Shown here: piece by piece, positions 1 to 64,000 of the stretch
Layout of the letters: every line of letters starts with the position of its first letter
How positions within the stretch are numbered: position 1 is the stretch's first letter
Assembly (NCBI GenBank): GCA_030447385.1
Contig: JAUJOY010000002.1
Location: forward strand, 514,081-578,080
Length of the DNA stretch: 64,000 nt
Source: Mycobacteriales bacterium
GTDB taxonomy: Bacteria > Actinomycetota > Actinomycetes > Mycobacteriales > SCTD01
Reading direction: 5' to 3'
Notes under the pieces: generated by a model
What the model saw: the letters and a program-made list of their open reading frames with translations, nothing else
What the model was told of the DNA's origin: nothing
Databases searched by the model: none
Program-made: the position numbers and the translations under genes

Positions 1-136
1 GGGCCAGGTGCAGCATGACGGCGCTGTCCTTGCCGACCGAGTAGAGCATCACCGGGTGCTCGCTCTCGGCGACGGCCTCCCGGAAGATGCGGATGCTGTC
101 CGCCTCCAGGCGCTGGAGGTGGGTCAACGTCGTCAT
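1..136 (-). CDS. cysD: Sulfate adenylyltransferase subunit 2, 5' end only
   Basis: The small subunit of ATP sulfurylase makes adenosine 5'-phosphosulfate from sulfate and ATP in assimilatory sulfate reduction, working with the GTPase CysN. Only the first 45 codons are in the window; the gene runs off the left edge. The start [17 protein letters not shown] is the usual CysD N-terminus. Residues 29-45 contain [13 protein letters not shown], the SGGKDS-like PP-loop that binds ATP pyrophosphate. The ATG at 134-136 overlaps the stop of a 29-codon upstream frame in an ATGA arrangement. Identity is clear despite the truncation. cysN would be expected further left but cannot be seen. Confidence 0.93.
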
Positions 137-222
137 GCTCGGGTGCACCTCAGGGCGTCGGCGAGATCCTGCTCTAGGTTAGGCCAGTCTCCCGCGAGGA
201 CCGGGGCACGAAGGGACCTCAT
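133..222 (-). CDS. Possible 29-aa leader peptide coupled to cysD
   Basis: This is a short frame on the cysD strand that starts with ATG at 220-222. Its TGA overlaps the cysD ATG (ATGA). The peptide ends in ALRCTRA, so a cysteine codon lies four codons before the stop, reminiscent of the Cys-containing leader peptides found before sulfur genes in actinobacteria. Against it: there is no good Shine-Dalgarno, and its first bases overlap the start of the divergent flavin reductase. It may be only an open stretch of the cysD leader. Confidence 0.25.
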
Positions 223-733
223 GGATGCCACCCCGACGCCGGGGCACATGCGCCGGGTGCTCGGGTCGTTCGCCAGCGGTGTCGTCATCGTCACCGGCAA
301 CGACGACGGCCGCCCTGTGGGCTTCACCTGCCAGTCCTTCGCCTCGGTCTCGCTCGACCCGCCCCTGGTGCTGTTCTGCCCCGCGCACACCTCGCGCTCC
401 TGGCCGCGGATCCGGGCCTCGGGCCGGTTCGCGGTCAACGTCCTTGCCGCCGACCAGCACCAGACCTGCCTGCGCTTCGCCGTGAGCGGGGCCGACAAGT
501 TCGCCGGCGTCGACTGGGAGCCGACGCCGTGGGGACCCACCCTGTCCGGCGCGCTCGCGACGGTCCTGTGCTCGCTGGAGCACGTGCACCCGGGCGGGGA
601 CCACGACATCGTGCTCGGCCGGGTCCAGCAGCTGGCGACCCACCGGGACGACGCGGCGCTGCTGTTCTTCCGGGGCGGCTACGAGCGGGCGCCCTGCGAC
701 GCCCAGGCGGACACCTCGCTGGCTGCTCCCTGA
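221..733 (+). CDS. Flavin reductase-like FMN-binding protein
   Basis: A 170-aa protein of the flavin reductase / FMN-binding split-barrel family. Members reduce free FMN or FAD with NAD(P)H, often to feed a two-component monooxygenase. The N-terminal LGSFASGVVIVT block, the GFTCQSFASVSLDPPLVLFC segment and the GRFAVNVLA segment are the family's flavin-binding core. ATG 221 was chosen because GAAGGGA sits just upstream and the protein then has family length. It diverges from cysD, and the start codons nearly touch, so the two may share a control region. A sulfur-related monooxygenase partner would fit but none is adjacent. The substrate is unknown. Confidence 0.88.
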   Translation: MDATPTPGHMRRVLGSFASGVVIVTGNDDGRPVGFTCQSFASVSLDPPLVLFCPAHTSRSWPRIRASGRFAVNVLAADQHQTCLRFAVSGADKFAGVDWEPTPWGPTLSGALATVLCSLEHVHPGGDHDIVLGRVQQLATHRDDAALLFFRGGYERAPCDAQADTSLAAP

Positions 734-774
734 CGGCTGCGTAGGATTCGCCTGCGGGCGGGTCCTCCGGCCGA

Positions 775-870
775 GGAGGCGTACGTGTTCCTGGTGGGCA
801 CCCCGGTCTTCAACACCGGTGAGCGGCGGTATCCGTCGCTGGCGGGTTCGATTCCCGTCCGCCTCCGCCA
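775..870 (+). tRNA. selC: tRNA-Sec (anticodon TCA), CCA encoded
   Basis: A 96-nt selenocysteine tRNA that decodes UGA with SelB. The acceptor GGAGGCG (775-781) pairs with CGCCTCC (860-866), followed by discriminator G and an encoded CCA. The anticodon arm CCGGT-CTTCAAC-ACCGG carries TCA. The variable arm is very long, an 8-bp stem AGCGGCGG/CCGTCGCT with a TAT loop, as expected for tRNA-Sec. The T arm contains GGTTCGATTCC. selA and selB follow downstream, which supports the call. Its 3' 26 bp are duplicated at 2293-2318, showing use as an integration site; the tRNA itself is intact. Confidence 0.96.
843..868 (+). repeat. Left attachment site (attL), tRNA-Sec 3' end
   Basis: The 26-bp block, with GGTTCGATTCCCGTCCGCCT at its centre, lies wholly in the T arm and acceptor stem of tRNA-Sec. 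It is identical to 2293-2318. Location in a tRNA 3' end and proximity to the integrase remnant identify it as an att core. Confidence 0.85.
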
Positions 871-923
871 TCGTCCCCTGCGTTCGTGCAGGTCACAGGC
901 TCGAGCCGCCCCTGGACGGGGCA

Positions 924-951
924 AAAGCCCGTCAAAGCCCGAAGATCATCT
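924..951 (+). repeat. Paired AAAGCCCG repeat, left copy (arm-type site candidate)
   Basis: AAAGCCCG occurs at 924-931 and again at 934-941, 10 bp apart, followed by AAGATCATCT. The same 28-bp unit with two mismatches recurs at 2124-2151, exactly 1200 bp away and inside the other end of the element. Direct repeats one helical turn apart near both ends of an integrase element suggest arm-type integrase or excisionase binding sites; this is inference. Confidence 0.6.
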
Positions 952-1040
952 CGGCGGGACGGTGCGCTCGGGCGAGAAGCGGTCAGCTACGAGCAGGCGC
1001 GGTGTGTGTGCGCGCACAGTCCTGGCTTCGAGCCAAGCGT

Positions 1041-1439
1041 TCAGGCGCCGCGAGGCCACAGCGGTACGACGCGTCGCTCGGCGGCGTCGGTCGGGGCGGT
1101 GCGGAAGCGCTCTCGCCACATTGAGTAGTCGTCGTCCGGCCGCAGGTGTACGTAGACCCGGTCAGTCACGGCCACAGAAGCGTGCCCCAGCCAGCGGCTG
1201 ATCACGGCAAGCGGGATGCCGGCCTCGAACCAGAGCGACGCGCAGGTGTGACGCAAGTCGTGGAACCTCACGCCGGTCCTGGCGGCGTCGGGAAGACCCG
1301 CTCGCTTGAGCGCTGGCTTGAGATAGCGCCGGGCGAAGTTGTCGGCGTCGAAGGGCTTGTCGGGGTCGAAGCTGTGGCCGCCTCCATGCTCCCTCACCCG
1401 CGACAGTGGGGGGGAGGTTGGGTCGTCGGCACCCCCAAG
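1041..1439 (-). pseudogene. Tyrosine recombinase (integrase), C-terminal remnant
   Basis: The frame encodes the catalytic part of a phage-type integrase. FHDLRHTCASL supplies the HxxR motif, WLGHASVAVTDRVYVH supplies the second His and the nucleophile Tyr, and a short tail follows. Only about 118 codons follow the first in-frame GTG (1395-1397). The N-terminal arm-binding and core-binding domains and the first catalytic Arg are absent, so this cannot be a complete integrase. The frame is closed upstream by TGA at 1440-1442 but stays in register with two further open segments up to 1832. It lies about 170 bp inside attL and points to the tRNA, as expected for an int gene. Confidence 0.82.
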
Positions 1440-1535
1440 TCAAAGCGGTCCCGCCCCGAACATCGGGTGGGCGCGAACCACGTCTTCAGACACCACCTGG
1501 ACGAGCTCGCCCAGGAGTCCGTCGTCCAGAGGCAT
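1440..1535 (-). CDS. Possible 31-aa peptide inside the element
   Basis: A short frame starting MPLDDGLLGELVQVVSED and ending at TGA 1440-1442. Its composition is protein-like. A TTG at 1542-1544 would lengthen it by three codons. It is in the same frame as the small gene upstream (1560-1832) and the integrase remnant downstream, separated from each only by a TGA. It could be a piece of one broken gene, or a chance open stretch. Confidence 0.25.
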   Translation of the reverse strand: MPLDDGLLGELVQVVSEDVVRAHPMFGAGPL

Positions 1536-1559
1536 CGGCGGCAAAGCATGCGTTCTGGC

Positions 1560-1832
1560 TCAGCGACAGACCTCGTAGGCGTAGGCCAGGAGCCCGTCCA
1601 AGTCCGACGTCTCGATTTTGACGAGAACGTCGGCTACGGCCGCAGGGTTGGCGAGGTCGATCGGCGCAGGGAGCCGCATGTTGCGACCTGCAGCGGTGGG
1701 CTCGGCGGACGGGAGGTCCGTCGTGCTCTTCATGATCATGTTGCTCCGCCGCTCAGCCACAACGGCTGGGGTCAACGCCGAAGCGCCGACGGTGGCGGCC
1801 GCAGTGCGGGCGATGTTCGGCGGTGATGTCAC
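1560..1832 (-). CDS. Small protein of unknown function carried by the element
   Basis: A 90-aa frame starting with GTG at 1830-1832. A perfect AGGAGG (1837-1842) lies four bases upstream, which is the main reason to believe it is translated. The N-terminal half is Ala/Thr/Ser-rich. The C-terminal part, around PAAVADVLVKIETSDLDGLL, looks like a short helical domain. I do not recognise a family. Position next to an integrase remnant suggests an excisionase-like or regulatory role, but no winged-helix signature is obvious. Its TGA stop is in frame with further open sequence leading to the integrase remnant. Confidence 0.45.
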   Translation of the reverse strand: MTSPPNIARTAAATVGASALTPAVVAERRSNMIMKSTTDLPSAEPTAAGRNMRLPAPIDLANPAAVADVLVKIETSDLDGLLAYAYEVCR

Positions 1833-1842
1833 GGGACCTCCT

Positions 1843-2292
1843 GACGCGCACACGACTGTGGGCGTCACCGGCGGTCCGGAGCGACGCGACGACCCTACAC
1901 CACTAGCAGGTACCTGAGTGCAGGGGGGCTGGCTGGGACGGACAGATCCGGACGACCGGAAGCTCAGGTCGCGGCGCCCGAATCGGCCGATCCGCCTGGT
2001 TCTGGGGGTGGTCGAGCAGCAAGAAGCCGGCACCTGCCGGGAGAAGCGGCGGTGGCTGGTCGTCAGGCGCGTTGGATCTGCACTGAGCCGGCGTCTCGTG
2101 AGCTCACCGGTCTCGGCTCATCGAAAGCCCGGAAAAGCCCGAAGATCATCTTTCGGCTTGTGGTTACGCCCGGTCAGGTACGGTCAACTGTGGCTCGATA
2201 CAGAAATCTGTTCGTGCAGGTCACGCGGTACAAAGTGGGGTTCGGGGACTTGGACCTCCAGGTCACCGCGGGTGATGACTCTGCGCCCGTGA
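1843..2292. other. Non-coding interior of the element
   Basis: Apart from the 28-bp repeat at 2124-2151 I see no gene here. The open frames on both strands have unnatural composition and no ribosome binding site. The stretch CGATACAGAAATCTG is locally less GC-rich than the surroundings, consistent with foreign DNA. Confidence 0.5.
2124..2151 (+). repeat. Paired AAAGCCCG repeat, right copy
   Basis: AAAGCCCG at 2124-2131 and 2134-2141, followed by AAGATCATCT. It matches 924-951 at 26 of 28 positions. It lies 142 bp inside the right attachment site. Confidence 0.6.
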
Positions 2293-2318
2293 CGGGTTCG
2301 ATTCCCGTCCGCCTCCGC
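2293..2318 (+). repeat. Right attachment site (attR), duplicated tRNA-Sec 3' end
   Basis: Exact copy of 843-868. No acceptor 5' strand, anticodon arm or variable arm precedes it, so it is not a second tRNA gene but the displaced end of the target left by integration. The next base after the repeat is T where the tRNA has the CA of CCA. Confidence 0.85.
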
Positions 2319-2419
2319 TCCGACCGCCGCCGGCTGCCCCGCTGAGCGGCGTCCCGGTCGATCCGCGCACGTGGCGCAGAGCGGCCTTCGCGCTGTTCGC
2401 CGTCGCCGCCGGCACCAAC

Positions 2420-3511
2420 GTGCCGACGCCGCTGCTGCTGGTCTACCGGGACACGCTCGACCTCAGCCCCCAGGTGCTGACGGCGGTCTTCGGCGTGTAC
2501 GCGGCCGGGCTCGTGCCGGCGCTGTTCCTCGCCGGCCCGCTCTCGGACCGGCTCGGCCGGCGCCGCGTGGTCCTGCCGCTGATCGTGCTGGCTGCGCTCA
2601 CCTCGCTGCTGCTCATCGCAGCGGCCTCCTCCCTGCCGCTGCTGTTCCTCGGCCGCTTCCTGCAGGGCGCGGTCAGTGGCGGGGTGTTCAGCGTCGGGAG
2701 CGCCTGGGTCGCGGAGCTGTCCGCCGCGGCGGGCGTCGGCGCCGCCGGCCGGCGGGCAGCCGTGGCCATGACCGCCGGCTTCTCGCTGGGGCCGTTGACC
2801 TCCGCGCTCCTGGCCGAGTACGTCCCCTGGCCGACGACCCTGCCCTACCTCGTCCACGTGGTCCTCGTCGCCGCCGGGCTGGCCGCCGCTCACCCCCTTC
2901 CCGAGACGGTTCCTGGGCGGGTCGAGCACGCGACGCCGAGAGGGCCGCTGGTGCTCCAGGCCGACCGGACGACCCTGCTCACCGTGCTCGCGCCGCTGGC
3001 CGTCTGCGTCTACGCCTTCCCGTCGGTGGTCATCGCGGCGGTCCCGCTGCTGGTGGAGACCTCCGCGCCGCCGGTGCTGCTGACGGGCGTGCTGGCCGGG
3101 CTCACACTGGGCGCAGGAGCCCTCGCCGCGCCGCTGCAGCGCCGGCTCGGCCGGTGGAGCGCGGTCACGGCGGTCGGGCTGGGCGCGCTGGGGTACGCCC
3201 TGGCGACCCTGGGCGCCGGCGCCGGCTCACCGCCGGTCCTGCTGGCCGCTGCGCTGCTGCTCGGCTCCGGTGGCGGGCTCTCGCTGTCCGCCGGGCTGGG
3301 GCTCACCGCGCGCCTGGCCCAGCCCGAGCGCAGGGGGGCGCTGTCCGCGGTGTTCCTGGGCTGCGCCTACGTCGGCTTCAGCGCTCCCTACCTGACGGCG
3401 GTGGCAGCGGAGCTTTCCCGCGTGCAGGTGCCACTGGCCTGCGCCACCGGCCTCGCGGCGCTGCTGGCCCTGCGGCTCGTGGTCGCGACGCGAAAGGGCC
3501 AGGCGCAGTAG
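2420..3511 (+). CDS. MFS transporter, N-terminal start uncertain
   Basis: A major facilitator superfamily permease of 363 aa from GTG 2420. It has about a dozen hydrophobic segments and the signature loop GPLSDRLGRRRVV between TM2 and TM3. The substrate cannot be told; the family includes drug exporters and YbfB-like permeases. The frame stays open upstream, and codons 2372-2419 encode a natural TM1 start (WRRAAFALFAVAAGTNVP). The true protein therefore probably begins near 2342, where the only plausible initiator in frame is CTG. No ATG, GTG or TTG exists in frame between the att repeat and 2420. The element's insertion may have removed the original start or leader. selA follows 19 bp downstream. 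Confidence 0.8.
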   Translation: MPTPLLLVYRDTLDLSPQVLTAVFGVYAAGLVPALFLAGPLSDRLGRRRVVLPLIVLAALTSLLLIAAASSLPLLFLGRFLQGAVSGGVFSVGSAWVAELSAAAGVGAAGRRAAVAMTAGFSLGPLTSALLAEYVPWPTTLPYLVHVVLVAAGLAAAHPLPETVPGRVEHATPRGPLVLQADRTTLLTVLAPLAVCVYAFPSVVIAAVPLLVETSAPPVLLTGVLAGLTLGAGALAAPLQRRLGRWSAVTAVGLGALGYALATLGAGAGSPPVLLAAALLLGSGGGLSLSAGLGLTARLAQPERRGALSAVFLGCAYVGFSAPYLTAVAAELSRVQVPLACATGLAALLALRLVVATRKGQAQ

Positions 3512-3530
3512 CCGCGGGTACCTTTCGCGC

Positions 3531-4823
3531 GTGACCGCCGACGACCCCCGCAGGCGGGTCCCGCGTACGGACGTGGTGCTCGCCGACCCGCGACTGGCCT
3601 CCGCCGGCGAGCACCTCGGCCCCGAGCTCGTGAAGGGCGCCGTGCTGGCGGCGCAGGCCCGCGCCCGCGCCGGGGAGATCCCCCCGGAGGCGGTCGCCGA
3701 CGAGGCCGTGGCCGCGCTCCCGCGGGCGGCCACCACCCTGCGCTCGGTGCTCAACGCGACCGGCGTCGTCCTGCACACCAACCTCGGCCGGGCAGCGCTG
3801 TCCGCGGCAGCGGTCGACGCGCTGGCCACGGCGGCGTCCTACGTCGACGTGGAGTTCGACGTGAGGGACGGGTCCCGGGCGCGCCGCGGACGGGGGGCCC
3901 TGACGGCGCTGCGCGAGGCGACGCCGGATGCCGAGGACGTGCTGGTCGTCAACAACGGCGCCGCGGCGCTGGTCCTGGCGACCACTGCCCTCGCCGCCGA
4001 TCGCGAGGTCGTCGTCAGTCGCGGCGAGATGGTGGAGATCGGGGACGGCTTCCGCCTGCCGGACCTCATCGAGAGCACCGGCGCGCGCCTGCGGGAGGTG
4101 GGCACGACCAACCGGACCCACCTGCGCGACTACGCCGGGGCGATCGGCGAGCAGACGGGCTGCGTGCTCAAGGTGCACCCCAGCAACTTCCGCGTCGAGG
4201 GCTTTCACAGCGAGGTGGGCGTACGCGAGCTGGCCGGCCTCGGCGTGCCCGTCGTCGCCGACGTCGGCAGCGGTCTGCTCGCCCCGCACCCGCTGCTGCC
4301 CGACGAGCCGGACGCGCGGACGGCGCTGCGCGCGGGAGCCGCCCTCGTCACGGCTAGCGGCGACAAGCTGCTCGGCGGCCCGCAGGCCGGCCTGCTGCTC
4401 GGCCGTCACGACGTCGTGGAGCGGCTCCGGCGCCACCCGCTGGCCCGCGCGCTGCGGGTCGACAAGCTCACCCTCGCCGCTCTCGAGGCGACCCTGCGCG
4501 GCCCCCGGACCCCCACCTGGCAGGCGCTGCTCGCCGAGGACGACCGCATGCGGGCCCGGTGCGAGCGGCTGGCGGCCGAGGTCCGCGGCGAGGTCGTGCC
4601 CAGCAACGGCGCGGTCGGTGGAGGCGGGGCGCCCGGCATGCTGCTGCCCGGCTGGGCGGTGGCGCTGCCGGCGGCCTACCTGCCGGCCCTGCGCCTCGGG
4701 GACCCCTGCGTGGTGGGGCGGATCGAGAAGGACCGCTGCCTGCTCGACCTGCGGTGCATCCCCGAGCAGGACGACCAGCGCCTGGCGCAGGCCGTGCTCG
4801 CCGTGGGACGCGCGGGGCACTGA
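3531..4823 (+). CDS. selA: L-seryl-tRNA(Sec) selenium transferase
   Basis: SelA is a PLP enzyme that converts Ser-tRNA(Sec) to Sec-tRNA(Sec) with selenophosphate. The 430-aa length is close to E. coli SelA. The PLP lysine lies in [16 protein letters not shown] at about residue 279, and the cofactor-site segments [11 protein letters not shown] and VKVHPSNF-like ([12 protein letters not shown]) are present. The N-terminal domain that recognises the long tRNA-Sec arm is intact. The start is GTG 3531. selB follows 3 bp after the stop, so the two are co-transcribed. The cognate tRNA-Sec lies 2.7 kb upstream across the integrated element. No selD is in the window. Confidence 0.96.
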
Positions 4824-4826
4824 GGC

Positions 4827-6593
4827 ATGCACGTCATCGCCACCGCCGGCCACGTGGACCACGGCAAGAGCACCCTCGTCCGCGCGCTCACCGGCATGGA
4901 GCCCGACCGGTGGGCGGAGGAGCGCCGGCGCGGGATGACCATCGACCTGGGCTTCGCCTGGACGCCGCTGCCCTCCGGCCGGGTGCTCGGGTTCGTCGAC
5001 GTGCCCGGCCATCAGCGTTTCATCGGCAACATGCTCGCGGGCCTCGGGCCGGCACCGGCGGTGCTCGTGGTGGTCGCCGCCGACGAGGGCTGGCGCCGGC
5101 AGTCCGGTGAGCACCTCGCGGCCGTGGACGCGCTGGGGCTGACGTCCGGCCTGCTCGCCGTGACCCGCAGCGACCTCGCCGATCCGGGGCCGGCCACGCA
5201 GCAGGCACTCGAGCAGCTGCGGGCGTCCAGCCTCGGCGATGTCGAGGCGGTGGCGGTCTCCGCCGTGACCGGCAACGGGCTCGAGGACCTGCGCGCCGCG
5301 CTGGACCGGCTCGTGGCGGGACTGCCGGCCGCGGTGGAGGACGGACCCGTGCGGCTGTGGGTCGACCGGGCCTTCACGGTCCGCGGCAGCGGCACCGTCG
5401 TGACCGGGACGCTCGGAGCGGGGACCCTGCGCACCGGCGACGAGCTGGAGCTGTCCGGTGGCGGCGTGCGGGTCCGTGGCCTGCACAGCCTCGGCGCGCC
5501 CTACGACGAGGTCCGTGCCATCGCGCGGGTCGCGGTCAACCTGCGGGGGACCGAGCGCCACGAGGTCGAGCGCGGGGACGCGCTGCTGACGCCAGGAGCC
5601 TGGCGTGCCGTGCACGCCGTCGACGCCCGCCTGTCGGTCGACCCGCGCAACCTGCCCGCCGAGCTGCTCCTGCACGTGGGGTCGACCAGCGTCGCGGTGC
5701 GCCTGCGCCCGCTCGGCCCGGACACCGCCCGCCTCGTGCTCCACCGGCCCCTGCCGCTGCGGGCCGGCGATCGGGCACTCCTGCGCGACCCGGGCCGCCA
5801 GTCGGTGGCCGGCGGCGTCCTCCTGCTGGACGTCGACCCGCCCGGGCTCGGCCGACGGGGCGCCGCCGCCGCGCGAGCCGCCAGCCTCGCCGGCGCCGGG
5901 GCCGTACCCGACCTGGTGGCCGAGGTGACCCGCCGCGGCGCCGCCCGCCGCTCCGAGCTCGAGACGCTCGGCATCACCACCGACCCGGCCGCGGACCTGG
6001 TGGTCTCGGGGGAGTGGCTGGTGTCCCCGGCTCTGTGGGCCCGCTGGGTGTCGTTGCTGCAGGCTGCCGTCGACGCGCACGTCGCGGCCGCCCCGCTCGA
6101 AGGGGGGCTGCCGCACGAGGCGGCCCGGCACGCGGTCGGCCTGCCGGACGCCCGGCTGCTCGCGCCGGTGGGAGCCGCCGCCGGGCTCGAGTCGGTGACC
6201 GGGCGGCTGCGGCGCAGGGGCGCGGTGACCTCTCTCGGGCCGGCAGAGGCGGCGGTCGCCGAGGTGGAGCGCCGGCTGGCGGCCGACCCCATGGATGCCC
6301 CCGACAACCCGGAGCTGGCGGCGCTCGGCCTCGGGCCGCGTGAGCTCGCGGCGGCCGAGCGGGCCGGGCGACTGCTGCGCCTGCGGGACGACGTGGTGCT
6401 GCTCCCGGACGGTCCGGCCCGGGCGATGCGGCTGCTCGCGAGGATCCCGCAGCCGTTCACGCTCAGCCAGGCGCGGACGGCGCTCGGGACGACCCGTCGG
6501 GTGGCCGTACCGCTGCTCGAGCACCTCGACACCCGTGGCTGGACGCGGCGCCTCGACGGGATGCTCCGGGAGGTGCGCAGGGCGTCGGGATAG
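4827..6593 (+). CDS. selB: Selenocysteine-specific elongation factor
   Basis: SelB is a GTPase that brings Sec-tRNA(Sec) to UGA codons by binding a SECIS hairpin in the mRNA. The G1 motif GHVDHGKST is at residues 8-16, the switch I-like [13 protein letters not shown] at about 35-47, and DVPGH at about 58-62. Domain II contains [14 protein letters not shown]. The C-terminal third holds the winged-helix repeats that bind SECIS. At 588 aa it is slightly shorter than the E. coli protein. With selA and selC it gives a complete decoding set except selenophosphate synthetase. No selenoprotein gene is recognisable nearby, so the clients (formate dehydrogenase is the usual one) lie elsewhere. Confidence 0.96.
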
Positions 6594-6632
6594 CGTCCGC
6601 AGCACGAGGTGGGCTCCGTCGAGAGGACCGTC

Positions 6633-7733
6633 ATGCCGCAGGAGGTACGCGCCGTCGTCGCCCTCGCCAAGGGGGAGCCGGTGACCGTCACGACCATCGT
6701 CGTCCCCGACCCCGGACCGGGTGAGGTGGTCGTGCGGGTCCAGGCCTGCGGGGTCTGCCACACCGACCTGCACTACCGCGAGGGCGGCATCAGCGCCGAC
6801 TTCCCCTTCCTGCTCGGCCACGAGGCGGCCGGCCTCGTGGAGACCCTCGGCGAAGGGGTGACGCACGTCGAGGTCGGCGACTTCGTCATCCTCAACTGGC
6901 GGGCGGTCTGCGGCCGGTGCCGCGCGTGCCGCCGCGGCCGTCCCTGGTACTGCTTCTCGACCTTCAACGCGGCCCAGAAGATGACGCTGCAGGACGGGAC
7001 GGCCCTGTCGCCGGCGCTGGGGATCGGGGCCTTCGCCGAGAAGACCCTTGTGCACGAGGGGCAGTGCACCAAGGTCGACCCCACGGCCGATCCGGCGGCT
7101 GCCGGCCTGGTCGGGTGCGGGGTCATGGCCGGGTGGGGCGCCGCCGTCAACACCGCCCCCGTGACGGCTGGTGACACGGTCGCCGTGATCGGCTGCGGAG
7201 GGGTGGGCGACGCCGCGATCGCAGGTGCGGTCTTCGCCGGCGCCCGGCAGGTCATCGCGGTCGACATGGACGACCGCAAGCTCACGTGGGCGAGGGAGTT
7301 CGGCGCGACCGACACGGTCAACGCGCAGACCGAGGAGGTCGTCGCCCGGTTGCGCGAGCTGACCGGCGGCGTCGGTCCGGACGTCGTGATCGACGCGGTC
7401 GGGAGCCCGCAGACCTTCCGGCAGGCCTTCGACGCCCGCGACCTCGCCGGGACCGCGGTCCTCGTGGGCGTGCCCAGCCCCACCGCGGCGTTCGAGGTGC
7501 CGCTGATCGAGGTGTTCGGGCACGGGGGGCAGGTCAAGAGCTCGTGGTACGGCGACTGCCTTCCCGAGCGCGACTTCCCCCTGCTCGTCGACCTGTGGCA
7601 GCAGGGCCGCTTCGCCCTGGACCGCTTCGTCTCCGAGCGCATCGCGCTCGACGGAGTGGAGGGGGCCTTCGACAAGATGCACGAGGGCGGCGTGCTGCGC
7701 AGCGTCGTCGTGCTGGACCGGGCGGGATCGTGA
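6633..7733 (+). CDS. mscR: S-(hydroxymethyl)mycothiol dehydrogenase
   Basis: A zinc-dependent medium-chain dehydrogenase that oxidises the formaldehyde-mycothiol adduct with NAD+; the same family also reduces S-nitrosomycothiol. ATG 6633 has GAGAGG upstream and gives 366 aa. Catalytic zinc ligands are Cys42 (ACGVCHTDL) and His63-Glu64 (GHEAAG). The structural zinc site is [15 protein letters not shown] at about 93-107. The Rossmann motif is GCGGVGDAA. Whole segments such as [21 protein letters not shown]-like and [10 protein letters not shown] match the mycobacterial enzyme as I remember it. It overlaps the next gene by GTGA, a pairing conserved in mycobacteria. mshC for mycothiol synthesis is in this same window. 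Confidence 0.93.
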
Positions 7734-8362
7734 CCGGCGCGAGGATCGAGCACCTGGTCACCCGTGGGACGTTCAGCCTCGACGGCGAGACCTTCGACGT
7801 CGACAACAACGTGTGGCTGGTCGGCGACGACGACGAGGTCCTCGTGCTCGACGCGCCGCACGACCCGGACGCGATCGAGGCTGCGGTCGGTGACCGCACG
7901 GTCGTCGCCATCGCCTGCACGCACGCCCATGACGACCACGTCCGCTACGCGCCCGAGCTGGGGGAGCGAGTCAGTGCACCGGTCCTGCTGCACCCCGACG
8001 ACCGGGTGCTGTGGGACCTCACGCACGGCCGGCACGAGCCGGACGGGGCGCTGCGCGAGGGCCAGGTGCTCGAGGTCGCCGGCCTGCGGGTGCACGTGCT
8101 GCACACCCCGGGGCACGCCCCCGGCGCGGTCTGCTTCTTCGTGCCCGACCTGGGGGCGGTGTTCACCGGCGACACGCTGTTCGCCGGCGGTCCCGGCGCG
8201 ACCGGCCGCAGCTACAGCGACTACCCGACCATCCTCGAGTCGATCCGCAGCCGGCTGCTCACCCTCCCGCCGGAGACCCGGGTGCTGACCGGCCACGGGG
8301 ACGAGACGTCGGTGCGCGCCGAGGCCCCGTCCTTCGACGAGTGGGTGAGCAGGCAGGCCTGA
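7730..8362 (+). CDS. Metallo-beta-lactamase-fold hydrolase linked to mscR
   Basis: A 210-aa MBL-fold protein. The metal-binding motif is CTHAHDDHV (HxHxDH), followed by [12 protein letters not shown] and [10 protein letters not shown] with later metal ligands, as in glyoxalase II-like hydrolases. It is translationally coupled to mscR (GTGA overlap). The established pairing suggests it hydrolyses the S-formylmycothiol produced by MscR, releasing formate and mycothiol. That role is inference from context; glyoxalase II-type substrates are the alternative. Confidence 0.85.
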
Positions 8363-8366
8363 CGGG

Positions 8367-9740
8367 CTACACCCCCGCGAGCTGCCCGCGCGAGGGCCGC
8401 AGGTAGACCGTCCAGGTGAGCGCGAAGCACACGCCGTAGAAGGCCAGGAAGGCGATGTACGCGGCGTTGCCCGCGCCGGTCTCCAGGAAGCTCTGCCGGA
8501 AGGCGACGTTCACGAGCACACCGCCGAACGCGCCGACAGCTCCGGCGATCCCGATCAGGGCCCCGGACAGCCGCCGGGCTTCTCGGTCGGACCCGACGCG
8601 GTCGGCCCCGGCGACGATGAGCTTGGCGGACTTCGCCCGGAAGACCGCCGGGATCATCTTGTAGGTCGAGCCGTTGCCGATCCCGGAGAAGACGAACAGT
8701 GCCGTGAAGCCGACGACGAACATCGGCAACGACGCCTGCAGCGACGCGACGAGCACGACCGCAGCGCCACAGGCCATGGCCACGAAGTTCCAGAAGGTGA
8801 CCCGGGCGCCGCCCCACTTGTCGGCCATCATCCCGCCCACCGGGCGGATCAGCGAGCCCAGCAGCGGCCCGAGGAACGTCAGGTAGGCCGCGTCCAGCGG
8901 CGTGGGGAAGTCGGCCTGGAACTGCACCTGCAGCACCTGGCCGAAGGCGAAACCGAACCCGATGAACGAGCCGAAGGTGCCGATGTAGAGGAACGACATC
9001 ACCCAGGTGTGCGGGTCGCGGCAGACGTCGCGCATCGCCCGCTTGTCGTTCTTCGCCGAGGTGAGGTTGTCCATGTTGCGCAGCGCGAGCCATGCCGCGC
9101 CGAGCACCAGCGGGATGTACGCGCCGATCAGCAGTCGCGGGTGGGCGGCGCCCGCGGTGGCGAGCACCAGCAGCGCGGCCAGCTGGACCATCGGGACGCC
9201 GAGGTTGCCGCCGCCTGCGTTCAGGCCGAGCGCCCGTCCCTTGAGCCGGTCGGGGTAGAAGGCGTTGATGTTGGCCATGGAGGAGGCGAAGTTGCCACCG
9301 CCGACACCGGCAACCGCCGAGACCACGAGCAGCGTCGACAGCGAGACCCCCGGCTCCACGACGAACAGCGCGAACACCAGTGGAGCCAGCAGCATCAGCG
9401 CGCTGAACACCGTCCAGTTCCGGCCGCCGAACTTGGCGACGGCGAAGGTGTAGGGCAGGCGCAGCGTGGAGCCGACCAGGGCCGGCACGATCGTGAGCAG
9501 GAACTTGTCCTCCGGCGCGAAGCCGTAGGCCGGCCCGAGGAACAGCACCAGCACCGACCACATCGTCCACACCGAGAAGCCGATGTGCTCGGACAGGATC
9601 GAGAAGATCAGGTTGCGGCGGGCAACCCGGTCGCCGCCCGCGGCCCAGAACTGCTCGTCCTCGGGGCGCCAGTCCTCGATCCACCGCTCCCGCGGAGCAG
9701 GTGTCGTCGTCGAGCCCGTGGTGCCGATCAGCGTGGTCAT
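8367..9740 (-). CDS. narK: NarK-family nitrate/nitrite transporter
   Basis: An MFS permease of 457 aa for nitrate uptake and/or nitrite export. The N-terminus contains WIEDWRPEDEQFW, typical of actinobacterial NarK proteins. Nitrate-signature-like glycine-rich segments are AGVGGGNFASSMANINAFYP and a later GNGSTYKMIP. Around 12 TM segments are evident. ATG 9740 was chosen because GGAGG lies about ten bases upstream; a longer frame to 9776 lacks one. It converges on the MBL gene with a 4-bp gap. Together with the HemD/regulator gene to its right it recalls the mycobacterial narK3-Rv0260c pair. Confidence 0.92.
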   Translation of the reverse strand: MTTLIGTTGSTTTPAPRERWIEDWRPEDEQFWAAGGDRVARRNLIFSILSEHIGFSVWTMWSVLVLFLGPAYGFAPEDKFLLTIVPALVGSTLRLPYTFAVAKFGGRNWTVFSALMLLAPLVFALFVVEPGVSLSTLLVVSAVAGVGGGNFASSMANINAFYPDRLKGRALGLNAGGGNLGVPMVQLAALLVLATAGAAHPRLLIGAYIPLVLGAAWLALRNMDNLTSAKNDKRAMRDVCRDPHTWVMSFLYIGTFGSFIGFGFAFGQVLQVQFQADFPTPLDAAYLTFLGPLLGSLIRPVGGMMADKWGGARVTFWNFVAMACGAAVVLVASLQASLPMFVVGFTALFVFSGIGNGSTYKMIPAVFRAKSAKLIVAGADRVGSDREARRLSGALIGIAGAVGAFGGVLVNVAFRQSFLETGAGNAAYIAFLAFYGVCFALTWTVYLRPSRGQLAGV

Positions 9741-9785
9741 GGGTCGGGTTCCTCCAGTGCGGGGGGGGGTGTGCACCGGACGCTA

Positions 9786-9810
9786 GGAACGCCTGTTCCG
9801 CCGACGTCGC
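9786..9810. promoter_or_regulatory. Upstream region of narK: small palindrome and half GlnR-like site
   Basis: GGAACGCCTGTTCC (9786-9799) is a perfect 5-bp inverted repeat with a 4-base spacer. On the narK strand 9795-9810 reads GCGAC-n6-GGAAC, a single a/b pair resembling half a GlnR box. The match is weak, but nitrate transporter genes are typical GlnR targets. Confidence 0.25.
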
Positions 9811-9870
9811 CGCGCCGAGGACGGGAGGTCACCTTCTGCTCACACCCATAAAGGGGACGCCGTGCGGGGA

Positions 9871-10989
9871 TCAGGAGTCGGCCGCGGCCAGCCGGTAGCC
9901 GCGCTTGACGACGGTCTGCACGACCCCCCCGGCGGGTCCGAGCGCCGTGCGCAGCCGGGCGACTGTCATCTCGACAGCGTGCTCGTCGGCCACCTCGTCG
10001 CGCCACGCCACCCGCAGGAGCTCAGGTCGCGACAGGACGCGCCCGCTGCAGTTCACCAAGGCCGCCAGCACCCCGGTCTGGCGTGAGGTCAGCTCCACCG
10101 GGTGCCCGTCCACGAGCACGCTGTGGCCGCGCAGCTCGAGCCGGTGCCCAGCGGCGTCGACGCGCTTCGTGCGCCGGGCGGGCAGCTCCTCCACCACGCA
10201 GCGCACCAGGGCACCGAGCCTGGCCCGCTGTGGCTGCACCGTGGGGATGCCGCGGAGCTCGAACGCCGCAGCTGTCACCGGACCTACGCACGCCGCGACG
10301 ACGTCATCGGCGAAGGCACGCAGCAGCAGGGTCTCTCGTCCCTCCTGGCGGGCGGTCGAGAGCAGGCTCGCCACGGCGGGCGCGCTCGTGAACGTGACGC
10401 AGTCGACCTGCCCGCCGGCGATCTGCTCCACGAGCCGGCGCAGCGGGCGGACGTCCTCGGGCGGCACCCAGCGGTAGACCGGGATCTCGACGACGTCGGC
10501 GCCGGCGGCCCGCAGGGCCGCCGTCAGCTCGGTCAGCGGGTCGCCGTGCAGCTGAATCGCGACCCTGCGCCCGTCCACGCCCTCGGCGAGCAGCCGCGCG
10601 AGCACCTCGTCACTCGACTCGCTTCCGGGCGACCACGACTCGGCGAGCCCGGCAGCGCGTACCGCCCCCTTCGCCTTCGGGCCTCTGGTCAGCAGCTCGG
10701 AGGCGGCGAAGCAGGAGCGCAGCGGCTCACCGAGCCCCCAGCCGTCAGCCGCCTCCATCCACCCGCGGAAGCCGATCCCGGTGGTGGCCACCACCACGTC
10801 CGGCGGGTGCGCCACGCACGCCCTCGTGGCCGCCAGCAGCTGCTCGTCGTCCTGGGTGGGGACGATGCGCAGAGCCGCTGCCTCCACCACGCGCGCCCCC
10901 CGCCGGGAGAGCAGCGCAGTGAGCTCCTCCCGCCGGCGGGCAGCCGTGACGGCGACGGTGAACCCGGTGAGGGGCTCCAGGTCCGGCAC
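9871..10989 (-). CDS. Uroporphyrinogen-III synthase-like / winged-helix regulator fusion
   Basis: A two-domain protein of 372 aa. Residues 1 to about 235 are a HemD fold, with segments such as VVVATTGIGFRGWMEAADGW, VAIQLHGDP and VDCVTFTSAPAVASLL. About 270-370 is an OmpR/PhoB-type winged helix with LTSRQTGVLAALV and VVQTVVKRGYRL. GTG 10987-10989 has AGGAG seven bases upstream; a longer frame to TTG 11067 is possible. The mycobacterial homologue next to narK3 has the same architecture. It may both serve siroheme synthesis for NirB and regulate, or be a HemD-derived sensor. It is divergent from the nitrate reductase operon. The true enzyme activity is untested. Confidence 0.88.
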   Translation of the reverse strand: MPDLEPLTGFTVAVTAARRREELTALLSRRGARVVEAAALRIVPTQDDEQLLAATRACVAHPPDVVVATTGIGFRGWMEAADGWGLGEPLRSCFAASELLTRGPKAKGAVRAAGLAESWSPGSESSDEVLARLLAEGVDGRRVAIQLHGDPLTELTAALRAAGADVVEIPVYRWVPPEDVRPLRRLVEQIAGGQVDCVTFTSAPAVASLLSTARQEGRETLLLRAFADDVVAACVGPVTAAAFELRGIPTVQPQRARLGALVRCVVEELPARRTKRVDAAGHRLELRGHSVLVDGHPVELTSRQTGVLAALVNCSGRVLSRPELLRVAWRDEVADEHAVEMTVARLRTALGPAGGVVQTVVKRGYRLAAADS

Positions 10990-11117
10990 GGGCGAGCTCC
11001 TCTCGGTGTCAGGAGGACGAGCGGATGCCGACACTGTGGCGGGCTCAGGTTGCCGTCCTGTTTCCAAGACGTGTCTGCCGTAACCGCACAGCGGAAGGAC
11101 GGCCCCATGAGGACCAC

Positions 11118-11155
11118 GTCACGTCCCCGGAACATGGCGGACACCACTACGGCAC
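11118..11155 (+). promoter_or_regulatory. GlnR-like operator upstream of the nitrate reductase operon
   Basis: Four pentamers, each separated by exactly 6 bp, read GTCAC, GGAAC, GACAC, GGCAC. The actinobacterial GlnR consensus is gTnAC-n6-GaAAC repeated, so all four sites keep the G..AC frame and spacing. It lies about 60-100 bp before the nitrate reductase start in the divergent region. Nitrogen-limitation control by GlnR is the expected behaviour of this pathway. The assignment is by pattern only. Confidence 0.6.
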
Positions 11156-11216
11156 GAGGTGCCCGCACCGTGTAGCCGTGCCCACGACGCTGCTCCCTCC
11201 GCCGAGGGACCCCGCC

Positions 11217-13274
11217 GTGCAGACGCGCTGCCCGTACTGCGCACTGCAGTGCGCGATGACCCTCACGCCGGCCGGTGCCGGCGCCGTGGTGGAGGCCGGC
11301 GACGGGGGGCTGTGCCGCAAGGGCTGGACGTCGGCCGCACTGCTGGACTCGCCGAGGCGCCTGACGCATCCGTGGGTGCGTGACGGCCGGCACGGGCGGC
11401 TGCGGGAGGCGACGTGGGACGAGGCGCTCGACCGGGTTGCCGACGGCTTTCGCCGTGCGCAGGACAGCGGCGGGTACGACGCGGTCGGCGTCTTCGGGGG
11501 CGGCGGCCTGACGAACGAGAAGGCCTACCTGCTGGGCAAGTTCGCCCGGGTGGCGCTGCGCAGCAGCTCGATCGACTACAACGGTCGCTTCTGCATGAGC
11601 TCGGCGACCGCCGGCGCGCTGCGGGCATTCGGCCTCGACCGCGGGATGCCCTTCCCGCTGGTGGACCTCGACGACGCGGGCTGCATCCTGCTGGTCGGCA
11701 GCAACCTCGCCGAGACGATGCCACCGGTGATGCAGCGCCTCGTACGGCAGCGGGAGAACGGCGGCACGCTGATCGTCGTCGACCCGCGACGCACGCCCAC
11801 CGCCGACGCGGCCACCCTGCACCTGCAGGTGCAGCCCGGCACGGACCTGGCTCTTGCCAACGGCCTGCTGTTCCTCGCGATCGAGCTGGGCCACGTCGAC
11901 GAGGCCTACATCGCCGCGCGCACGACCGGGTGGGGGGACGTTCGCCGCGCGGTCAGCGCGTCGTGGCCGGCGCAGGTGGAACGCGCCACGGGGGTCAGCG
12001 AGCCCGACCTGCGCAGGGCCGTCCAGCTCCTGGCGGCGGCCGACCGCGCGATGGTCCTGACCGCCCGCGGGGCGGAGCAGCACGCGCACGGTGTGGACAC
12101 GGTGTCGGCGTTCGTCAACCTGGCGCTGGCGCTCGGCCTGCCGGGCCGCCCGGGTGCGGGCTGGGGGTGCCTGACCGGTCAGGGCAACGGCCAGGGCGGA
12201 CGGGAGCACGGGCAGCGGGCCGACCAGCTGCCGGGCTACCGCAGGCTCGACGACCCCGCCGCGCGCGCGCACGTCGCCGCCGTGTGGGGGATCGACCCCG
12301 ACGACCTGCCGGCACCGGGACGCTCGGCCTACGAGCTGCTCGAGGCGCTCGGCTCGGGTGGGGGCCCGCGCGCACTGCTGCTGATGGGGAGCAACCCCGT
12401 CGTGAGCGCGCCGCGCGCCGCGCACGTGCAGTCCCGGCTCGCCTCGCTGGACCTCCTGGTCGTCGCCGACGTGGTGCTGTCCGAGACGGCGGCGATGGCC
12501 GACGTCGTCCTGCCGGTCGCGCAGTGGGCCGAGGAGGACGGCACCACGACCGACCTGCAGGGTCGCGTGCTGCTGCGCCGCCGGGCGCTGGACCCGCCGC
12601 CGGGGGTGCGGACCGACCTGCACGTCCTCGCAGGACTCGCGCAGCGGCTCGGCTGCACAGCGACCTTCCCCGTGGAGCCACGCGAGGTCTTCGACGAGCT
12701 CCGGCTCGCCAGCTCGGGCGGGCCGGCCGACTACGCCGGCATCAGCTACGACCGGCTGGCTGCGGGGGAGGCCCTGCACTGGCCGTGCCCGCTGGAGAGC
12801 TCGCCGGGAACGCCGCGCCTCTTCCTCGAGCGCTTCGCCACGCCGGACGGCCGGGCCCGGTTCGTCGCCGTGTCGCAGCCCCCGTCGGCCGAGCCGGTCG
12901 ACGAGGACTTCCCCCTGCTGCTGACCACCGGCCGGGTGGCGGCGCACTACCAGAGCGGGGCGCAGACCCGGCGCATCGACGAGCTGTCCGGCGACGCTCC
13001 CGCAGCCTTCGTGGAGCTGCATCCCTTCCTCGCCGAGCGGCTGGACGTCGCGGACGGCGAACGCGTCCGGGTCAGCACCCGCCGCGGCGAGGCGTTCGTG
13101 CGTACGCGCGTGAGCTCCGACATCCGGCCGGACACCGTGTTCGTGCCCTTCCACTGGGCCGGCCGGCAGCGCGCCAACCTGCTCACGAGCGACGCGCTGG
13201 ACCCCACCTCGAAGATGCCGGCATTCAAGGTCTGCGCGGCCCGCATCGACCGGCTCGAGGAGGCGCTGCGATGA
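11217..13274 (+). CDS. nasA: Assimilatory nitrate reductase, molybdopterin catalytic subunit
   Basis: A molybdopterin oxidoreductase of about 685 aa that reduces nitrate to nitrite in the cytoplasm. The N-terminal [4Fe-4S] motif is CPYCALQC at residues 5-12, with the fourth Cys in GLCRKGW. Mo-bis-MGD-binding segments include SAWPAQVE-like, MLMGSNPVV-like (LLMGSNPVVSAPRAA) and the C-terminal molydop-binding domain with TGRVAAHYQSG and PFHWAGRQRANLLTSDALDP. There is no Tat signal, as expected for Nas/NarB. GTG 11217 has GAGGGA upstream; GTG 11178 is an alternative. The next gene overlaps by ATGA and supplies its electron-transfer partner. moaA for the cofactor ends the operon. Confidence 0.94.
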   Translation: MQTRCPYCALQCAMTLTPAGAGAVVEAGDGGLCRKGWTSAALLDSPRRLTHPWVRDGRHGRLREATWDEALDRVADGFRRAQDSGGYDAVGVFGGGGLTNEKAYLLGKFARVALRSSSIDYNGRFCMSSATAGALRAFGLDRGMPFPLVDLDDAGCILLVGSNLAETMPPVMQRLVRQRENGGTLIVVDPRRTPTADAATLHLQVQPGTDLALANGLLFLAIELGHVDEAYIAARTTGWGDVRRAVSASWPAQVERATGVSEPDLRRAVQLLAAADRAMVLTARGAEQHAHGVDTVSAFVNLALALGLPGRPGAGWGCLTGQGNGQGGREHGQRADQLPGYRRLDDPAARAHVAAVWGIDPDDLPAPGRSAYELLEALGSGGGPRALLLMGSNPVVSAPRAAHVQSRLASLDLLVVADVVLSETAAMADVVLPVAQWAEEDGTTTDLQGRVLLRRRALDPPPGVRTDLHVLAGLAQRLGCTATFPVEPREVFDELRLASSGGPADYAGISYDRLAAGEALHWPCPLESSPGTPRLFLERFATPDGRARFVAVSQPPSAEPVDEDFPLLLTTGRVAAHYQSGAQTRRIDELSGDAPAAFVELHPFLAERLDVADGERVRVSTRRGEAFVRTRVSSDIRPDTVFVPFHWAGRQRANLLTSDALDPTSKMPAFKVCAARIDRLEEALR

Positions 13275-14737
13275 GCCCCCAGGGCCAGCGCGTCGTGGTG
13301 ATCGGCAACGGCATGGCCGGAGCCCGGGTGGTGGACGAGATCTGCCGGCGCGACCCCGCGGCCCGGGTCACCGTCTTCGGCACGGAGGAGCGCCCCGCCT
13401 ACAACCGGATCCTGCTGTCCGACGTCCTGGCCGGCCAGCGACGCCACGACGAGATCGCTCTGACCGAATGCCCGCCGAACGTCGTGCAGCGGCTCGGGAC
13501 CAGCGTCGTGCGCATCGACCGGAACGCCCGCACCGTGGTCGGGGAGGACCGCAGCACCACGCAGTACGACGCGCTCGTCCTCGCGACCGGCTCGACGGCG
13601 CTGGTGCCGCCGGTGCACGGCATCGCCGGGCCGGATGGGCTGCTGCTCAGCGGCGTCCACGTCTTTCGCACCCTCGACGACTGCGAGGCCATCACCGCCG
13701 CGGCCGGCAGGGCCCGCACCGCCGTCGTCGTGGGAGGCGGCCTGCTCGGGCTCGAGGCTGCGCGCGGGCTGCTCCGCCACGGGCTGCGGGTCGAGGTCGT
13801 GCACGGCATGGACCACCTCATGGAGGCCCAGCTCGACCCGACCGGCGGTGCGGTGCTGCGCCGTGCGGTCGAGGCTCTGGGCGTCACCGTGCACCTGGGC
13901 TCCTTCGCCTCCGCCGTGACCGGCGGCCGACGGGTGACCGGCGTGCGGCTGGCGAACGGCCGGCACGTCGACGCCGACCTCGTCGTGCTGGCCTGCGGCA
14001 TCCGGCCGCAGGTGGACCTCGCCCGCGCCGCGGGCCTGTCGATCGGCCGCGCCATCCTCGTCGACGACGGCCTGCGCACCGACGACCCGCACGTGTTCGC
14101 GATCGGCGAGTGCGCGCAGCACCGCGACCAGGTCTACGGCCTCGTCGCGCCGGCATGGGAGCAGGCCGCGGTCCTCGCCGACCTGCTCACGGGTCGCCCC
14201 GCCAGCTACACCGGCTCCAAGCTGGTCACCAGGCTCAAGGCGATGGACCTCGACGTCGCCGCGATGGGGGACACGGCTCCCGAGCTGGCTGACTGCGGGG
14301 GCGGCCTCGAGGTGCTCTCGTTCGCCGACCCGGTCCGGCACGTCTACAAGAAGCTGGTGGTCCGCGACGGGGTCGTCACCGGCGCCATCCTGCTCGGCGA
14401 CCTGTCGACCGTCGGCGAGGTGACCCAGGCGTTCGACCGGGCGACGCCCCTGCCGGAGGCCCGGCTGCACCTGCTGTTCCGCGGCGGCGGCGACACCGCA
14501 CCGGTGGATCCGGCCGGCCTCGAGGACGACGCCACCGTGTGCACCTGCAACGGCGTGCGCGCCGGGACGATCCGCGCCACACAGCTGCGTACCGTCGCCG
14601 CGGTAGCCCTGGCCACCCGCGCCACGACCGGCTGCGGCGGCTGCCGGGGAGTCGTCGAGGGGCTGCTCCGCGGGTCGGCAGGTGCTGCCCTGCAGCCCGT
14701 TGCGGGCTCGGCCGTCGGAGAGCGCAGAAGCGCATGA
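13271..14737 (+). CDS. FAD oxidoreductase with BFD-like [2Fe-2S] domain (nitrate reductase electron-transfer subunit)
   Basis: A 488-aa pyridine nucleotide-disulfide oxidoreductase. The FAD-binding GNGMAGARVV is at about residues 12-21 and the NAD-binding GGGLLGLEAARGL in the middle. FAIGECAQH is the second FAD motif. A NirB-like C-terminal segment follows, ending in a bacterioferredoxin-like iron-sulfur domain CTCNGVRAGTI...CGGCRG. The layout is the N-terminal half of NirB without siroheme domains, as in NasB-type subunits that pass NAD(P)H electrons to nitrate reductase. ATGA overlaps on both sides couple it to nasA and nirB. Function as the NasA partner is inferred from this context. Confidence 0.86.
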   Translation: MSPQGQRVVVIGNGMAGARVVDEICRRDPAARVTVFGTEERPAYNRILLSDVLAGQRRHDEIALTECPPNVVQRLGTSVVRIDRNARTVVGEDRSTTQYDALVLATGSTALVPPVHGIAGPDGLLLSGVHVFRTLDDCEAITAAAGRARTAVVVGGGLLGLEAARGLLRHGLRVEVVHGMDHLMEAQLDPTGGAVLRRAVEALGVTVHLGSFASAVTGGRRVTGVRLANGRHVDADLVVLACGIRPQVDLARAAGLSIGRAILVDDGLRTDDPHVFAIGECAQHRDQVYGLVAPAWEQAAVLADLLTGRPASYTGSKLVTRLKAMDLDVAAMGDTAPELADCGGGLEVLSFADPVRHVYKKLVVRDGVVTGAILLGDLSTVGEVTQAFDRATPLPEARLHLLFRGGGDTAPVDPAGLEDDATVCTCNGVRAGTIRATQLRTVAAVALATRATTGCGGCRGVVEGLLRGSAGAALQPVAGSAVGERRSA

Positions 14738-17292
14738 GCCGCAGGACTCTCGTCGTCGTCGGGCACGGGATGGTCGGGCACCGACTCGTGGAGCTGGCCG
14801 TCGAGCGCGGGCTCGTCGCCGCCGGCTGGGACGTCGTCGTGCACGCCGCCGAGCCGGTCCCGGCCTACGACCGCGTGGGCCTGTCGTCGTGGTTTCGCGG
14901 GACCACGGCCGAGGAGCTGAGCCTTGTCGAGGACGGCTTCTTCGACTCCCCGGCCCTGGACCTGCGCCTCGACGACCCGGTGGTCTCGATCGACGTGGAG
15001 GCCCGTACGGTGTCCAGCCGCTGCGGCACGGTCACGCCTTACGACGCGCTCGTCCTCGCCACCGGCTCGACCGCGTTCGTCCCGCCGATACCCGGCTCCA
15101 CCGGACGGGGCCGGTTCGTCTACCGCACCCTGGAAGACCTCGAGCAGATCCGCGCCGCGGCACAGGGCGCGCGCACCGGCGCGGTGATCGGCGGCGGCCT
15201 GCTCGGGCTGGAGGCCGCCGATGCGCTGCGCTCGCTGGACCTCTCGACGACCGTGGTGGAGTTCGCGCCCCGGCTGATGCCGCTGCAGGTGGACGAGGCC
15301 GGCGGTCAGGCGCTGCTTCGGCTCGTCGAGGACCTGGGCGTGGCCGTGCGGACCTCGGCGGCCACCCAGGTCATCGAGGAGCGGGAGAGCGGCCTGCGCC
15401 TGGTGTTCGCCGACGGCGAGCCGCTCGACGTCGACCTCGTCGTGTTCTCTGCCGGCATCCGCCCCGACGACGCGCTCGCCCGCGGCGCCGGACTGCACAC
15501 CGCTGAGCGCGGCGGCGTCTTGGTCGACGAGACCTGCGCGGCGAGCGCTCCTGACGTCTACGCGGTCGGCGAGTGCGCCAGCGCGGCCGGCCGCTGCTGG
15601 GGCCTGGTCGCTCCCGGCTACGCCCAGGCCGAGGTGGTCGTGGACCGCCTCCTCGGCGGCCGGCGCACCTTCACCGGCGCCGACCTGTCCACCAAGCTCA
15701 AGCTGATGGGCATCGACGTCGCCAGCTTCGGTGACTCCCACGCGAGCACCGCCGGCGCGCTCGAGCTGGTCTACGCCAACCCGGTCGCCGGTGTCTACTC
15801 CAAGCTCGTCGTGACCGACGACGCCCGCCACCTGCTCGGCGGCATCCTCGTCGGGGACGCCTCCGCCTACCCGGTCCTGCGGCCGCTGGCCGGGGCGGAC
15901 GTCGTGCTGCCGGCAGACCCCGCCGAGCTCGTGCTGCCCCGCCTCGACGGCGCCTCCCCCGGACCGGGTGCTGCCGCCCTGCCCACGACGGCGCAGGTCT
16001 GCTCCTGCCGGGACGTCAGCAAGGGCGAGATCTGCACGGCCGTACGCGAGGGCGGCTGTCGCGACGTCGCCGGGGTCAAGGCGTGCACCGGCGCCGGGAC
16101 GGTCTGCGGCTCCTGCGTCGGGCTGGTGAAGGACCTCGTTCAGGACGAGCTGTCGACCCTCGGTGTGGCCATGAGCAGCGCGCTGTGCGAGCACTTCGAC
16201 CTCAGCCGCGCCGAGCTGTTCGAGGTGGTGCGGGTTCAGGGGATCCGCAGCTGGAGCACGCTGCTCGCCGGGCACGGTCGCGGTCTCGGCTGTGACATCT
16301 GCAAGCCCACGGCGGCCTCGATCCTCGCCAGCCTCGACAACGCCTACGTCCTCGACGGCGAGCGCGGCATGCTGCAGGACACCAACGACCACATGCTGGC
16401 CAACCTGCAGAAGGACGGGACCTACTCGGTGGTCCCGCGCATCCCGGGGGGTGAGGTCACCCCGGCGCACCTCATCGTTCTCGGCCAGGTGGCCCAGGAC
16501 TTCGGGCTGTACACGAAGATCACCGGCGGGCAGCGGATCGACATGTTCGGGGCACGGGTCGAGCAGCTGCCGCTCATCTGGAAGCGGCTCGTCGACGCCG
16601 GCATGGAGAGCGGACACGCGTACGGGAAGTCACTGCGCACCGTCAAGTCGTGCGTCGGGCAGACCTGGTGCCGCTACGGCGTGCAGGACTCGACGACGCT
16701 CGCCATCGAGCTCGAGCTGCGCTACCGCGGCCTGCGCAGCCCGCACAAGGTCAAGATGGGCGTCTCGGGATGCGCGCGCGAGTGCGCCGAGGCGCGCAGC
16801 AAGGACTTCGGGGTCATCGCGACGGAGAACGGCTGGAACCTCTACGTCGGCGGCAACGGCGGCTTCCGGCCGCGGCACGCGGACCTGTTCCTGCAGGACG
16901 TCGACACCGAGACGCTGGTCCGCACGATCGACCGGGTCCTGATGCTCTACGTGTTCACCGCCGACCGGCTGCAGCGCACTGCGCCGTGGATCGAGGCGAT
17001 GGAGGGCGGTCTGGACCACCTGCGCGCCGTGGTCGTGGACGACAGCCTCGGCCTGTGCCGTGAGCTGGACACGGCGATGGAACGGCACGTCGCCACCTAC
17101 AGCGACGAGTGGGCCGACACCCTGGCCGACCCGCAGCGGCTGGCCCGCTTCACCTCGTTCGTCAACGCCCCCGGCGTGCCCGACCCGAGCATCGCGTTCG
17201 TCCGCGAGCGTGGCCAGATCCGGCCCGCCCGTCCTGAGGAGAAGGGCCCGACCCTCGTGTCGGGCCCTCGACTGGAGGTGGTCCGCTCATGA
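14734..17292 (+). CDS. nirB: NAD(P)H nitrite reductase, large subunit
   Basis: The assimilatory siroheme nitrite reductase, 852 aa, reduces nitrite to ammonium. In order it has: an FAD domain (VVGHGMVGHRLVE at about residues 8-20), an NAD domain (IGGGLLGLEAADAL), a BFD-like [2Fe-2S] domain with CSCRDVSKGEIC and CTGAGTVCGSC, the ferredoxin-like half domain, and the siroheme/[4Fe-4S] domain. The cluster cysteines are SCVGQTWCRYG (about 641 and 647) and GCARECAEARSKDFG (about 679 and 683). All four are present. Overlapping starts link it to the upstream reductase and to nirD. Confidence 0.97.
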   Translation: MSRRTLVVVGHGMVGHRLVELAVERGLVAAGWDVVVHAAEPVPAYDRVGLSSWFRGTTAEELSLVEDGFFDSPALDLRLDDPVVSIDVEARTVSSRCGTVTPYDALVLATGSTAFVPPIPGSTGRGRFVYRTLEDLEQIRAAAQGARTGAVIGGGLLGLEAADALRSLDLSTTVVEFAPRLMPLQVDEAGGQALLRLVEDLGVAVRTSAATQVIEERESGLRLVFADGEPLDVDLVVFSAGIRPDDALARGAGLHTAERGGVLVDETCAASAPDVYAVGECASAAGRCWGLVAPGYAQAEVVVDRLLGGRRTFTGADLSTKLKLMGIDVASFGDSHASTAGALELVYANPVAGVYSKLVVTDDARHLLGGILVGDASAYPVLRPLAGADVVLPADPAELVLPRLDGASPGPGAAALPTTAQVCSCRDVSKGEICTAVREGGCRDVAGVKACTGAGTVCGSCVGLVKDLVQDELSTLGVAMSSALCEHFDLSRAELFEVVRVQGIRSWSTLLAGHGRGLGCDICKPTAASILASLDNAYVLDGERGMLQDTNDHMLANLQKDGTYSVVPRIPGGEVTPAHLIVLGQVAQDFGLYTKITGGQRIDMFGARVEQLPLIWKRLVDAGMESGHAYGKSLRTVKSCVGQTWCRYGVQDSTTLAIELELRYRGLRSPHKVKMGVSGCARECAEARSKDFGVIATENGWNLYVGGNGGFRPRHADLFLQDVDTETLVRTIDRVLMLYVFTADRLQRTAPWIEAMEGGLDHLRAVVVDDSLGLCRELDTAMERHVATYSDEWADTLADPQRLARFTSFVNAPGVPDPSIAFVRERGQIRPARPEEKGPTLVSGPRLEVVRS

Positions 17293-17630
17293 ACGACTGG
17301 ACGAGCATCTGCCCGACGGGCCGGTTGCCGGTCGAGCGCGGGATGGCCGCGCTGCTCGACGGGGAGCAGGTCGCGCTGTTCCGTACGGCCGACGGGCTGC
17401 ACGCGCTGTCCAACCGTGACCCGTTCAGCGGCGCGATGGTCATGTCCCGCGGCATCATCGGCTGCCGCGGCCGGCGGCCCATGGTCGCGAGCCCGATCTA
17501 CAAGCAGGCCTTCGACCTCGAGACCGGCCGGTGCCTGGACGACCCGACGGTCGGCCTGGAGGTCTACGCGGTCCGCGTGGACGCCGGCATGGTCCAGGTG
17601 GCCCGGCCGGCCCGCGCCCTGTCCGCGTAG
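17289..17630 (+). CDS. nirD: Nitrite reductase small subunit
   Basis: A 113-aa Rieske-fold protein that partners NirB. As in other NirD proteins, the segment SNRDPFSGAMVMSRGIIG is recognisable and the Rieske cysteine/histidine pairs are missing, so no [2Fe-2S] cluster is expected. PIYKQAFDLETGRCLDD is also typical. ATGA overlap with nirB. moaA starts 30 bp downstream, probably in the same transcript. Confidence 0.95.
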   Translation: MNDWTSICPTGRLPVERGMAALLDGEQVALFRTADGLHALSNRDPFSGAMVMSRGIIGCRGRRPMVASPIYKQAFDLETGRCLDDPTVGLEVYAVRVDAGMVQVARPARALSA

Positions 17631-17660
17631 AGCCGAAGGCGCCCACGTACAGTTCCGCTC

Positions 17661-18644
17661 ATGAGGGCGCCTCTGGTCGACGGCTTCGGGCGGGTGCACA
17701 CCGACCTGCGCGTGTCGCTGACCGACCGCTGCAACCTGCGGTGCACCTACTGCATGCCGGCGGAGGGGCTCGACTGGCTGCCCAAGCCGGAGCTGCTCAC
17801 CGACGACGAGCTGGTACGCCTCGCCGAGGTCTTCTTCTCGATGGGCGTGCGCACGGTGCGCCTCACCGGGGGTGAGCCGCTGCTGCGCCCCGGTCTGCCG
17901 GGGCTTGTGGCCCGGCTGTCGGCGCTCGGCCTGTCGCTGTCCCTGACGACCAACGGGCTCGGGCTGGCTCGTTCGGCGCAGGCGCTGCGTGATGCGGGTC
18001 TGCGGCGGGTCAACGTCAGCCTCGACACGCTTCGCCCCGAGCGCTTCCTCGCGCTCACCCGGCGCGACCGGCTGGCCGACGTGCTCAGCGGACTCACGGC
18101 GGCCAAGGCCGTGGGGCTCGAACCGGTCAAGGTCAACACCGTCCTCCTGCGCGGCACGAACGACGACGAGGCCGTCGAGCTGCTCACGTGGGCGCTGGGC
18201 GAGGGCTACGCGCTGCGCTTCATCGAGCAGATGCCGCTGGACCCGCAGCACGGCTGGGACCGGTCCACCATGGTCAGCGCGGACGAGATCCTCGAGAGGC
18301 TGCGCCGGCACGTGCGCCTCACACCGGTCGAGCAGCGCGGCAGCGCGCCCGCCGAGGAGTTCCTCGTCGACGGGGGGCCGGCCACCGTCGGTGTCGTGGG
18401 GTCGGTCACCCGGCCCTTCTGCGCCAGCTGCGACCGGCTGCGCCTGACCGCCGACGGGCAGGTGCGCAACTGCCTGTTCGCCCGCAAGGAGTCCGACCTG
18501 CGCACCCCCCTTCGCCGCGGCGCCGGCGACGAGGAGCTGGCCGAGCGGCTGCGGGCCGCAGTCACGGCGAAGAAGGCCGGGCACGGCATCGGCAGTCCGG
18601 AGTTCGTCCAGCCCGACCGGCCGATGTCGGCCATCGGCGGCTGA
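17661..18644 (+). CDS. moaA: GTP 3',8-cyclase, molybdenum cofactor biosynthesis
   Basis: A radical SAM enzyme, 327 aa, that starts molybdopterin synthesis by converting GTP to 3',8-cyclo-7,8-dihydro-GTP. The radical SAM cysteines are C24, C28 and C31 (CNLRCTYC). The C-terminal second cluster is FCASCDRLRLTADGQVRNC, and the chain ends in the obligatory GG dipeptide (AIGG). LTGGEPLLR is the SAM-binding GGE motif. Its place behind nasA-nirBD makes sense because NasA needs the cofactor; other moa genes are not in the window. Confidence 0.96.
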   Translation: MRAPLVDGFGRVHTDLRVSLTDRCNLRCTYCMPAEGLDWLPKPELLTDDELVRLAEVFFSMGVRTVRLTGGEPLLRPGLPGLVARLSALGLSLSLTTNGLGLARSAQALRDAGLRRVNVSLDTLRPERFLALTRRDRLADVLSGLTAAKAVGLEPVKVNTVLLRGTNDDEAVELLTWALGEGYALRFIEQMPLDPQHGWDRSTMVSADEILERLRRHVRLTPVEQRGSAPAEEFLVDGGPATVGVVGSVTRPFCASCDRLRLTADGQVRNCLFARKESDLRTPLRRGAGDEELAERLRAAVTAKKAGHGIGSPEFVQPDRPMSAIGG

Positions 18645-18744
18645 CCGGCGCAGGCTGGCCAGCGCGGAGGCCGCCCGTACCACCAGTGGGGAAAGATCTT
18701 CGGAGCTTCCCCAGCAGCGCAGTGCTGTGGATCCTCCGAACAAT

Positions 18745-18770
18745 CCCGCGGAGCCAGCACGCTCCGCGGG
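18745..18770. terminator. Hairpin between convergent genes
   Basis: A perfect 10-bp inverted repeat, CCCGCGGAGC / GCTCCGCGGG, with a 6-base loop. It is the only strong structure in the 190-bp gap between moaA and the converging acetyltransferase. There is no T run on either strand, so it would be an actinobacterial I-shaped terminator, possibly acting in both directions. Confidence 0.6.
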
Positions 18771-18834
18771 TCGAGGCGCCGGCGGCGACGACGACGCGTC
18801 GCTCGCTGAGAGCCGGCCTCGCGGAGCCGGGGCG

Positions 18835-19419
18835 CTAGGTCTGTGGGCCGCCGGCCGCGCGCAGCCGCGCCCTCAGCGCGTCGCGGACGCCCGGCCACTC
18901 CGTCGCCAGGATCGAGAAGTACGCGGTGTCCCGCACCGTCCCGTCGGGCCGGCGGCGGGAGTGCCGCAGCGTCCCGTCGTAGTGCGCACCCAGCCGGGTG
19001 AGAGCGCTGCGGGAGCGGGTGTTGTCCGCATCGGTCTTGAGCAGCACCCGCTGGGCTCCGAGGTCCTCGAAGGCGTGCCCCAGGACCAGCAGCTTGCACT
19101 CGGGGTTGACCACGGTCTTCCACAGCGCCCGCGAGTACCAGGTCCAGCCCACCTCCAGGCCGCCGACGCCGAGGTCGACGTCCAGGTAGGAGGTCGAGCC
19201 GACAGCGCGACCCTCGTGCACCACGGCCCAGGCGGGGTTGCCCGGGTGCGCGCGCACCATCTCGCGGACGTCGTCCTCGGTCCGCGGCCGGGGGACGGGC
19301 ATCCACCGCCAGACCTCGTCGTCCTGCGCAGCGGCGAGCAGGTCGGCGGCGTGCGCCTCCGACAGGGGTTCCAGGCGCACCACGTCACCCGTCAGGACCA
19401 CCGGCGTCGGGGTACGCAC
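18835..19419 (-). CDS. GNAT acetyltransferase, RimJ/RimL-like
   Basis: A 194-aa acetyltransferase. The pattern fits the RimJ/RimL (Acetyltransf_3) type: GDVVRLEPLSEAHAADL near the N-terminus, GSTSYLDVDLGVGGLEVGWTWY in the core, and the acetyl-CoA region KLLVLGHAFEDLGAQRVLLKTDADNTRS. The substrate, protein N-terminus or small amine, cannot be told. The start is GTG 19419. It is isolated between the nitrate operon terminator and the M23 gene. Confidence 0.85.
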   Translation of the reverse strand: MRTPTPVVLTGDVVRLEPLSEAHAADLLAAAQDDEVWRWMPVPRPRTEDDVREMVRAHPGNPAWAVVHEGRAVGSTSYLDVDLGVGGLEVGWTWYSRALWKTVVNPECKLLVLGHAFEDLGAQRVLLKTDADNTRSRSALTRLGAHYDGTLRHSRRRPDGTVRDTAYFSILATEWPGVRDALRARLRAAGGPQT

Positions 19420-19446
19420 GGAAGGCGTGCCTTCGCTCGCTGTAGG

Positions 19447-20241
19447 TCAGCCGCAGATCCGGCGAAGGAACGCGTAGGGGTTGACGGAGCGGCCGCCGCC
19501 GGGCTGGAGCTCGAAGTGCACGTGTGGCGCGCTCGCGGAGGCGTTGCCGCTGCTGCCCACCCTCCCGACCAGCTCGCCGGCCTCGACCCGCTGCCCGCTG
19601 CGGACGGCGTTCGAGGAGTTGTGCGCGTAGTAGTAGGTGTTGCCGTCCACTGCCCGCAGGTAGAGGGAGATGCCACCTGCGCCGCCCGACGAGGTCTTCA
19701 CGAGGCCGGAGGCCACGGCGTAGACGGGCGTCCCGGCCGGAGCCATGAGATCGGTCCCCTGGTGGCGACGCCCTCCGCCACGAGGGGCACCCCAGGTGTC
19801 GGTGAAGGAGGCCGCCGGCACGGGGCACGTCCCGGCGATGCGCGCGGCCGCCGGAGGGACGGGCTTGCTGCCGCTGGGGGCCGGCTTGGGCCGGGGGACA
19901 GGCGGCGGTGGGAGTGCTGCCGCGACCACCGGCGCCACCGCCGGTGCGACCGGTGCGACCGGCGGCGGGGGGGGCACGGCCGGGCTGGGGATCGGGACGG
20001 GCCGGTCCTCCTCCGCCGTACGGGAGCGGGAGGCGCGAGGCCCGTCGCCTGAGCGGGAGGTGCGGCCCAGAGCCGCGAGCTCCGTACCCGACGCCGGCGT
20101 CGCCCGCACGGCAGGGGCGGCCACCGCCTCCGTGGCCAGGCCGGCGAAGGCGCCACCACCGAGGGTGAGCAGCAGGGCGGGGAGGGTGTGGCGGCGCAGA
20201 GCACCGTGAGCCGCATGGGAGCGGCGGTGGGCATGCTGCAC
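19447..20241 (-). CDS. Secreted M23-family peptidoglycan endopeptidase
   Basis: A 264-aa LytM-type zinc peptidase. GTG 20239-20241 has GGAGG seven bases upstream. The N-terminus is a Arg/His-rich n-region followed by LPALLLTLGGGAFAGLA, a signal or anchor segment. A proline/alanine/valine-rich linker spans about residues 70-150. The catalytic domain begins around GRRHQGTDLMAPAGTPVYA (HxxxD metal ligands), has YYYAHNSSN, and ends with APHVHFELQPGG (HxH). All zinc ligands are present. It likely cuts peptide cross-links during growth or division. Confidence 0.92.
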   Translation of the reverse strand: MQHAHRRSHAAHGALRRHTLPALLLTLGGGAFAGLATEAVAAPAVRATPASGTELAALGRTSRSGDGPRASRSRTAEEDRPVPIPSPAVPPPPPVAPVAPAVAPVVAAALPPPPVPRPKPAPSGSKPVPPAAARIAGTCPVPAASFTDTWGAPRGGGRRHQGTDLMAPAGTPVYAVASGLVKTSSGGAGGISLYLRAVDGNTYYYAHNSSNAVRSGQRVEAGELVGRVGSSGNASASAPHVHFELQPGGGRSVNPYAFLRRICG

Positions 20242-20375
20242 GAACCAGCCTCCAAGGCCATCGGGGTGCGTCGGGGCGGGAAGTTTTCGGGACGTTACCG
20301 GACACAGGCCCTCGGGCTCTACCGACCCGCCCACCACCCTGCCCTGCCACCGTCCGAGCCCGCACACTGGCGGGC

Positions 20376-21302
20376 ATGCCCGTGCCCTCGCGTCGGCCCT
20401 CCCTGTCGCCCCCCGTGCCGCCGCTGCCTCTGCCCGAGGGACGCATCGTCCTCGTTCCCGGCCGCGGGGAGTTCTTCCTGCGCGACAGCGGCGGGGACGG
20501 GCCGCCGGTGCTGCTGGTCCACGGCTGGATGTTCCCGAGCGACCTCAACTGGCTGCACGCCTACCGCCCGCTGCTTGAGGCCGGCTACCGCGTACTCGCC
20601 ATGGACCTGCGTGGTCATGGCCGGGGCCTGCGGTCTGGGGAGCCCTTCCGCCTGGTCGACTGCGCGGATGACGCGGCCGCAGTGCTGGCGACGATCGGGG
20701 TGCCACCGCCTCTGGTGGTCGGCTACTCCATGGGCGGCCCGGTCACCCAGCTGCTCGCCCGTCGCCACCCCGAACAGGTTGCCGGGTTCGTGCTCTGCGC
20801 GACGTCGCTGAACTGGGCCGATCCCCGCCAGAAGGTCTTCTGGAGCACGATGGGGGGGCTGCGCCTGCTGCTCGGGGTGTTCCCGCGCAGCTCGTGGAAC
20901 ACCGGGCTGCGCCTGGCCGGGGCGCCGAGCCGCGAGAGCAACTGGGTCGCCTCGGAGCTCTCCCGCGGAAGCGCCAGGGACATTGCCGAGGCAGGCCGCG
21001 AGCTCGGCAGGTTCGACAGCAGCTCCTGGGTCGGCGAGCTGCCCCAGCCTGCCGCTGTGCTGGTCATGACCAGAGACCGGCTCGTCCCGCCCGACCGGCA
21101 GCGGGCACTGGCCGAACGGCTCGGGGTCGAGCCGCTGCTGCTCGACGCCGACCACGATGCCTGCTCGACCCGTCCGGCGGCCTTCCGGTCCGCACTGCTG
21201 TCGGCGCTGACCGCCGTCAGCGAGCAGGCGGGCCTTCGGGCTGCGGGTCCTGCGACGGGGGCTCGCCCGGCGCCCCTCCGGGCAGTGGATCGACCCGCCT
21301 GA
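20376..21302 (+). CDS. Alpha/beta hydrolase
   Basis: A 308-aa hydrolase. The oxyanion loop is LLVHGWMFPSDLNW, the nucleophile elbow GYSMGG places Ser118, and the acid and His lie in VLVMTRDRLVP and LDADHDACSTRP. The cap region contains RSSWNTGLR. The DADHDAC ending suggests a lipase/esterase or thioesterase type, but the substrate is unknown. Its last 86 bp overlap, in antisense, the small gene at 21217-21486. The C-terminal tail is low-complexity, so the overlap is tolerable. Confidence 0.85.
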   Translation: MPVPSRRPSLSPPVPPLPLPEGRIVLVPGRGEFFLRDSGGDGPPVLLVHGWMFPSDLNWLHAYRPLLEAGYRVLAMDLRGHGRGLRSGEPFRLVDCADDAAAVLATIGVPPPLVVGYSMGGPVTQLLARRHPEQVAGFVLCATSLNWADPRQKVFWSTMGGLRLLLGVFPRSSWNTGLRLAGAPSRESNWVASELSRGSARDIAEAGRELGRFDSSSWVGELPQPAAVLVMTRDRLVPPDRQRALAERLGVEPLLLDADHDACSTRPAAFRSALLSALTAVSEQAGLRAAGPATGARPAPLRAVDRPA

Positions 21303-21486
21303 GCAGGCCGCGCACCGCCAGGTAGTCCGCCAGCGACCCGCGGTGCTCCTCGCAGGCGACCCAGCTCTTCTCCCGGTCCGGTGTGTGGATCCTCGGGTTG
21401 TTCCACACGAGCACGTGCCGGGCCCCGGAGCGGCAGCCTCGGGCCGAGCAGCGCACCTCGTCCTCCACCCGTCCATGATCGCCCAC
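21217..21486 (-). CDS. Conserved actinobacterial small protein
   Basis: An 89-aa protein recognisable from the central block VRCSARGCRSGARHVLVWNNPRIHTPDREKSW, followed by ACEEHRGSLADYLAVRGLL. Two Cys in CSARGC plus Cys and His in ACEEH could bind a metal, zinc-ribbon style. I know this pattern as a conserved hypothetical of actinobacteria without an assigned function. The C-terminal 28 residues are Pro/Gly-rich and overlap the 3' end of the hydrolase gene on the other strand. The start is taken as GTG 21484-21486; an inner GTG at 21466-21468 is possible. Confidence 0.7.
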   Translation of the reverse strand: MGDHGRVEDEVRCSARGCRSGARHVLVWNNPRIHTPDREKSWVACEEHRGSLADYLAVRGLLRRVDPLPGGAPGEPPSQDPQPEGPPAR

Positions 21487-21535
21487 CAGCGGGCGGTGCC
21501 GGGGCAGCGCGGGCGGCAGCACGTACCGTCTGCCT

Positions 21536-22192
21536 GTGGACCTGCGAGAGCGCCGGATGGCCACGCAGTGGTACGCCGCCGAGGTGCGGATGCGGACCTG
21601 GGCGATGTGGTCGCTGCGCAGGGCGGGCAAGGTCGGTGCGCGGGCGGTCGTGCTCGGACGGCCCACGGTGGACGCGAGCGACCTCGAGGTCGGGGACGAC
21701 TTCAAGGTGTGGTCGGGGCACCGCAAGACGCTGATCAGCGGCTGGGGGCGGCTGCGGATCGGGGACCGCGTGTTCGTCAACTGCGGCACCGTGATCATCG
21801 CGGTGAAGGAGATCGTGCTCGGCAACGACGTCGCCCTCGCCAACGAGGTCAGCATCGTGGACAGCAACAGCCACGGGCTCGAGGGCCGGCCGCACGTGGA
21901 GGCGCCGGTGCGGATCGGTGACGGCACCTGGGTGGGCAACCGGGCGATGATCCTGCCCGGCGTCACGATCGGCAGGCGTGTGGTCGTGGCGGCCGGCGCG
22001 GTGGTGACGCACGACGTCCCCGACGACTGTCTGGTCGCGGGCAACCCCGCCCGCCTCGTCCGGGCGCTGGAGTACCCCCCGGGCTGCCGCCGCGCGTGGC
22101 ACGACGAGTGGGGCTGCCCCTGCCCGAAGCTGGTGGCGGAGGGCCCTTCCGACGAGCGCCGCCCGGACGTCGCCGGAGCCGGCCCCGCCTGA
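21536..22192 (+). CDS. Hexapeptide-repeat acyltransferase
   Basis: A 218-aa left-handed beta-helix protein of the LbetaH acyltransferase group. Hexapeptide turns run from about residue 75 (LRIGDRVFVNCGTVII) through VRIGDGTWVGNRAMILPGVTIGRRVVVAAGAVV. The catalytic-type His lies in VDSNSHGLEG. DVPDDCLVAGNPARLVR is the usual end of maltose/galactoside acetyltransferase-like enzymes. The N-terminal 50 residues are helical and less typical. It probably acetylates a sugar; the substrate is unknown. Confidence 0.88.
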   Translation: MDLRERRMATQWYAAEVRMRTWAMWSLRRAGKVGARAVVLGRPTVDASDLEVGDDFKVWSGHRKTLISGWGRLRIGDRVFVNCGTVIIAVKEIVLGNDVALANEVSIVDSNSHGLEGRPHVEAPVRIGDGTWVGNRAMILPGVTIGRRVVVAAGAVVTHDVPDDCLVAGNPARLVRALEYPPGCRRAWHDEWGCPCPKLVAEGPSDERRPDVAGAGPA

Positions 22193-22205
22193 AGGCTGCC
22201 GCTGC

Positions 22206-23159
22206 TCAGCCGCGGCAGTCGAGCACCAGCTTGCCCTGGGACGCCCGGCTGCGCAGGTCCTCGTGGGCCCGGTGCGCCTCGGCCAGCGGGTACGTGCCGC
22301 CGACCACCGGCTCGAGCGTGCCGGCCTCCACCATCGCCAGGAGCTCGGCCATCTGCGGCTGCAGCAGCTCGGGCCTGGTGAAGCAGTGCGCGAGCCAGAA
22401 GCCGATGACGCTGCGGCTGCGGGCCATCAGCTCCCCGGGGGCGACGGCGGGGGTCTGCTCGCGCGAGGCCATGCCGAAGGTCACGAGGCGGCCGAACGGT
22501 GCGAGGGCCGCCAGCGAGGACGTGAACGTCCTGCCGCCGACCATCTCGAGGACGATGTCGACCTTCTGGTTCGCGTTCGCCTGCTGCAGAGCGTCCTTCA
22601 GGCTGTCAGGGTCAGCCGCCACCGCGACGTCGGCACCGAGGCTCAGCGCGAGCCGGCGCTTGTCCGGCGAGGAGGCGACGGCGATGACGTTGCCCGCGCC
22701 CCACTTCTTGGCCAGCTGCACCGCCAGGGTGCCCACGCCCCCGGCGGCCGCGTGCACGACGACGGACTCCCCGGGCACGAGGTGGCTGCAGGTCCGCAGC
22801 AGGTGCCAGGCGGTCAGTCCCTGCACCATCAGGGCCAGCGCCTGCGCGTCGCCGACGGCGGGGGGCAGCGGGAAGGTCATCGCCGGGTGGACCAGCGCCT
22901 TCTGCGCGTAGCCGCCGCTCATGGTGAACGCGGCGACGCGGGTGCCGTCCGCCAGCCGCCCCACGACCTCCGTGCCCGGCACCAGCGGCAGCGTCGTGGC
23001 GGACAGGTAGGAGTTCTCCGCCTGGTGGGTGTCGGCGTAGTTGACCCCGGCGGAGTCGACGTCCACGAGGGCGAGGCCGTCGGCGGGGGCCGGGTCCGGG
23101 AGGTCCGCGAGCGTCAGGACCTCGGGCCCGCCGAACTCGGTGATCTGGATCGCGCGCAC
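22206..23159 (-). CDS. NADPH:quinone oxidoreductase (zeta-crystallin-like)
   Basis: A 317-aa zinc-independent medium-chain reductase. RAIQITEFGGPEVLTL at the start, the N-terminal GroES-like domain with VNYADTHQ, and the nucleotide motif VHAAAGGVGTLAVQLAK (AxxGGVG) define the quinone oxidoreductase group. The catalytic zinc ligands of alcohol dehydrogenases are lacking. GTG 23157-23159 was chosen because a perfect AGGAGG lies four bases upstream. It reduces quinones with NADPH; the physiological role is unclear. Confidence 0.92.
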   Translation of the reverse strand: MRAIQITEFGGPEVLTLADLPDPAPADGLALVDVDSAGVNYADTHQAENSYLSATTLPLVPGTEVVGRLADGTRVAAFTMSGGYAQKALVHPAMTFPLPPAVGDAQALALMVQGLTAWHLLRTCSHLVPGESVVVHAAAGGVGTLAVQLAKKWGAGNVIAVASSPDKRRLALSLGADVAVAADPDSLKDALQQANANQKVDIVLEMVGGRTFTSSLAALAPFGRLVTFGMASREQTPAVAPGELMARSRSVIGFWLAHCFTRPELLQPQMAELLAMVEAGTLEPVVGGTYPLAEAHRAHEDLRSRASQGKLVLDCRG

Positions 23160-23268
23160 ATGGCCTCCTGGACAACCCGGAGGCGCAACGTACCCAGGGG
23201 CACCCGGCTCCGTGCCCGGGGGCACCCGGCTCCCGGCGCGGCTGGCCGAGGATCCCGCAGGCGGTCGG

Positions 23269-24063
23269 CTACCGGCGGCGCCGGATCTCCACGCCGTTGC
23301 CGATCGCGCTGAGGCCCACGGCCACCGCCGCCACGGCTACCAGCAGGGCGGGGACGGCCGGCCCGGAGCCGGAGCGCCCGGTCGGCAGGAACCCCTCGGC
23401 CGGGGCGACGCTCGGGGCCAGCATCTCCGACAGCGTCAGCGGGGAGGCGACGCTGCTCGGAGCACCGGCCAGGGCGAGCTCGCCTGCGGGCAGGTCACCG
23501 GCGATGTCGCGCGCGAACGCGCCGAGGGTGCCGCTCAGGGCGGCGTCCGCGATGGCGTCGACGGCCTCGTTGGCCTCCCGGACGGCAGCCGACAGCGCCG
23601 GCCTGCGGACGGGCTGTGCCGGTGCGGTGACGGGCGCGTCGGCGACCGGCGCGCCGTTCTGGACGCCGGGCTGGGCCACGGGCGGGGCGGGCGCCGTCGG
23701 CGGGGCCGGCTTGGCGTCCAGTTGGCCGAGGACGACGGTCACGAGGGTGTTCACGACGGTCGTGACCGTCTCGACCGGCGCGGTGGGCGCGGTGGGCGCG
23801 GCGGGCGCCTTCTTGGCCGGTGGGCTGACGGCCGAGGGGGGCGGCGGCGCCGCCGGGGCCGGTGCGGGCACCGCGGGCGCTGGGGCCACGGCCTTCTCGG
23901 CGGTAGCAGCCGCGTCCGACACGGCCTGCTCGACGTCCGCGACCGGCGCAGTGGTCACGTCGGAGGACGGGACGGCTGCCAGAGCAGGGCCGCCGGTCAG
24001 CACCAGCGCCAGCGCGCCGAGGCCCATGGCGGCGGCGCGGCGGGAGCGGCGGGACACGGACAC
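23269..24063 (-). CDS. Secreted Ala/Pro-rich protein with C-terminal anchor
   Basis: A 264-aa exported protein. GTG 24061-24063 has GGAGG five bases upstream. The signal peptide has RRSRRAAAMGLGALALVLTGGPALAA. The middle is very rich in Ala, Pro, Thr and Val, low complexity and likely an extended wall-spanning region. The C-terminus reads FLPTGRSGSGP, then a hydrophobic stretch PALLVAVAAVAVGLSAIG and an RRRR tail. That is the layout of a sortase substrate, but the motif is LPTG rather than LPxTG or LAxTG. No known domain is visible. Confidence 0.75.
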   Translation of the reverse strand: MSVSRRSRRAAAMGLGALALVLTGGPALAAVPSSDVTTAPVADVEQAVSDAAATAEKAVAPAPAVPAPAPAAPPPPSAVSPPAKKAPAAPTAPTAPVETVTTVVNTLVTVVLGQLDAKPAPPTAPAPPVAQPGVQNGAPVADAPVTAPAQPVRRPALSAAVREANEAVDAIADAALSGTLGAFARDIAGDLPAGELALAGAPSSVASPLTLSEMLAPSVAPAEGFLPTGRSGSGPAVPALLVAVAAVAVGLSAIGNGVEIRRRR

Positions 24064-24186
24064 CAGAGCCTCCAGCGGTACTGCGGCCGCTTTCGGGGTA
24101 CGACAGCGGGCTTGTGCTTCGTCTAACGACTGACCTTCCCACAGGTGACTGCACAAGTCCGGACATGGGACGGCACAGCAGCGGCG

Positions 24187-25293
24187 TCAGGTGGGGTCGA
24201 CGCAGCCGTCCTGACCGGGCGGGGGAGGCGGGTCGGCCGGTCGCGGTGCGGGCTCGCGCCACCCACTGCCCTCGGCGCCGGCGAGGAAGGCACGGATCCC
24301 CGAGACGTACGCCGCAGCGAGCCCCTGGCGCACCAGCGGGTCGGCCACCAGCGCGGCCTCCTCCGGGTCCGACAGGAACAGCGGCTCGCTGATGACCCAC
24401 GCGGTGGAGGCGCGGCGCAGCAGCCCGTAGTAGTCGGTCCCCCGGCTCCCGAGCCGGTACAGCGCGCCGGCATCCGGGTTGCCCGCCCAGCGACCCCCGA
24501 CACGGCTGCTCAGCGTCTCGAGGTAGCGGCGGTGCGCCTCGTACATCACCCCGGCTGCCCGGCGGCCCTGCGGGTCGGCCACCGAGGCGAACTCGCTGGT
24601 GCCCGGCCGGTCGAGCTCGGCCAGAGGAGCGGCGTTGAGGTGCACCGACACCGACAGGTCCGCGCGCAGGCTGTCGGCCAGTGCCACCCGGAAGGGCAGG
24701 GAGGCGTCGTGGTCGCTCGCCCGCGTGAGCAGCACCCGGCCGCCGAGCAGCGCGGCGGTGCGCTGCGCCACGTCGAGGTTGCGGTCGGCCTCCCGCGCCT
24801 GGTCCGGGCCGACCACCCCGTCGGCCGATCCGCCGTGGCCGGGGTCGATCACGATCACCGGCTCGCTTCCGCGGGGCGGCACCACGTCGTACGCCCCGGT
24901 GACCGTCACCTTCGCGCCGCACGGCGTCAGGACCTGGGGTGAGCCGGCAGACCCGCCGACCCGCGGCAGCAGGATGCCGGCGGGCAGCGTGCGCCCGGCG
25001 GAGGTGCGCAGCCGCTCCCGAGCGCGCACCGCCCCGAGCGCGGGCGGCGGCGGATCGGTTCGGCGCACCACCGGCCAGCGGACGTCCTGACCGCCGTAGC
25101 CGTCGGCGACCGCGGCGTCCGGGGGCGCCGCGGCGGCGGGCGCGGAACCGGGCGGACCCGCCGAGGGCGCGGTCGCGGCGGGCGCGGGGTCCGGGGCACC
25201 GCCGGCCTGCCGGTCCGCCTCGGTGCCGTCGCCGCCGTTGCAGGCGGTCGCCAGGCTCAGCATCCCGGCGACGACGGCGGTGCGGAGCCTCAT
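24187..25293 (-). CDS. N-acetylmuramoyl-L-alanine amidase lipoprotein
   Basis: A 368-aa Amidase_3 enzyme that cleaves the amide bond between MurNAc and L-Ala. The lipobox LATAC places the lipidated Cys at residue 18. An Ala/Pro linker follows. The catalytic domain starts at VIVIDPGHGGSADG (zinc His), continues with EADRNLDVAQ (Glu ligand) and SVSVHLNAAP (His ligand), and ends with WVISEPLFLSDPEEAALV holding the catalytic Glu. It acts outside the membrane on peptidoglycan. It diverges from hemH across 59 bp. Confidence 0.92.
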   Translation of the reverse strand: MRLRTAVVAGMLSLATACNGGDGTEADRQAGGAPDPAPAATAPSAGPPGSAPAAAAPPDAAVADGYGGQDVRWPVVRRTDPPPPALGAVRARERLRTSAGRTLPAGILLPRVGGSAGSPQVLTPCGAKVTVTGAYDVVPPRGSEPVIVIDPGHGGSADGVVGPDQAREADRNLDVAQRTAALLGGRVLLTRASDHDASLPFRVALADSLRADLSVSVHLNAAPLAELDRPGTSEFASVADPQGRRAAGVMYEAHRRYLETLSSRVGGRWAGNPDAGALYRLGSRGTDYYGLLRRASTAWVISEPLFLSDPEEAALVADPLVRQGLAAAYVSGIRAFLAGAEGSGWREPAPRPADPPPPPGQDGCVDPT

Positions 25294-25352
25294 GCAGTCA
25301 CGGTAGGTGCCCCGGTGCGCGTGCGGGACCCGAGCCGGGAAAGGATCGACCG

Positions 25353-26441
25353 ATGAGCGAGGAGGGGGCCGGCGGGGGGATCGACGACCGGCCCGCTTCG
25401 CAGCCCCCGGTCGACGCGCTGCTGCTGGTGTCGTTCGGTGGGCCGGAGGGGCCGCAGGACGTGCTCCCCTTCCTGCAGAACGTCACCCGGGGGCGGGACA
25501 TCCCGTCGGCGCGGCTGGAGGAGGTCGGCCGGCACTACCTCGACACCTTCGGGGGCGTGTCGCCGATCAACGCGCAGGCCCGGGCCCTGTCGGCGGCGCT
25601 GGCGGCCGAGCTGGCCGCCCGCGGCCCGGACCTGCCGGTCTACTGGGGGAACCGCAACTGGCGGCCGTACCTCCCCGAGGCGGTGCGGCAGATGCGGGAC
25701 GACGGCCGGCGGCACGCGCTCGCGGTGGTGACCAGCGCGTTCCCCTCCTACAGCGGCTGCCGGCAGTACCGCGAGGACTGGGACCGGGCGCGGGAGGAGG
25801 TCGGCGAAGGAGCTCCGGTGATCAGCAAGCTGCGCCACTACTGGGCGGAGGAGGGCTTCCTCGGGACGATGGCGCGCAACGTGGCGGCGACCCGGCCGGG
25901 GCCCCGGGCCTCCCTGGTGTTCACCGCCCACTCCATCCCCAGAGCCATGGACGCGACCAGCGGGCCGGCCGGAGGGGCGTACACCGCAACCCTGCGGGCC
26001 GCCGCCGCCGGGATCGTGCAGCGGCTGGACAGGGCGTACGCCTGGGAGCTGGTCTTCCAGTCGCGCAGCGGCCCGCCGCAGGTCCCGTGGCTGGAGCCGG
26101 ACGTGGGCGACCATGTCGACGCTCTGCACGCGCAGGGAGTCTCGGAGGTGGTGCTCGTGCCCGTCGGCTTCACCAGCGACCACGTCGAGGTGCTCTACGA
26201 CCTGGATGTGGTGGTGCAGCGACGTGCGCGGGCGCTCGACGGGCTGGTGGTGAAGCGGGCGTCCACCGTGGGAGTGGCGCCGGCGTTCGTGGCGATGCTG
26301 CGCGACCTCGTCGTCGAGCGGATCGAGGGCGACGAGCTGCCGTCCCACGGCGCCGTCGCGACGCACGACCGGTGCCCGGCCGGCTGCTGCCCGCCGCCGG
26401 CCAGGACAGCGGCGACAGCCGGCGCGGGGACCCGTCCATGA
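25353..26441 (+). CDS. hemH: Ferrochelatase (coproporphyrin type expected)
   Basis: A 362-aa chelatase that inserts Fe2+ into (copro)porphyrin III. The family start VDALLLVSFGGPEGPQDVLPFL is present, as are the active-site His in VFTAHSIPRAM and the metal-side LVPVGFTSDHVEVLYDLD. C-terminal DRCPAGCCPP together with SGCRQY would ligate the [2Fe-2S] cluster seen in actinobacterial enzymes. Actinobacteria normally use the coproporphyrin pathway (CpfC), so that substrate is expected. It overlaps the next gene by ATGA, giving an unusual operon with sugar-active enzymes. Confidence 0.95.
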   Translation: MSEEGAGGGIDDRPASQPPVDALLLVSFGGPEGPQDVLPFLQNVTRGRDIPSARLEEVGRHYLDTFGGVSPINAQARALSAALAAELAARGPDLPVYWGNRNWRPYLPEAVRQMRDDGRRHALAVVTSAFPSYSGCRQYREDWDRAREEVGEGAPVISKLRHYWAEEGFLGTMARNVAATRPGPRASLVFTAHSIPRAMDATSGPAGGAYTATLRAAAAGIVQRLDRAYAWELVFQSRSGPPQVPWLEPDVGDHVDALHAQGVSEVVLVPVGFTSDHVEVLYDLDVVVQRRARALDGLVVKRASTVGVAPAFVAMLRDLVVERIEGDELPSHGAVATHDRCPAGCCPPPARTAATAGAGTRP

Positions 26442-27994
26442 CGGGGGAGTGGTGGCGCGACGCGGTCGTCTACGAGATCTACGTCCGGTCCTTCGCCGAC
26501 AGCGACGGCGACGGCGTCGGCGACCTCGAGGGCGTCCGGCAGCACCTGCCCTACCTGGTCGACCTAGGTGTGGACGCCGTCTGGCTGACGCCGTTCTACC
26601 CCTCGCCGATGCACGACCACGGCTACGACGTGGCGAACTACTGCGAGGTGGCCCCCGTCTTCGGCGACCTGCCCGGGTTCGACCGCCTGCTCGGCGAGGC
26701 GCACGAGGCGGGGCTCAAGGTGATCGTGGACCTCGTCCCCAACCACACCTCGAACGAGCACCCGTGGTTCCAGGAGGCGCTCGCCGACCCGGCGTCACCG
26801 GCCCGCTCGCGCTACGTCTTCCGGGACGGGAAGGGCGACGGGCCGCCCAACAACTGGCAGAGCGTGTTCGGCGGGCCGGCGTGGACGAGGGAGTCCCCTG
26901 GCGGCCAGTGGTACCTGCACATGTTCGACACCAGCCAGCCCGACCTCGAGTGGGCCGAGCCCGCGGTGCACGAGGAGTTCCTGCGGGTGCTGCGGTTCTG
27001 GCTCGACCGCGGAGTGGACGGGTTCCGCATCGACGTGGCGCATGCCCTCTACAAGCATCCGGACCTGGCCGATGCGCCCGACCCGTTCGTCGAGGGCGGC
27101 GTGGCCAACATGTCCGACAGCCACATCTGGGACCGCGACGCGGTGCTCGCCGTCTACGAGCGGTGGCGCGAGCTGCTCGACACCTACGACGGCGAGCGGA
27201 TGCTCGTGGGCGAGGTGTTCCTGTTCGACGTCCCGCGGATCGCCCGCTACGTCGGCCCCACGCGGCTGCACCAGGCGTTCAACTTCACGGTCATGAGCAC
27301 GCCCTGGGGGGCCGCAGCGCTGCGCGAGACGGTGCAGCGGGCCCTCGCGCACTTCCACCCCGGGACCTGGGTGCTGTCCAACCACGACCTGGTACGCCAC
27401 GTGACCCGCTACGGCGGAGGAGACCTCGGCCGCCGGCGCGGCCTGGCGGTGTCGGCGGCGCTGTTCGGGCTGCCCGGCTCCCCCTACCTCTACCAGGGGG
27501 AGGAGCTGGGGCTGGACGAGGCGGAGGTGCCGCCGCACCTGCGGCAGGACCCGATGTTCGCGCGCACCGGTGGCGCCCGCGCCGGCCGCGACAGCTGCCG
27601 CACGCCGATGCCCTGGGCTGCCGCGGAGCCGGGGCTGGGCTTCACGACGGGCGAGCCGTGGCTGCCGTTCGGCGCGGACGCGACCGGCCTCGCGGTCGAC
27701 CTGCAGGCCGGCGATCCGGCGTCCACGTTGTCGTCCTACCGGCGGCTGCTGGCCGCCCGCCGGTCGCTGCTGGGGACCGGTGAGCTGGGCGAGGACGTCG
27801 ACCTGCTCGCCACCCGCGACGACGTGCTCGCCTACCGGCGCGGCCCGCTGACGGTGGTGCTCAACACCTCGGCGGAGCCGGTAGCCGTGCCCGTGCCGGG
27901 TGCGGGCGCCCTGCTGGAGACGACCGCCGCCGGTGCGCAGCTGAGCGGGGGCGTCGTCGTGGTGCCGGCGGCCGCGACCGTCTGGCTGCGGTGA
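26438..27994 (+). CDS. GH13 alpha-glucosidase / oligo-1,6-glucosidase family
   Basis: A 518-aa GH13 enzyme. The opening WWRDAVVYEIYVRSFADSDGDGVGDLEGV is the alpha-glucosidase/trehalose synthase-like pattern. The catalytic residues are the nucleophile Asp199 (GFRIDVAHAL), acid/base Glu259 (LVGEVFLF) and the stabilising Asp317 (SNHDLVRH). DLVPNHTSNEHPWF and a small C-terminal beta domain are present. No signal peptide is visible, so it acts on intracellular oligosaccharides. It is sandwiched by 4-bp overlaps between ferrochelatase and a GT4 enzyme. The exact linkage, maltose, isomaltose or trehalose-type, cannot be decided. Confidence 0.9.
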   Translation: MTGEWWRDAVVYEIYVRSFADSDGDGVGDLEGVRQHLPYLVDLGVDAVWLTPFYPSPMHDHGYDVANYCEVAPVFGDLPGFDRLLGEAHEAGLKVIVDLVPNHTSNEHPWFQEALADPASPARSRYVFRDGKGDGPPNNWQSVFGGPAWTRESPGGQWYLHMFDTSQPDLEWAEPAVHEEFLRVLRFWLDRGVDGFRIDVAHALYKHPDLADAPDPFVEGGVANMSDSHIWDRDAVLAVYERWRELLDTYDGERMLVGEVFLFDVPRIARYVGPTRLHQAFNFTVMSTPWGAAALRETVQRALAHFHPGTWVLSNHDLVRHVTRYGGGDLGRRRGLAVSAALFGLPGSPYLYQGEELGLDEAEVPPHLRQDPMFARTGGARAGRDSCRTPMPWAAAEPGLGFTTGEPWLPFGADATGLAVDLQAGDPASTLSSYRRLLAARRSLLGTGELGEDVDLLATRDDVLAYRRGPLTVVLNTSAEPVAVPVPGAGALLETTAAGAQLSGGVVVVPAAATVWLR

Positions 27995-29219
27995 GGATCC
28001 TGGTCTGGCACGGCTACCTGCTCGGCGGCACCGGCTCGAACGTCTACACCCGCTCGCTCGCGCGGGCGTGGAGCCGGCTGGGGCACGAGGTCGTCGTGCT
28101 GTCCCAGGAGCCGCACCCGGAGCGCTACGACCTGGGCGGGGCGCGGGTCGTCCGCCCGCCACTGACCGGCCCGCTGCCGGTGTTCGTCCTCGACCACTAC
28201 GACGACGCCCGGCCACAGCTGCTGCAGGAGATGAGCCGGGCGGGCCGGGACCTGTTCGTGGCGCAGAACGCCGCCGCCGTACGCGCGGAAGGACCGGCCG
28301 ACCTGCTGCTGGTGAACCACGTCCTTCTGGGCGGTGCGGTCGGAAGGGCCTCGGGCCTGCCCTACGTGGTCAAGGCGCACGGCTCGGAGCTCGAGTTCAG
28401 CCTGCGCGGGCATGGCGGGCTGTCCCGATGGGGCCGCGAGTGCCTCGACCAGGCGCGGGCTGTCCTCGCCGGCTCGGAGCACATCGTGCAGGTGCTCGAG
28501 GACGTCGTCGGCCCGCTCCGGGCGCCGGTCGCCGTCGTGCCGCCGGGGGTGGACGTCGACGCGCTGGAGCCGCAGGAGCGCACCGCCGCGCTGGCGGCAC
28601 TGGTCGAGCAGTGCCGCCAGGACCCGCCGAACGCCGAGGGCGACGAGCGGCGCCCGGACAGCGGCAACGCCGACCGGCTCGCCGGGTTCCTCGCGGGGAC
28701 CGGGCGCACCGTCGTCTACGTCGGCAAGCTCAGCGCCGAGAAGGGGGTGGGTCTGCTGCTCGAGGCCCTGCGGGAGGTGGACGCGCGGGCGGTGGTCGTC
28801 GGGTTCGGCCCGGCCCGGGCCCAGCTGGAGGCCGCTGCAGGCGACCGGGTGATGTTCACCGGCGCGCTGGAGCACCGCCACCTGGCGCACCTGTGGCCGC
28901 TGGCCGACGTCAGCGTCACGCCGTCGGTGTTCCCTGAGGCCTTCGGGATGGTGGCGGCCGAGGCAGCCTCCTGCGGATCACCCCCGCTGGTCGCGCGCCA
29001 CTCCGGCCTGGCCGAGATCGCGGCAGCGCTGGAGGAGGGCTATCCGGCCGAGCTGCGGCACCTGGCCGCGTTCCGGCCCGGGGATGCCGCTGACCTGTCC
29101 GACAAGCTCTCGCAGCTGCTCGACCTGGCTCCCGAGCAGTGGCAGCAGCTGTCGGCGGCCGCCCGGAGCACGGCGGTGCAGCGGTGGAGCTGGGAGGGCA
29201 TCGCCGACCGCATCCTCGG

Positions 29220-29238
<19 letters not shown>
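27991..29238 (+). CDS. GT4-family glycosyltransferase
   Basis: A 415-aa GT-B glycosyltransferase. The N-terminal domain begins ILVWHGYLLGGTGSNVYTRSLA, with VVKAHGSELEF in the middle. The C-terminal donor site has VVYVGKLSAEKGVGLLLEAL, VTPSVFPEAFGMVAAEAASCG (EX7E-like) and SGLAEI. The insertion at about 205-230 is hydrophilic. It shares a GTGA overlap with the GH13 gene, so the pair may build and trim one glycan. Acceptor and sugar are unknown. The stop overlaps the convergent serB end by 19 bp. Confidence 0.88.
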
Positions 29239-33185
<3,947 letters not shown>

Positions 33186-33189
33186 GCAC

Positions 33190-33402
33190 TCAGACCGCGT
33201 CGTCGAGGATCTTCCCGCTGATGCCGAAGCCGATGCCGGCGATCCCCACGAGGACGCCCACGATGGCGAGCGGGAGGGACTGGAACACCATGGCGAAGCC
33301 CAGCAGGACGCTCGACAGCACGATCAGCCCCACTGTGATCCACGAGCTGGTCTTGTGCTTGTGGGCAGTGTCGGCCTCAGAGGTGTCACCGAGATCGGCC
33401 AT
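33190..33402 (-). CDS. Small two-helix membrane protein
   Basis: A 70-aa protein with GGAGG five bases before its ATG. A hydrophilic N-terminus containing HKHKTSS is followed by two TM segments, WITVGLIVLSSVLLGFAMVF and LAIVGVLVGIAGIGFGI. This matches the HGxxG-lacking small membrane proteins often annotated as hypothetical in actinobacteria. Its function is unknown. It converges on the helicase gene with a 4-bp gap. Confidence 0.75.
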   Translation of the reverse strand: MADLGDTSEADTAHKHKTSSWITVGLIVLSSVLLGFAMVFQSLPLAIVGVLVGIAGIGFGISGKILDDAV

Positions 33403-33469
33403 GGGGTCCTCCGCCTGCGTGGGATGAGACGCCGTCAGCCTACCGGCCGACGGGCGGCCGAGACCGGGC

Positions 33470-34315
33470 TCACCATGCCTGAGCCACCAGCTCGGCGAGC
33501 AGCTCCTCGGGGTCGCGGTCCCAGCCGCGCGAGCGGAACCACGCGCAGACGTTGCGGCAGTCCCTGGCCAGGAAGTGCATCCCCTGCGGGTTGGCGACCA
33601 GATCGACGGCCTGCGGCAGGTCGATGATCACGAGGCGGTCCTCGGCCGCGAGGAGGTTGAAGGCGGACAGGTCACCGTGCGCGATCCCCATGCGGGCCAT
33701 TCCCCCCATGGCAGCGGTGAGCTGGTCCCAGTACCCCGCCAGTCGCTCCGCCGCGGGGCGGTTCTGCGCCAGTCGGGGAGCTCCCGTGCCGTCGGGCAGG
33801 GTGATCAGCTCCATGAGGAGCTCCGTCCCGTCCAGCTGGACCGGGTAGGGGACGGGCACCCCTTCGGTCCAGAGCCTGCCCAGGTGCTCGAACTCGGCCA
33901 GGGCCCACTGCCGGGCCTCCACCGTGCGGCCCCAGCGCGTGCCCTTGGCCGCGGCGCGCCGGTCGCGGGTGTTGCGGATGGCGCGGCCCTCCTGGTAGGC
34001 CGGGTCGCGGGAGAAGAGCCGCTGCTCAGAGCCGCGGTAGCGCTTGGCGGCCAGCACGCACGAGTGATCGGCGGTGGCGCGCTCGAGCAGGAAGACGTCG
34101 GCCTCCTTCCCGGTCTTGAGGATGCCGAGCTCGGTGTCCACCGCGCCGTCCGCGGTGATCACCCACTCCGGCCAGGGCGCCGGGCCGGCCAGCACGCCGA
34201 TGTCGTCCCAGGTGGACCAGCGCTGCCCGCGCTGGAGGTCCGGAGGGCCGACGAGCTCGGCCGGTGTGCTGTACGAAGTGGGAGAGGGCTGGGCGTTCAG
34301 GGGGTGGGCGGACAT
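33470..34315 (-). CDS. RIO1-like serine protein kinase
   Basis: A 281-aa RIO-family kinase. ELGILKTGKEADVFLLER is the modified P-loop region. The lysine of VLAAKRYRG binds ATP, the catalytic loop is GIAHGDLSAFNLLA (HxDxxxxN) and the metal-binding motif is LVIIDLPQAVD. Bacterial RIO kinases of this type are common in actinobacteria; their targets are not known. The Arg/Asn-rich GRAIRNTRDRRAAAKGTRWGR block is characteristic. It is divergent from the methyltransferase gene. Confidence 0.9.
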   Translation of the reverse strand: MSAHPLNAQPSPTSYSTPAELVGPPDLQRGQRWSTWDDIGVLAGPAPWPEWVITADGAVDTELGILKTGKEADVFLLERATADHSCVLAAKRYRGSEQRLFSRDPAYQEGRAIRNTRDRRAAAKGTRWGRTVEARQWALAEFEHLGRLWTEGVPVPYPVQLDGTELLMELITLPDGTGAPRLAQNRPAAERLAGYWDQLTAAMGGMARMGIAHGDLSAFNLLAAEDRLVIIDLPQAVDLVANPQGMHFLARDCRNVCAWFRSRGWDRDPEELLAELVAQAW

Positions 34316-34479
34316 GACAGGCGGGGTCTCCGGGAGCGAGAGAGAGTGAGGACGACGACGACGGAGCAGGGGTGCGGCATGTCGGCTCCCTCCGGCGGCC
34401 CGGGTCTCCCGGGAAGACCACGTGGTGCGCAGGGTCCGCCCGCGTGCGCCTGGGCGGCAACTCCTTTCTGCTCTGCCAG

Positions 34480-35283
34480 GTGAGACCGGAACAGGTCGAG
34501 GACCCGGCCGACCCTCGGGTGGCGGACTTCGTCGGCCTCACCGACGGGGCCCGGCGGATGCGGCACGAGCCCGGAGCGGGCTTCTTCCTCGCCGAGGGGG
34601 AGAAGGTCATCGCCCGTACGGCCGCCGCCGGCTACCCCGCCCGCTCGCTGCTGCTGTCCCCTTCGCGACTGGCCGACCTGACGCCGGCGGTCGCCGCGCT
34701 GGAGTGCCCGGTCTACGTCGCGTCGTACGAGGTGCTGCAGGCGGTGACCGGGTTTCACGTGCACCGGGGGGCGCTGGCCTCCTTCGGCCGCCTGCCGCTG
34801 CGCGGCGCGACGGAGGTGCTCGCGGGGGCGCGGCGGATCGTGCTCATGGAGGCGGTGACCAACCACACCAACCTCGGAGCGGTCTTCCGCAGCGCCGGCG
34901 CCCTGGGGATGGACGCGGTCCTGCTCAGCCCCACCTCCTGCGACCCGCTCTACCGACGTACGGTGAGGGTGTCGATGGGGCAGGTGTTCTCGCTGCCGTA
35001 CGCCTTCCTCGACCGGTGGCCGGAGGGGATCGACGAGGTGCGTGCCGCGGGGTTCCGGGTGCTGGCCCTGACGCCCGGCGCCGGCGCGACCGACCTGCGG
35101 GAGGTGCGGGTGCAGCCGGCCGACAAGGTCGCGCTGCTGCTCGGGGCGGAGGGACCCGGGCTGACCGAGGGGGTGATGGGCCGCAGCGACGAGCGGGTCC
35201 GGATCCCGATGGCCGCGGGTGTCGACTCGCTCAACGTCGGCGCGGCCGCAGCCATCGCCTGCTGGGTGCTCGGCCGGCGGTAG
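34480..35283 (+). CDS. TrmH/SpoU-family RNA methyltransferase
   Basis: A SPOUT methyltransferase of about 267 aa that methylates a ribose 2'-OH in rRNA or tRNA. Motif 1 is EAVTNHTNLGAVFRSAGAL, motif 2 is LLLGAEGPGLTEGV and motif 3 is RIPMAAGVDSLNVGAAAAI. The N-terminal substrate-binding domain reads DPRVADFVGLTD and FFLAEGEKVI. GTG 34480 was chosen because family members begin just before this block; GTGs at 34444 and 34372 in frame are less likely. The target nucleotide is unknown. Confidence 0.9.
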   Translation: MRPEQVEDPADPRVADFVGLTDGARRMRHEPGAGFFLAEGEKVIARTAAAGYPARSLLLSPSRLADLTPAVAALECPVYVASYEVLQAVTGFHVHRGALASFGRLPLRGATEVLAGARRIVLMEAVTNHTNLGAVFRSAGALGMDAVLLSPTSCDPLYRRTVRVSMGQVFSLPYAFLDRWPEGIDEVRAAGFRVLALTPGAGATDLREVRVQPADKVALLLGAEGPGLTEGVMGRSDERVRIPMAAGVDSLNVGAAAAIACWVLGRR

Positions 35284-35318
35284 CCCGCAAAGCGCCCGGA
35301 ACAGGGCACTATGGGCGC

Positions 35319-35777
35319 GTGACTTTGCGACGACGTCTTCTCCTGCCCCTGCTCGCCCTGGCGCTGGTGAGCTGCGGCGGGGGCGATCCCAAGAAGGAGT
35401 TCATCGACCGGGCCAACGGCATCTGCGACGAGGCCGAGGACGACTTCGCCAACCTGCGCCAGCCCACCTCGGTGGTGGAGCTGGCCCCCTTCGCGGAGAA
35501 GACCCTCGTCATCGTGCAGAAGGCGCAGGGCGAGCTGGCCAGCCTGACCCCGCCGGATCAGGACCGCGCCGAGCTCGAGACGCGCGTGCTCAACCCGTTC
35601 GCGGCGCTGGTGACGGAGGCGGAGGGCTTCGTCGAGAAGGTGAAGGCCGCCGGTCAGGACGAGGCCCAGCTGATCGCCCTGATCTCCAAGCGGCCCGATG
35701 CCAGCAAGATCGACCTCACCTACCTGCGGTCCTACGGCCTCGGCACCTGCGCCGACGCCATCCAGCTGGGCACCTGA
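35319..35777 (+). CDS. Small lipoprotein, function unknown
   Basis: A 152-aa lipoprotein. The signal LLLPLLALALVSC places the lipidated Cys at residue 19. The mature part is helical and acidic, with two further cysteines (NGICDEA and GTCADA) that could form a disulfide. The pattern IDRANGICDEAEDDFANL recurs in actinobacterial exported proteins of unknown role. Start GTG 35319. It follows the methyltransferase by 36 bp but may have its own promoter. Confidence 0.78.
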   Translation: MTLRRRLLLPLLALALVSCGGGDPKKEFIDRANGICDEAEDDFANLRQPTSVVELAPFAEKTLVIVQKAQGELASLTPPDQDRAELETRVLNPFAALVTEAEGFVEKVKAAGQDEAQLIALISKRPDASKIDLTYLRSYGLGTCADAIQLGT

Positions 35778-35808
35778 GGGACCGGGCGCGAAAGCCCGGA
35801 CTCCGGGA

Positions 35809-36702
35809 TCAGCCTGCCAGCGGCAGGAACAGGCCGAGCGCCGGCAGGGCGAGCAACCCCGCCGTCGCGAGGACCACAGCCGTCCGCCGCGACACCTCGA
35901 GCGCGGGCGGTGGGCTGACCAGCCGCTGGGCGCGCAGCAGCACCCCGCTGCCGCCGGCCCCCAGGGCTCCGGCCGGCACCTGCGCCGCGCCCACCTTGTA
36001 GACCGCCCGGGCCAGCACGTCGCGGGGGTGCAGCCGGGCTGCCCGGTCGTCGGCCAGCATCTCGATGAGCAGGGCGACCTGCTGACGGGCCAGGCGCACC
36101 GCCGGCAGGCGCGGGAAGGTCGTGCCCAGCGCCACGAACGGGAGCACCACGAGGTCGTGCCGCTGGTCGACGTGGGCGCGCTCGTGGGCGAGCACGGCGT
36201 GCACCTCGTCCTCCCTCAGCAGGTCGAGGACGCCGCGCGACAGCACCACCCGCGGCCGCAGACCGGGCAGGCAGTACGCCAGCGGCGCGTCGTGGTCCAC
36301 GACCCGTGCCTGGGCGAGCAGGGGGTTGCGCGTCGCCACGAGGTCCACGAGCACCCGGTTGCACCGGCGCGCGTGCACCGTGCGGACGGTGGAGGTGATC
36401 AGGACCCACAGCAGGCGGGTGAGCAGCCCCAGACCGGCCAGAGCCGCGACGTAGGACCACCACGGCAGGGCAGCCGTGCTCAGCGCCCCCAACGCCGACA
36501 GGTGGGTGGTGCCGGCGGGCGCGAGCGCCACGGTGAGCGCGATCTCCACCGCCAGCAGGCCGGCGACGAGCCCGAGGGCCTGCCACAGCAGCAGGGCGTA
36601 CGCGGGGGCCCGCTGCGGCCAGGCCGCCCTGGCGAGCAGGCCCGGGACGGCCAGGGCGAGCACGAGCAGGCAGGCTCCGAGCGCGGCCGCGGCGAGGAGC
36701 AC
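35809..36702 (-). CDS. M56/BlaR1-like membrane metalloprotease
   Basis: A 297-aa integral membrane peptidase. Hydrophobic segments at the N-terminus (VLLAAAALGACLLVLALAV) and in the middle flank a cytosolic loop with the zinc motif LAHERAHVDQRHD (HExxH). The C-terminus has one more TM (AVVLATAGLLALPALGLF). There is no beta-lactam-sensor domain, so it is a short BlaR1-like form. It starts 2 bp after the blaI stop, in one operon. The likely role is to cleave or inactivate the BlaI repressor when a signal arrives; the signal is unknown. Confidence 0.88.
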   Translation of the reverse strand: MLLAAAALGACLLVLALAVPGLLARAAWPQRAPAYALLLWQALGLVAGLLAVEIALTVALAPAGTTHLSALGALSTAALPWWSYVAALAGLGLLTRLLWVLITSTVRTVHARRCNRVLVDLVATRNPLLAQARVVDHDAPLAYCLPGLRPRVVLSRGVLDLLREDEVHAVLAHERAHVDQRHDLVVLPFVALGTTFPRLPAVRLARQQVALLIEMLADDRAARLHPRDVLARAVYKVGAAQVPAGALGAGGSGVLLRAQRLVSPPPALEVSRRTAVVLATAGLLALPALGLFLPLAG

Positions 36703-36704
36703 GG

Positions 36705-37052
36705 CTAGTCCAGGTCCTCGAGCGCGCGGCGCAGGGCCTGCGCCTCGGCCGGGGTGACCGACCGCGCGAAGTGCTGCAGGGCAGCCTCCCGGTCCTCGGC
36801 CTGGCCGAGCGCCTGGCGCATGAGCACCGCGATGTGGTCCTCGCGGGAGGCGAGCGGCGTGTAGGTGTGGGCCCGGCCCCGCCGGTCCCGCTTGAGCAGC
36901 CCCTTGCGCTCCAGCCGGCTCAGGACCGTCAGCCACGTGGTGTAGGCCAGCTTGCGGTCGGCCAGGCGCTGTGCCAGCTGCTTGCCGGTCAGCGGCCCGG
37001 CCTCCCAGAGGACCTCCATCGCGGCGCGCTCGAGGTCTCCCGGCCGCGTCAC
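36705..37052 (-). CDS. BlaI/MecI/CopY-family repressor
   Basis: A 115-aa winged-helix repressor. LERAAMEVLWEAGPLTGKQLAQRL is the family start, YTTWLTVLSRLERKGLLKRDRRGRAHTYTPL is the recognition wing, and the C-terminal helices mediate dimerisation. It is paired with an M56 protease, the classic two-gene arrangement. A composite palindrome at 37060-37094 directly before its start codon carries TACTAC/GTAGTA, the kind of site BlaI proteins bind. It is likely to repress both its own operon and whiB. Confidence 0.92.
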   Translation of the reverse strand: MTRPGDLERAAMEVLWEAGPLTGKQLAQRLADRKLAYTTWLTVLSRLERKGLLKRDRRGRAHTYTPLASREDHIAVLMRQALGQAEDREAALQHFARSVTPAEAQALRRALEDLD

Positions 37053-37059
37053 GGGCCGA

Positions 37060-37094
37060 TACTACCGTGCGTAGAAGTTCTACGTCCGGTAGTA
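37060..37094. promoter_or_regulatory. Composite palindromic operator between blaI and whiB
   Basis: Two concentric perfect inverted repeats share the centre 37077. The outer is TACTACCG (37060-37067) / CGGTAGTA (37087-37094) and the inner GTAGAA / TTCTAC (37071-37083, one-base spacer). TACTA/TAGTA is the core of BlaI-family operators. It lies 8 bp before the blaI ATG and overlaps the likely whiB promoter spacer, so one repressor dimer or tetramer could control both directions. Confidence 0.72.
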
Positions 37095-37100
37095 CATAAT
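37072..37100 (+). promoter_or_regulatory. Probable whiB promoter
   Basis: CATAAT at 37095-37100 is a good -10 box in otherwise GC-rich DNA. TAGAAG at 37072-37077, 17 bp upstream, is a moderate -35. Transcription would start near 37107, ahead of the GGAGGAAGG ribosome site at 37117. The operator covers the spacer. Confidence 0.5.
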
Positions 37101-37132
37101 GGGAGGCGCCAGATCCGGAGGAAGGACAGGGC

Positions 37133-37432
37133 ATGCCCGACCTGCTCGGCACCACCCGCCCGCCCGGCGCGCAGGTGTGGCGCTGGGAGTGGCAGCTCGC
37201 CGCCCGGTGCCGCGGGCGCGACGACCTGTTCTTCCACCCGCACGGCGAGCGCGAGCCGCTGCGCAGCGAGCGCGAGGCGGCAGCCAAGCAGGTGTGTGCC
37301 TCCTGTCCCGTGCGCCGCGAGTGCCGGCGGCACGCCCTGGAGTCCCAGGAGCCCTACGGGTTGTGGGGCGGCCTGTCCGAGGCCGAGCGCGAGCGGCTGG
37401 TCCACGGCCCCCGGCCCCCTCGGAAGCGCTGA
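37133..37432 (+). CDS. WhiB-family iron-sulfur regulator
   Basis: A 99-aa Wbl protein. Cluster cysteines are C26, C55, C58 and C64 (CASCPVRREC), followed by the beta-turn GLWGGLSEAER and a basic tail PRPPRKR for DNA or sigma contacts. A GGAGGAAGG ribosome site lies upstream of ATG 37133. It is not WhiB7-like, since no AT-hook RGRP is seen. Which WhiB class it belongs to cannot be told reliably. The divergent BlaI operator links it to a protease-released repressor system. Confidence 0.95.
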   Translation: MPDLLGTTRPPGAQVWRWEWQLAARCRGRDDLFFHPHGEREPLRSEREAAAKQVCASCPVRRECRRHALESQEPYGLWGGLSEAERERLVHGPRPPRKR

Positions 37433-37575
37433 GCGGGCGCGCGCTCCCGCGTACGCCGGACCGGCGCCCGGAGCCGGCCTCACACCACCTTCACCAGGCA
37501 CCAGGCACCCTGGGGGCGGGCTGAGGCAGGCTTCTCGGCACACTGGTCCGGCACCGGCCGGGGACGGAGGCAGAC

Positions 37576-38697
37576 GTGGCGACTCGGAGCGCAGCCGGCG
37601 CGGACACGCCGAAGCGGGCAACCGCCGCAGGGCGGAGCCAGCCGGTGGAGGATGCCGGCTACCTGCTCGAACGCGCGCTGTTCGAGGTCAAGAAGGTCGT
37701 GGTGGGCCAGGACCGCATGGTCGAGCGCATGGTCGTCGCGCTGCTGGCCCGCGGCCACTGCCTGCTCGAGGGCGTGCCAGGGGTGGCGAAGAGCCTGGCG
37801 GTCGAGACGCTGGCGCGGGTGGTGGGCGGGTCCTCGGTGCGCCTGCAGTTCACCCCCGACCTGGTGCCCAGCGACATCGTCGGCACGCGGATCTACCGCG
37901 CCTCCCAGGAGGCCTTCGACGTCGAGCTCGGGCCGGTCTTCGCCAACCTGGTGCTCGTCGACGAGATCAACCGCGCGCCCGCGAAGGTGCAGAGCGCCCT
38001 GCTGGAGGTGATGGCCGAGCGGCAGGTGTCGATCGGCGGCACCACCTACCCGCTGCCGACGCCGTTCCTCGTGCTGGCCACGCAGAACCCGATCGAGTCC
38101 GAGGGCGTCTACCCGCTGCCGGAGGCCCAGCGCGACCGCTTCCTGCTCAAGGTCGAGGTGGGTCACCCGTCGATGTCGGAGGAGATGGAGATCGTCCGGC
38201 GCATGGCGGTCTCGCCGCCGCAGGCCGAGCAGGTGCTCTCGCTCGACGAGCTCGTCACGCTGCAGGCAGCCGTGGACACCGTCTTCCTGCACCACGCGGT
38301 GGGGGAGTACGCCGTGCGCCTCGTCATGGCGACCCGCGAGCCGGAGCGGTGGGGGCTGGCGGCCCTGCGGCCGCTGCTCGCCCACGGCGCGTCACCGCGC
38401 GGGAGCCTCGGGCTGGTCCAGGGCGCGAAGGCGCTGGCGGTGCTGCGCGGCAGGGACTACGTGCTGCCGGTCGACATCGCCGACCTCGCGGTCGACGTCC
38501 TCGCCCACCGGCTCGTGCTCACCTATGAGGCGCTCGCCGACGAGGTGCCCGCCAGCAAGGTCGTCGCCCAGGTGCTGGAGAAGGTGGACCCGCCGCAGGT
38601 GGCTCCCTCGCAGCACTTCTCGCGTGGCTCCCGCCCGGAAGGTCCGCTGCGCAAGGAGGCCGGCGCTCCCGAGACGTCAGGTCAGGGCGTCGCGTGA
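37576..38697 (+). CDS. MoxR-family AAA+ ATPase
   Basis: A 373-aa AAA+ chaperone-like ATPase. Walker A is the GVPGVAKS variant (about 67-74), Walker B is LVLVDEINRAP, and sensor 1 is VLATQNPIE. GGAGG lies five bases before GTG 37576. It forms an operon with a DUF58 and a VWA protein (ATGA-type overlaps), the typical MoxR set thought to insert metals or fold extracytoplasmic complexes. The C-terminal about 35 residues are a variable tail. Confidence 0.93.
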   Translation: MATRSAAGADTPKRATAAGRSQPVEDAGYLLERALFEVKKVVVGQDRMVERMVVALLARGHCLLEGVPGVAKSLAVETLARVVGGSSVRLQFTPDLVPSDIVGTRIYRASQEAFDVELGPVFANLVLVDEINRAPAKVQSALLEVMAERQVSIGGTTYPLPTPFLVLATQNPIESEGVYPLPEAQRDRFLLKVEVGHPSMSEEMEIVRRMAVSPPQAEQVLSLDELVTLQAAVDTVFLHHAVGEYAVRLVMATREPERWGLAALRPLLAHGASPRGSLGLVQGAKALAVLRGRDYVLPVDIADLAVDVLAHRLVLTYEALADEVPASKVVAQVLEKVDPPQVAPSQHFSRGSRPEGPLRKEAGAPETSGQGVA

Positions 38698-39692
38698 AGG
38701 CCCGCGGCCTCGTGCCCGCCCCCGCACGCGCTCCCCTGCCGGCGGCGCCGGTAGCTCCGGCTGCCTCGGTCCGCCGGCTGTCCCTGCAGGTGACCTCCCG
38801 GCTCGACGGCCTGCTGCAGGGCGACCACCTGGGCTACCTGCCGGGTCCGGGCACCGAGCCGGCGGAGGCGCGCGCCTACAGCCCTGGCGACGACGTACGC
38901 CGGATCGACTGGTCGGTCACGGCCCGCACGGGCGACCCCTACGTCCGTGACGCGGTCGCCGAGCGCGAGCTGGAGACGACGCTGCTCGTCGACCTCACCG
39001 CCTCCATGTCGTTCGGCACCGCGCGGTCGGAGAAGCGCGAGGTGGCCGTGGCGCTCGCGGCGGCCGTCGGCCACCTGGCCGCGGGGCCCGGGGACCGGCT
39101 CGGCGCGATCGTGCTCTCCGACGCCCTCCGGCGCCTGCCGGCCCGAGGCGGACGCGCCGCCTCGCTGGCGCTCCTGCACGTGCTCCAGAGCACCCGGCCC
39201 GGTGACGGTGCAGGTCCCTCGCTGGCCGAGGGGCTGGTCGCCGTCGCGAACCCGCCGCGCCGGCGCGGCCTCGTCGTCGTCGTGTCCGACCTGATCGAGC
39301 CGGCTGCCCGCACGGGGGAAGGCGCCCCGGGTACGGCCGGCGGCGACCCCTCCTGGGCGCGACCGCTGCGCATGCTGGCCCGCCGCCACGACGTGGTGGT
39401 GGCCGAGATCATCGACCCGCGGGAGATGGAGCTGCCCGCCCTGGGGGTGCTGCGTCTGGTCGATCCCGAGACCGGGCGCCACCTCGAGGTGCAGACGTCG
39501 GACCGGCGGGTGCGCGAGCGCTACGCCGAGGCTGCACTGGCCCGACGGGCCCGCCACGCCGCCGCGGTCCGTCGGGCCCGTGCCGGCCACCTGGTCCTGC
39601 GCACCGACCGGGACTGGCTGCCTGTGCTGGCCTCCTTCCTGGCCACCCGCCGCCGGCTGCGCGCCGCCGGCCGTCCGAGCACCGGCCGCTGA
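38694..39692 (+). CDS. DUF58 protein of the MoxR operon
   Basis: A 332-aa protein with the DUF58 signature ARAYSPGDDVRRIDWSVTARTGDPYVRD, followed by a VWA-like fold beginning TLLVDLTASMSFG, where the DxSxS metal site is degenerate (DLTASMS). VVVVSDLIEP belongs to the same fold. No TM segments are obvious. Its start overlaps the moxR stop, and the next VWA gene overlaps its stop. It probably is a scaffold for MoxR action. Confidence 0.9.
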   Translation: MKARGLVPAPARAPLPAAPVAPAASVRRLSLQVTSRLDGLLQGDHLGYLPGPGTEPAEARAYSPGDDVRRIDWSVTARTGDPYVRDAVAERELETTLLVDLTASMSFGTARSEKREVAVALAAAVGHLAAGPGDRLGAIVLSDALRRLPARGGRAASLALLHVLQSTRPGDGAGPSLAEGLVAVANPPRRRGLVVVVSDLIEPAARTGEGAPGTAGGDPSWARPLRMLARRHDVVVAEIIDPREMELPALGVLRLVDPETGRHLEVQTSDRRVRERYAEAALARRARHAAAVRRARAGHLVLRTDRDWLPVLASFLATRRRLRAAGRPSTGR

Positions 39693-40639
39693 TGAGCTTC
39701 CTCGCGCCGTACCGGCTGTGGCTCCTGCTGCTGGTCCTGGGCCTCGCCGTCGCCTACGTGGTGCTGCAGCGCCGCAAGCCGGCCTTCGCGGTCCGCTTCA
39801 CCGAGCTGGAGCTGCTCGCGTCCGTGGCACCGCGCAGTCCCGGCTGGCGGCGGCACGTCCCGGCGGCGGTCCTGCTGCTGGCGCTGGCCGCACTGACCGT
39901 CGCCTTCGCCCGCCCCGAGGCCGACGTCGAGGTGCCGCGCGAGCGGGCGACGATCGTCGTGGCGCTCGACACCTCCATCTCCATGCAGGCCCTCGACGTC
40001 CCCCCCGACCGGATCACCGCCGCCAAGGACGCGGCGGCCAGCTTCGTGCAGGGCCTGCCGGACCGCTTCAACGTCGGGCTGGTCTCCTTCAGCGGCAACG
40101 CGTCGATCGTGGTGCCCCCGACCCAGGACCACGTCGCGGTCGTGTCGGCCGTGCGCGGCCTGCCCCTCGGGCCGAGCACGGCCATCGGTGAGGCCGTCTT
40201 CGCGAGCCTGCAGGCCATCCGGTCGGTGCCCGGGGAGCCCGGCCAGGCTCCGCCGCCGGCGCGCATCGTGCTGCTCAGCGACGGCACCAACACCGTCGGG
40301 CGCCCCCTTGCGCTGGCCGCCGAGGCCGCCCGCGAGGCGGGCGTGCCCGTGTCGACGATCGCGTTCGGGACGGCCGAGGGCACCGTCGAGGTGCAGGGAC
40401 AGCGGATCCAGGTCCCGGTGGACGGTCCGGCGCTGGAGCGGTTCGCCGCGTCCACCGGTGGCAGCTCCTTCGCCGCGGAGAGCGGGGAGGAGCTGACGGC
40501 GGTCTACGACGACATCGGCAGCCAGGTGGGCACCACCACCGAGCGCCGGGAGGTCACGGCGGCGGTGACCGGCATCGGCCTGGGCCTCGCGCTGCTGGCC
40601 GCACTGGGCTCGCTGGTCTGGGGCGCACGGCTGCCGTGA
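39692..40639 (+). CDS. VWA-domain membrane protein of the MoxR operon
   Basis: A 315-aa BatA-like protein. An N-terminal TM (LWLLLLVLGLAVAYVVL) and a second (VLLLALAALTVAFA) precede the von Willebrand A domain. The intact MIDAS motif DTSIS starts at Asp93, with further metal-site residues in LSDGTNT. A third TM lies at the C-terminus. The VWA domain faces outside. A TGATG overlap couples it to the DUF58 gene, and its end overlaps the acetyltransferase fusion gene. Confidence 0.92.
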   Translation: MSFLAPYRLWLLLLVLGLAVAYVVLQRRKPAFAVRFTELELLASVAPRSPGWRRHVPAAVLLLALAALTVAFARPEADVEVPRERATIVVALDTSISMQALDVPPDRITAAKDAAASFVQGLPDRFNVGLVSFSGNASIVVPPTQDHVAVVSAVRGLPLGPSTAIGEAVFASLQAIRSVPGEPGQAPPPARIVLLSDGTNTVGRPLALAAEAAREAGVPVSTIAFGTAEGTVEVQGQRIQVPVDGPALERFAASTGGSSFAAESGEELTAVYDDIGSQVGTTTERREVTAAVTGIGLGLALLAALGSLVWGARLP

Positions 40640-43359
40640 CGTCTCCGGCTGGGACGCCAGGGCCGGCAGCATCGCCGCCTGGCCCTGTCCGGGACTACCC
40701 GCGGTCGTGGGAGGCCGACGTCGTCCTCAGCGACGGCGGCACGGCCCGGCTGCGACCCATCCGCCCGGATGACGCCGACCGGCTGCGCACCTTCCAGGGC
40801 CGGCTGTCGCCGGAGACGGTCTACAACCGCTTCTTCTCCTACCGCCCGGCGCTCTCGGCCAGCGAGATCACCTACTTCACCTCGGTCGACCACACCGACC
40901 GGGTGGCGCTGGTCGCGCTGCTGCAGGGCGAGATCATCGGCGTCGTCCGCTACGACCGGCTTCCCGGCACCCGAGACGCCGAGGTCGCGTTCGTCGTCGA
41001 GGACGCCCATCAGGGCCGTGGGCTCGGCCCGGTGCTGCTCGAGCACCTGGCGGCGGCGGCGGGCGAGCGCGGGATCGACCGCTTCCTGGCCGACACGCTC
41101 CCCACCAACGGCGCGATGCTCGCGGTCTTTCGCACCGCCGGCTACTCGGTGTCGCGGGTCCTCGCCGACGGCTACGTCGAGCTGTCCTTCCCGATCCGGC
41201 AGACCGAGACGTCGCTGTCGGTCATGCGGGCGCGGGAGCACCGCGCAGAGGCCCGCTCGATGCGGCGGCTGCTCGCGCCCCGCTCCGTCGCCGTCATCGG
41301 CGCCTCCCGGGAGCGCGGGACGCCGGGGCACGAGGTGCTCCGCTCCCTGCTGTCGAGCGGATTCGAGGGCCCGGTCTATCCGGTCAACGCGGCCGCGGAC
41401 CATGTCGGCGGTGTGGCGGCGTACCCCGACGTGCGGCAGGTGCCCGGGCCGGTCGACCTGGCCGTGGTCGCGGTCCCCGCGTCGGAGGTGGCCGAGGTGG
41501 TGCGGTCGTGCGGCGAGAAGGGCGTCCACGGCCTGATCGTCGTGTCCGGAGGGTTCGCCGACGCCGGGCCGGAGGGGTCGGGGCGGCTCGAGGAGGTCGT
41601 GCGGCTGGCCCGCTCGGGCGGCATGCGCCTCATCGGACCGAACGCGATGGGGGTGGTGAACACCGACCCCTCCGTACGCCTGCACGCGAGCTTCACCGCT
41701 GCCGCTCCTCCGGTCGGACGGGTCGGGGTGTTCTCGCAGTCGGGGGCGCTTGCCGGGACGTTCCTCGCGCAGGCCTGCCGCCGCGCCCTGGGGCTCTCGA
41801 CGTTCGTGTCGATCGGCGACCGCGGGGACGTCTCGGGCAACGACCTGCTGCAGTACTGGCAGGACGACCCGCGCACCGACGTCGTCCTGCTGCACCTGCT
41901 CGGCTTCGGCAACCCGCGCAAGTTCGCCCGGGTCGCCAGGGAGCTCGGCCGCAGCAAGCCGGTGGTCGCGCTGAAGAGCGGCCACGGCCGCAGCGACGTC
42001 GCGGTCGACGCTCTTTTCGGCTCGGCCGGCGTGGTGCGCGTCGGCTCGTTGGCGCAGCTGTTCGAGGCCGCCCAGCTGTTCGCCCTGCAGCCCCTGCCGG
42101 CCGGCCGCCGGGTCGGGATCCTCGGCAACTCCACCGCTCTGGCCGCGATGGCGGCCGACGCCTGTCGGGGGCTGGACCTCGAGGTCCCGGAGCTGGACGG
42201 GGAGTCCCAGGAGCGGCTGCGGGTCCTGACCGGGACGACGTCCAGCCTCAACCCGGTGAATCTCGGACCGTTCGCGGGGCCGGCGGAGCTCGCCGCCGGG
42301 CTCGACGTGCTCACCACGAGCGGGCAGGTCGACGCGGTCCTCGCCCTGGTGGTGCCGCCGCCGTCCGCCGACCCCGCGGCGACCGACCGGATGGCCGAGG
42401 TCCTGCGGGAGCGCAGCGGCGGGGCGCTTCCGCTGCTGGCCAGCTTTCTCGGCCACGACGGCGTGCCCGACAGCCTGGCTGCCCTCGTCGACGGGGTTCC
42501 CGGGAGTGGGTCGGTCCCGTCGTACGCCTCGGCGGAGTCTGCCGCGCTCGCCCTGTCGCGTGCCGTCGCGTACGCCGAGTGGCGGGCGCGACCGCCAGGG
42601 CAGGTGCCCGACCTCGCGGGGCTGGATCTGCCTGCGGTTCGCGGCGCCCTGGAGGGCCTGCCGGGCGACGGCAGCTGGCTGTCGCAGGAGCAGGCCGCCC
42701 GCCTCCTCGCACACGTCGGGATCCCGGTGTGGCCCGCGGCCCTGGTCGCAGATGCGGACGCCGCGGTCGAGGCCGCCTCCCGGATGGGCTGGCCGGTGGC
42801 TCTCAAGGCGGCGTCCGAGCAGTGGCGCCACCGCCTCGACGTGGGCGCTGTCCGCCTGCGGCTGCCGGGCCCCCGCGAGCTGCGCAGCGCGTTCGCCGAC
42901 ATCCGGGGCGTCGTCGGGGACGGCCCGCTCTACGTGCAGCCGATGGCGGATCCGGGCGTCTCCACGGTGGTGCGACTCGTGCAGGACGCCTCCGCCGGAC
43001 CCCTGATCTCCCTGCGCCTCGGGGGGGTGGCGGCCGACCTGCTCGTCGACCCGGTGACCCGCACGCTCCCGCTGACCGACCGCGACGCCCATGACCTGGT
43101 GCGCAACATCCGCGGTCACCAGCTGCTGACCGGGGTCGCCGGCCGGCCGGCTGCGGACGTCGCGGCGCTCGAGGACCTGCTGCTGCGGGTGGCCCGCCTC
43201 GGCGAGGAGCTGTCCGAGGTGGCCGAGCTCGTGCTGGATCCGGTGCTGGTGCAGCAGTCCGGTGTCTCACCGCTGCACGCGGGGCTGCGTCTGCTGCCTC
43301 CTGCGTCCGACCCGGAGCGCGGGCCGCGCCGGCTCGGCTCGTCCCATCCGGTCCTGTGA
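40636..43359 (+). CDS. GNAT-acyl-CoA synthetase (NDP-forming) fusion, Pat-like protein acetyltransferase
   Basis: A 907-aa multidomain protein. Residues 30-190 are a GNAT domain (VVEDAHQGRGLGPVLLEHL binds acetyl-CoA). About 205-880 are the CoA-binding, succinyl-CoA-ligase and ATP-grasp modules of an NDP-forming acyl-CoA synthetase. The ligase-domain segment reads LKSGHGRSDVAVDALFGSAG and lacks the ASHTGALAG-type stretch with the phosphorylated His, so the synthetase is probably inactive. This matches Pat-type lysine acetyltransferases, which use that part as a sensor. The GNAT domain is N-terminal, the actinobacterial order. Targets such as acetyl-CoA synthetase are likely. Confidence 0.9.
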   Translation: MTSPAGTPGPAASPPGPVRDYPRSWEADVVLSDGGTARLRPIRPDDADRLRTFQGRLSPETVYNRFFSYRPALSASEITYFTSVDHTDRVALVALLQGEIIGVVRYDRLPGTRDAEVAFVVEDAHQGRGLGPVLLEHLAAAAGERGIDRFLADTLPTNGAMLAVFRTAGYSVSRVLADGYVELSFPIRQTETSLSVMRAREHRAEARSMRRLLAPRSVAVIGASRERGTPGHEVLRSLLSSGFEGPVYPVNAAADHVGGVAAYPDVRQVPGPVDLAVVAVPASEVAEVVRSCGEKGVHGLIVVSGGFADAGPEGSGRLEEVVRLARSGGMRLIGPNAMGVVNTDPSVRLHASFTAAAPPVGRVGVFSQSGALAGTFLAQACRRALGLSTFVSIGDRGDVSGNDLLQYWQDDPRTDVVLLHLLGFGNPRKFARVARELGRSKPVVALKSGHGRSDVAVDALFGSAGVVRVGSLAQLFEAAQLFALQPLPAGRRVGILGNSTALAAMAADACRGLDLEVPELDGESQERLRVLTGTTSSLNPVNLGPFAGPAELAAGLDVLTTSGQVDAVLALVVPPPSADPAATDRMAEVLRERSGGALPLLASFLGHDGVPDSLAALVDGVPGSGSVPSYASAESAALALSRAVAYAEWRARPPGQVPDLAGLDLPAVRGALEGLPGDGSWLSQEQAARLLAHVGIPVWPAALVADADAAVEAASRMGWPVALKAASEQWRHRLDVGAVRLRLPGPRELRSAFADIRGVVGDGPLYVQPMADPGVSTVVRLVQDASAGPLISLRLGGVAADLLVDPVTRTLPLTDRDAHDLVRNIRGHQLLTGVAGRPAADVAALEDLLLRVARLGEELSEVAELVLDPVLVQQSGVSPLHAGLRLLPPASDPERGPRRLGSSHPVL

Positions 43360-43384
43360 CCGGAGCCGGTGACAGACTCGCCGC

Positions 43385-43864
43385 GTGCACATCTCGGCGA
43401 AGGCGGACTACGCGGTACGCGCCGCGATCCACCTCGCCTCGGTCTCCGAGGGCCCGACGAAGAGCGAGGCCATCGCGCTCGCGCAGGGCATCCCGGCGAA
43501 GTTCCTGGAGGCCATCCTCACCAGCCTGCGCGAGGCCAACGTCGTCCGCAGCCAGCGCGGCGCCTCCGGCGGCTTCTGGCTGAGCCGCCCCGCCGACTCG
43601 ATCACGGTGGCCGACGTCATGCGAGCGGTGGACGGGCCGCTCGCGAGCGTCCGCGGCCAGCGGCCCGAGGACGTGGCCTACACCGGGTCGGCTGCTCCGC
43701 TCAGCTCGGTCTGGCTGGCGGTGCGCTCGAGCCTGCGCGAGGTCCTGGAGCACGTGACGCTGGCCGACATCGCGACGGGGCATCTGCCCGAGCACGTGGT
43801 GGCGCGGGCGGCCGAGCCGCAGGTGTGGCACACGGCGGGCACCCATCTCCTACCGGTCGAGTAG
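43385..43864 (+). CDS. Rrf2-family transcriptional regulator without cysteines
   Basis: A 159-aa winged-helix protein. ISAKADYAVRAAIHLA and LREANVVRSQRGASGGFWLSRP are the Rrf2 DNA-binding signature. The protein contains no cysteine at all, so it cannot bind an Fe-S cluster like IscR or NsrR and is closer to CymR-type regulators of sulfur metabolism. It lies just before the leader peptide and sulfonate-type transporter operon, which it may control. This link is inference. Start GTG 43385. Confidence 0.9.
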   Translation: MHISAKADYAVRAAIHLASVSEGPTKSEAIALAQGIPAKFLEAILTSLREANVVRSQRGASGGFWLSRPADSITVADVMRAVDGPLASVRGQRPEDVAYTGSAAPLSSVWLAVRSSLREVLEHVTLADIATGHLPEHVVARAAEPQVWHTAGTHLLPVE

Positions 43865-43869
43865 GAGAT
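43845..43869. terminator. Hairpin spanning the Rrf2 stop codon
   Basis: A perfect 9-bp inverted repeat, ATCTCCTAC / GTAGGAGAT, with a 7-base loop, includes the TAG stop. It could terminate the regulator transcript before the leader peptide promoter. Being a clean palindrome near a regulator gene, it could instead be an operator. Confidence 0.45.
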
Positions 43870-43896
43870 CAGCGGGATCTGTGGCATTCTGTCCCG

Positions 43897-43974
43897 GTGC
43901 CCGCCTACGACCTGATGCTGGACCCCTTCTGGGTCGGCCGTCGTGCGGACGCCTTCGACGAGACCTGTCGCTGA
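43897..43974 (+). CDS. 25-aa Cys-Arg leader peptide before the sulfonate-type ABC operon
   Basis: A short frame starting with GTG, reading MPAYDLMLDPFWVGRR and ending in DETCR-stop. Actinobacteria carry short leader peptides that end in Cys-Arg or similar in front of sulfur assimilation and sulfonate transport genes, thought to sense cysteine supply by ribosome stalling. The position, 64 bp before a sulfonate-type binding protein, fits. The repeat TCGCTGACG at its end and 23 bp later (43969-43977 and 43992-44000) could take part in alternative structures. A strong Shine-Dalgarno is lacking. Confidence 0.5.
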   Translation: MPAYDLMLDPFWVGRRADAFDETCR

Positions 43975-44038
43975 CGTCGCCGCGTCGTTTCGCTGACGCC
44001 CGCCGCCCCCCGACCCGTCGCCCGTCTGGATCTCGTCT

Positions 44039-45154
44039 GTGTCAGCACAACCTCGATCCGCCCCTGCCCGCCTGACCTGCGGCGCCGCCCGGCTCCGCCT
44101 CCCCCTCCTCGTCGCCCTGCTGATCGTCCTGGCCGGTTGCGCGACGACCGACAGCAGCTCCTTCGCCGCGGCTCGAGGACCGGCGTCCACCGCCGGCGGC
44201 TCCCCGGCTGCCCTGCTGCGGCTCGGCTACTTCCCCAACGTCACCCACGCCACGGCCGTCTACGGGGACGCGTCGGGTGTCCTCGCCGGAGCTCTCGGCA
44301 GCACCCGGCTGCGGACGCAGACGTTCCCGGCGGGTCCGGCAGCGGTCGAGGCGCTGTTCGCCGGGGCGCTCGACGCCGCCTACCTCGGACCCAACCCCAC
44401 GATCAACGCCTTCGTGCAGAGCCGTGGGGAGGCCGTCCGCATCGTCGGCGGCGCCACCAGCGGCGGTGCCTCCCTCGTGGTCCGCCCCGGCATCTCCGAC
44501 GTGGCGCAGCTGCGGGGCGCGAGGATCGCCGCGCCGCAGACCGGCGGAACGCAGGACATCGCCCTGCGCCAGTTCCTCACCGGGCACGGGTTCGCGGTGG
44601 ACCGCGGCGGCCGCGGGGACGTGACCGTGCTCGCCCAGGACAACCCGGTCACGCTCAGCGCGTTCGCGGCCGGGCACATCGACGGGGCCTGGGTTCCCGA
44701 GCCGTGGGCGTCCCGGCTCGTCCTGGAAGCCGGGGGCTCGGTGCTGGTGGACGAGAAGGACCTGTGGCCCGGCGGGCGCTTCGTGACCACCCACCTGGTC
44801 GTGCGCACCGACTACCTGCGGGCCCACCCGCAGACGGTCCGTGCCCTTCTCGAGGGGTCGGTGGAGGCCAACCGGCAGCTGAACGCCGACCCGGCCACAG
44901 CCCGGCCGGTCGTCAACAGCGCGCTCGAGAGGCTGACCGGCAGGCCGCTGCCCGCCGCCACCCTCGACCGGGCGTTCTCCTCGATGGTGTCGACCGACGA
45001 CCCGGTGGCCTCGTCGCTGGCCAGCTCCGCCGAGCATGCCGTCGCTGCCGGCCTGCTGGGCGAGGTCGACCTGCGCGGCATCTACGACCTGACCCTGCTG
45101 CGCGAGGTCCTGCGCGGCCCCGTCGACGATGCCGGCCTCGGAGGCTCCGCGTGA
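44039..45154 (+). CDS. ABC transporter substrate-binding lipoprotein, sulfonate/nitrate/taurine type
   Basis: A 371-aa lipoprotein; LLIVLAGC puts the lipidated Cys at residue 34. The mature domain starts LRLGYFPNVTHATAVYG and contains AYLGPNPTINAF and VPEPWASRLVLEAGG, the NMT1/SsuA-NrtA pattern. It delivers an anion such as an alkanesulfonate to the permease. The Cys-Arg leader peptide and Rrf2 regulator upstream favour sulfur compounds over nitrate. A GTGA overlap couples it to the ATPase. Confidence 0.88.
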   Translation: MSAQPRSAPARLTCGAARLRLPLLVALLIVLAGCATTDSSSFAAARGPASTAGGSPAALLRLGYFPNVTHATAVYGDASGVLAGALGSTRLRTQTFPAGPAAVEALFAGALDAAYLGPNPTINAFVQSRGEAVRIVGGATSGGASLVVRPGISDVAQLRGARIAAPQTGGTQDIALRQFLTGHGFAVDRGGRGDVTVLAQDNPVTLSAFAAGHIDGAWVPEPWASRLVLEAGGSVLVDEKDLWPGGRFVTTHLVVRTDYLRAHPQTVRALLEGSVEANRQLNADPATARPVVNSALERLTGRPLPAATLDRAFSSMVSTDDPVASSLASSAEHAVAAGLLGEVDLRGIYDLTLLREVLRGPVDDAGLGGSA

Positions 45155-45948
45155 CCCTGCTCGACACCTTCACCCCCGCGCGAGCCCTGCCCGAGCCGCT
45201 GCCCGACGGCGTGGCCGTACGCCTGTCCGGCGTCAGCAAGCGCTTCGGCGACGGCCCCACGGTGCTGGAGGACATCAGCCTGGACGTGCGGGAGGGGGAG
45301 TTCGTCTGCCTGCTGGGCGCTTCCGGGTGCGGCAAGTCCACCTTGCTCAACCTCGTGGCTGGGCTCGACTCGCCTTCGGCCGGCGCCGTCCGGGTGCCCG
45401 GCGGGCGGGCGGCGCTGATGTTCCAGGAGTCGGCGCTGCTGCCCTGGCTCACGGCCTCGCAGAACGTCGAGCTGGCGCTGCGGCTGCGCGGCGTGGGGCG
45501 CAGGCAGCGGCGCGAGCGCTCGGCTGAGCTGCTCGACCTCGTACGCCTGCGCGACGCCGGCGGCAAGCGGGTGCACGAGCTGTCCGGTGGGATGCGGCAG
45601 CGGGTGGCGATGGCCCGGGCCCTGGCCCAGGAGAGCGGCGTCCTGCTCATGGACGAGCCGTTCGCCGCGCTCGACGCCATCACGCGTGACGTCCTGCACG
45701 AGGAGCTCGTCCGGCTGCGCGAGTCCCAGCAGCTCACGGTGCTGTTCGTGACGCACAACGTGCGCGAGGCCGTCCGTCTCGGCGACCGGGTCGTCCTGCT
45801 GTCCTCGCGGCCGGGGCGGATCGCGCGGGAGTACCCCGTGGAGTGCCGGCAGCCGCGACGCATCGAGTCGCCCGGGGTCAGCTCGCTGTCCGTGGCGATC
45901 ACCGAGGACCTGCGCACCGAGATCCGCCGCCACGGCGGGCAGTCATGA
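45151..45948 (+). CDS. ABC transporter ATPase, sulfonate/nitrate/taurine type
   Basis: A 265-aa ATP-binding subunit. Walker A is GASGCGKST (about 56-64), the Q-loop is ALMFQESALLPWLTA, the signature LSGGMRQRVAMARAL, Walker B LLMDEPFAALD and the H-loop FVTHNVREAV. This is the SsuB/TauB/NrtD subtype. It is flanked by GTGA and ATGA overlaps with the binding protein and the permease. Confidence 0.93.
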   Translation: MTLLDTFTPARALPEPLPDGVAVRLSGVSKRFGDGPTVLEDISLDVREGEFVCLLGASGCGKSTLLNLVAGLDSPSAGAVRVPGGRAALMFQESALLPWLTASQNVELALRLRGVGRRQRRERSAELLDLVRLRDAGGKRVHELSGGMRQRVAMARALAQESGVLLMDEPFAALDAITRDVLHEELVRLRESQQLTVLFVTHNVREAVRLGDRVVLLSSRPGRIAREYPVECRQPRRIESPGVSSLSVAITEDLRTEIRRHGGQS

Positions 45949-46817
45949 CCGTGCAGGCTCCCGACGAGCTGGCCTCGCTCGAAGCCGGGCTCGACGCGCT
46001 CGAGCTCCACGAGGAGCCCCGGCTGCCGCGGTGGCGCAAGGCGCTGACCACCGCCTGGCCGCCGGTCGTCGCGGTGGGGCTGCTGCTGCTCGGATGGGAG
46101 CTGGCCTACCGCGCAGGCGCCAAGCCGACGTACGCCCTGCCCTCGCCCGCCGACGTGGGGCTCGTCCTGCTCGAGCAGCTGCGCGACGGCACGTTCGCCG
46201 AGGCGGTGTCGACCAGCGTCAGCCGCGGCGGGCTCGGCTTCCTCATCGCGCTGGCGGTAGGCACGCCGCTGGGCCTTCTGGTGGGCCGGGTCCGCGCGGT
46301 TCGGCGCGGCATCGGCCCGATCCTGTCCGGACTGCAGAGCCTGCCCTCGATCGCGTGGGTGCCGGCAGCGATCATCTTCTTCGGGCTGGGCGAGGCGGCC
46401 ATCTACGCGGTCGTCCTGCTCGGGGCGGTGCCCTCGATCGCCAACGGCCTGGTGTCGGGGATCGACCAGGTGCCGCCGCTGTACCTGCGTGTGGGGCGGG
46501 TGCTCGGCGCGCGTGGCCTGACCTCCGCCCGGCACGTGCTGCTGCCGGCGGTCCTGCCGGCCTACCTGGCCGGGCTGCGCCAGGGCTGGGCCTTCTCCTG
46601 GCGCTCGCTCATGGCCGCGGAGCTGATCGTCTCCTCGCCCGAGCTCGGTCTCGGCCTCGGCCAGCTGCTCGACCAGGGGCGGCTGCTCAACGACATGAGC
46701 CTGGTGTTCGCCGGGATCCTCGGCATCCTCGTCGTCGGGATCGCCGTCGAGCTGTGCCTGTTCGCCCCGCTGGAGCGGCGGGTGCTGCGGCGACGCGGGC
46801 TGCTGCTCAGCGGGTAG
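45945..46817 (+). CDS. ABC transporter permease, sulfonate/nitrate/taurine type
   Basis: A 290-aa inner membrane subunit with about six TM segments. LPSPADVGLVLLEQLRDGTFAEAVSTS and the EAA loop GARGLTSARHVLLPAVLPAYLAGLRQGWAFSWRSLMAAEL are typical of SsuC/TauC/NrtB. The N-terminal 40 residues are a hydrophilic extension. It ends the operon; a strong hairpin follows 9 bp after the stop. Confidence 0.92.
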   Translation: MTVQAPDELASLEAGLDALELHEEPRLPRWRKALTTAWPPVVAVGLLLLGWELAYRAGAKPTYALPSPADVGLVLLEQLRDGTFAEAVSTSVSRGGLGFLIALAVGTPLGLLVGRVRAVRRGIGPILSGLQSLPSIAWVPAAIIFFGLGEAAIYAVVLLGAVPSIANGLVSGIDQVPPLYLRVGRVLGARGLTSARHVLLPAVLPAYLAGLRQGWAFSWRSLMAAELIVSSPELGLGLGQLLDQGRLLNDMSLVFAGILGILVVGIAVELCLFAPLERRVLRRRGLLLSG

Positions 46818-46826
46818 GCGGCGCGG

Positions 46827-46858
46827 CCTGCCGGGCCTCCGCTCGGAGGCCCGGCAGG
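46827..46858. terminator. Strong bidirectional terminator hairpin
   Basis: A perfect 15-bp inverted repeat, CCTGCCGGGCCTCCG / CGGAGGCCCGGCAGG, separated by two bases. It sits between the convergent permease and secreted-protein genes. No T run is present. The stem is long and GC-only enough to stop transcription from both sides. Confidence 0.8.
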
Positions 46859-46871
46859 GATGCATCTGGTC

Positions 46872-47321
46872 TCAGCGGCCCTTTATCTGGACGACCACGC
46901 TGCCGCTGCCGCTGAAGGAGTAGGTGCCCTCCTCGGTCAATCCCTCCTCGGCTGCCTCCTCCGGCGTCAGGACGTACTCGAAGGTGAACGTGCACGTCGT
47001 GCGGTTGCGCTGCTTGCCACTGCCCTTCGTCTCCCCGCCCTCCTCTGTGAAGCTGAACTGCTCCACGCCGTCGAGGAAGACCGTGCCGGTGAACGCACCG
47101 AACTGCACGGGGACGAGCACCTTGTTGCTGTTCACGTCGTGGGCCGGCGTCCAGTTGCCGTTGCCGGGTGGCGTGACGACCGTGTAGGTCTTGCCGTTCT
47201 CGCACACGAGCTGGAACGTCTCGCCCTTCGGATCCGCCAGCGCTGTCCCGGCCGGTGCGGCCAGCAGCAGTCCCGCCGTGAGCATCCCGGCGGTGGCACA
47301 ACGCTTCAGAGCACCTGTCAT
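46872..47321 (-). CDS. Small secreted protein of unknown function
   Basis: A 149-aa exported protein with a GGGGAG ribosome site before ATG 47319-47321. The signal peptide is LKRCATAGMLTAGLLLAAPAGTALA, cut before DPKGE. The mature domain has two cysteines (LVCENGKTY and TTCTFTFEY) likely forming one disulfide, and beta-rich segments such as VLVPVQFGAFTGTVFLDGV. It resembles small immunoglobulin-like exported proteins of actinobacteria but I do not recognise a named family. Confidence 0.78.
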   Translation of the reverse strand: MTGALKRCATAGMLTAGLLLAAPAGTALADPKGETFQLVCENGKTYTVVTPPGNGNWTPAHDVNSNKVLVPVQFGAFTGTVFLDGVEQFSFTEEGGETKGSGKQRNRTTCTFTFEYVLTPEEAAEEGLTEEGTYSFSGSGSVVVQIKGR

Positions 47322-47438
47322 GTGTCTCTCCCCCCATGTGTGGCGGCCCCCCGGCCGCTGCGGCCAGGATGGACCAGATCAGGACGAAGGACAACAACCT
47401 TCAGCAGACCTTCAGGAGGCGGGTCCTACGCTCGAGGG

Positions 47439-47993
47439 GTGGACACGCAGCCCGGCCGCGAGCGGTGGGTCGGGCTGGTGCGCAACGTGATGCTCGGCCG
47501 GGAGGGCTTGCAGCGCCGTGTCCTGCTCGAGCTGGTATCGGCTGCGGGCGGGACGGAACCGCGGTCGTACCTGACGACGGGAAAGGTCACGTTCGCGGCC
47601 GACGCGGTCGACGTGTGCGACATCGTCGAGCGGTTGGAGGCTTCGCTGGCGACCGTGATCGGTCGGGACGAGATGGTCGCGATCCGCTCGCGGGCCTGGC
47701 TGCGCGGTCTCACTGCGCGCAACCCGTTCCGCACCTACGACGCAGCCAGGTGGCATCAGGAGGCTGCCTTCCTGTCGGCCTCTGCACCGCCCCTGGGTGC
47801 GCACCACGTCGAGCGGATGGGATCGACGCTTCTCGTCGAGGTCGGGCCGCGCGAGCTGCTGACCGTGCGACCGGCCGAAGGCCAGCGTGGGCCGCACGCC
47901 ACCCCGCTGCTCGAGCGCCTCTCAGGTGCCCGAGCGACCTCGCGAGCGTGGGGCACGTTGCTGCGGCTGGCTCAGGACCGGCAGAGCGGCTGA
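47439..47993 (+). CDS. DUF1697 family protein
   Basis: A 184-aa protein. VGLVRNVMLGREGLQRRVLLELVSAAG and PRSYLTTGKVTF correspond to the DUF1697 opening (usually FLRNVNLG and YLASGNVVF). The asparagine-rich family motif is partly diverged. The function of DUF1697 is unknown. Start GTG 47439. It diverges from the secreted protein gene over a 117-bp gap with no clear promoter box. Confidence 0.72.
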   Translation: MDTQPGRERWVGLVRNVMLGREGLQRRVLLELVSAAGGTEPRSYLTTGKVTFAADAVDVCDIVERLEASLATVIGRDEMVAIRSRAWLRGLTARNPFRTYDAARWHQEAAFLSASAPPLGAHHVERMGSTLLVEVGPRELLTVRPAEGQRGPHATPLLERLSGARATSRAWGTLLRLAQDRQSG

Positions 47994-48047
47994 GCGTGTC
48001 GAGGTGGCACTCCCGCCGGGCCTGGCGGAGGTCGCACTCCCGTTGGG

Positions 48048-48130
48048 TGTCCGAGGGGGGAGTTGAACCCCCACGTCCTTTCGGACACAGCGACCTCAAC
48101 GCTGCGCGTCTGCCATTCCGCCACTCGGAC
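48048..48130 (-). tRNA. tRNA-Leu (anticodon GAG)
   Basis: An 83-nt class II tRNA. The acceptor GTCCGAG pairs with CTCGGAC, with discriminator A. The anticodon arm CAGCG-TTGAGGT-CGCTG carries GAG. The long variable arm TGTCCGAAAGGACG is typical of tRNA-Leu. The T arm is GGGGGTTCAACTCCCCC. CCA is not encoded. No integration is visible here. Confidence 0.97.
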
Positions 48131-48224
48131 CGAGTGTTCCCGGTGACCGGCACCGGACCGCGGACGACTATAGCGAGTCCGGGTGCGACGCTACCGTTCC
48201 TCCAGGTCTCGAGAGGAGTACGCG

Positions 48225-49532
48225 GTGGTGCAGGTGGATCCGCAGGACGAGGCCGTCGAGCTGTGCCGTGACCTGATCCGGTTCGAGAGCGTCAACGACG
48301 GGACCGGCCGCGGCAAGGGGGAGCGGGAGGCGGCCGAGTACGTCGCGGGCAAGCTCGCCGAGGTGGGCCTGGAGCCGCAGGTGTTCGAGTCGGCGACGAA
48401 CCGCACCAGCGTCGTGACCCGGGTCGAGGGGCAGGACCGCGGCCGCCCGGGGCTGCTGATCCACGGCCACCTGGACGTCGTCCCGGCCGAGCCGAAGGAG
48501 TGGACCTACGACCCTTTCGCGGGGGAGGTCGCGGACGGCGCGCTCTGGGGCCGGGGCGCGGTCGACATGCTGGACATGGACGCGATGACGCTCTCCGTCG
48601 TGCGGGACCGGATGCGCACCGGCCGCAAGCCGCCGCGCGACCTGGTGCTCGCGTTCGTCGCGGACGAGGAGGCCGGCGGGGTGTTCGGCGCCCAGTGGCT
48701 GGTGGAGCACCAGCCGGCGCTGTTCGAGGGCTGCACCGAGGCGATCAGCGAGGTCGGCGGCTTCTCGCTGTCGGTGAACGACGACCTGCGGCTCTACCTG
48801 ATCGAGACCGCCCAGAAGGGCATGGCCTGGATGCGCCTGACGGCCAGCGGCACCGCCGGCCACGGATCCATGATCAATCACGACAACGCGGTGACGCGGC
48901 TGTGCGAGGCGGTGGCCCGGCTCGGTGGCCACGAGTTCCCGGTGCACGTCACGGCGACCGTGCGGGCCTTCCTCGACGAGGTGGGTGACGCGTTCGGCTT
49001 CGAGCTCGACCCCGGGGACATGCCCGCGACGGTGGCGAAGCTCGGCCCGCTCGCCCGCATCGTGGGCGCCACCCTGCGCAACACCGCAAACCCGACGATG
49101 CTCGACGCCGGCTACAAGCACAACGTGATCCCCGGCAGGGCGTCGGCCATGGTCGACGGGCGCTTCCTGCCCGGCTTCGAGGACGACTGGGAGCGCGAGA
49201 TCGACGCGGTGCTCGGCCCGGACCTCGTGCGGGAGTACACCCACTACGACATCGCGCTGGAGACCGAGTTCGAGGGCGCGCTCGTCGACGCCATGGCCGG
49301 CGCGTTGAAGGCCGAGGACGCGGGCGCCCGCGCCGTCCCGTACATGCTGTCCGGCGGCACGGACGCCAAGAGCTTCAGCCGGCTCGGGATGCGCTGCTTC
49401 GGGTTCTCGCCGCTGCGCCTGCCGCCCGACCTCGACTTCGCAGGGATGTTCCACGGCGTCGACGAGCGGGTGCCCCTGGAGTCGCTGAAGTTCGGGGTAC
49501 GCGTGCTGGACCGCTTCCTCGACGCCTGCTGA
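48225..49532 (+). CDS. M20/M28 family zinc peptidase
   Basis: A 435-aa peptidase of the ArgE/DapE/CPG2 type. The metal sites are GHLDVVPAEPKEW (His and Asp), WGRGAVDMLDMDA (bridging Asp), DEEAGGVFGAQW (catalytic Glu pair) and the C-terminal FHGVDERV. A dimerisation domain with TAGHGSMINHDNAV is present. GTG 48225 is preceded by GAGAGGAG. It probably cleaves dipeptides or N-acyl amino acids; no pathway context shows which. Confidence 0.93.
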   Translation: MVQVDPQDEAVELCRDLIRFESVNDGTGRGKGEREAAEYVAGKLAEVGLEPQVFESATNRTSVVTRVEGQDRGRPGLLIHGHLDVVPAEPKEWTYDPFAGEVADGALWGRGAVDMLDMDAMTLSVVRDRMRTGRKPPRDLVLAFVADEEAGGVFGAQWLVEHQPALFEGCTEAISEVGGFSLSVNDDLRLYLIETAQKGMAWMRLTASGTAGHGSMINHDNAVTRLCEAVARLGGHEFPVHVTATVRAFLDEVGDAFGFELDPGDMPATVAKLGPLARIVGATLRNTANPTMLDAGYKHNVIPGRASAMVDGRFLPGFEDDWEREIDAVLGPDLVREYTHYDIALETEFEGALVDAMAGALKAEDAGARAVPYMLSGGTDAKSFSRLGMRCFGFSPLRLPPDLDFAGMFHGVDERVPLESLKFGVRVLDRFLDAC

Positions 49533-49552
49533 GCCGGAGGATTGACCGGCCC

Positions 49553-49744
49553 TCAGGTCGGCAGGGGCGGCAGCGGCTCGGCGCGCAACCGGCGGCGCAG
49601 CGTCACCAGCCGCCGGCCCCCCGGCCAGATCTCGTGCCGGGCCAGCTCCCAGTCGCCGTACTCCGCGTGGATCGCCAGCACCTCGCGGGTCTTGTCCCGG
49701 TCGGCGTCGACGGGGAGGGGGACCGCGCGGTACTCGTACTGCAT
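49553..49744 (-). CDS. DUF5703 family protein
   Basis: A 63-aa protein. YEYRAVPLPVDADRDKTREVL and IHAEYGDWELARHEIWPGGRRLVTLRRRL match the DUF5703 pattern found beside M20 peptidase genes in actinobacteria. Function unknown. It converges on the M20 gene. No clear ribosome site precedes ATG 49742-49744. Confidence 0.85.
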   Translation of the reverse strand: MQYEYRAVPLPVDADRDKTREVLAIHAEYGDWELARHEIWPGGRRLVTLRRRLRAEPLPPLPT

Positions 49745-49771
49745 GCCGCCATTGTGCCCCGCGGCGGGGGC

Positions 49772-50773
49772 TCAGTCCTCGAGGTCCTCGGAGGACCAGT
49801 GCGGCATGGTCTCCGGATAGCCCAGCTCGATCGCCGACACGTCGTCCAAGGCCGAGCGGATCGCGGCCGGCAGCTCCACGCGCTCGGCCGCCAGGGAGGC
49901 CTGCAGCTGCGCCGCGGTGCGGGCTCCCACGATCGGGGCGACGACCCCGGGCCGGTCCCGCACCCAGGCCAGCGCCACGGCGACGGGGGACACGCCCAGA
50001 CCGTCGGCGGCGGTGAGCACGGCGTCGACGACCGAACGCGCCCCGTCGTCGAGGTAAGGCTGCACGAAGCCGGCGAAGTGCGGGGAGGCGCCCCGGCTGT
50101 CCGCCGGCGCCCCGTTGCGGTACTTCCCGGTCAGCACCCCCCGCCCCAGCGGCGACCACGGCAGCAGACCCACTCCGAGAGCCCGCGCAGCGGGCACCAC
50201 CTCGCGCTCGACCCCGCGCTGCAGCAGGGAGTACTCCACCTGGTTGCTCACCAGCGGCGCGCGCCCCGGCCAGGCGCGCTGGGAGGTCGCGGTGGCGCCC
50301 AGCTGCCAGCCGCAGTAGTTCGACACGCCCGCGTAGCGCACCCGGCCGGAGGAGACCGCGGTGTCCAGGGCCGCCATCGCCTCCTCCCACGGCGTGACCG
50401 GGTCCCAGTCGTGCAGCTGCCACAGGTCGAGGTAGTCCGTCCCGAGCCGGTCCAGGGAGGCGTCGAGCGCCGAGAGCAGGTGGCCGCGCGAGGTGCCGCG
50501 GCCCATCGGCCCGGGGCCGGTGGAGCCGCAGGCCTTGGTCGCGACGAGCACCTCGCCCCGCGGCACCACGTCGGCGAGCAGCCGGCCGAGGACGCGCTCG
50601 CTCTCACCGCCCGCGTAGACGTCCGCGGTGTCCACCAGCGTCCCGCCGGCGTCGCGGAAGGCGAGCAGCTGCGTGGCGGCGTCGTCCTCGTCCGTGTCGC
50701 GTCCCCACGTCATCGTGCCGAGCGCCAGCCGCGACACGACGAGACCGCTGCGGCCCAGAGAACGCTGCTTCAC
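49772..50773 (-). CDS. Aldo/keto reductase
   Basis: A 333-aa NADPH-dependent TIM-barrel reductase. The catalytic tetrad shows in DTADVYAGGESE (Asp, Tyr), VLVATKACG (Lys) and WQLHDWDP (His). SNYCGWQLGA and GLLPWSPLGRGVLTGKY are typical of the YajO/Gcy-like group. GGGAG precedes GTG 50771-50773. The substrate is unknown. It diverges from the LLM oxidoreductase. Confidence 0.92.
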   Translation of the reverse strand: MKQRSLGRSGLVVSRLALGTMTWGRDTDEDDAATQLLAFRDAGGTLVDTADVYAGGESERVLGRLLADVVPRGEVLVATKACGSTGPGPMGRGTSRGHLLSALDASLDRLGTDYLDLWQLHDWDPVTPWEEAMAALDTAVSSGRVRYAGVSNYCGWQLGATATSQRAWPGRAPLVSNQVEYSLLQRGVEREVVPAARALGVGLLPWSPLGRGVLTGKYRNGAPADSRGASPHFAGFVQPYLDDGARSVVDAVLTAADGLGVSPVAVALAWVRDRPGVVAPIVGARTAAQLQASLAAERVELPAAIRSALDDVSAIELGYPETMPHWSSEDLED

Positions 50774-50855
50774 CCGCACTCCCTTCCGAGCCGCGACGCT
50801 AGCGGCAGCCGCCGCTCGATACCCTGCCGCCACACCGACGCAGGGGAGGCTCGGC

Positions 50856-51905
50856 ATGAAGCTCGGTCTCAACCTGGGCTACTGGGGCGGCGGCAACGAC
50901 GCCGACAACCTCGCGCTCGCCCAGACCGCCGACAGCCTCGGCTTCTCGGTCGCGTGGGTCGCCGAGGCGTACGGCTCCGATGCCGCCACGGTGCTGGCCT
51001 GGGTCGGCGCGCAGACGTCCCGGATCGACCTCGGCTCGGCGATCTTCCAGATCCCGGGCCGCACACCCGCCAACTGCGCCATGACCGCGGCGACGCTGGA
51101 CACCCTGTCCGGCGGTCGGTTCCGGCTGGGGCTCGGCGTCAGCGGCCCGCAGGTGAGCGAGGGGTGGCACGGCGTGCGGTTCGACAAGCCGCTGGCGCGC
51201 ACCCGCGAGTACAGCGACATCGTCAAGCTCGCACTGTCGCGCCAGAAGGTGCGCTACGAGGGCTCGCACTACACGCTTCCGCTGCCCGACGGTCCCGGCA
51301 AGGCGCTGCAGCTCACCGTGCACCCGGTGCGCGAGGCGATCCCGATGTACCTCGCCGCCGTCGGTCCCAAGAACCTCGAGCTGTGCGGGGAGCTGTTCGA
51401 CGGGTGGCTGGCCATCTTCTACTCACCGGACCACGCCAAGGAGTCGCTGGCCTCGGTCGCCGCAGGTCGCGCGAAGGTCGGCCGGACGATGGACGGCTTC
51501 GACGTCGTCCCGACGATGCCGATGGTCCTGGGGACCGACCCCCGCGCGTGCGCCGACCCGATCCGCTGGTACGCCGCGCTCTACGTGGGGGGGATGGGCA
51601 GCCGGACGCAGAACTTCTACAACGCGCTGGCCGTCCGGATGGGGTTCGAGGAGGCCGCGCGCAAGATCCAGGACTACTACCTCGCCAGGGAGTACGACGA
51701 GGCCGCCGCTGCGGTTCCGTACGAGTTCCTCGACGCCACGGCGCTGCTGGGCAGCAAGGAGCGCATCGCCGAGCGCATGCAGGTGCTCGCGGCCAGCGGC
51801 GTCACGACGCTGACGCTCACCCCCTCGGGGAGCACGCTGGAGGAGCGGCAGGCCGTCCTGCGTACGGCGGTCGACGCGCTCGAGCTCGCCGGAGCAGGCG
51901 ACTGA
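50856..51905 (+). CDS. LLM-class F420-dependent oxidoreductase
   Basis: A 349-aa luciferase-like monooxygenase family protein. LGLNLGYWGGGNDADNLALAQTADSLGFSVAWVAEAYGSDA, GSAIFQIPGRTPANCAMTAATLD and FRLGLGVSGPQVSEGWHG are the F420-binding group seen in mycobacteria. F420 rather than FMN is expected. ATG 50856 has GGGGAGG upstream. It is translationally coupled to the UppP-like gene whose start overlaps its stop. Confidence 0.9.
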   Translation: MKLGLNLGYWGGGNDADNLALAQTADSLGFSVAWVAEAYGSDAATVLAWVGAQTSRIDLGSAIFQIPGRTPANCAMTAATLDTLSGGRFRLGLGVSGPQVSEGWHGVRFDKPLARTREYSDIVKLALSRQKVRYEGSHYTLPLPDGPGKALQLTVHPVREAIPMYLAAVGPKNLELCGELFDGWLAIFYSPDHAKESLASVAAGRAKVGRTMDGFDVVPTMPMVLGTDPRACADPIRWYAALYVGGMGSRTQNFYNALAVRMGFEEAARKIQDYYLAREYDEAAAAVPYEFLDATALLGSKERIAERMQVLAASGVTTLTLTPSGSTLEERQAVLRTAVDALELAGAGD

Positions 51906-52678
51906 GGCTCTGGCAGGCCGGCGTCCTCGGGACCGCGCAGGGGCTCGCCGAGGTCGTCCCCGTCTCGTCCTCCGCGCAGCTGGTCCTGCTGCCCTGGCTG
52001 CTCGGCTGGGAGCCGCCGGCCGACCGGACCACGTTCGCTGCCGGCCTGCACGCCGGCTCCTGCCTCGGGATCACCTGGGCGCTGCGCGCCGAGCTGCGCT
52101 CGCTCGACGTGCGCACGGCAGCGCTGCTGGCCGGCACCTGCGTGCCCGCCGCGGCCGCGGGCGCGCTGGCGGCGGACCCGGTCGAGGCGCGCCTCGGCCG
52201 CCCGCCTCAGCTCGCCGGGCTGCTGTCCGCCGCGGGCGTCCTCCTGTGGGCCGTCGACCGCCGGGCGGAGCGCCGACCCGGCAGGGCCGAGGTGCGGGGA
52301 CGGGACGCGGGCCTGGCCGCGCTGGCTCAGGTGGTCGCCCTCGTGCCGGGGGTGTCCCGCTCCGGCGCGACCCTCACCGCGCTGCGCGCAGCCGGCGTCG
52401 ACCGCGCGGCGGCGGAGCGGTTCACGCTGCGCATGTCCCTGCCGATCACCGCCGGCGCGGCCGCCCTCACCCTCGCCCGTGCGGACCGGGCGACGCTGCA
52501 GGCGCTGAGCCCGGCGCTCGCGGTGGGAGCCGGCTGTGCCGCGCTGGCGGGGGCCGCTGCGGCGCGCCGGCAGGCGCGGCAACCCGGGCGGTCCGCCGCC
52601 GGCCCGGCGCTCTACCGTCTGGGGCTGGCCGCCGCAGTCCTCTGGCGCCTGACCAGAAGCCGGAAGGACCCGCTGTGA
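51902..52678 (+). CDS. UppP-family paralogue with probable CTG start
   Basis: A 258-aa membrane protein of the undecaprenyl-diphosphatase (BacA) family. QGLAEVVPVSSSAQLVLLPWLLGW (Q13, E17) and VPGVSRSGATLTALR are the two family motifs. The His of SS(T/A)GHL is Gln26 here, so the catalytic set is incomplete. No ATG, GTG or TTG exists in frame near the start. CTG 51902 overlaps the upstream TGA in a CTGA arrangement, and GGAG lies seven bases before it, so CTG initiation is likely. It overlaps the canonical uppP that follows. Confidence 0.8.
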   Translation: MRLWQAGVLGTAQGLAEVVPVSSSAQLVLLPWLLGWEPPADRTTFAAGLHAGSCLGITWALRAELRSLDVRTAALLAGTCVPAAAAGALAADPVEARLGRPPQLAGLLSAAGVLLWAVDRRAERRPGRAEVRGRDAGLAALAQVVALVPGVSRSGATLTALRAAGVDRAAAERFTLRMSLPITAGAAALTLARADRATLQALSPALAVGAGCAALAGAAAARRQARQPGRSAAGPALYRLGLAAAVLWRLTRSRKDPL

Positions 52679-53496
52679 GCCTCGGGCTGCTCGACGCCCT
52701 CGTGCTGGGGGTCGTGGAGGGGCTCACGGAGTTCCTGCCGGTCTCGAGCACCGGGCACCTCACGATCGCGGAGGGGCTGCTGGGCCTGGCGGTGGACGAC
52801 CCGTCGGTGACCGCCTTCACCGCCGTCATCCAGATCGGGGCGATCGCCGCGGTCCTGATCTACTTCGCCAAGGACATCGCCCGCTTCGGGCGCAGCTTCG
52901 TCGCCGGTGTCCGGTCCTCGGCCGGCCGGCAGACCGAGGACTGGCGCTTCACCCTCGCCGTCGTCCTCGGGTCGCTGCCGATCGGTGTGGTGGGGCTGCT
53001 GTTCCGCGACGTCATCAAGGGCCCGGTGCTGCGGTCGCTGACCACCGTCGGCATCGCGCTGATCGCCTGGAGCGCGGTGATGGTGCTGGCCGAGCGCCGG
53101 GGCACCCAGGAGCGCGGGGAGACGGAGGTGACGATCCGCGACGGGCTGGTCATCGGGCTCGCCCAGTGCATCGCGCTGGTCCCAGGGGTGAGCCGCTCGG
53201 GCGCCACCATCTCCGCCGGCCTGTTGCGCGGCATCGACCGCGTGACCGCCACGCGCATGTCGTTCTTCCTGGCCGTTCCCGCCCTCACCGCCGCCGGGGC
53301 GCTCGAGCTCCCGGACGCGCTGGGCGGGAGCGTCGGCCTCGGGCCCGTCCTGGTGGGCACTGCCGTGTCGTTCGTCGTCGCGTACGCCTCCATCGCCTTC
53401 CTGCTCAAGTTCGTCGCGAGCAACTCCATCAGCGCCTTCGTGCCCTACCGGGTCGCCCTCGGGGTGGCAGTTCTCGGGGTGCTCGCCTTCACCTGA
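52675..53496 (+). CDS. uppP: Undecaprenyl-diphosphatase
   Basis: A 273-aa polytopic membrane enzyme that dephosphorylates undecaprenyl pyrophosphate and so recycles the lipid carrier of wall synthesis; it can give bacitracin tolerance. EGLTEFLPVSSTGHL (E15, E19, H28) and LVPGVSRSGATISAGLLRGI are complete. The start GTG overlaps the stop of its paralogue. Eight or so TM segments. Confidence 0.95.
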   Translation: MSLGLLDALVLGVVEGLTEFLPVSSTGHLTIAEGLLGLAVDDPSVTAFTAVIQIGAIAAVLIYFAKDIARFGRSFVAGVRSSAGRQTEDWRFTLAVVLGSLPIGVVGLLFRDVIKGPVLRSLTTVGIALIAWSAVMVLAERRGTQERGETEVTIRDGLVIGLAQCIALVPGVSRSGATISAGLLRGIDRVTATRMSFFLAVPALTAAGALELPDALGGSVGLGPVLVGTAVSFVVAYASIAFLLKFVASNSISAFVPYRVALGVAVLGVLAFT

Positions 53497-53518
53497 GAGC
53501 ACCTGACAGGCTGGGCGC

Positions 53519-54562
53519 ATGACGCTCGACGACCGGCCGGCCACCCCTACGGCGGTCGCCTGCCGGGCGCCGAGCCCCACCGGGGCCCAGGCGCACACGC
53601 GGCTCTACCGCTCCGGTGCGCTGGCCGAGCAGGGGTTCCCGGTGTGCGACATCCGCTCCCACCTGGCCGAGCGGGACACGGTGGTCTGGCTCGACCTGCT
53701 GCAGCCCTCGCTGGAGGACCTCCACGTCCTCAGCGAGGAGTTCGGGCTCCACGAGCTGGCCGTCGAGGACGCCGTCACGGAGCACCAGCGCCCCAAGCTC
53801 GACCGCTACCCCGACCACGCCTTCCTCGCGGCCTACGCCGTCTCCTGCAAGGAGGGCGACGAGGAGATGCTGCGGACGTCGGAGATCGCGGCCTTCCTCA
53901 CCCCGCGCGCCCTGATCACGGTGCGCAAGGACCAGACCTTGGACCTGCAGCCCCTGGTGGAGCGCTGGGACAGCACGTCGTCACTGGCAGCCTCGGGCGT
54001 GCCCTACCTCGTGCACGGCCTGCTCGACCTCCTGGTCGACGGGCACACCGCCGCGGTTGCCGTGCTCGACGACGAGGCCGAGGAACTCGAGGACCTGCTG
54101 TTCGACGACAGGCCGCAGGGCAGCGACCTGCAGCGGCGCTCGTTCGAGCTGCGCAAGGCGCTCACCACGCTGCGCCGCGCGGTGCTGCCGATGCGCGACG
54201 TCCTCGGCACGATGCTGCGGCGCGAGTACGGGCTGGTCGACGACCGCATGGTCCCCTACCTGCACGACGTCGACGACCACGTCCAGCGGGCGGTCAGCGA
54301 CATCGACGGGCTGCGCGACCTGCTGGGCACGATCCTGGACACCAACCTGACCCTGGCCAGCAACCAGCTCAACGAGACGGTCTTCCGGCTCACCGCATGG
54401 GCCGCCATCCTCGCCGTGACGACCGCCGTCACCGGCTACTTCGGCCAGAACATCCCCTTCCCGGGGGCGGAGGAGCGCAGCGGGTTCCTGGCCTCGACCT
54501 TCCTGCTGGCCGGCTCGGTGGGCGGCATGTACGTCTTCTTCAAGCGCAAGGGCTGGCTGTGA
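53519..54562 (+). CDS. CorA-like magnesium/cobalt channel, GQN variant
   Basis: A 347-aa CorA-family protein. The N-terminal cytoplasmic domain has VVWLDLLQPSLEDLHVL and LAVEDAVTEHQRPKLDRY. Long helices follow, then TM1 (AAILAVTTAVTGYF), the periplasmic loop GQNIPFPGAEE and TM2 (FLLAGSVGGMYVFF). The canonical GMN filter is replaced by GQN, seen in some actinobacterial relatives, so ion choice may differ. The start is ATG 53519, 22 bp after uppP. Confidence 0.9.
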   Translation: MTLDDRPATPTAVACRAPSPTGAQAHTRLYRSGALAEQGFPVCDIRSHLAERDTVVWLDLLQPSLEDLHVLSEEFGLHELAVEDAVTEHQRPKLDRYPDHAFLAAYAVSCKEGDEEMLRTSEIAAFLTPRALITVRKDQTLDLQPLVERWDSTSSLAASGVPYLVHGLLDLLVDGHTAAVAVLDDEAEELEDLLFDDRPQGSDLQRRSFELRKALTTLRRAVLPMRDVLGTMLRREYGLVDDRMVPYLHDVDDHVQRAVSDIDGLRDLLGTILDTNLTLASNQLNETVFRLTAWAAILAVTTAVTGYFGQNIPFPGAEERSGFLASTFLLAGSVGGMYVFFKRKGWL

Positions 54563-55257
54563 CCACAGTCGTGCTCGTACGGCACGGCCTGACCCACCTC
54601 ACCGGGCCGGTGCTGGCCGGCTGGACCCCCGGGCTGCACCTGGACGAGCGGGGGCACAAGCAGGCGGCTGCGCTGGCCGAGCGGCTGCGGCCGCTGCCCC
54701 TCGCCGCGATCGTCTCGAGCCCGCTGGACCGGTGCCTGGACACGGCAGCGGCGGTGCTGGACGGTCGCGACCTCCCGCTCGAGGTGGACGACCGGCTGGG
54801 GGAGTGCCGCTACGGGGACTGGACCGGCCGGCCGCTCAAGGAGCTCGGCAAGGACCCGCTGTGGAAGGTCGTGCAGGCGCACCCCTCCGCGGTCGTCTTC
54901 CCGGGTCCCGAGGGAGAGGCGCTGCGCGACACCCAGGCCCGGGCGGTGGCGGCCGTACGGGACTGGAACACCCGGCTGGAACCGGACGCCACCTGGCTCG
55001 CCTGCTCGCACGGCGACGTGATCAAGGCGATCGTCGCGGACGCGATGGGCCTGCACCTCGACTCCTTCCAGCGCATCGTCATCGACCCCTGCTCGGTGAC
55101 GGTGCTGCGCTACACCGAGCTGCGCCCCTTCGTCGTCCGCGTCAACGACACCGGTGGCGGCGTCGCGGACCTGATGCCGCGCCCTCGGAAGGGCCGCCGC
55201 CGCAAGGCCTCCTCCGACGCGGCTGTCGGCGGCGGCGCTGGCAGCGGCGCGCACTAG
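54559..55257 (+). CDS. Histidine phosphatase family protein (MSMEG_4193-like)
   Basis: A 232-aa phosphoglycerate mutase-fold phosphatase. The catalytic VLVRHGLTHLTG contains RHG, SSPLDRCLDTA is the second Arg region, and CSHGDVIKAI holds the second His. The C-terminus is basic and Gly/Ala-rich. Conserved order with DUF3090, a SCO1521-like gene and mshC is typical of actinobacteria. The substrate is unknown. GTG 54559 overlaps the corA stop. Confidence 0.9.
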   Translation: MTTVVLVRHGLTHLTGPVLAGWTPGLHLDERGHKQAAALAERLRPLPLAAIVSSPLDRCLDTAAAVLDGRDLPLEVDDRLGECRYGDWTGRPLKELGKDPLWKVVQAHPSAVVFPGPEGEALRDTQARAVAAVRDWNTRLEPDATWLACSHGDVIKAIVADAMGLHLDSFQRIVIDPCSVTVLRYTELRPFVVRVNDTGGGVADLMPRPRKGRRRKASSDAAVGGGAGSGAH

Positions 55258-55266
55258 GGTCGAGCC

Positions 55267-55824
55267 GTGCCCCGTCAGCTGTTCGTCTTCGACCCGCCCG
55301 AGCGCTTCGTCGCCGGGACGGTGGGTCAGCCGGGCGACCGGACCTTCTACCTGCAGGCCTCCGGTGCCGGCCGCACCGTCTCGGTCGCTCTCGAGAAGTC
55401 GCAGGTGATGGTCCTCGCCGAGCGGCTCGAGGAGCTGCTCGAGGAGGTGCGCCGTCGCGGTGTGGGCGAGGTGCCGGACGCGGCGCCGCGCGAGCTCGAG
55501 GACACCGCCCCGCTCGACGCGCCGGTCGAGGAGGAGTTCCGGGTCGGCACGATGGGCCTGGCCTGGGACGGCTCGATCGCCAAGGTCGTCGTCGAGGCGC
55601 TCGCCCCGCCGGAGCGCGAGGGGCAGGAGGACGTCGAGCCGCTCAGCGACGCCGAGGAGGGGCCGGATGCACTGCGGGTCGTCCTGACCGCCGAGATGGC
55701 GAGGGCTTTCATCCAGCGCGCCCAGCGCGTCGTGGCGGCCGGGCGGCCGCCGTGCCCGCTGTGCGCCCTCCCGCTCGACCCCGACGGGCACATCTGCCCG
55801 CGGCAGAACGGCCATCGCCGCTGA
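55267..55824 (+). CDS. DUF3090 family protein
   Basis: A 185-aa protein. PRQLFVFDPPERFVAGTVGQPGDRTFYLQA and FRVGTMGLAWDG are diagnostic for DUF3090. The C-terminus has a putative zinc ribbon, PPCPLCALPLDPDGHICPR. Function unknown. The four-gene run phosphatase - DUF3090 - SCO1521-like - mshC suggests a shared task. Confidence 0.93.
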   Translation: MPRQLFVFDPPERFVAGTVGQPGDRTFYLQASGAGRTVSVALEKSQVMVLAERLEELLEEVRRRGVGEVPDAAPRELEDTAPLDAPVEEEFRVGTMGLAWDGSIAKVVVEALAPPEREGQEDVEPLSDAEEGPDALRVVLTAEMARAFIQRAQRVVAAGRPPCPLCALPLDPDGHICPRQNGHRR

Positions 55825-55869
55825 GGACCCCAGGCTGCGGGGGAGCCCCTGCTGCGGGACACTGGGCAG

Positions 55870-56607
55870 ATGAGCACCGGGCCTGTGACCCCGACGCTCG
55901 AGCTCGACGAGGTCCTGCGCCTGCTGCGTGAGGGCGAGCTGTCCGTCGAGGGGCGGCTCGTGGATGCGAGCAACGCGACGCTCTACTGCCTCGCCGAGCT
56001 CGCCGGGGTCCGCGCCGCGGTCGTCTACAAGCCGGTACGCGGCGAGCGCCCGCTCTGGGACTTCCCCGACGGCACGCTGGCCGGTCGTGAGGTGGCGGCC
56101 TACCTGGTCTCCCGCGCCACCGGGTGGGACGTCGTCCCGCCGACGGTCCTGCGCGACGGCCCCTTCGGCCCCGGCATGTGCCAGCTGTGGGTCGACGTCG
56201 ACGAGAGGGTCGACCTGACCTCCCTGGCGCGCAGCGACCACCCGGACCTGCGCCGGATGGCCGTGCTCGACGCCGTGATCAACAACGCCGACCGCAAGGG
56301 CGGGCACCTGCTGCCCCGCCCGGACGGCCGCGTGCAGGGGGTCGACCACGGGGTCTGCTTCTGTGCCGAGGACAAGCTGCGCACCCTGCTGTGGCAGTGG
56401 CGGGGCGAGCCGCTGACCGAGGAGGCGGTCACCGCGCTGAGGGGTCTGCGGGCCGGCCTCGCGGATGCCCTGGGGGCCACCCTGTCGATGATGCTGACCC
56501 GGGCCGAGGTGCGCGCCACGGCGGCGCGGGTGGAGCGGCTGCTGAGCACCGGCCGCCACCCGCACCCCTCACCGGACTGGCCCGCGATCCCCTGGCCGCC
56601 GTTCTGA
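55870..56607 (+). CDS. SCO1521-like protein with PI3/PI4-kinase-like fold
   Basis: A 245-aa protein. The pattern YKPVRGERPLWDFPDGTLAGREVAAYLVS, followed by INNADRKGGHLL and GVDHGVCF, is the actinobacterial SCO1521 family, distantly resembling the phosphatidylinositol 3/4-kinase catalytic core (Lys of YKPVRGE; NADRK...DHG loop). Activity is unproven. It directly follows DUF3090 and precedes mshC. Confidence 0.9.
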   Translation: MSTGPVTPTLELDEVLRLLREGELSVEGRLVDASNATLYCLAELAGVRAAVVYKPVRGERPLWDFPDGTLAGREVAAYLVSRATGWDVVPPTVLRDGPFGPGMCQLWVDVDERVDLTSLARSDHPDLRRMAVLDAVINNADRKGGHLLPRPDGRVQGVDHGVCFCAEDKLRTLLWQWRGEPLTEEAVTALRGLRAGLADALGATLSMMLTRAEVRATAARVERLLSTGRHPHPSPDWPAIPWPPF

Positions 56608-56637
56608 GACCGGCCGCCGGCTCAGTAGGCTGACCTG

Positions 56638-57864
56638 ATGCAGTCCTGGCCGGCCGCGGCGCTCCCCGTGCTCGGCGGAGCCGCCGACGAGGCCCCGATC
56701 TGCCTCCATGACGCCGTCAGCGGGGGGCTCGTCGCCGCGCGGCCGCAGTCCCCGACAGCCCGGCTCTACGTCTGCGGGATCACCCCCTACGACGCGACGC
56801 ACCTGGGCCACGCCGCGACCTACCTGGCGTTCGACACCCTCGTGCGGCTGTGGCGCGACCGCGGCTACACGGTCGACTACGTGCAGAACGTCACCGACAT
56901 CGACGACCCGCTGCTGGAGCGCGCGGCCCGTGACGGGCAGGAGTGGACGGACGTCGCGGAGCGCGAGATCGCGCTGTTCCGCGAGGACATGACCGCGCTG
57001 CGGGTGCTCCCCCCGACCGACCTCGTCGGCGCGGTGGAGGCGATCCCGCAGATCGCCGCCTTCGTGGTGCGGCTGATCGAGACCGGGGCGGCCTACCGGT
57101 TGGGGGAGGACGTCTACTTCTCGATCGACGCTGCTCCGCACTTCGGCGAGGTGTCGCGGCTGGCTGCGCCGACGATGCTGGCGCTGTCGGCCGAGCGCGG
57201 CGGCGACCCCGACCGGGTGGGGAAGAAGTCACCGCTGGACCCGCTGCTCTGGCTGGCGCCGCGGCCGGGCGAGCCCTCCTGGCCCTCACCGCTCGGCCGC
57301 GGCCGGCCCGGCTGGCACGTCGAGTGCGCCGCCATCGCGCTGAACCGCCTCGGGGTGCCTGTCGACGTGCAGGGGGGCGGGTCGGACCTCGCCTTCCCCC
57401 ACCACGAGATGTCGGCCGCGCACAGCGAGGTGGCTACCGGGACCTGGCCGGTGGCCCGGGCCTACCTCCACGCCGGCATGGTGGGGCTCGACGGCGAGAA
57501 GATGAGCAAGTCGCGGGGCAACCTCGTCTTCGTCTCCCGCCTGCGCCTGGCCGGCGTCGATCCGGGGGCGCTGCGGCTGGCCCTGCTGGGCGCGCACTAC
57601 CGCAGCGACCGGGAGTGGACCGACGGCGCGCTGACCGGGGGCCAGGGGCGGCTGGCGGCGTGGAGCGCCGGCGTGGCGCGTCCGGCCGGTCCGTCAGGGG
57701 CGCAGCTGCTGAGCGCGCTGCGGGGCGCGCTGGCCGACGACCTCGACACGCCGGCTGCGCTGCGCGTGGTCGACGCCTGGTGTGCCGGTGACGGCAACGA
57801 CCCGCAGGCGCCGCAGCTGGTGCGCAGCGCTGTGGATGCACTGCTCGGCGTGCTGCTGCCCTGA
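56638..57864 (+). CDS. mshC: L-cysteine:1D-myo-inositol 2-amino-2-deoxy-alpha-D-glucopyranoside ligase
   Basis: MshC joins cysteine to GlcN-inositol with ATP, a late step of mycothiol synthesis. The 408-aa length fits. It is a cysteinyl-tRNA synthetase relative: zinc Cys46 in YVCGITPYD, the HLGH version of HIGH at 55-58, [10 protein letters not shown] with a further zinc Cys, and EKMSKSRGN at about 289. It lacks the anticodon-binding domain of CysS. Its presence agrees with mscR elsewhere in the window. Confidence 0.96.
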
Positions 57865-57877
57865 GCGCGGGACCGGC

Positions 57878-58732
57878 TCAGGAGCTCGCGTCGCCCCCCC
57901 GCTTGAGGTAGCGCTCGAACTCCTTGGCGATCGCCTCACCGGAGGCCTCCGGCAGGTCCTCCTCCGCCTCGCGCTCCTCGAGCGAGGCGATGTACTCGCG
58001 GACCTCCGAGTCGTCCGCGGCGAGCTCGTCGACCGAGCGCTCCCACTCGCGGGCCTGCTCGGGCAGCTCACCGAGCGGAACGGGTAGGTCCAGGAGGTCC
58101 TCGATCTTGCGCAGCAGCGCGAGCGTGGCCTTGGGGCACGGGGCCTGGGCCACGTAGTGCGGGACGGCGGCCCAGAACGAGATCGCCGGGAGCCCGGCCT
58201 TCACGCAGTGGTCCTGGAAGACGCCCACGATGCCGGTCGGACCCTCGTAGCGGCTGCGCTCCAGGCCCAGCGCGGCGGTGGTCTTCGGGTCGGAGGCGGT
58301 GCCGCTCACCGGGACCGGGCGGGTGTGCGGGCTGTCGGCGAGCAGCGCTCCGAGGGTCACCACCAGCTCGACGCCGAGCTCGCCCGCGAGCGAGAGCAGC
58401 TCGTCGCAGAAGCCGCGCCAGCGCAGGTTCGGCTCGAGACCGCGTACCAGCACGACATCTCGGTCCGCTCCGGGCGGGCTGCACACCGACAGCCGGGTGG
58501 TCGGCCAGCTGATGCGCCGGGTGAGCCCGTCGACCAGGGAGACGATCGGCCGGTTGACCTGGAAGTCGTAGTAGTCGTCCGCATCGAGGGCGCCAACCTT
58601 GTAGGCGTCCCAGAACAGCTCCAGGTGCTCGACCGCGCCGGTGGCCGCGTCCGCTGCGTCGTTCCAGCCCTCGAAGGCAGCCAGGAGCACCGGTCGTCGC
58701 AGGGGCGAGACGTGGCCCATCCGGTTGGTCAT
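57878..58732 (-). CDS. PAC2 family protein
   Basis: A 284-aa protein with the PAC2 fold of proteasome-assembly chaperone-like proteins. LLAAFEGWNDAADAATGAVEHL, VLVRGLEPNLRWRGFCDEL and VVTLGALLADSPHTRPV are typical of actinobacterial PAC2 proteins. Role unknown; actinobacteria have proteasomes, which makes a chaperone role conceivable. ATG 58730-58732 overlaps the stop of the hydrolase gene. It converges on mshC. Confidence 0.92.
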   Translation of the reverse strand: MTNRMGHVSPLRRPVLLAAFEGWNDAADAATGAVEHLELFWDAYKVGALDADDYYDFQVNRPIVSLVDGLTRRISWPTTRLSVCSPPGADRDVVLVRGLEPNLRWRGFCDELLSLAGELGVELVVTLGALLADSPHTRPVPVSGTASDPKTTAALGLERSRYEGPTGIVGVFQDHCVKAGLPAISFWAAVPHYVAQAPCPKATLALLRKIEDLLDLPVPLGELPEQAREWERSVDELAADDSEVREYIASLEEREAEEDLPEASGEAIAKEFERYLKRGGDASS

Positions 58733-59658
58733 GCCCCTGGTCCTGCCCCGGCAGGCGCGGCTCCCACCTCCTGCGCCGCGGCACGGATCAGCCCGCTCAC
58801 CAGCGCGGGCCACTGCAGCGGCACGTCGTGCACCGCACCCGTCCAGCGCAGCAACCGGGGCTGCGACAGCCGCCGGCCGGCCCGGTCGAGCGCGGCGGCC
58901 TTGTCGAGGGCCCAGGGGTCGGCGGCACCGACCGGCTCGCAGGAGACCAGCCAGGCGGGGCAGCGCACCGCCGCCAGCCGGAACTCGTCCTCGTCGTCGA
59001 GCAGGTCGTCCACGATCGACATGTGCGCCTCGAAGGGGAGGCGGGCCCGCGCCAGTCCGTCGTCCCCGACCGCGAACAGGGGCAGGAGCGCGGCCTCCAC
59101 CGCCGGGCTCCACCACGGCGACAGCGGCCCCCGGCGAAGGGCCGACCGCAGGTCCTCCGGCGCAAGTGCGAGCCGTGGCGGCGTGAGCCGGCGCCGAGCC
59201 TCCTCGCGGGTGGCCCCCGCCGAGCGGGCCGTGGCGAAGCCCCCATCGAGCGCCACGACGGCGAGGACCCGTTCCGGCGCCAGAGCGGCGAGGCGCAGCG
59301 CGATGGCCGCGCCCCAGGAGTGGCCGACGACGACCGCCCGTGACAGGCCCAGCGCATCCAGCGCGGTGAGCGCGTCCGCGGCGACGGTGGCGCTGTCGTA
59401 CGGCCCTGTCGGCCGGTCGCTGTCGCCGTGCCCCCGCTGGTCGAGGGCGAGCACGCTTGTTCCCTCTCCGACCAGGTCCGGGACGACGAGGTCCCAGAAC
59501 CGGCGGGTGGAGGCCAGCCCGTGCAGCAGCAGCACGGGCGGGCCGGCTCCGGGCCACCGGGTCGCACGAAGGCGTACCCCCGCCCCGGGCAGGTCGAGGT
59601 CGATCCCGCCGGCGACCGGGGGGTGCGCGACCAGCGGCCCCGTCCCGCTCCGGGTCAC
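58729..59658 (-). CDS. Alpha/beta hydrolase
   Basis: A 309-aa hydrolase. PVLLLHGLASTRRFWDLV is the oxyanion loop, LALDQRGHGDSDRP follows, and VVVGHSWGAA gives nucleophile Ser104. His lies in WTGAVHDVPLQW. GTG 59656-59658 overlaps the uspA-like stop. Substrate unknown. It is the middle gene of a USP - hydrolase - PAC2 operon. Confidence 0.88.
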   Translation of the reverse strand: MTRSGTGPLVAHPPVAGGIDLDLPGAGVRLRATRWPGAGPPVLLLHGLASTRRFWDLVVPDLVGEGTSVLALDQRGHGDSDRPTGPYDSATVAADALTALDALGLSRAVVVGHSWGAAIALRLAALAPERVLAVVALDGGFATARSAGATREEARRRLTPPRLALAPEDLRSALRRGPLSPWWSPAVEAALLPLFAVGDDGLARARLPFEAHMSIVDDLLDDEDEFRLAAVRCPAWLVSCEPVGAADPWALDKAAALDRAGRRLSQPRLLRWTGAVHDVPLQWPALVSGLIRAAAQEVGAAPAGAGPGA

Positions 59659-60119
59659 CGTCTCGTGCGTCCGGTGGTCTGCACGATGAGCACGTCGCAC
59701 GGCGCCCGGTGGCTGATGTCCGCCGGCACCGACCCCAGCAGGCGGCCGGCCAGGCTGTTCAGCCCCCGGTTGCCGACGACCACGAGGTCGGCGCCGCGGC
59801 GGGCGGCGGCGTGCAGCAGCTCGTCGACCGGATCGCCCTCCAGCGCCATCGTCTCGACGTCGCGGGCTCCGGCCGTACGCGCGCGGTCCGCGGCGTCACG
59901 AAGGACGTCCTCCGCCGGCGTCGAGCCGGACACCTTGTAGGAGTCCTCGCGCAGGACGTCCTGCGCATCGCGGACCTCCCGCGCCGACATCGGGCGGTAT
60001 GCGCAGGCCAGCAGCAGCGTGGCACCGGTCGCGGCGGCGACCCCGGCCGCCCGGTCCACCGCCCGGAACGAGGACTCCGACCCGTCCGTGCCGACCAGGA
60101 TGGTCGTGTAGCCGCTCAC
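59655..60119 (-). CDS. Universal stress protein
   Basis: A 154-aa UspA-fold protein. It opens with YTTILVGTDGSESSFRAVDRA and has the ATP-binding signature VVGNRGLNSLAGRLLGSVPADISHRAPCDVLIV (G-2x-G-9x-G-S/T pattern, with a GSVP variant). It likely binds ATP and responds to stress. First gene of the operon; the start GTG 60117-60119 has GGGGG some ten bases upstream. Confidence 0.94.
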   Translation of the reverse strand: MSGYTTILVGTDGSESSFRAVDRAAGVAAATGATLLLACAYRPMSAREVRDAQDVLREDSYKVSGSTPAEDVLRDAADRARTAGARDVETMALEGDPVDELLHAAARRGADLVVVGNRGLNSLAGRLLGSVPADISHRAPCDVLIVQTTGRTRR

Positions 60120-60218
60120 CAGCTGACCCCCTGGATGCCTCGGGTGTGGCGCGAAAGGTACCTGGTGTGCGCGTGCGCGTACGCCGGTACCCTTCCCCGC
60201 CCTCGCTAGTCTGGCCGG

Positions 60219-63200
60219 GTGCGAGCCTCGCCGAAGGAGCCCCTCGCGGTCGGTCGTCCCGACCTCGTGGCGGTGCTGCGCGAGCAGGTCGTCGTGGCGG
60301 ACGGGGCGATGGGCACGATGCTGCAGGACCACGACCTCGGCCTGGCGGACTTCCAGGGCTTCGAGGGCTGCAACGAGATCCTCAACCTCACCCGTCCGGA
60401 CGTCGTGCGGTCGATCCACGACGCCTACTTCGAGGTCGGCTGCGACCTGGTCGAGACCAACACGTTCGGCAGCAACCACGCCAACCTCGCGGAGTACGGC
60501 ATCGTCGACCGGATCCGGGAGACCGCGCTCGCGGGAGCCAGGATCGCCCGTGAGGCGGCGGACGCCTGGACCTCCACCGACCGGCCGCGGTGGGTGCTCG
60601 GCAGCGTCGGCCCGGGGACCAAGCTCCCCACCCTCGGTCACGCGCCCTACGCGCTGCTGCGCGACGCCTATCAGCAGCAGTGCGAGGCGATGATCGAGGG
60701 CGGCATCGACGGCGTCCTCGTGGAGACCAGCCAGGACCTGCTGCAGACGAAGGCGGCCGTGGTGGGCGCCCGGCGGGCGATGACGGCGACGGGCCGACCC
60801 GTCGCGCTGATCGCCCAGGTGACGGTCGAGCTGACCGGGACCATGCTGCTCGGCTCGGAGATCGGTGCGGCGGTGACCGCCCTGGAACCGCTGGGCATCG
60901 ACGTGCTCGGCATGAACTGCGCCACGGGGCCGGCCGAGATGAGCGAGCACCTGCGCTTCCTCAGCCGGCACGCGAGCGTGCCGCTGTCGGTGATGCCCAA
61001 CGCGGGGCTGCCGCAGCTCGGCCGCAACGGTGCCGTCTACCCGCTGCAGCCCGACGAGCTGGTCGACGCGCTCGAGCAGTTCGTGACCTCCTACGGGGTG
61101 GGGCTGGTCGGGGGGTGCTGCGGGACGACGCCCGAGCACCTGCGGCGCGTGGTGGAGCGGCTGCGCAGAGAACCGGTCCTCCCGCGTACGCCCGTCGTGG
61201 AGGGCGCCGCGGCGTCGCTGTACTCCGCGGTGCCCTTCCGGCAGGACGCCGGTGTGCTGATGATCGGCGAGCGGACCAACACCAACGGCTCCAAGGCCTT
61301 CCGGGAGGCGCTGCTCGCTGCGAACTGGGAGAAGGTCGTCGACATCGGCCGGGAGGCGGTGCGCGAGGGCGCGCACATGATCGACCTGTGCGTCGACTAC
61401 GTCGGCCGGGACGGGGCGATCGACATGCAGGCCGCGGCGTCCCGGCTGGCCACCGCCTCCACGCTGCCCATTCTGCTGGACTCCACCGAGCCCCAGGTGA
61501 TCGAGGCCGGGCTCGAGTGCCTCGGCGGCCGCGCCGTCATCAACAGCGTCAACTTCGAGGACGGGGTCGGCCCGGACAGCCGCTGGGCGCGGATCCTGCC
61601 CATCGTCCGCGAGCACGGCGCAGCCGTCGTCGCCCTGACCATCGACGAGGAGGGCCAGGCGCGTACCGCCGAGGCGAAGGTCCGCGTCGCCGAGCGGCTG
61701 GTGGACACCCTCGTGGGGGAGTGGGGGATGCGCGAGAGCGACATCCTGATCGACCTGCTGACCTTCACCCTGGCCACCGGCCAGGAGGAGTCGCGGCGGG
61801 ACGGCCTCGAGACGATCGACGCGATCCGGCGGCTGGCCGAGCGCCGGCCGCTGGTGGCCACCACGCTGGGGCTGTCCAACATCTCGTTCGGCCTGAAGCC
61901 GGCCATCCGCGTCGTGCTCAACTCGGTGTTCCTGCACGAGTGCCAGCAGGCCGGGCTGACCAGCGCCATCGTCCACGCCTCGAAGATCGTCCCGATGAAC
62001 CGGATCCCGGACGACCAGCGCGAGTGCGCGCTGGACCTCATCTACGACCGGCGGCGGGACGGGTACGACCCGCTGACCGCGTTGCTGGACATGTTCGAGG
62101 GGGTGGCGGCGGAGGGCGCCGGGCTGTCCCGGGCGGAGGCGCTGATGCAGCTGCCGCTCGAGGAGCGCCTGCGGCGACGGATCATCGACGGCGAGAAGGC
62201 CGGCCTGGAGTCCGACCTCGACGAGGCGATGGCGGCCGGCCGGGAGCCGCTCGAGATCGTCAACGAGACGCTGCTCGAGGGCATGAAGGTCGTCGGCGAG
62301 CTGTTCGGCTCCGGGCAGATGCAGCTGCCCTTCGTGCTGCAGAGCGCCGAGGTCATGAAGGCCGCCGTGGCGCATCTCGAGCCGCACATGGACAAGGTCG
62401 CGGGCCAGGACGGCAAGGGCAGGATCGTGCTGGCCACGGTGAAGGGCGACGTCCACGACATCGGCAAGAACCTCGTCGACATCATCTTGTCCAACAACGG
62501 CTACACCGTGGTCAACCTCGGGATCAAGCAGCCCGTCACGGCCATCCTCGAGGCGGCGCAGGAGCACGCCGCCGACGTGATCGGGATGTCGGGCCTGCTC
62601 GTCAAGTCGACCGTGGTCATGAAGGAGAACCTGCTGGAGATGAACTCCCGCGGGATCGCCTCGCGGTTCCCGGTCATCCTCGGCGGCGCAGCCCTCACCC
62701 GCGCCTTCGTCGAGCAGGACCTCGGCGAGATCTTCCACGGCGACGTGCGGTACGCGCGGGACGCCTTCGAGGGGCTGCACCTCATGGACTCGTTGATGGC
62801 GGCCAAGCGCGGGGAGGTCCCGCCCGGACAGCTGGCTGCCGACCGGGAGAAGGAGGCGGAGCGCAAGGCCCGCCACGCCCGCTCCCGGGCGATCGCGGCC
62901 CGCCGTCGCGAGGCCGAGGCCGCCGAGCCCCCTGTCCTCGGACGCTCGAACGTCGCGGCGGACAACGTCGTGCCGACGCCGCCGTTCTGGGGTTCGCGGG
63001 TCAGCAAGGGCATCCCGCTCGCGGACTACGCGTCCTGGCTGGATGAGCGGGCCCTGTTCCTCGGGCAGTGGGGGCTGCGCGGCTCCCGCTCCGGCGACGG
63101 CCCGAGCTACGAGGAGCTCGTGGAGAGCGAGGGCCGCCCGCGGCTGCGCGCGCTGCTGGCCCAGGTGCAGACCGAGGGCATCGTGCAGGCGGCCGTGGTG

Positions 63201-63770
63201 CACGGCTACTTCCCTGCTGTCTCGAAGGACGAGGACCTGATCATCCTCGACCCGGACTCGGGCAACGAGCGCTGCCGCTTCACCTTCCCGCGCCAGCGCC
63301 GGGACCGGCGGCTGTGCCTCGCCGACTTCTTCCGCTCCTCGGAGGTGGGGGAGCCCGACGTCGTGGCCTTCCAGGTCGTGACGATGGGGGCGCACGTCGC
63401 CGAGGTGACGGGGGAGCTGTTCGCCCGCAACGCCTACCGGGACTACCTCGAGCTGCACGGCCTGTCGGTCCAGCTGACCGAGGCGCTGGCCGAGCTGTGG
63501 CATGCCCGCCTGCGGGCCGAGCTCGGCTTCGGGGGCGAGGACGACCCCGACCTGCACAGGATGCTGACCAAGCAGGCCTACCGTGGTTCCCGCTACTCCT
63601 TCGGCTATCCAGCCTGTCCGGACGTCGAGGACCAGGACAAGGTGCAGGACCTGCTGGAGTGGCACCGGATCGGCGTCCACCTGTCCGAGGAGTCGATGCT
63701 GGTCCCCGAGCAGTCGACAGCCGCACTCGTCGCCCATCACCCGGAGGCGAAGTACTTCGCCGCGCGCTGA
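60219..63770 (+). CDS. metH: Cobalamin-dependent methionine synthase
   Basis: MetH transfers a methyl group from methyltetrahydrofolate to homocysteine via cobalamin. The 1183-aa protein has the full module order. The homocysteine domain holds DGAMGTMLQ and zinc cysteines in LGMNCATGP and GGCCGTTPEH. The pterin domain has MIGERTNTNGSKAFR. The cobalamin cap follows, then the cobalamin domain with KGDVHDIGKNLV (His about 746). The C-terminal AdoMet activation domain ends MLTKQAYRGSRYSFGYPACP. The start is GTG 60219. No cobalamin riboswitch is evident in the 99-bp upstream gap. Confidence 0.97.
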   Translation: MRASPKEPLAVGRPDLVAVLREQVVVADGAMGTMLQDHDLGLADFQGFEGCNEILNLTRPDVVRSIHDAYFEVGCDLVETNTFGSNHANLAEYGIVDRIRETALAGARIAREAADAWTSTDRPRWVLGSVGPGTKLPTLGHAPYALLRDAYQQQCEAMIEGGIDGVLVETSQDLLQTKAAVVGARRAMTATGRPVALIAQVTVELTGTMLLGSEIGAAVTALEPLGIDVLGMNCATGPAEMSEHLRFLSRHASVPLSVMPNAGLPQLGRNGAVYPLQPDELVDALEQFVTSYGVGLVGGCCGTTPEHLRRVVERLRREPVLPRTPVVEGAAASLYSAVPFRQDAGVLMIGERTNTNGSKAFREALLAANWEKVVDIGREAVREGAHMIDLCVDYVGRDGAIDMQAAASRLATASTLPILLDSTEPQVIEAGLECLGGRAVINSVNFEDGVGPDSRWARILPIVREHGAAVVALTIDEEGQARTAEAKVRVAERLVDTLVGEWGMRESDILIDLLTFTLATGQEESRRDGLETIDAIRRLAERRPLVATTLGLSNISFGLKPAIRVVLNSVFLHECQQAGLTSAIVHASKIVPMNRIPDDQRECALDLIYDRRRDGYDPLTALLDMFEGVAAEGAGLSRAEALMQLPLEERLRRRIIDGEKAGLESDLDEAMAAGREPLEIVNETLLEGMKVVGELFGSGQMQLPFVLQSAEVMKAAVAHLEPHMDKVAGQDGKGRIVLATVKGDVHDIGKNLVDIILSNNGYTVVNLGIKQPVTAILEAAQEHAADVIGMSGLLVKSTVVMKENLLEMNSRGIASRFPVILGGAALTRAFVEQDLGEIFHGDVRYARDAFEGLHLMDSLMAAKRGEVPPGQLAADREKEAERKARHARSRAIAARRREAEAAEPPVLGRSNVAADNVVPTPPFWGSRVSKGIPLADYASWLDERALFLGQWGLRGSRSGDGPSYEELVESEGRPRLRALLAQVQTEGIVQAAVVHGYFPAVSKDEDLIILDPDSGNERCRFTFPRQRRDRRLCLADFFRSSEVGEPDVVAFQVVTMGAHVAEVTGELFARNAYRDYLELHGLSVQLTEALAELWHARLRAELGFGGEDDPDLHRMLTKQAYRGSRYSFGYPACPDVEDQDKVQDLLEWHRIGVHLSEESMLVPEQSTAALVAHHPEAKYFAAR

Positions 63771-63786
63771 GGCTCCGCCGCCGCGC

Positions 63787-64000
63787 TCAGACGAGCGTGG
63801 TCCGGGTGCCTCCGCTGGCCAGAAGCAGGTCGTCGGCGTAGACCCGGACGGTGGACGCGGCCGTCGTGGCTCCGGTGGACAGGTAGCGGACCCCGACGGT
63901 CAGCACCGAGGTGGACGTCCCGGACGCGAGGCCGCCCGACCAGGTGCACCGGCTCTGGTCGGACAGGACGCAGGTCCAGGCGGTCGAGTCAGGCGTCGAG
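63787..64000 (-). CDS. C-terminal end of a secreted Ig-like/adhesin protein
   Basis: The last 71 codons of a gene that enters from the right edge. The translated segment STAWTCVLSDQSRCTWSGG followed by LASGTSTSVLTVGVRYLS resembles bacterial Ig-like or DUF11-type beta-sandwich repeats with a disulfide, and it ends in GTRTTLV. Exported status is inferred from composition. It converges on metH, with stops 16 bp apart. Confidence 0.6.
   Translation of the reverse strand, partial: STPDSTAWTCVLSDQSRCTWSGGLASGTSTSVLTVGVRYLSTGATTAASTVRVYADDLLLASGGTRTTLV

Follow-up and report, generated by a model that had tools for sequence, protein, structure and literature searches.

The selenocysteine tRNA gene (selC) in the stretch of DNA analysed here, a 64-kb region referred to as the window, very probably carries at its 3' end a decayed mobile element, of which a CIME-like relic is left. 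The original prediction was of an integrative element remnant that uses this gene as its attachment site, and it has stood up well: the site is empty in a relative of the same genus (G008), the distal copy of the repeat is no full tRNA, and the same core is found in larger elements.

The tRNA-Sec gene, with the anticodon TCA, is located on the plus strand at 775-870, where it is called by ARAGORN and by the Rfam model RF01852, scoring 72.2 bits against a cut-off of 47. Its 3' end forms attL. The final 26 bases of the gene ahead of the terminal CA (843-868, plus strand), which extend from the T-arm to the discriminator plus one C, are repeated exactly at 2293-2318 on the same strand, and the duplication is therefore as perfect as had been proposed. 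The core repeat grows to 29 bp with one mismatch (840-868 and 2290-2318). A 25-mer of the core, searched with up to three mismatches, occurs in the 64-kb window only at these two copies and has no match in 100 shuffles. The distal copy is attR, the displaced 3' end of selC and not a tRNA gene. Such a copy could in principle have belonged to a second complete tRNA-Sec gene, as the original prediction allowed, and a single tRNA-Sec is recognized both by ARAGORN in the whole window and by Rfam at gathering scores in positions 1-12000.

The gene at 775-870 is the one restored by the element. The flank at attR, which represents the original 3' end, reads CCTCCGC-TCC and has no CCA, and the restored gene at attL reads CCTCCGC-CA. 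Among seven relatives of the same genus, the tRNA-Sec gene has an encoded CCA in G004 only, and it is lacking in G001, G002, G005, G006, G007, and G008. Since CCA is missing both from the attR flank and from most of the relatives, the element appears to be its source, and integration, as read from these sequences, appears to have provided the tRNA-Sec gene with an encoded CCA end.

A further comparison comes from the empty site, which is a criterion of tDNA-integrated elements and was expected in a sister genome. The search for tRNA-Sec covered 150 genomes, with 20 flanks fetched from 19 of them, and seven of eight same-genus genomes gave a match of at least 69 bits, with G003 at best at 49.8. 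The expected arrangement is found in G008, in which tRNA-Sec is followed by 35 bp, MFS homology, and selA, without any repeat. When window positions 701-868 are joined to 2319-2700, a single alignment with G008 runs across the junction with 415/511 identities and 28 gap columns, most of which fall in the short tRNA-MFS stretch; the window left unjoined breaks into pieces at the repeat.

The host genes on both sides are conserved in the same relative. Upstream of selC is a flavin-reductase-like gene (221-733, plus strand; PF01613, E 3e-41), whose homologue is also upstream of selC in G008 (68% over residues 1-154). The next host gene at the empty site encodes an MFS transporter (2321-3511, plus strand, with an approximate start; PF07690, E 4.3e-36), and its homologue directly after selC in G008 is 80% identical. 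It is followed on the same strand by selA (3531-4823) and selB (4827-6593), both of which are named from homology and gene order. Homologues of selA follow selC in G005, G008, G013, G019, and G028, and selA is annotated downstream of tRNA-Sec in L198 and L199. The tRNA gene of G005 is separated from MFS-selA-selB by 335 bp with a small ORF, and that of G013, from another genus, by 1.2 kb of other genes. Neither MFS, selA, nor selB is found downstream of selC within 9.6 kb in G004 or within 5.1 kb in G007, and the sequences of G001, G002, and G006, which stop 943, 1074, and 48 bp past selC, have no bearing on the layout. The ancestral layout is thus drawn from two same-genus genomes (G005 and G008) together with G013. 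The element was also said to split selC from selAB; it does separate selC from MFS-selAB, but in the relatives with an empty site selC and selA are already parted by the MFS gene.

The enclosed DNA retains part of a tyrosine integrase gene. An ORF for 118 amino acids on the minus strand (1041-1397), whose 3' end is directed toward the tRNA, corresponds to the C-terminal part of an integrase and matches PF00589 at E 1.7e-11 and phrog_1 (PHROG) at E 1.2e-19. Its best named homologues are from Blastococcus and Cryobacterium, which, like the GC content, is in keeping with an actinobacterial host. A profile of our own, built from 40 of 102 related integrases, also matches it, and gives a significant match in the segment only at profile positions 326-403 of 420, on the minus strand. 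In the translation, the C-terminal catalytic motif HxxR, H/W, Y is represented by HDLRH, by LGH, and by the tyrosine of YVHL. The first catalytic arginine and the N-terminal arm-binding and core-binding domains are absent, the profile match being confined to positions 326-403 of 420. Judged by the profile, the integrase has lost its N-terminal three quarters, so that the element should not move by itself.

Next to the remnant, on the opposite strand (1401-1454, plus), is a scrap that resembles the integrase stretch expected ahead of the remnant, with 12/17 identity to residues 244-260 of the L092 integrase. Its score is equalled by 0/300 shuffles and 0/600 window peptides, for a stretch that was picked after a whole-segment search with 102 integrase queries and that the profile search scores at only E 0.014. 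Remnant and scrap alike are matched best by L092-L094. An in-frame stretch on the minus strand, at about 1443-1557, was also considered as a piece of integrase and was rejected, as its best score against the 102 integrases was reached by 113/300 shuffles and 475/600 window peptides. The integrase gene has probably been rearranged near 1398, as the strand switch suggests, in addition to its truncation. The proposed remnant faces the tRNA as described and is truncated, and the opposite-strand scrap points to a rearrangement that the description did not include.

The two core copies enclose 1,424 bp, giving an element span of 1.45 kb, and the GC content of the enclosed segment is 67.1% versus 74.1% for the window. 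Apart from the integrase fragment, no transfer, replication, or phage genes are recognized within it. A small ORF on the minus strand (1560-1832), which forms part of a 157-aa ORF and would encode 90 amino acids if the GTG after AGGAGG is the start, is possible cargo; it has no Pfam family at E 0.01, and its C-terminal part has no PHROG match. Ten further ORFs of the segment are likewise without a Pfam family at E 0.01. Matches to the segment elsewhere in 24 genomes of the family are all short, at most 97 bp. Just ahead of the small ORF is a 48-bp leader (1838-1885) with counterparts on contig C9 of the same genome (83% identity) and in G003 (81% identity), and both of these counterparts precede ORFs that, by eye, resemble STAS-domain proteins. 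It may represent a promoter or leader in common with host-type genes. Because the leader of the small ORF resembles those of host genes, part of the segment need not derive from the element.

Inside each end of the segment are two arm-like repeats, all on the plus strand. Repeat B is an exact 15-mer pair, GTTCGTGCAGGTCAC (TGACCTGC on the integrase strand), found on the left at 882-896 and on the right at 2210-2224. Repeat A (924-951 on the left and 2124-2151 on the right) consists of two AAAGCCCG units 10 bp apart and then AAGATCATCT, and its 28-bp copies are 93% identical and share the exact 18-mer AAAGCCCGAAGATCATCT. Exact repeats longer than 15 were absent from 1000 first-order Markov random sequences of matching length, and a repeat of 15 appeared in two of them. 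An exact match to the bipartite pattern of A occurs only three times in 397 genomes of the order, at the two ends here and at one site in G011, a member of the same family but of another genus. In G011 the pattern ends about 25 bp ahead of a displaced selC 3'-end copy; it is present at the attR side only, and the right repeat A of the window matches it over 28 bp at 96%, beside the displaced selC fragment. Four one-mismatch hits to A were not counted, as they represent one unrelated-looking sequence that is identical in four genomes of genus g14. The A motif has no match in viral contigs.

On the integrase strand, repeat B contains TGACCTGC. Among 68 integrase-tRNA junctions in the fetched loci, TGACCTGC is found in either orientation in 11, against 0.92 expected from the background rate, with the junctions having been chosen by geometry (an integrase 3' end facing a tRNA was the selection filter) and not being independent, as several pair a single integrase with neighbouring tRNAs in turn and three are from this genome. 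It is missing from 57/68, and a permuted control motif is found in 0/68. In 10 of the 11 motif-bearing junctions its distance to the tRNA end is 14-28 nt, and for the left copy in the window this distance is 25 nt. Repeats A and B are putative arm-type sites for the integrase and/or an excisionase, as their sequence and placement suggest. As a separate observation, three more integrase homologues of the same geometry occur in this genome (L005, L007, and L008), adjoining tRNA-Ser, tRNA-Gly, and tRNA-Arg, and each has TGACCTGC 17-26 nt from the tRNA end.

The selC 3'-end pattern is present in 169/397 genomes of the order, and a reading of the table gives five genomes with two matches: this genome, G011, G020, G017, and G099. 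In G017 and G099 the second match is accounted for by complete tRNA genes on separate contigs. At selC, G011 has the same core and a segment of 2.1 kb, which contains a ribbon-helix-helix-like gene (below the Pfam cut-off) and DUF433; no integrase was detected in it. Arm A, the core, and GCCCGTG ahead of the core are common to this segment and that of the window, which have no 12-mers in common beyond arm A and the core. G020 has a displaced selC fragment on another contig, and G016 has a selC fragment without an ARAGORN call that scores 48.4 bits in Rfam, just above the cut-off of 47. The copies in G020 and G016 are longer and begin at the anticodon loop, and therefore a different sub-site was used.

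The suggestion that larger islands with the same 26-bp core might exist is confirmed by IMG/VR, in which the selC 3'-end pattern matches two contigs. In the first, 3300033168_000020 (38,590 bp), tRNA-Sec and the 26-bp core lie close to opposite ends, with selA beyond the core, and the contig contains genes for a 384-aa integrase, RecT, an exonuclease, and a methyltransferase; by its gene content and layout it is read as a selC-integrated prophage of about 37.8 kb. In the second, 3300028485_000003 (66,246 bp), the core lies beside a 417-aa integrase, no tRNA gene is found in the 11.1 kb examined, and the core may be regarded as attP-like. Both have a core identical to that of the window; their integrases, however, start beside the core and point away from it, opposite to the arrangement in the window, and are only distant relatives, matching 42-72 residues of the fragment at 41-50%. 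A search with the 3' end of the tRNA found matches in 9 plasmid records and 468 phage records. The three of the 9 plasmid records that were examined are not attP sites: their tRNA-Sec genes are complete and belong to plasmid-borne sets of sel genes. One of the 468 phage records, that of Curtobacterium phage Yappy, has a 22 bp match, with no integrase annotated within the 6 kb examined. A Chloroflexi MAG (L139) with an integrase near tRNA-Sec was also rejected, there being no second core copy in the DNA examined. No intact selC element with this integrase was found in the sequences searched.

Among known systems, the top-listed phage integrase for the fragment is IntM of the Micromonospora phage pMLP1 (51.4% over residues 20-93 of the fragment by tblastn). 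The 3' end of its gene adjoins attP, just as the remnant faces the tRNA; pMLP1, however, is an intact phage, whereas the window has a remnant only. The term CIME is applied in PMC5704250 to elements that have kept attL and attR and have lost their integration and transfer genes. The relic in the window conforms to this, as it retains both attachment sites without a working integrase. Decay products in Streptomyces include, in PMC9513070, a partial integrase plus cargo between two direct repeats. The window segment differs from CIMEs and DAICEs in that no conjugation or replication gene is recognized in it, and descent from an ICE/AICE therefore cannot be distinguished from descent from a prophage.

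Enterobacterial islands use selC too, and the original prediction held that use of this gene is best known from them. The rarity that this implied is weakened by the Pf-tRNA-Sec filamentous prophages of Pseudomonas aeruginosa, which are described as having tRNA-Sec as attB with a 27-bp site (PMC7549136). That site lies over the same 3' part of the tRNA as the core in the window; it belongs to a host of another phylum and to another phage type, whereas the window has a remnant with a 26-bp core. Among the listed matches in the open-access literature, no paper on selC integration in actinobacteria was found, nor, in the parts of that literature at hand, one on such integration in Streptomyces, and selenocysteine is not mentioned in the accessible parts of PMC3218068, on actinobacterial ICEs, or of PMC9513070. 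Relics of this type in tDNAs are thus already known; the tRNA gene is a less usual one here, and the selC site is used more than once among related bacteria and phages.

The Islander software (PMC4383910) relies on the signature of a tDNA plus a fragment of it, distinguishes the sub-sites A and J/T, and sets a minimum of 2 kb. The window shows this signature, with an intact tRNA, a displaced 3' fragment in the same orientation, and the element between them, and has only a C-terminal integrase fragment inside. At 1.45 kb the element falls short of the 2-200 kb length range, of which the 2-kb floor is a software limit and not a biological one, and Islander would therefore filter it out. The case shows what island-finding software with such a lower limit would miss.

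With no mobile element at all, the repeat could have arisen by simple duplication of a host segment holding the 3' end of the tRNA, or as an assembly artefact, and the absence of any intact integrase or other mobile gene would be in keeping with either. Such an origin is scarcely credible, given the integrase fragment, the arm repeats, the drop in GC, the empty site, the identical core in phages, and the position of the segment inside one contig of 708,889 bp. It is considerably more plausible, if still unlikely, that at least two successive insertions accreted at selC and were later collapsed by deletion, which would explain both the opposite integrase pieces and the presence of two arm repeats. 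The inverted scrap at 1401-1454 and the other, longer selC 3' fragments of G020 and G016, from the anticodon loop, are consistent with such a history; the scrap, however, matches the stretch that immediately precedes the remnant on its N-terminal side in this same family of integrases, so that one rearranged gene is simpler, and no third core copy is found inside the segment.

The segment may instead be a small non-autonomous element that has kept its mobility, being excised and moved in trans, in the manner of a satellite or CIME, by the integrase of another selC-specific element, with the G011 segment as its sibling. The full att/arm arrangement at both ends would suit such an element, as would the G011 segment, which has the same arm motif and the shared GCCCGTG ahead of the core but no detected integrase. 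We consider this distinctly improbable, as the two segments have no 12-mers in common except in arm A and the core, no second copy beyond short matches is found in 24 family genomes, no cognate integrase was found, and the broken integrase suggests the decay of a larger element.

The preferred reading remains that of a decayed mobile element at selC. A mobile element encoding a pMLP1/actinophage-type tyrosine integrase, whose gene has its 3' end facing attP, would have entered the 3' end of selC, its attP holding a copy of the terminal portion of that gene. With strand exchange in the T-arm or immediately after it, the tRNA gene would have been left whole at attL and its original 3' end displaced to attR, which now lies 1.45 kb away. 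The tandem AAAGCCCG and the TGACCTGC repeats inside each end may have acted as sites for the N-terminal domain of the integrase and/or for an excisionase. Later deletion and rearrangement would then have reduced the element to about 1.4 kb, and the losses would include the N-terminal three quarters of the integrase together with the region of its first catalytic arginine. The relic would keep both att sites and would be fixed unless an integrase of the same specificity acts in trans.

A broader proposal is that selC is a recurrent integration hotspot in this actinobacterial family and its phages, used by at least three integrase lineages at T-arm and anticodon-loop sub-sites, of which two integrase types are observed directly at selC and that of the anticodon-loop users is not among them; that the short AAAGCCCG-arm elements of the window and G011, with a broken or missing integrase, are maintained there and moved in trans; and that integration can switch the tRNA-Sec gene between forms with and without an encoded CCA. 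Taken as a whole, this is improbable. The present case adds an actinobacterial-looking use of selC that has both an empty-site control and candidate att arm sites. The identical 26-bp core, used by phages with another integrase arrangement, suggests an attB/attP pair for actinobacterial integration tools, and the swapped tRNA-Sec 3' end with its apparent gain of CCA offers a natural test of any effect of such a swap on selenocysteine incorporation.

Several other tRNA-Sec genes were observed along the way. Complete tRNA-Sec genes are found on Tsukamurella and Arthrobacter plasmids of the L198-L200 set, together with selA, selB, selD, and formate dehydrogenase genes, and the Arthrobacter plasmid is typed as conjugative; a linear plasmid of Streptomyces anthocyanicus from the same set has tRNA-Sec with selD-selA-selB. 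G017 has identical tRNA-Sec genes on two contigs (L051, 12786-12881, minus strand; L052, 1052-1147, plus strand), each followed by selB, and the pair represents either a real duplication or mixed strains in the assembly. The use of UAG for selenocysteine has been reported in some actinobacteria. G099 has two genes of tRNA-Sec type on separate contigs (L189, 9333-9428, and L190, 1169-1263, both minus strand), one with a TCA anticodon and the other, a tRNA-Sec-like gene directly before selA-selB, with a CTA anticodon that leads ARAGORN to call it tRNA-Pyl; from its anticodon and position, the latter is likely to serve UAG-read selenocysteine.
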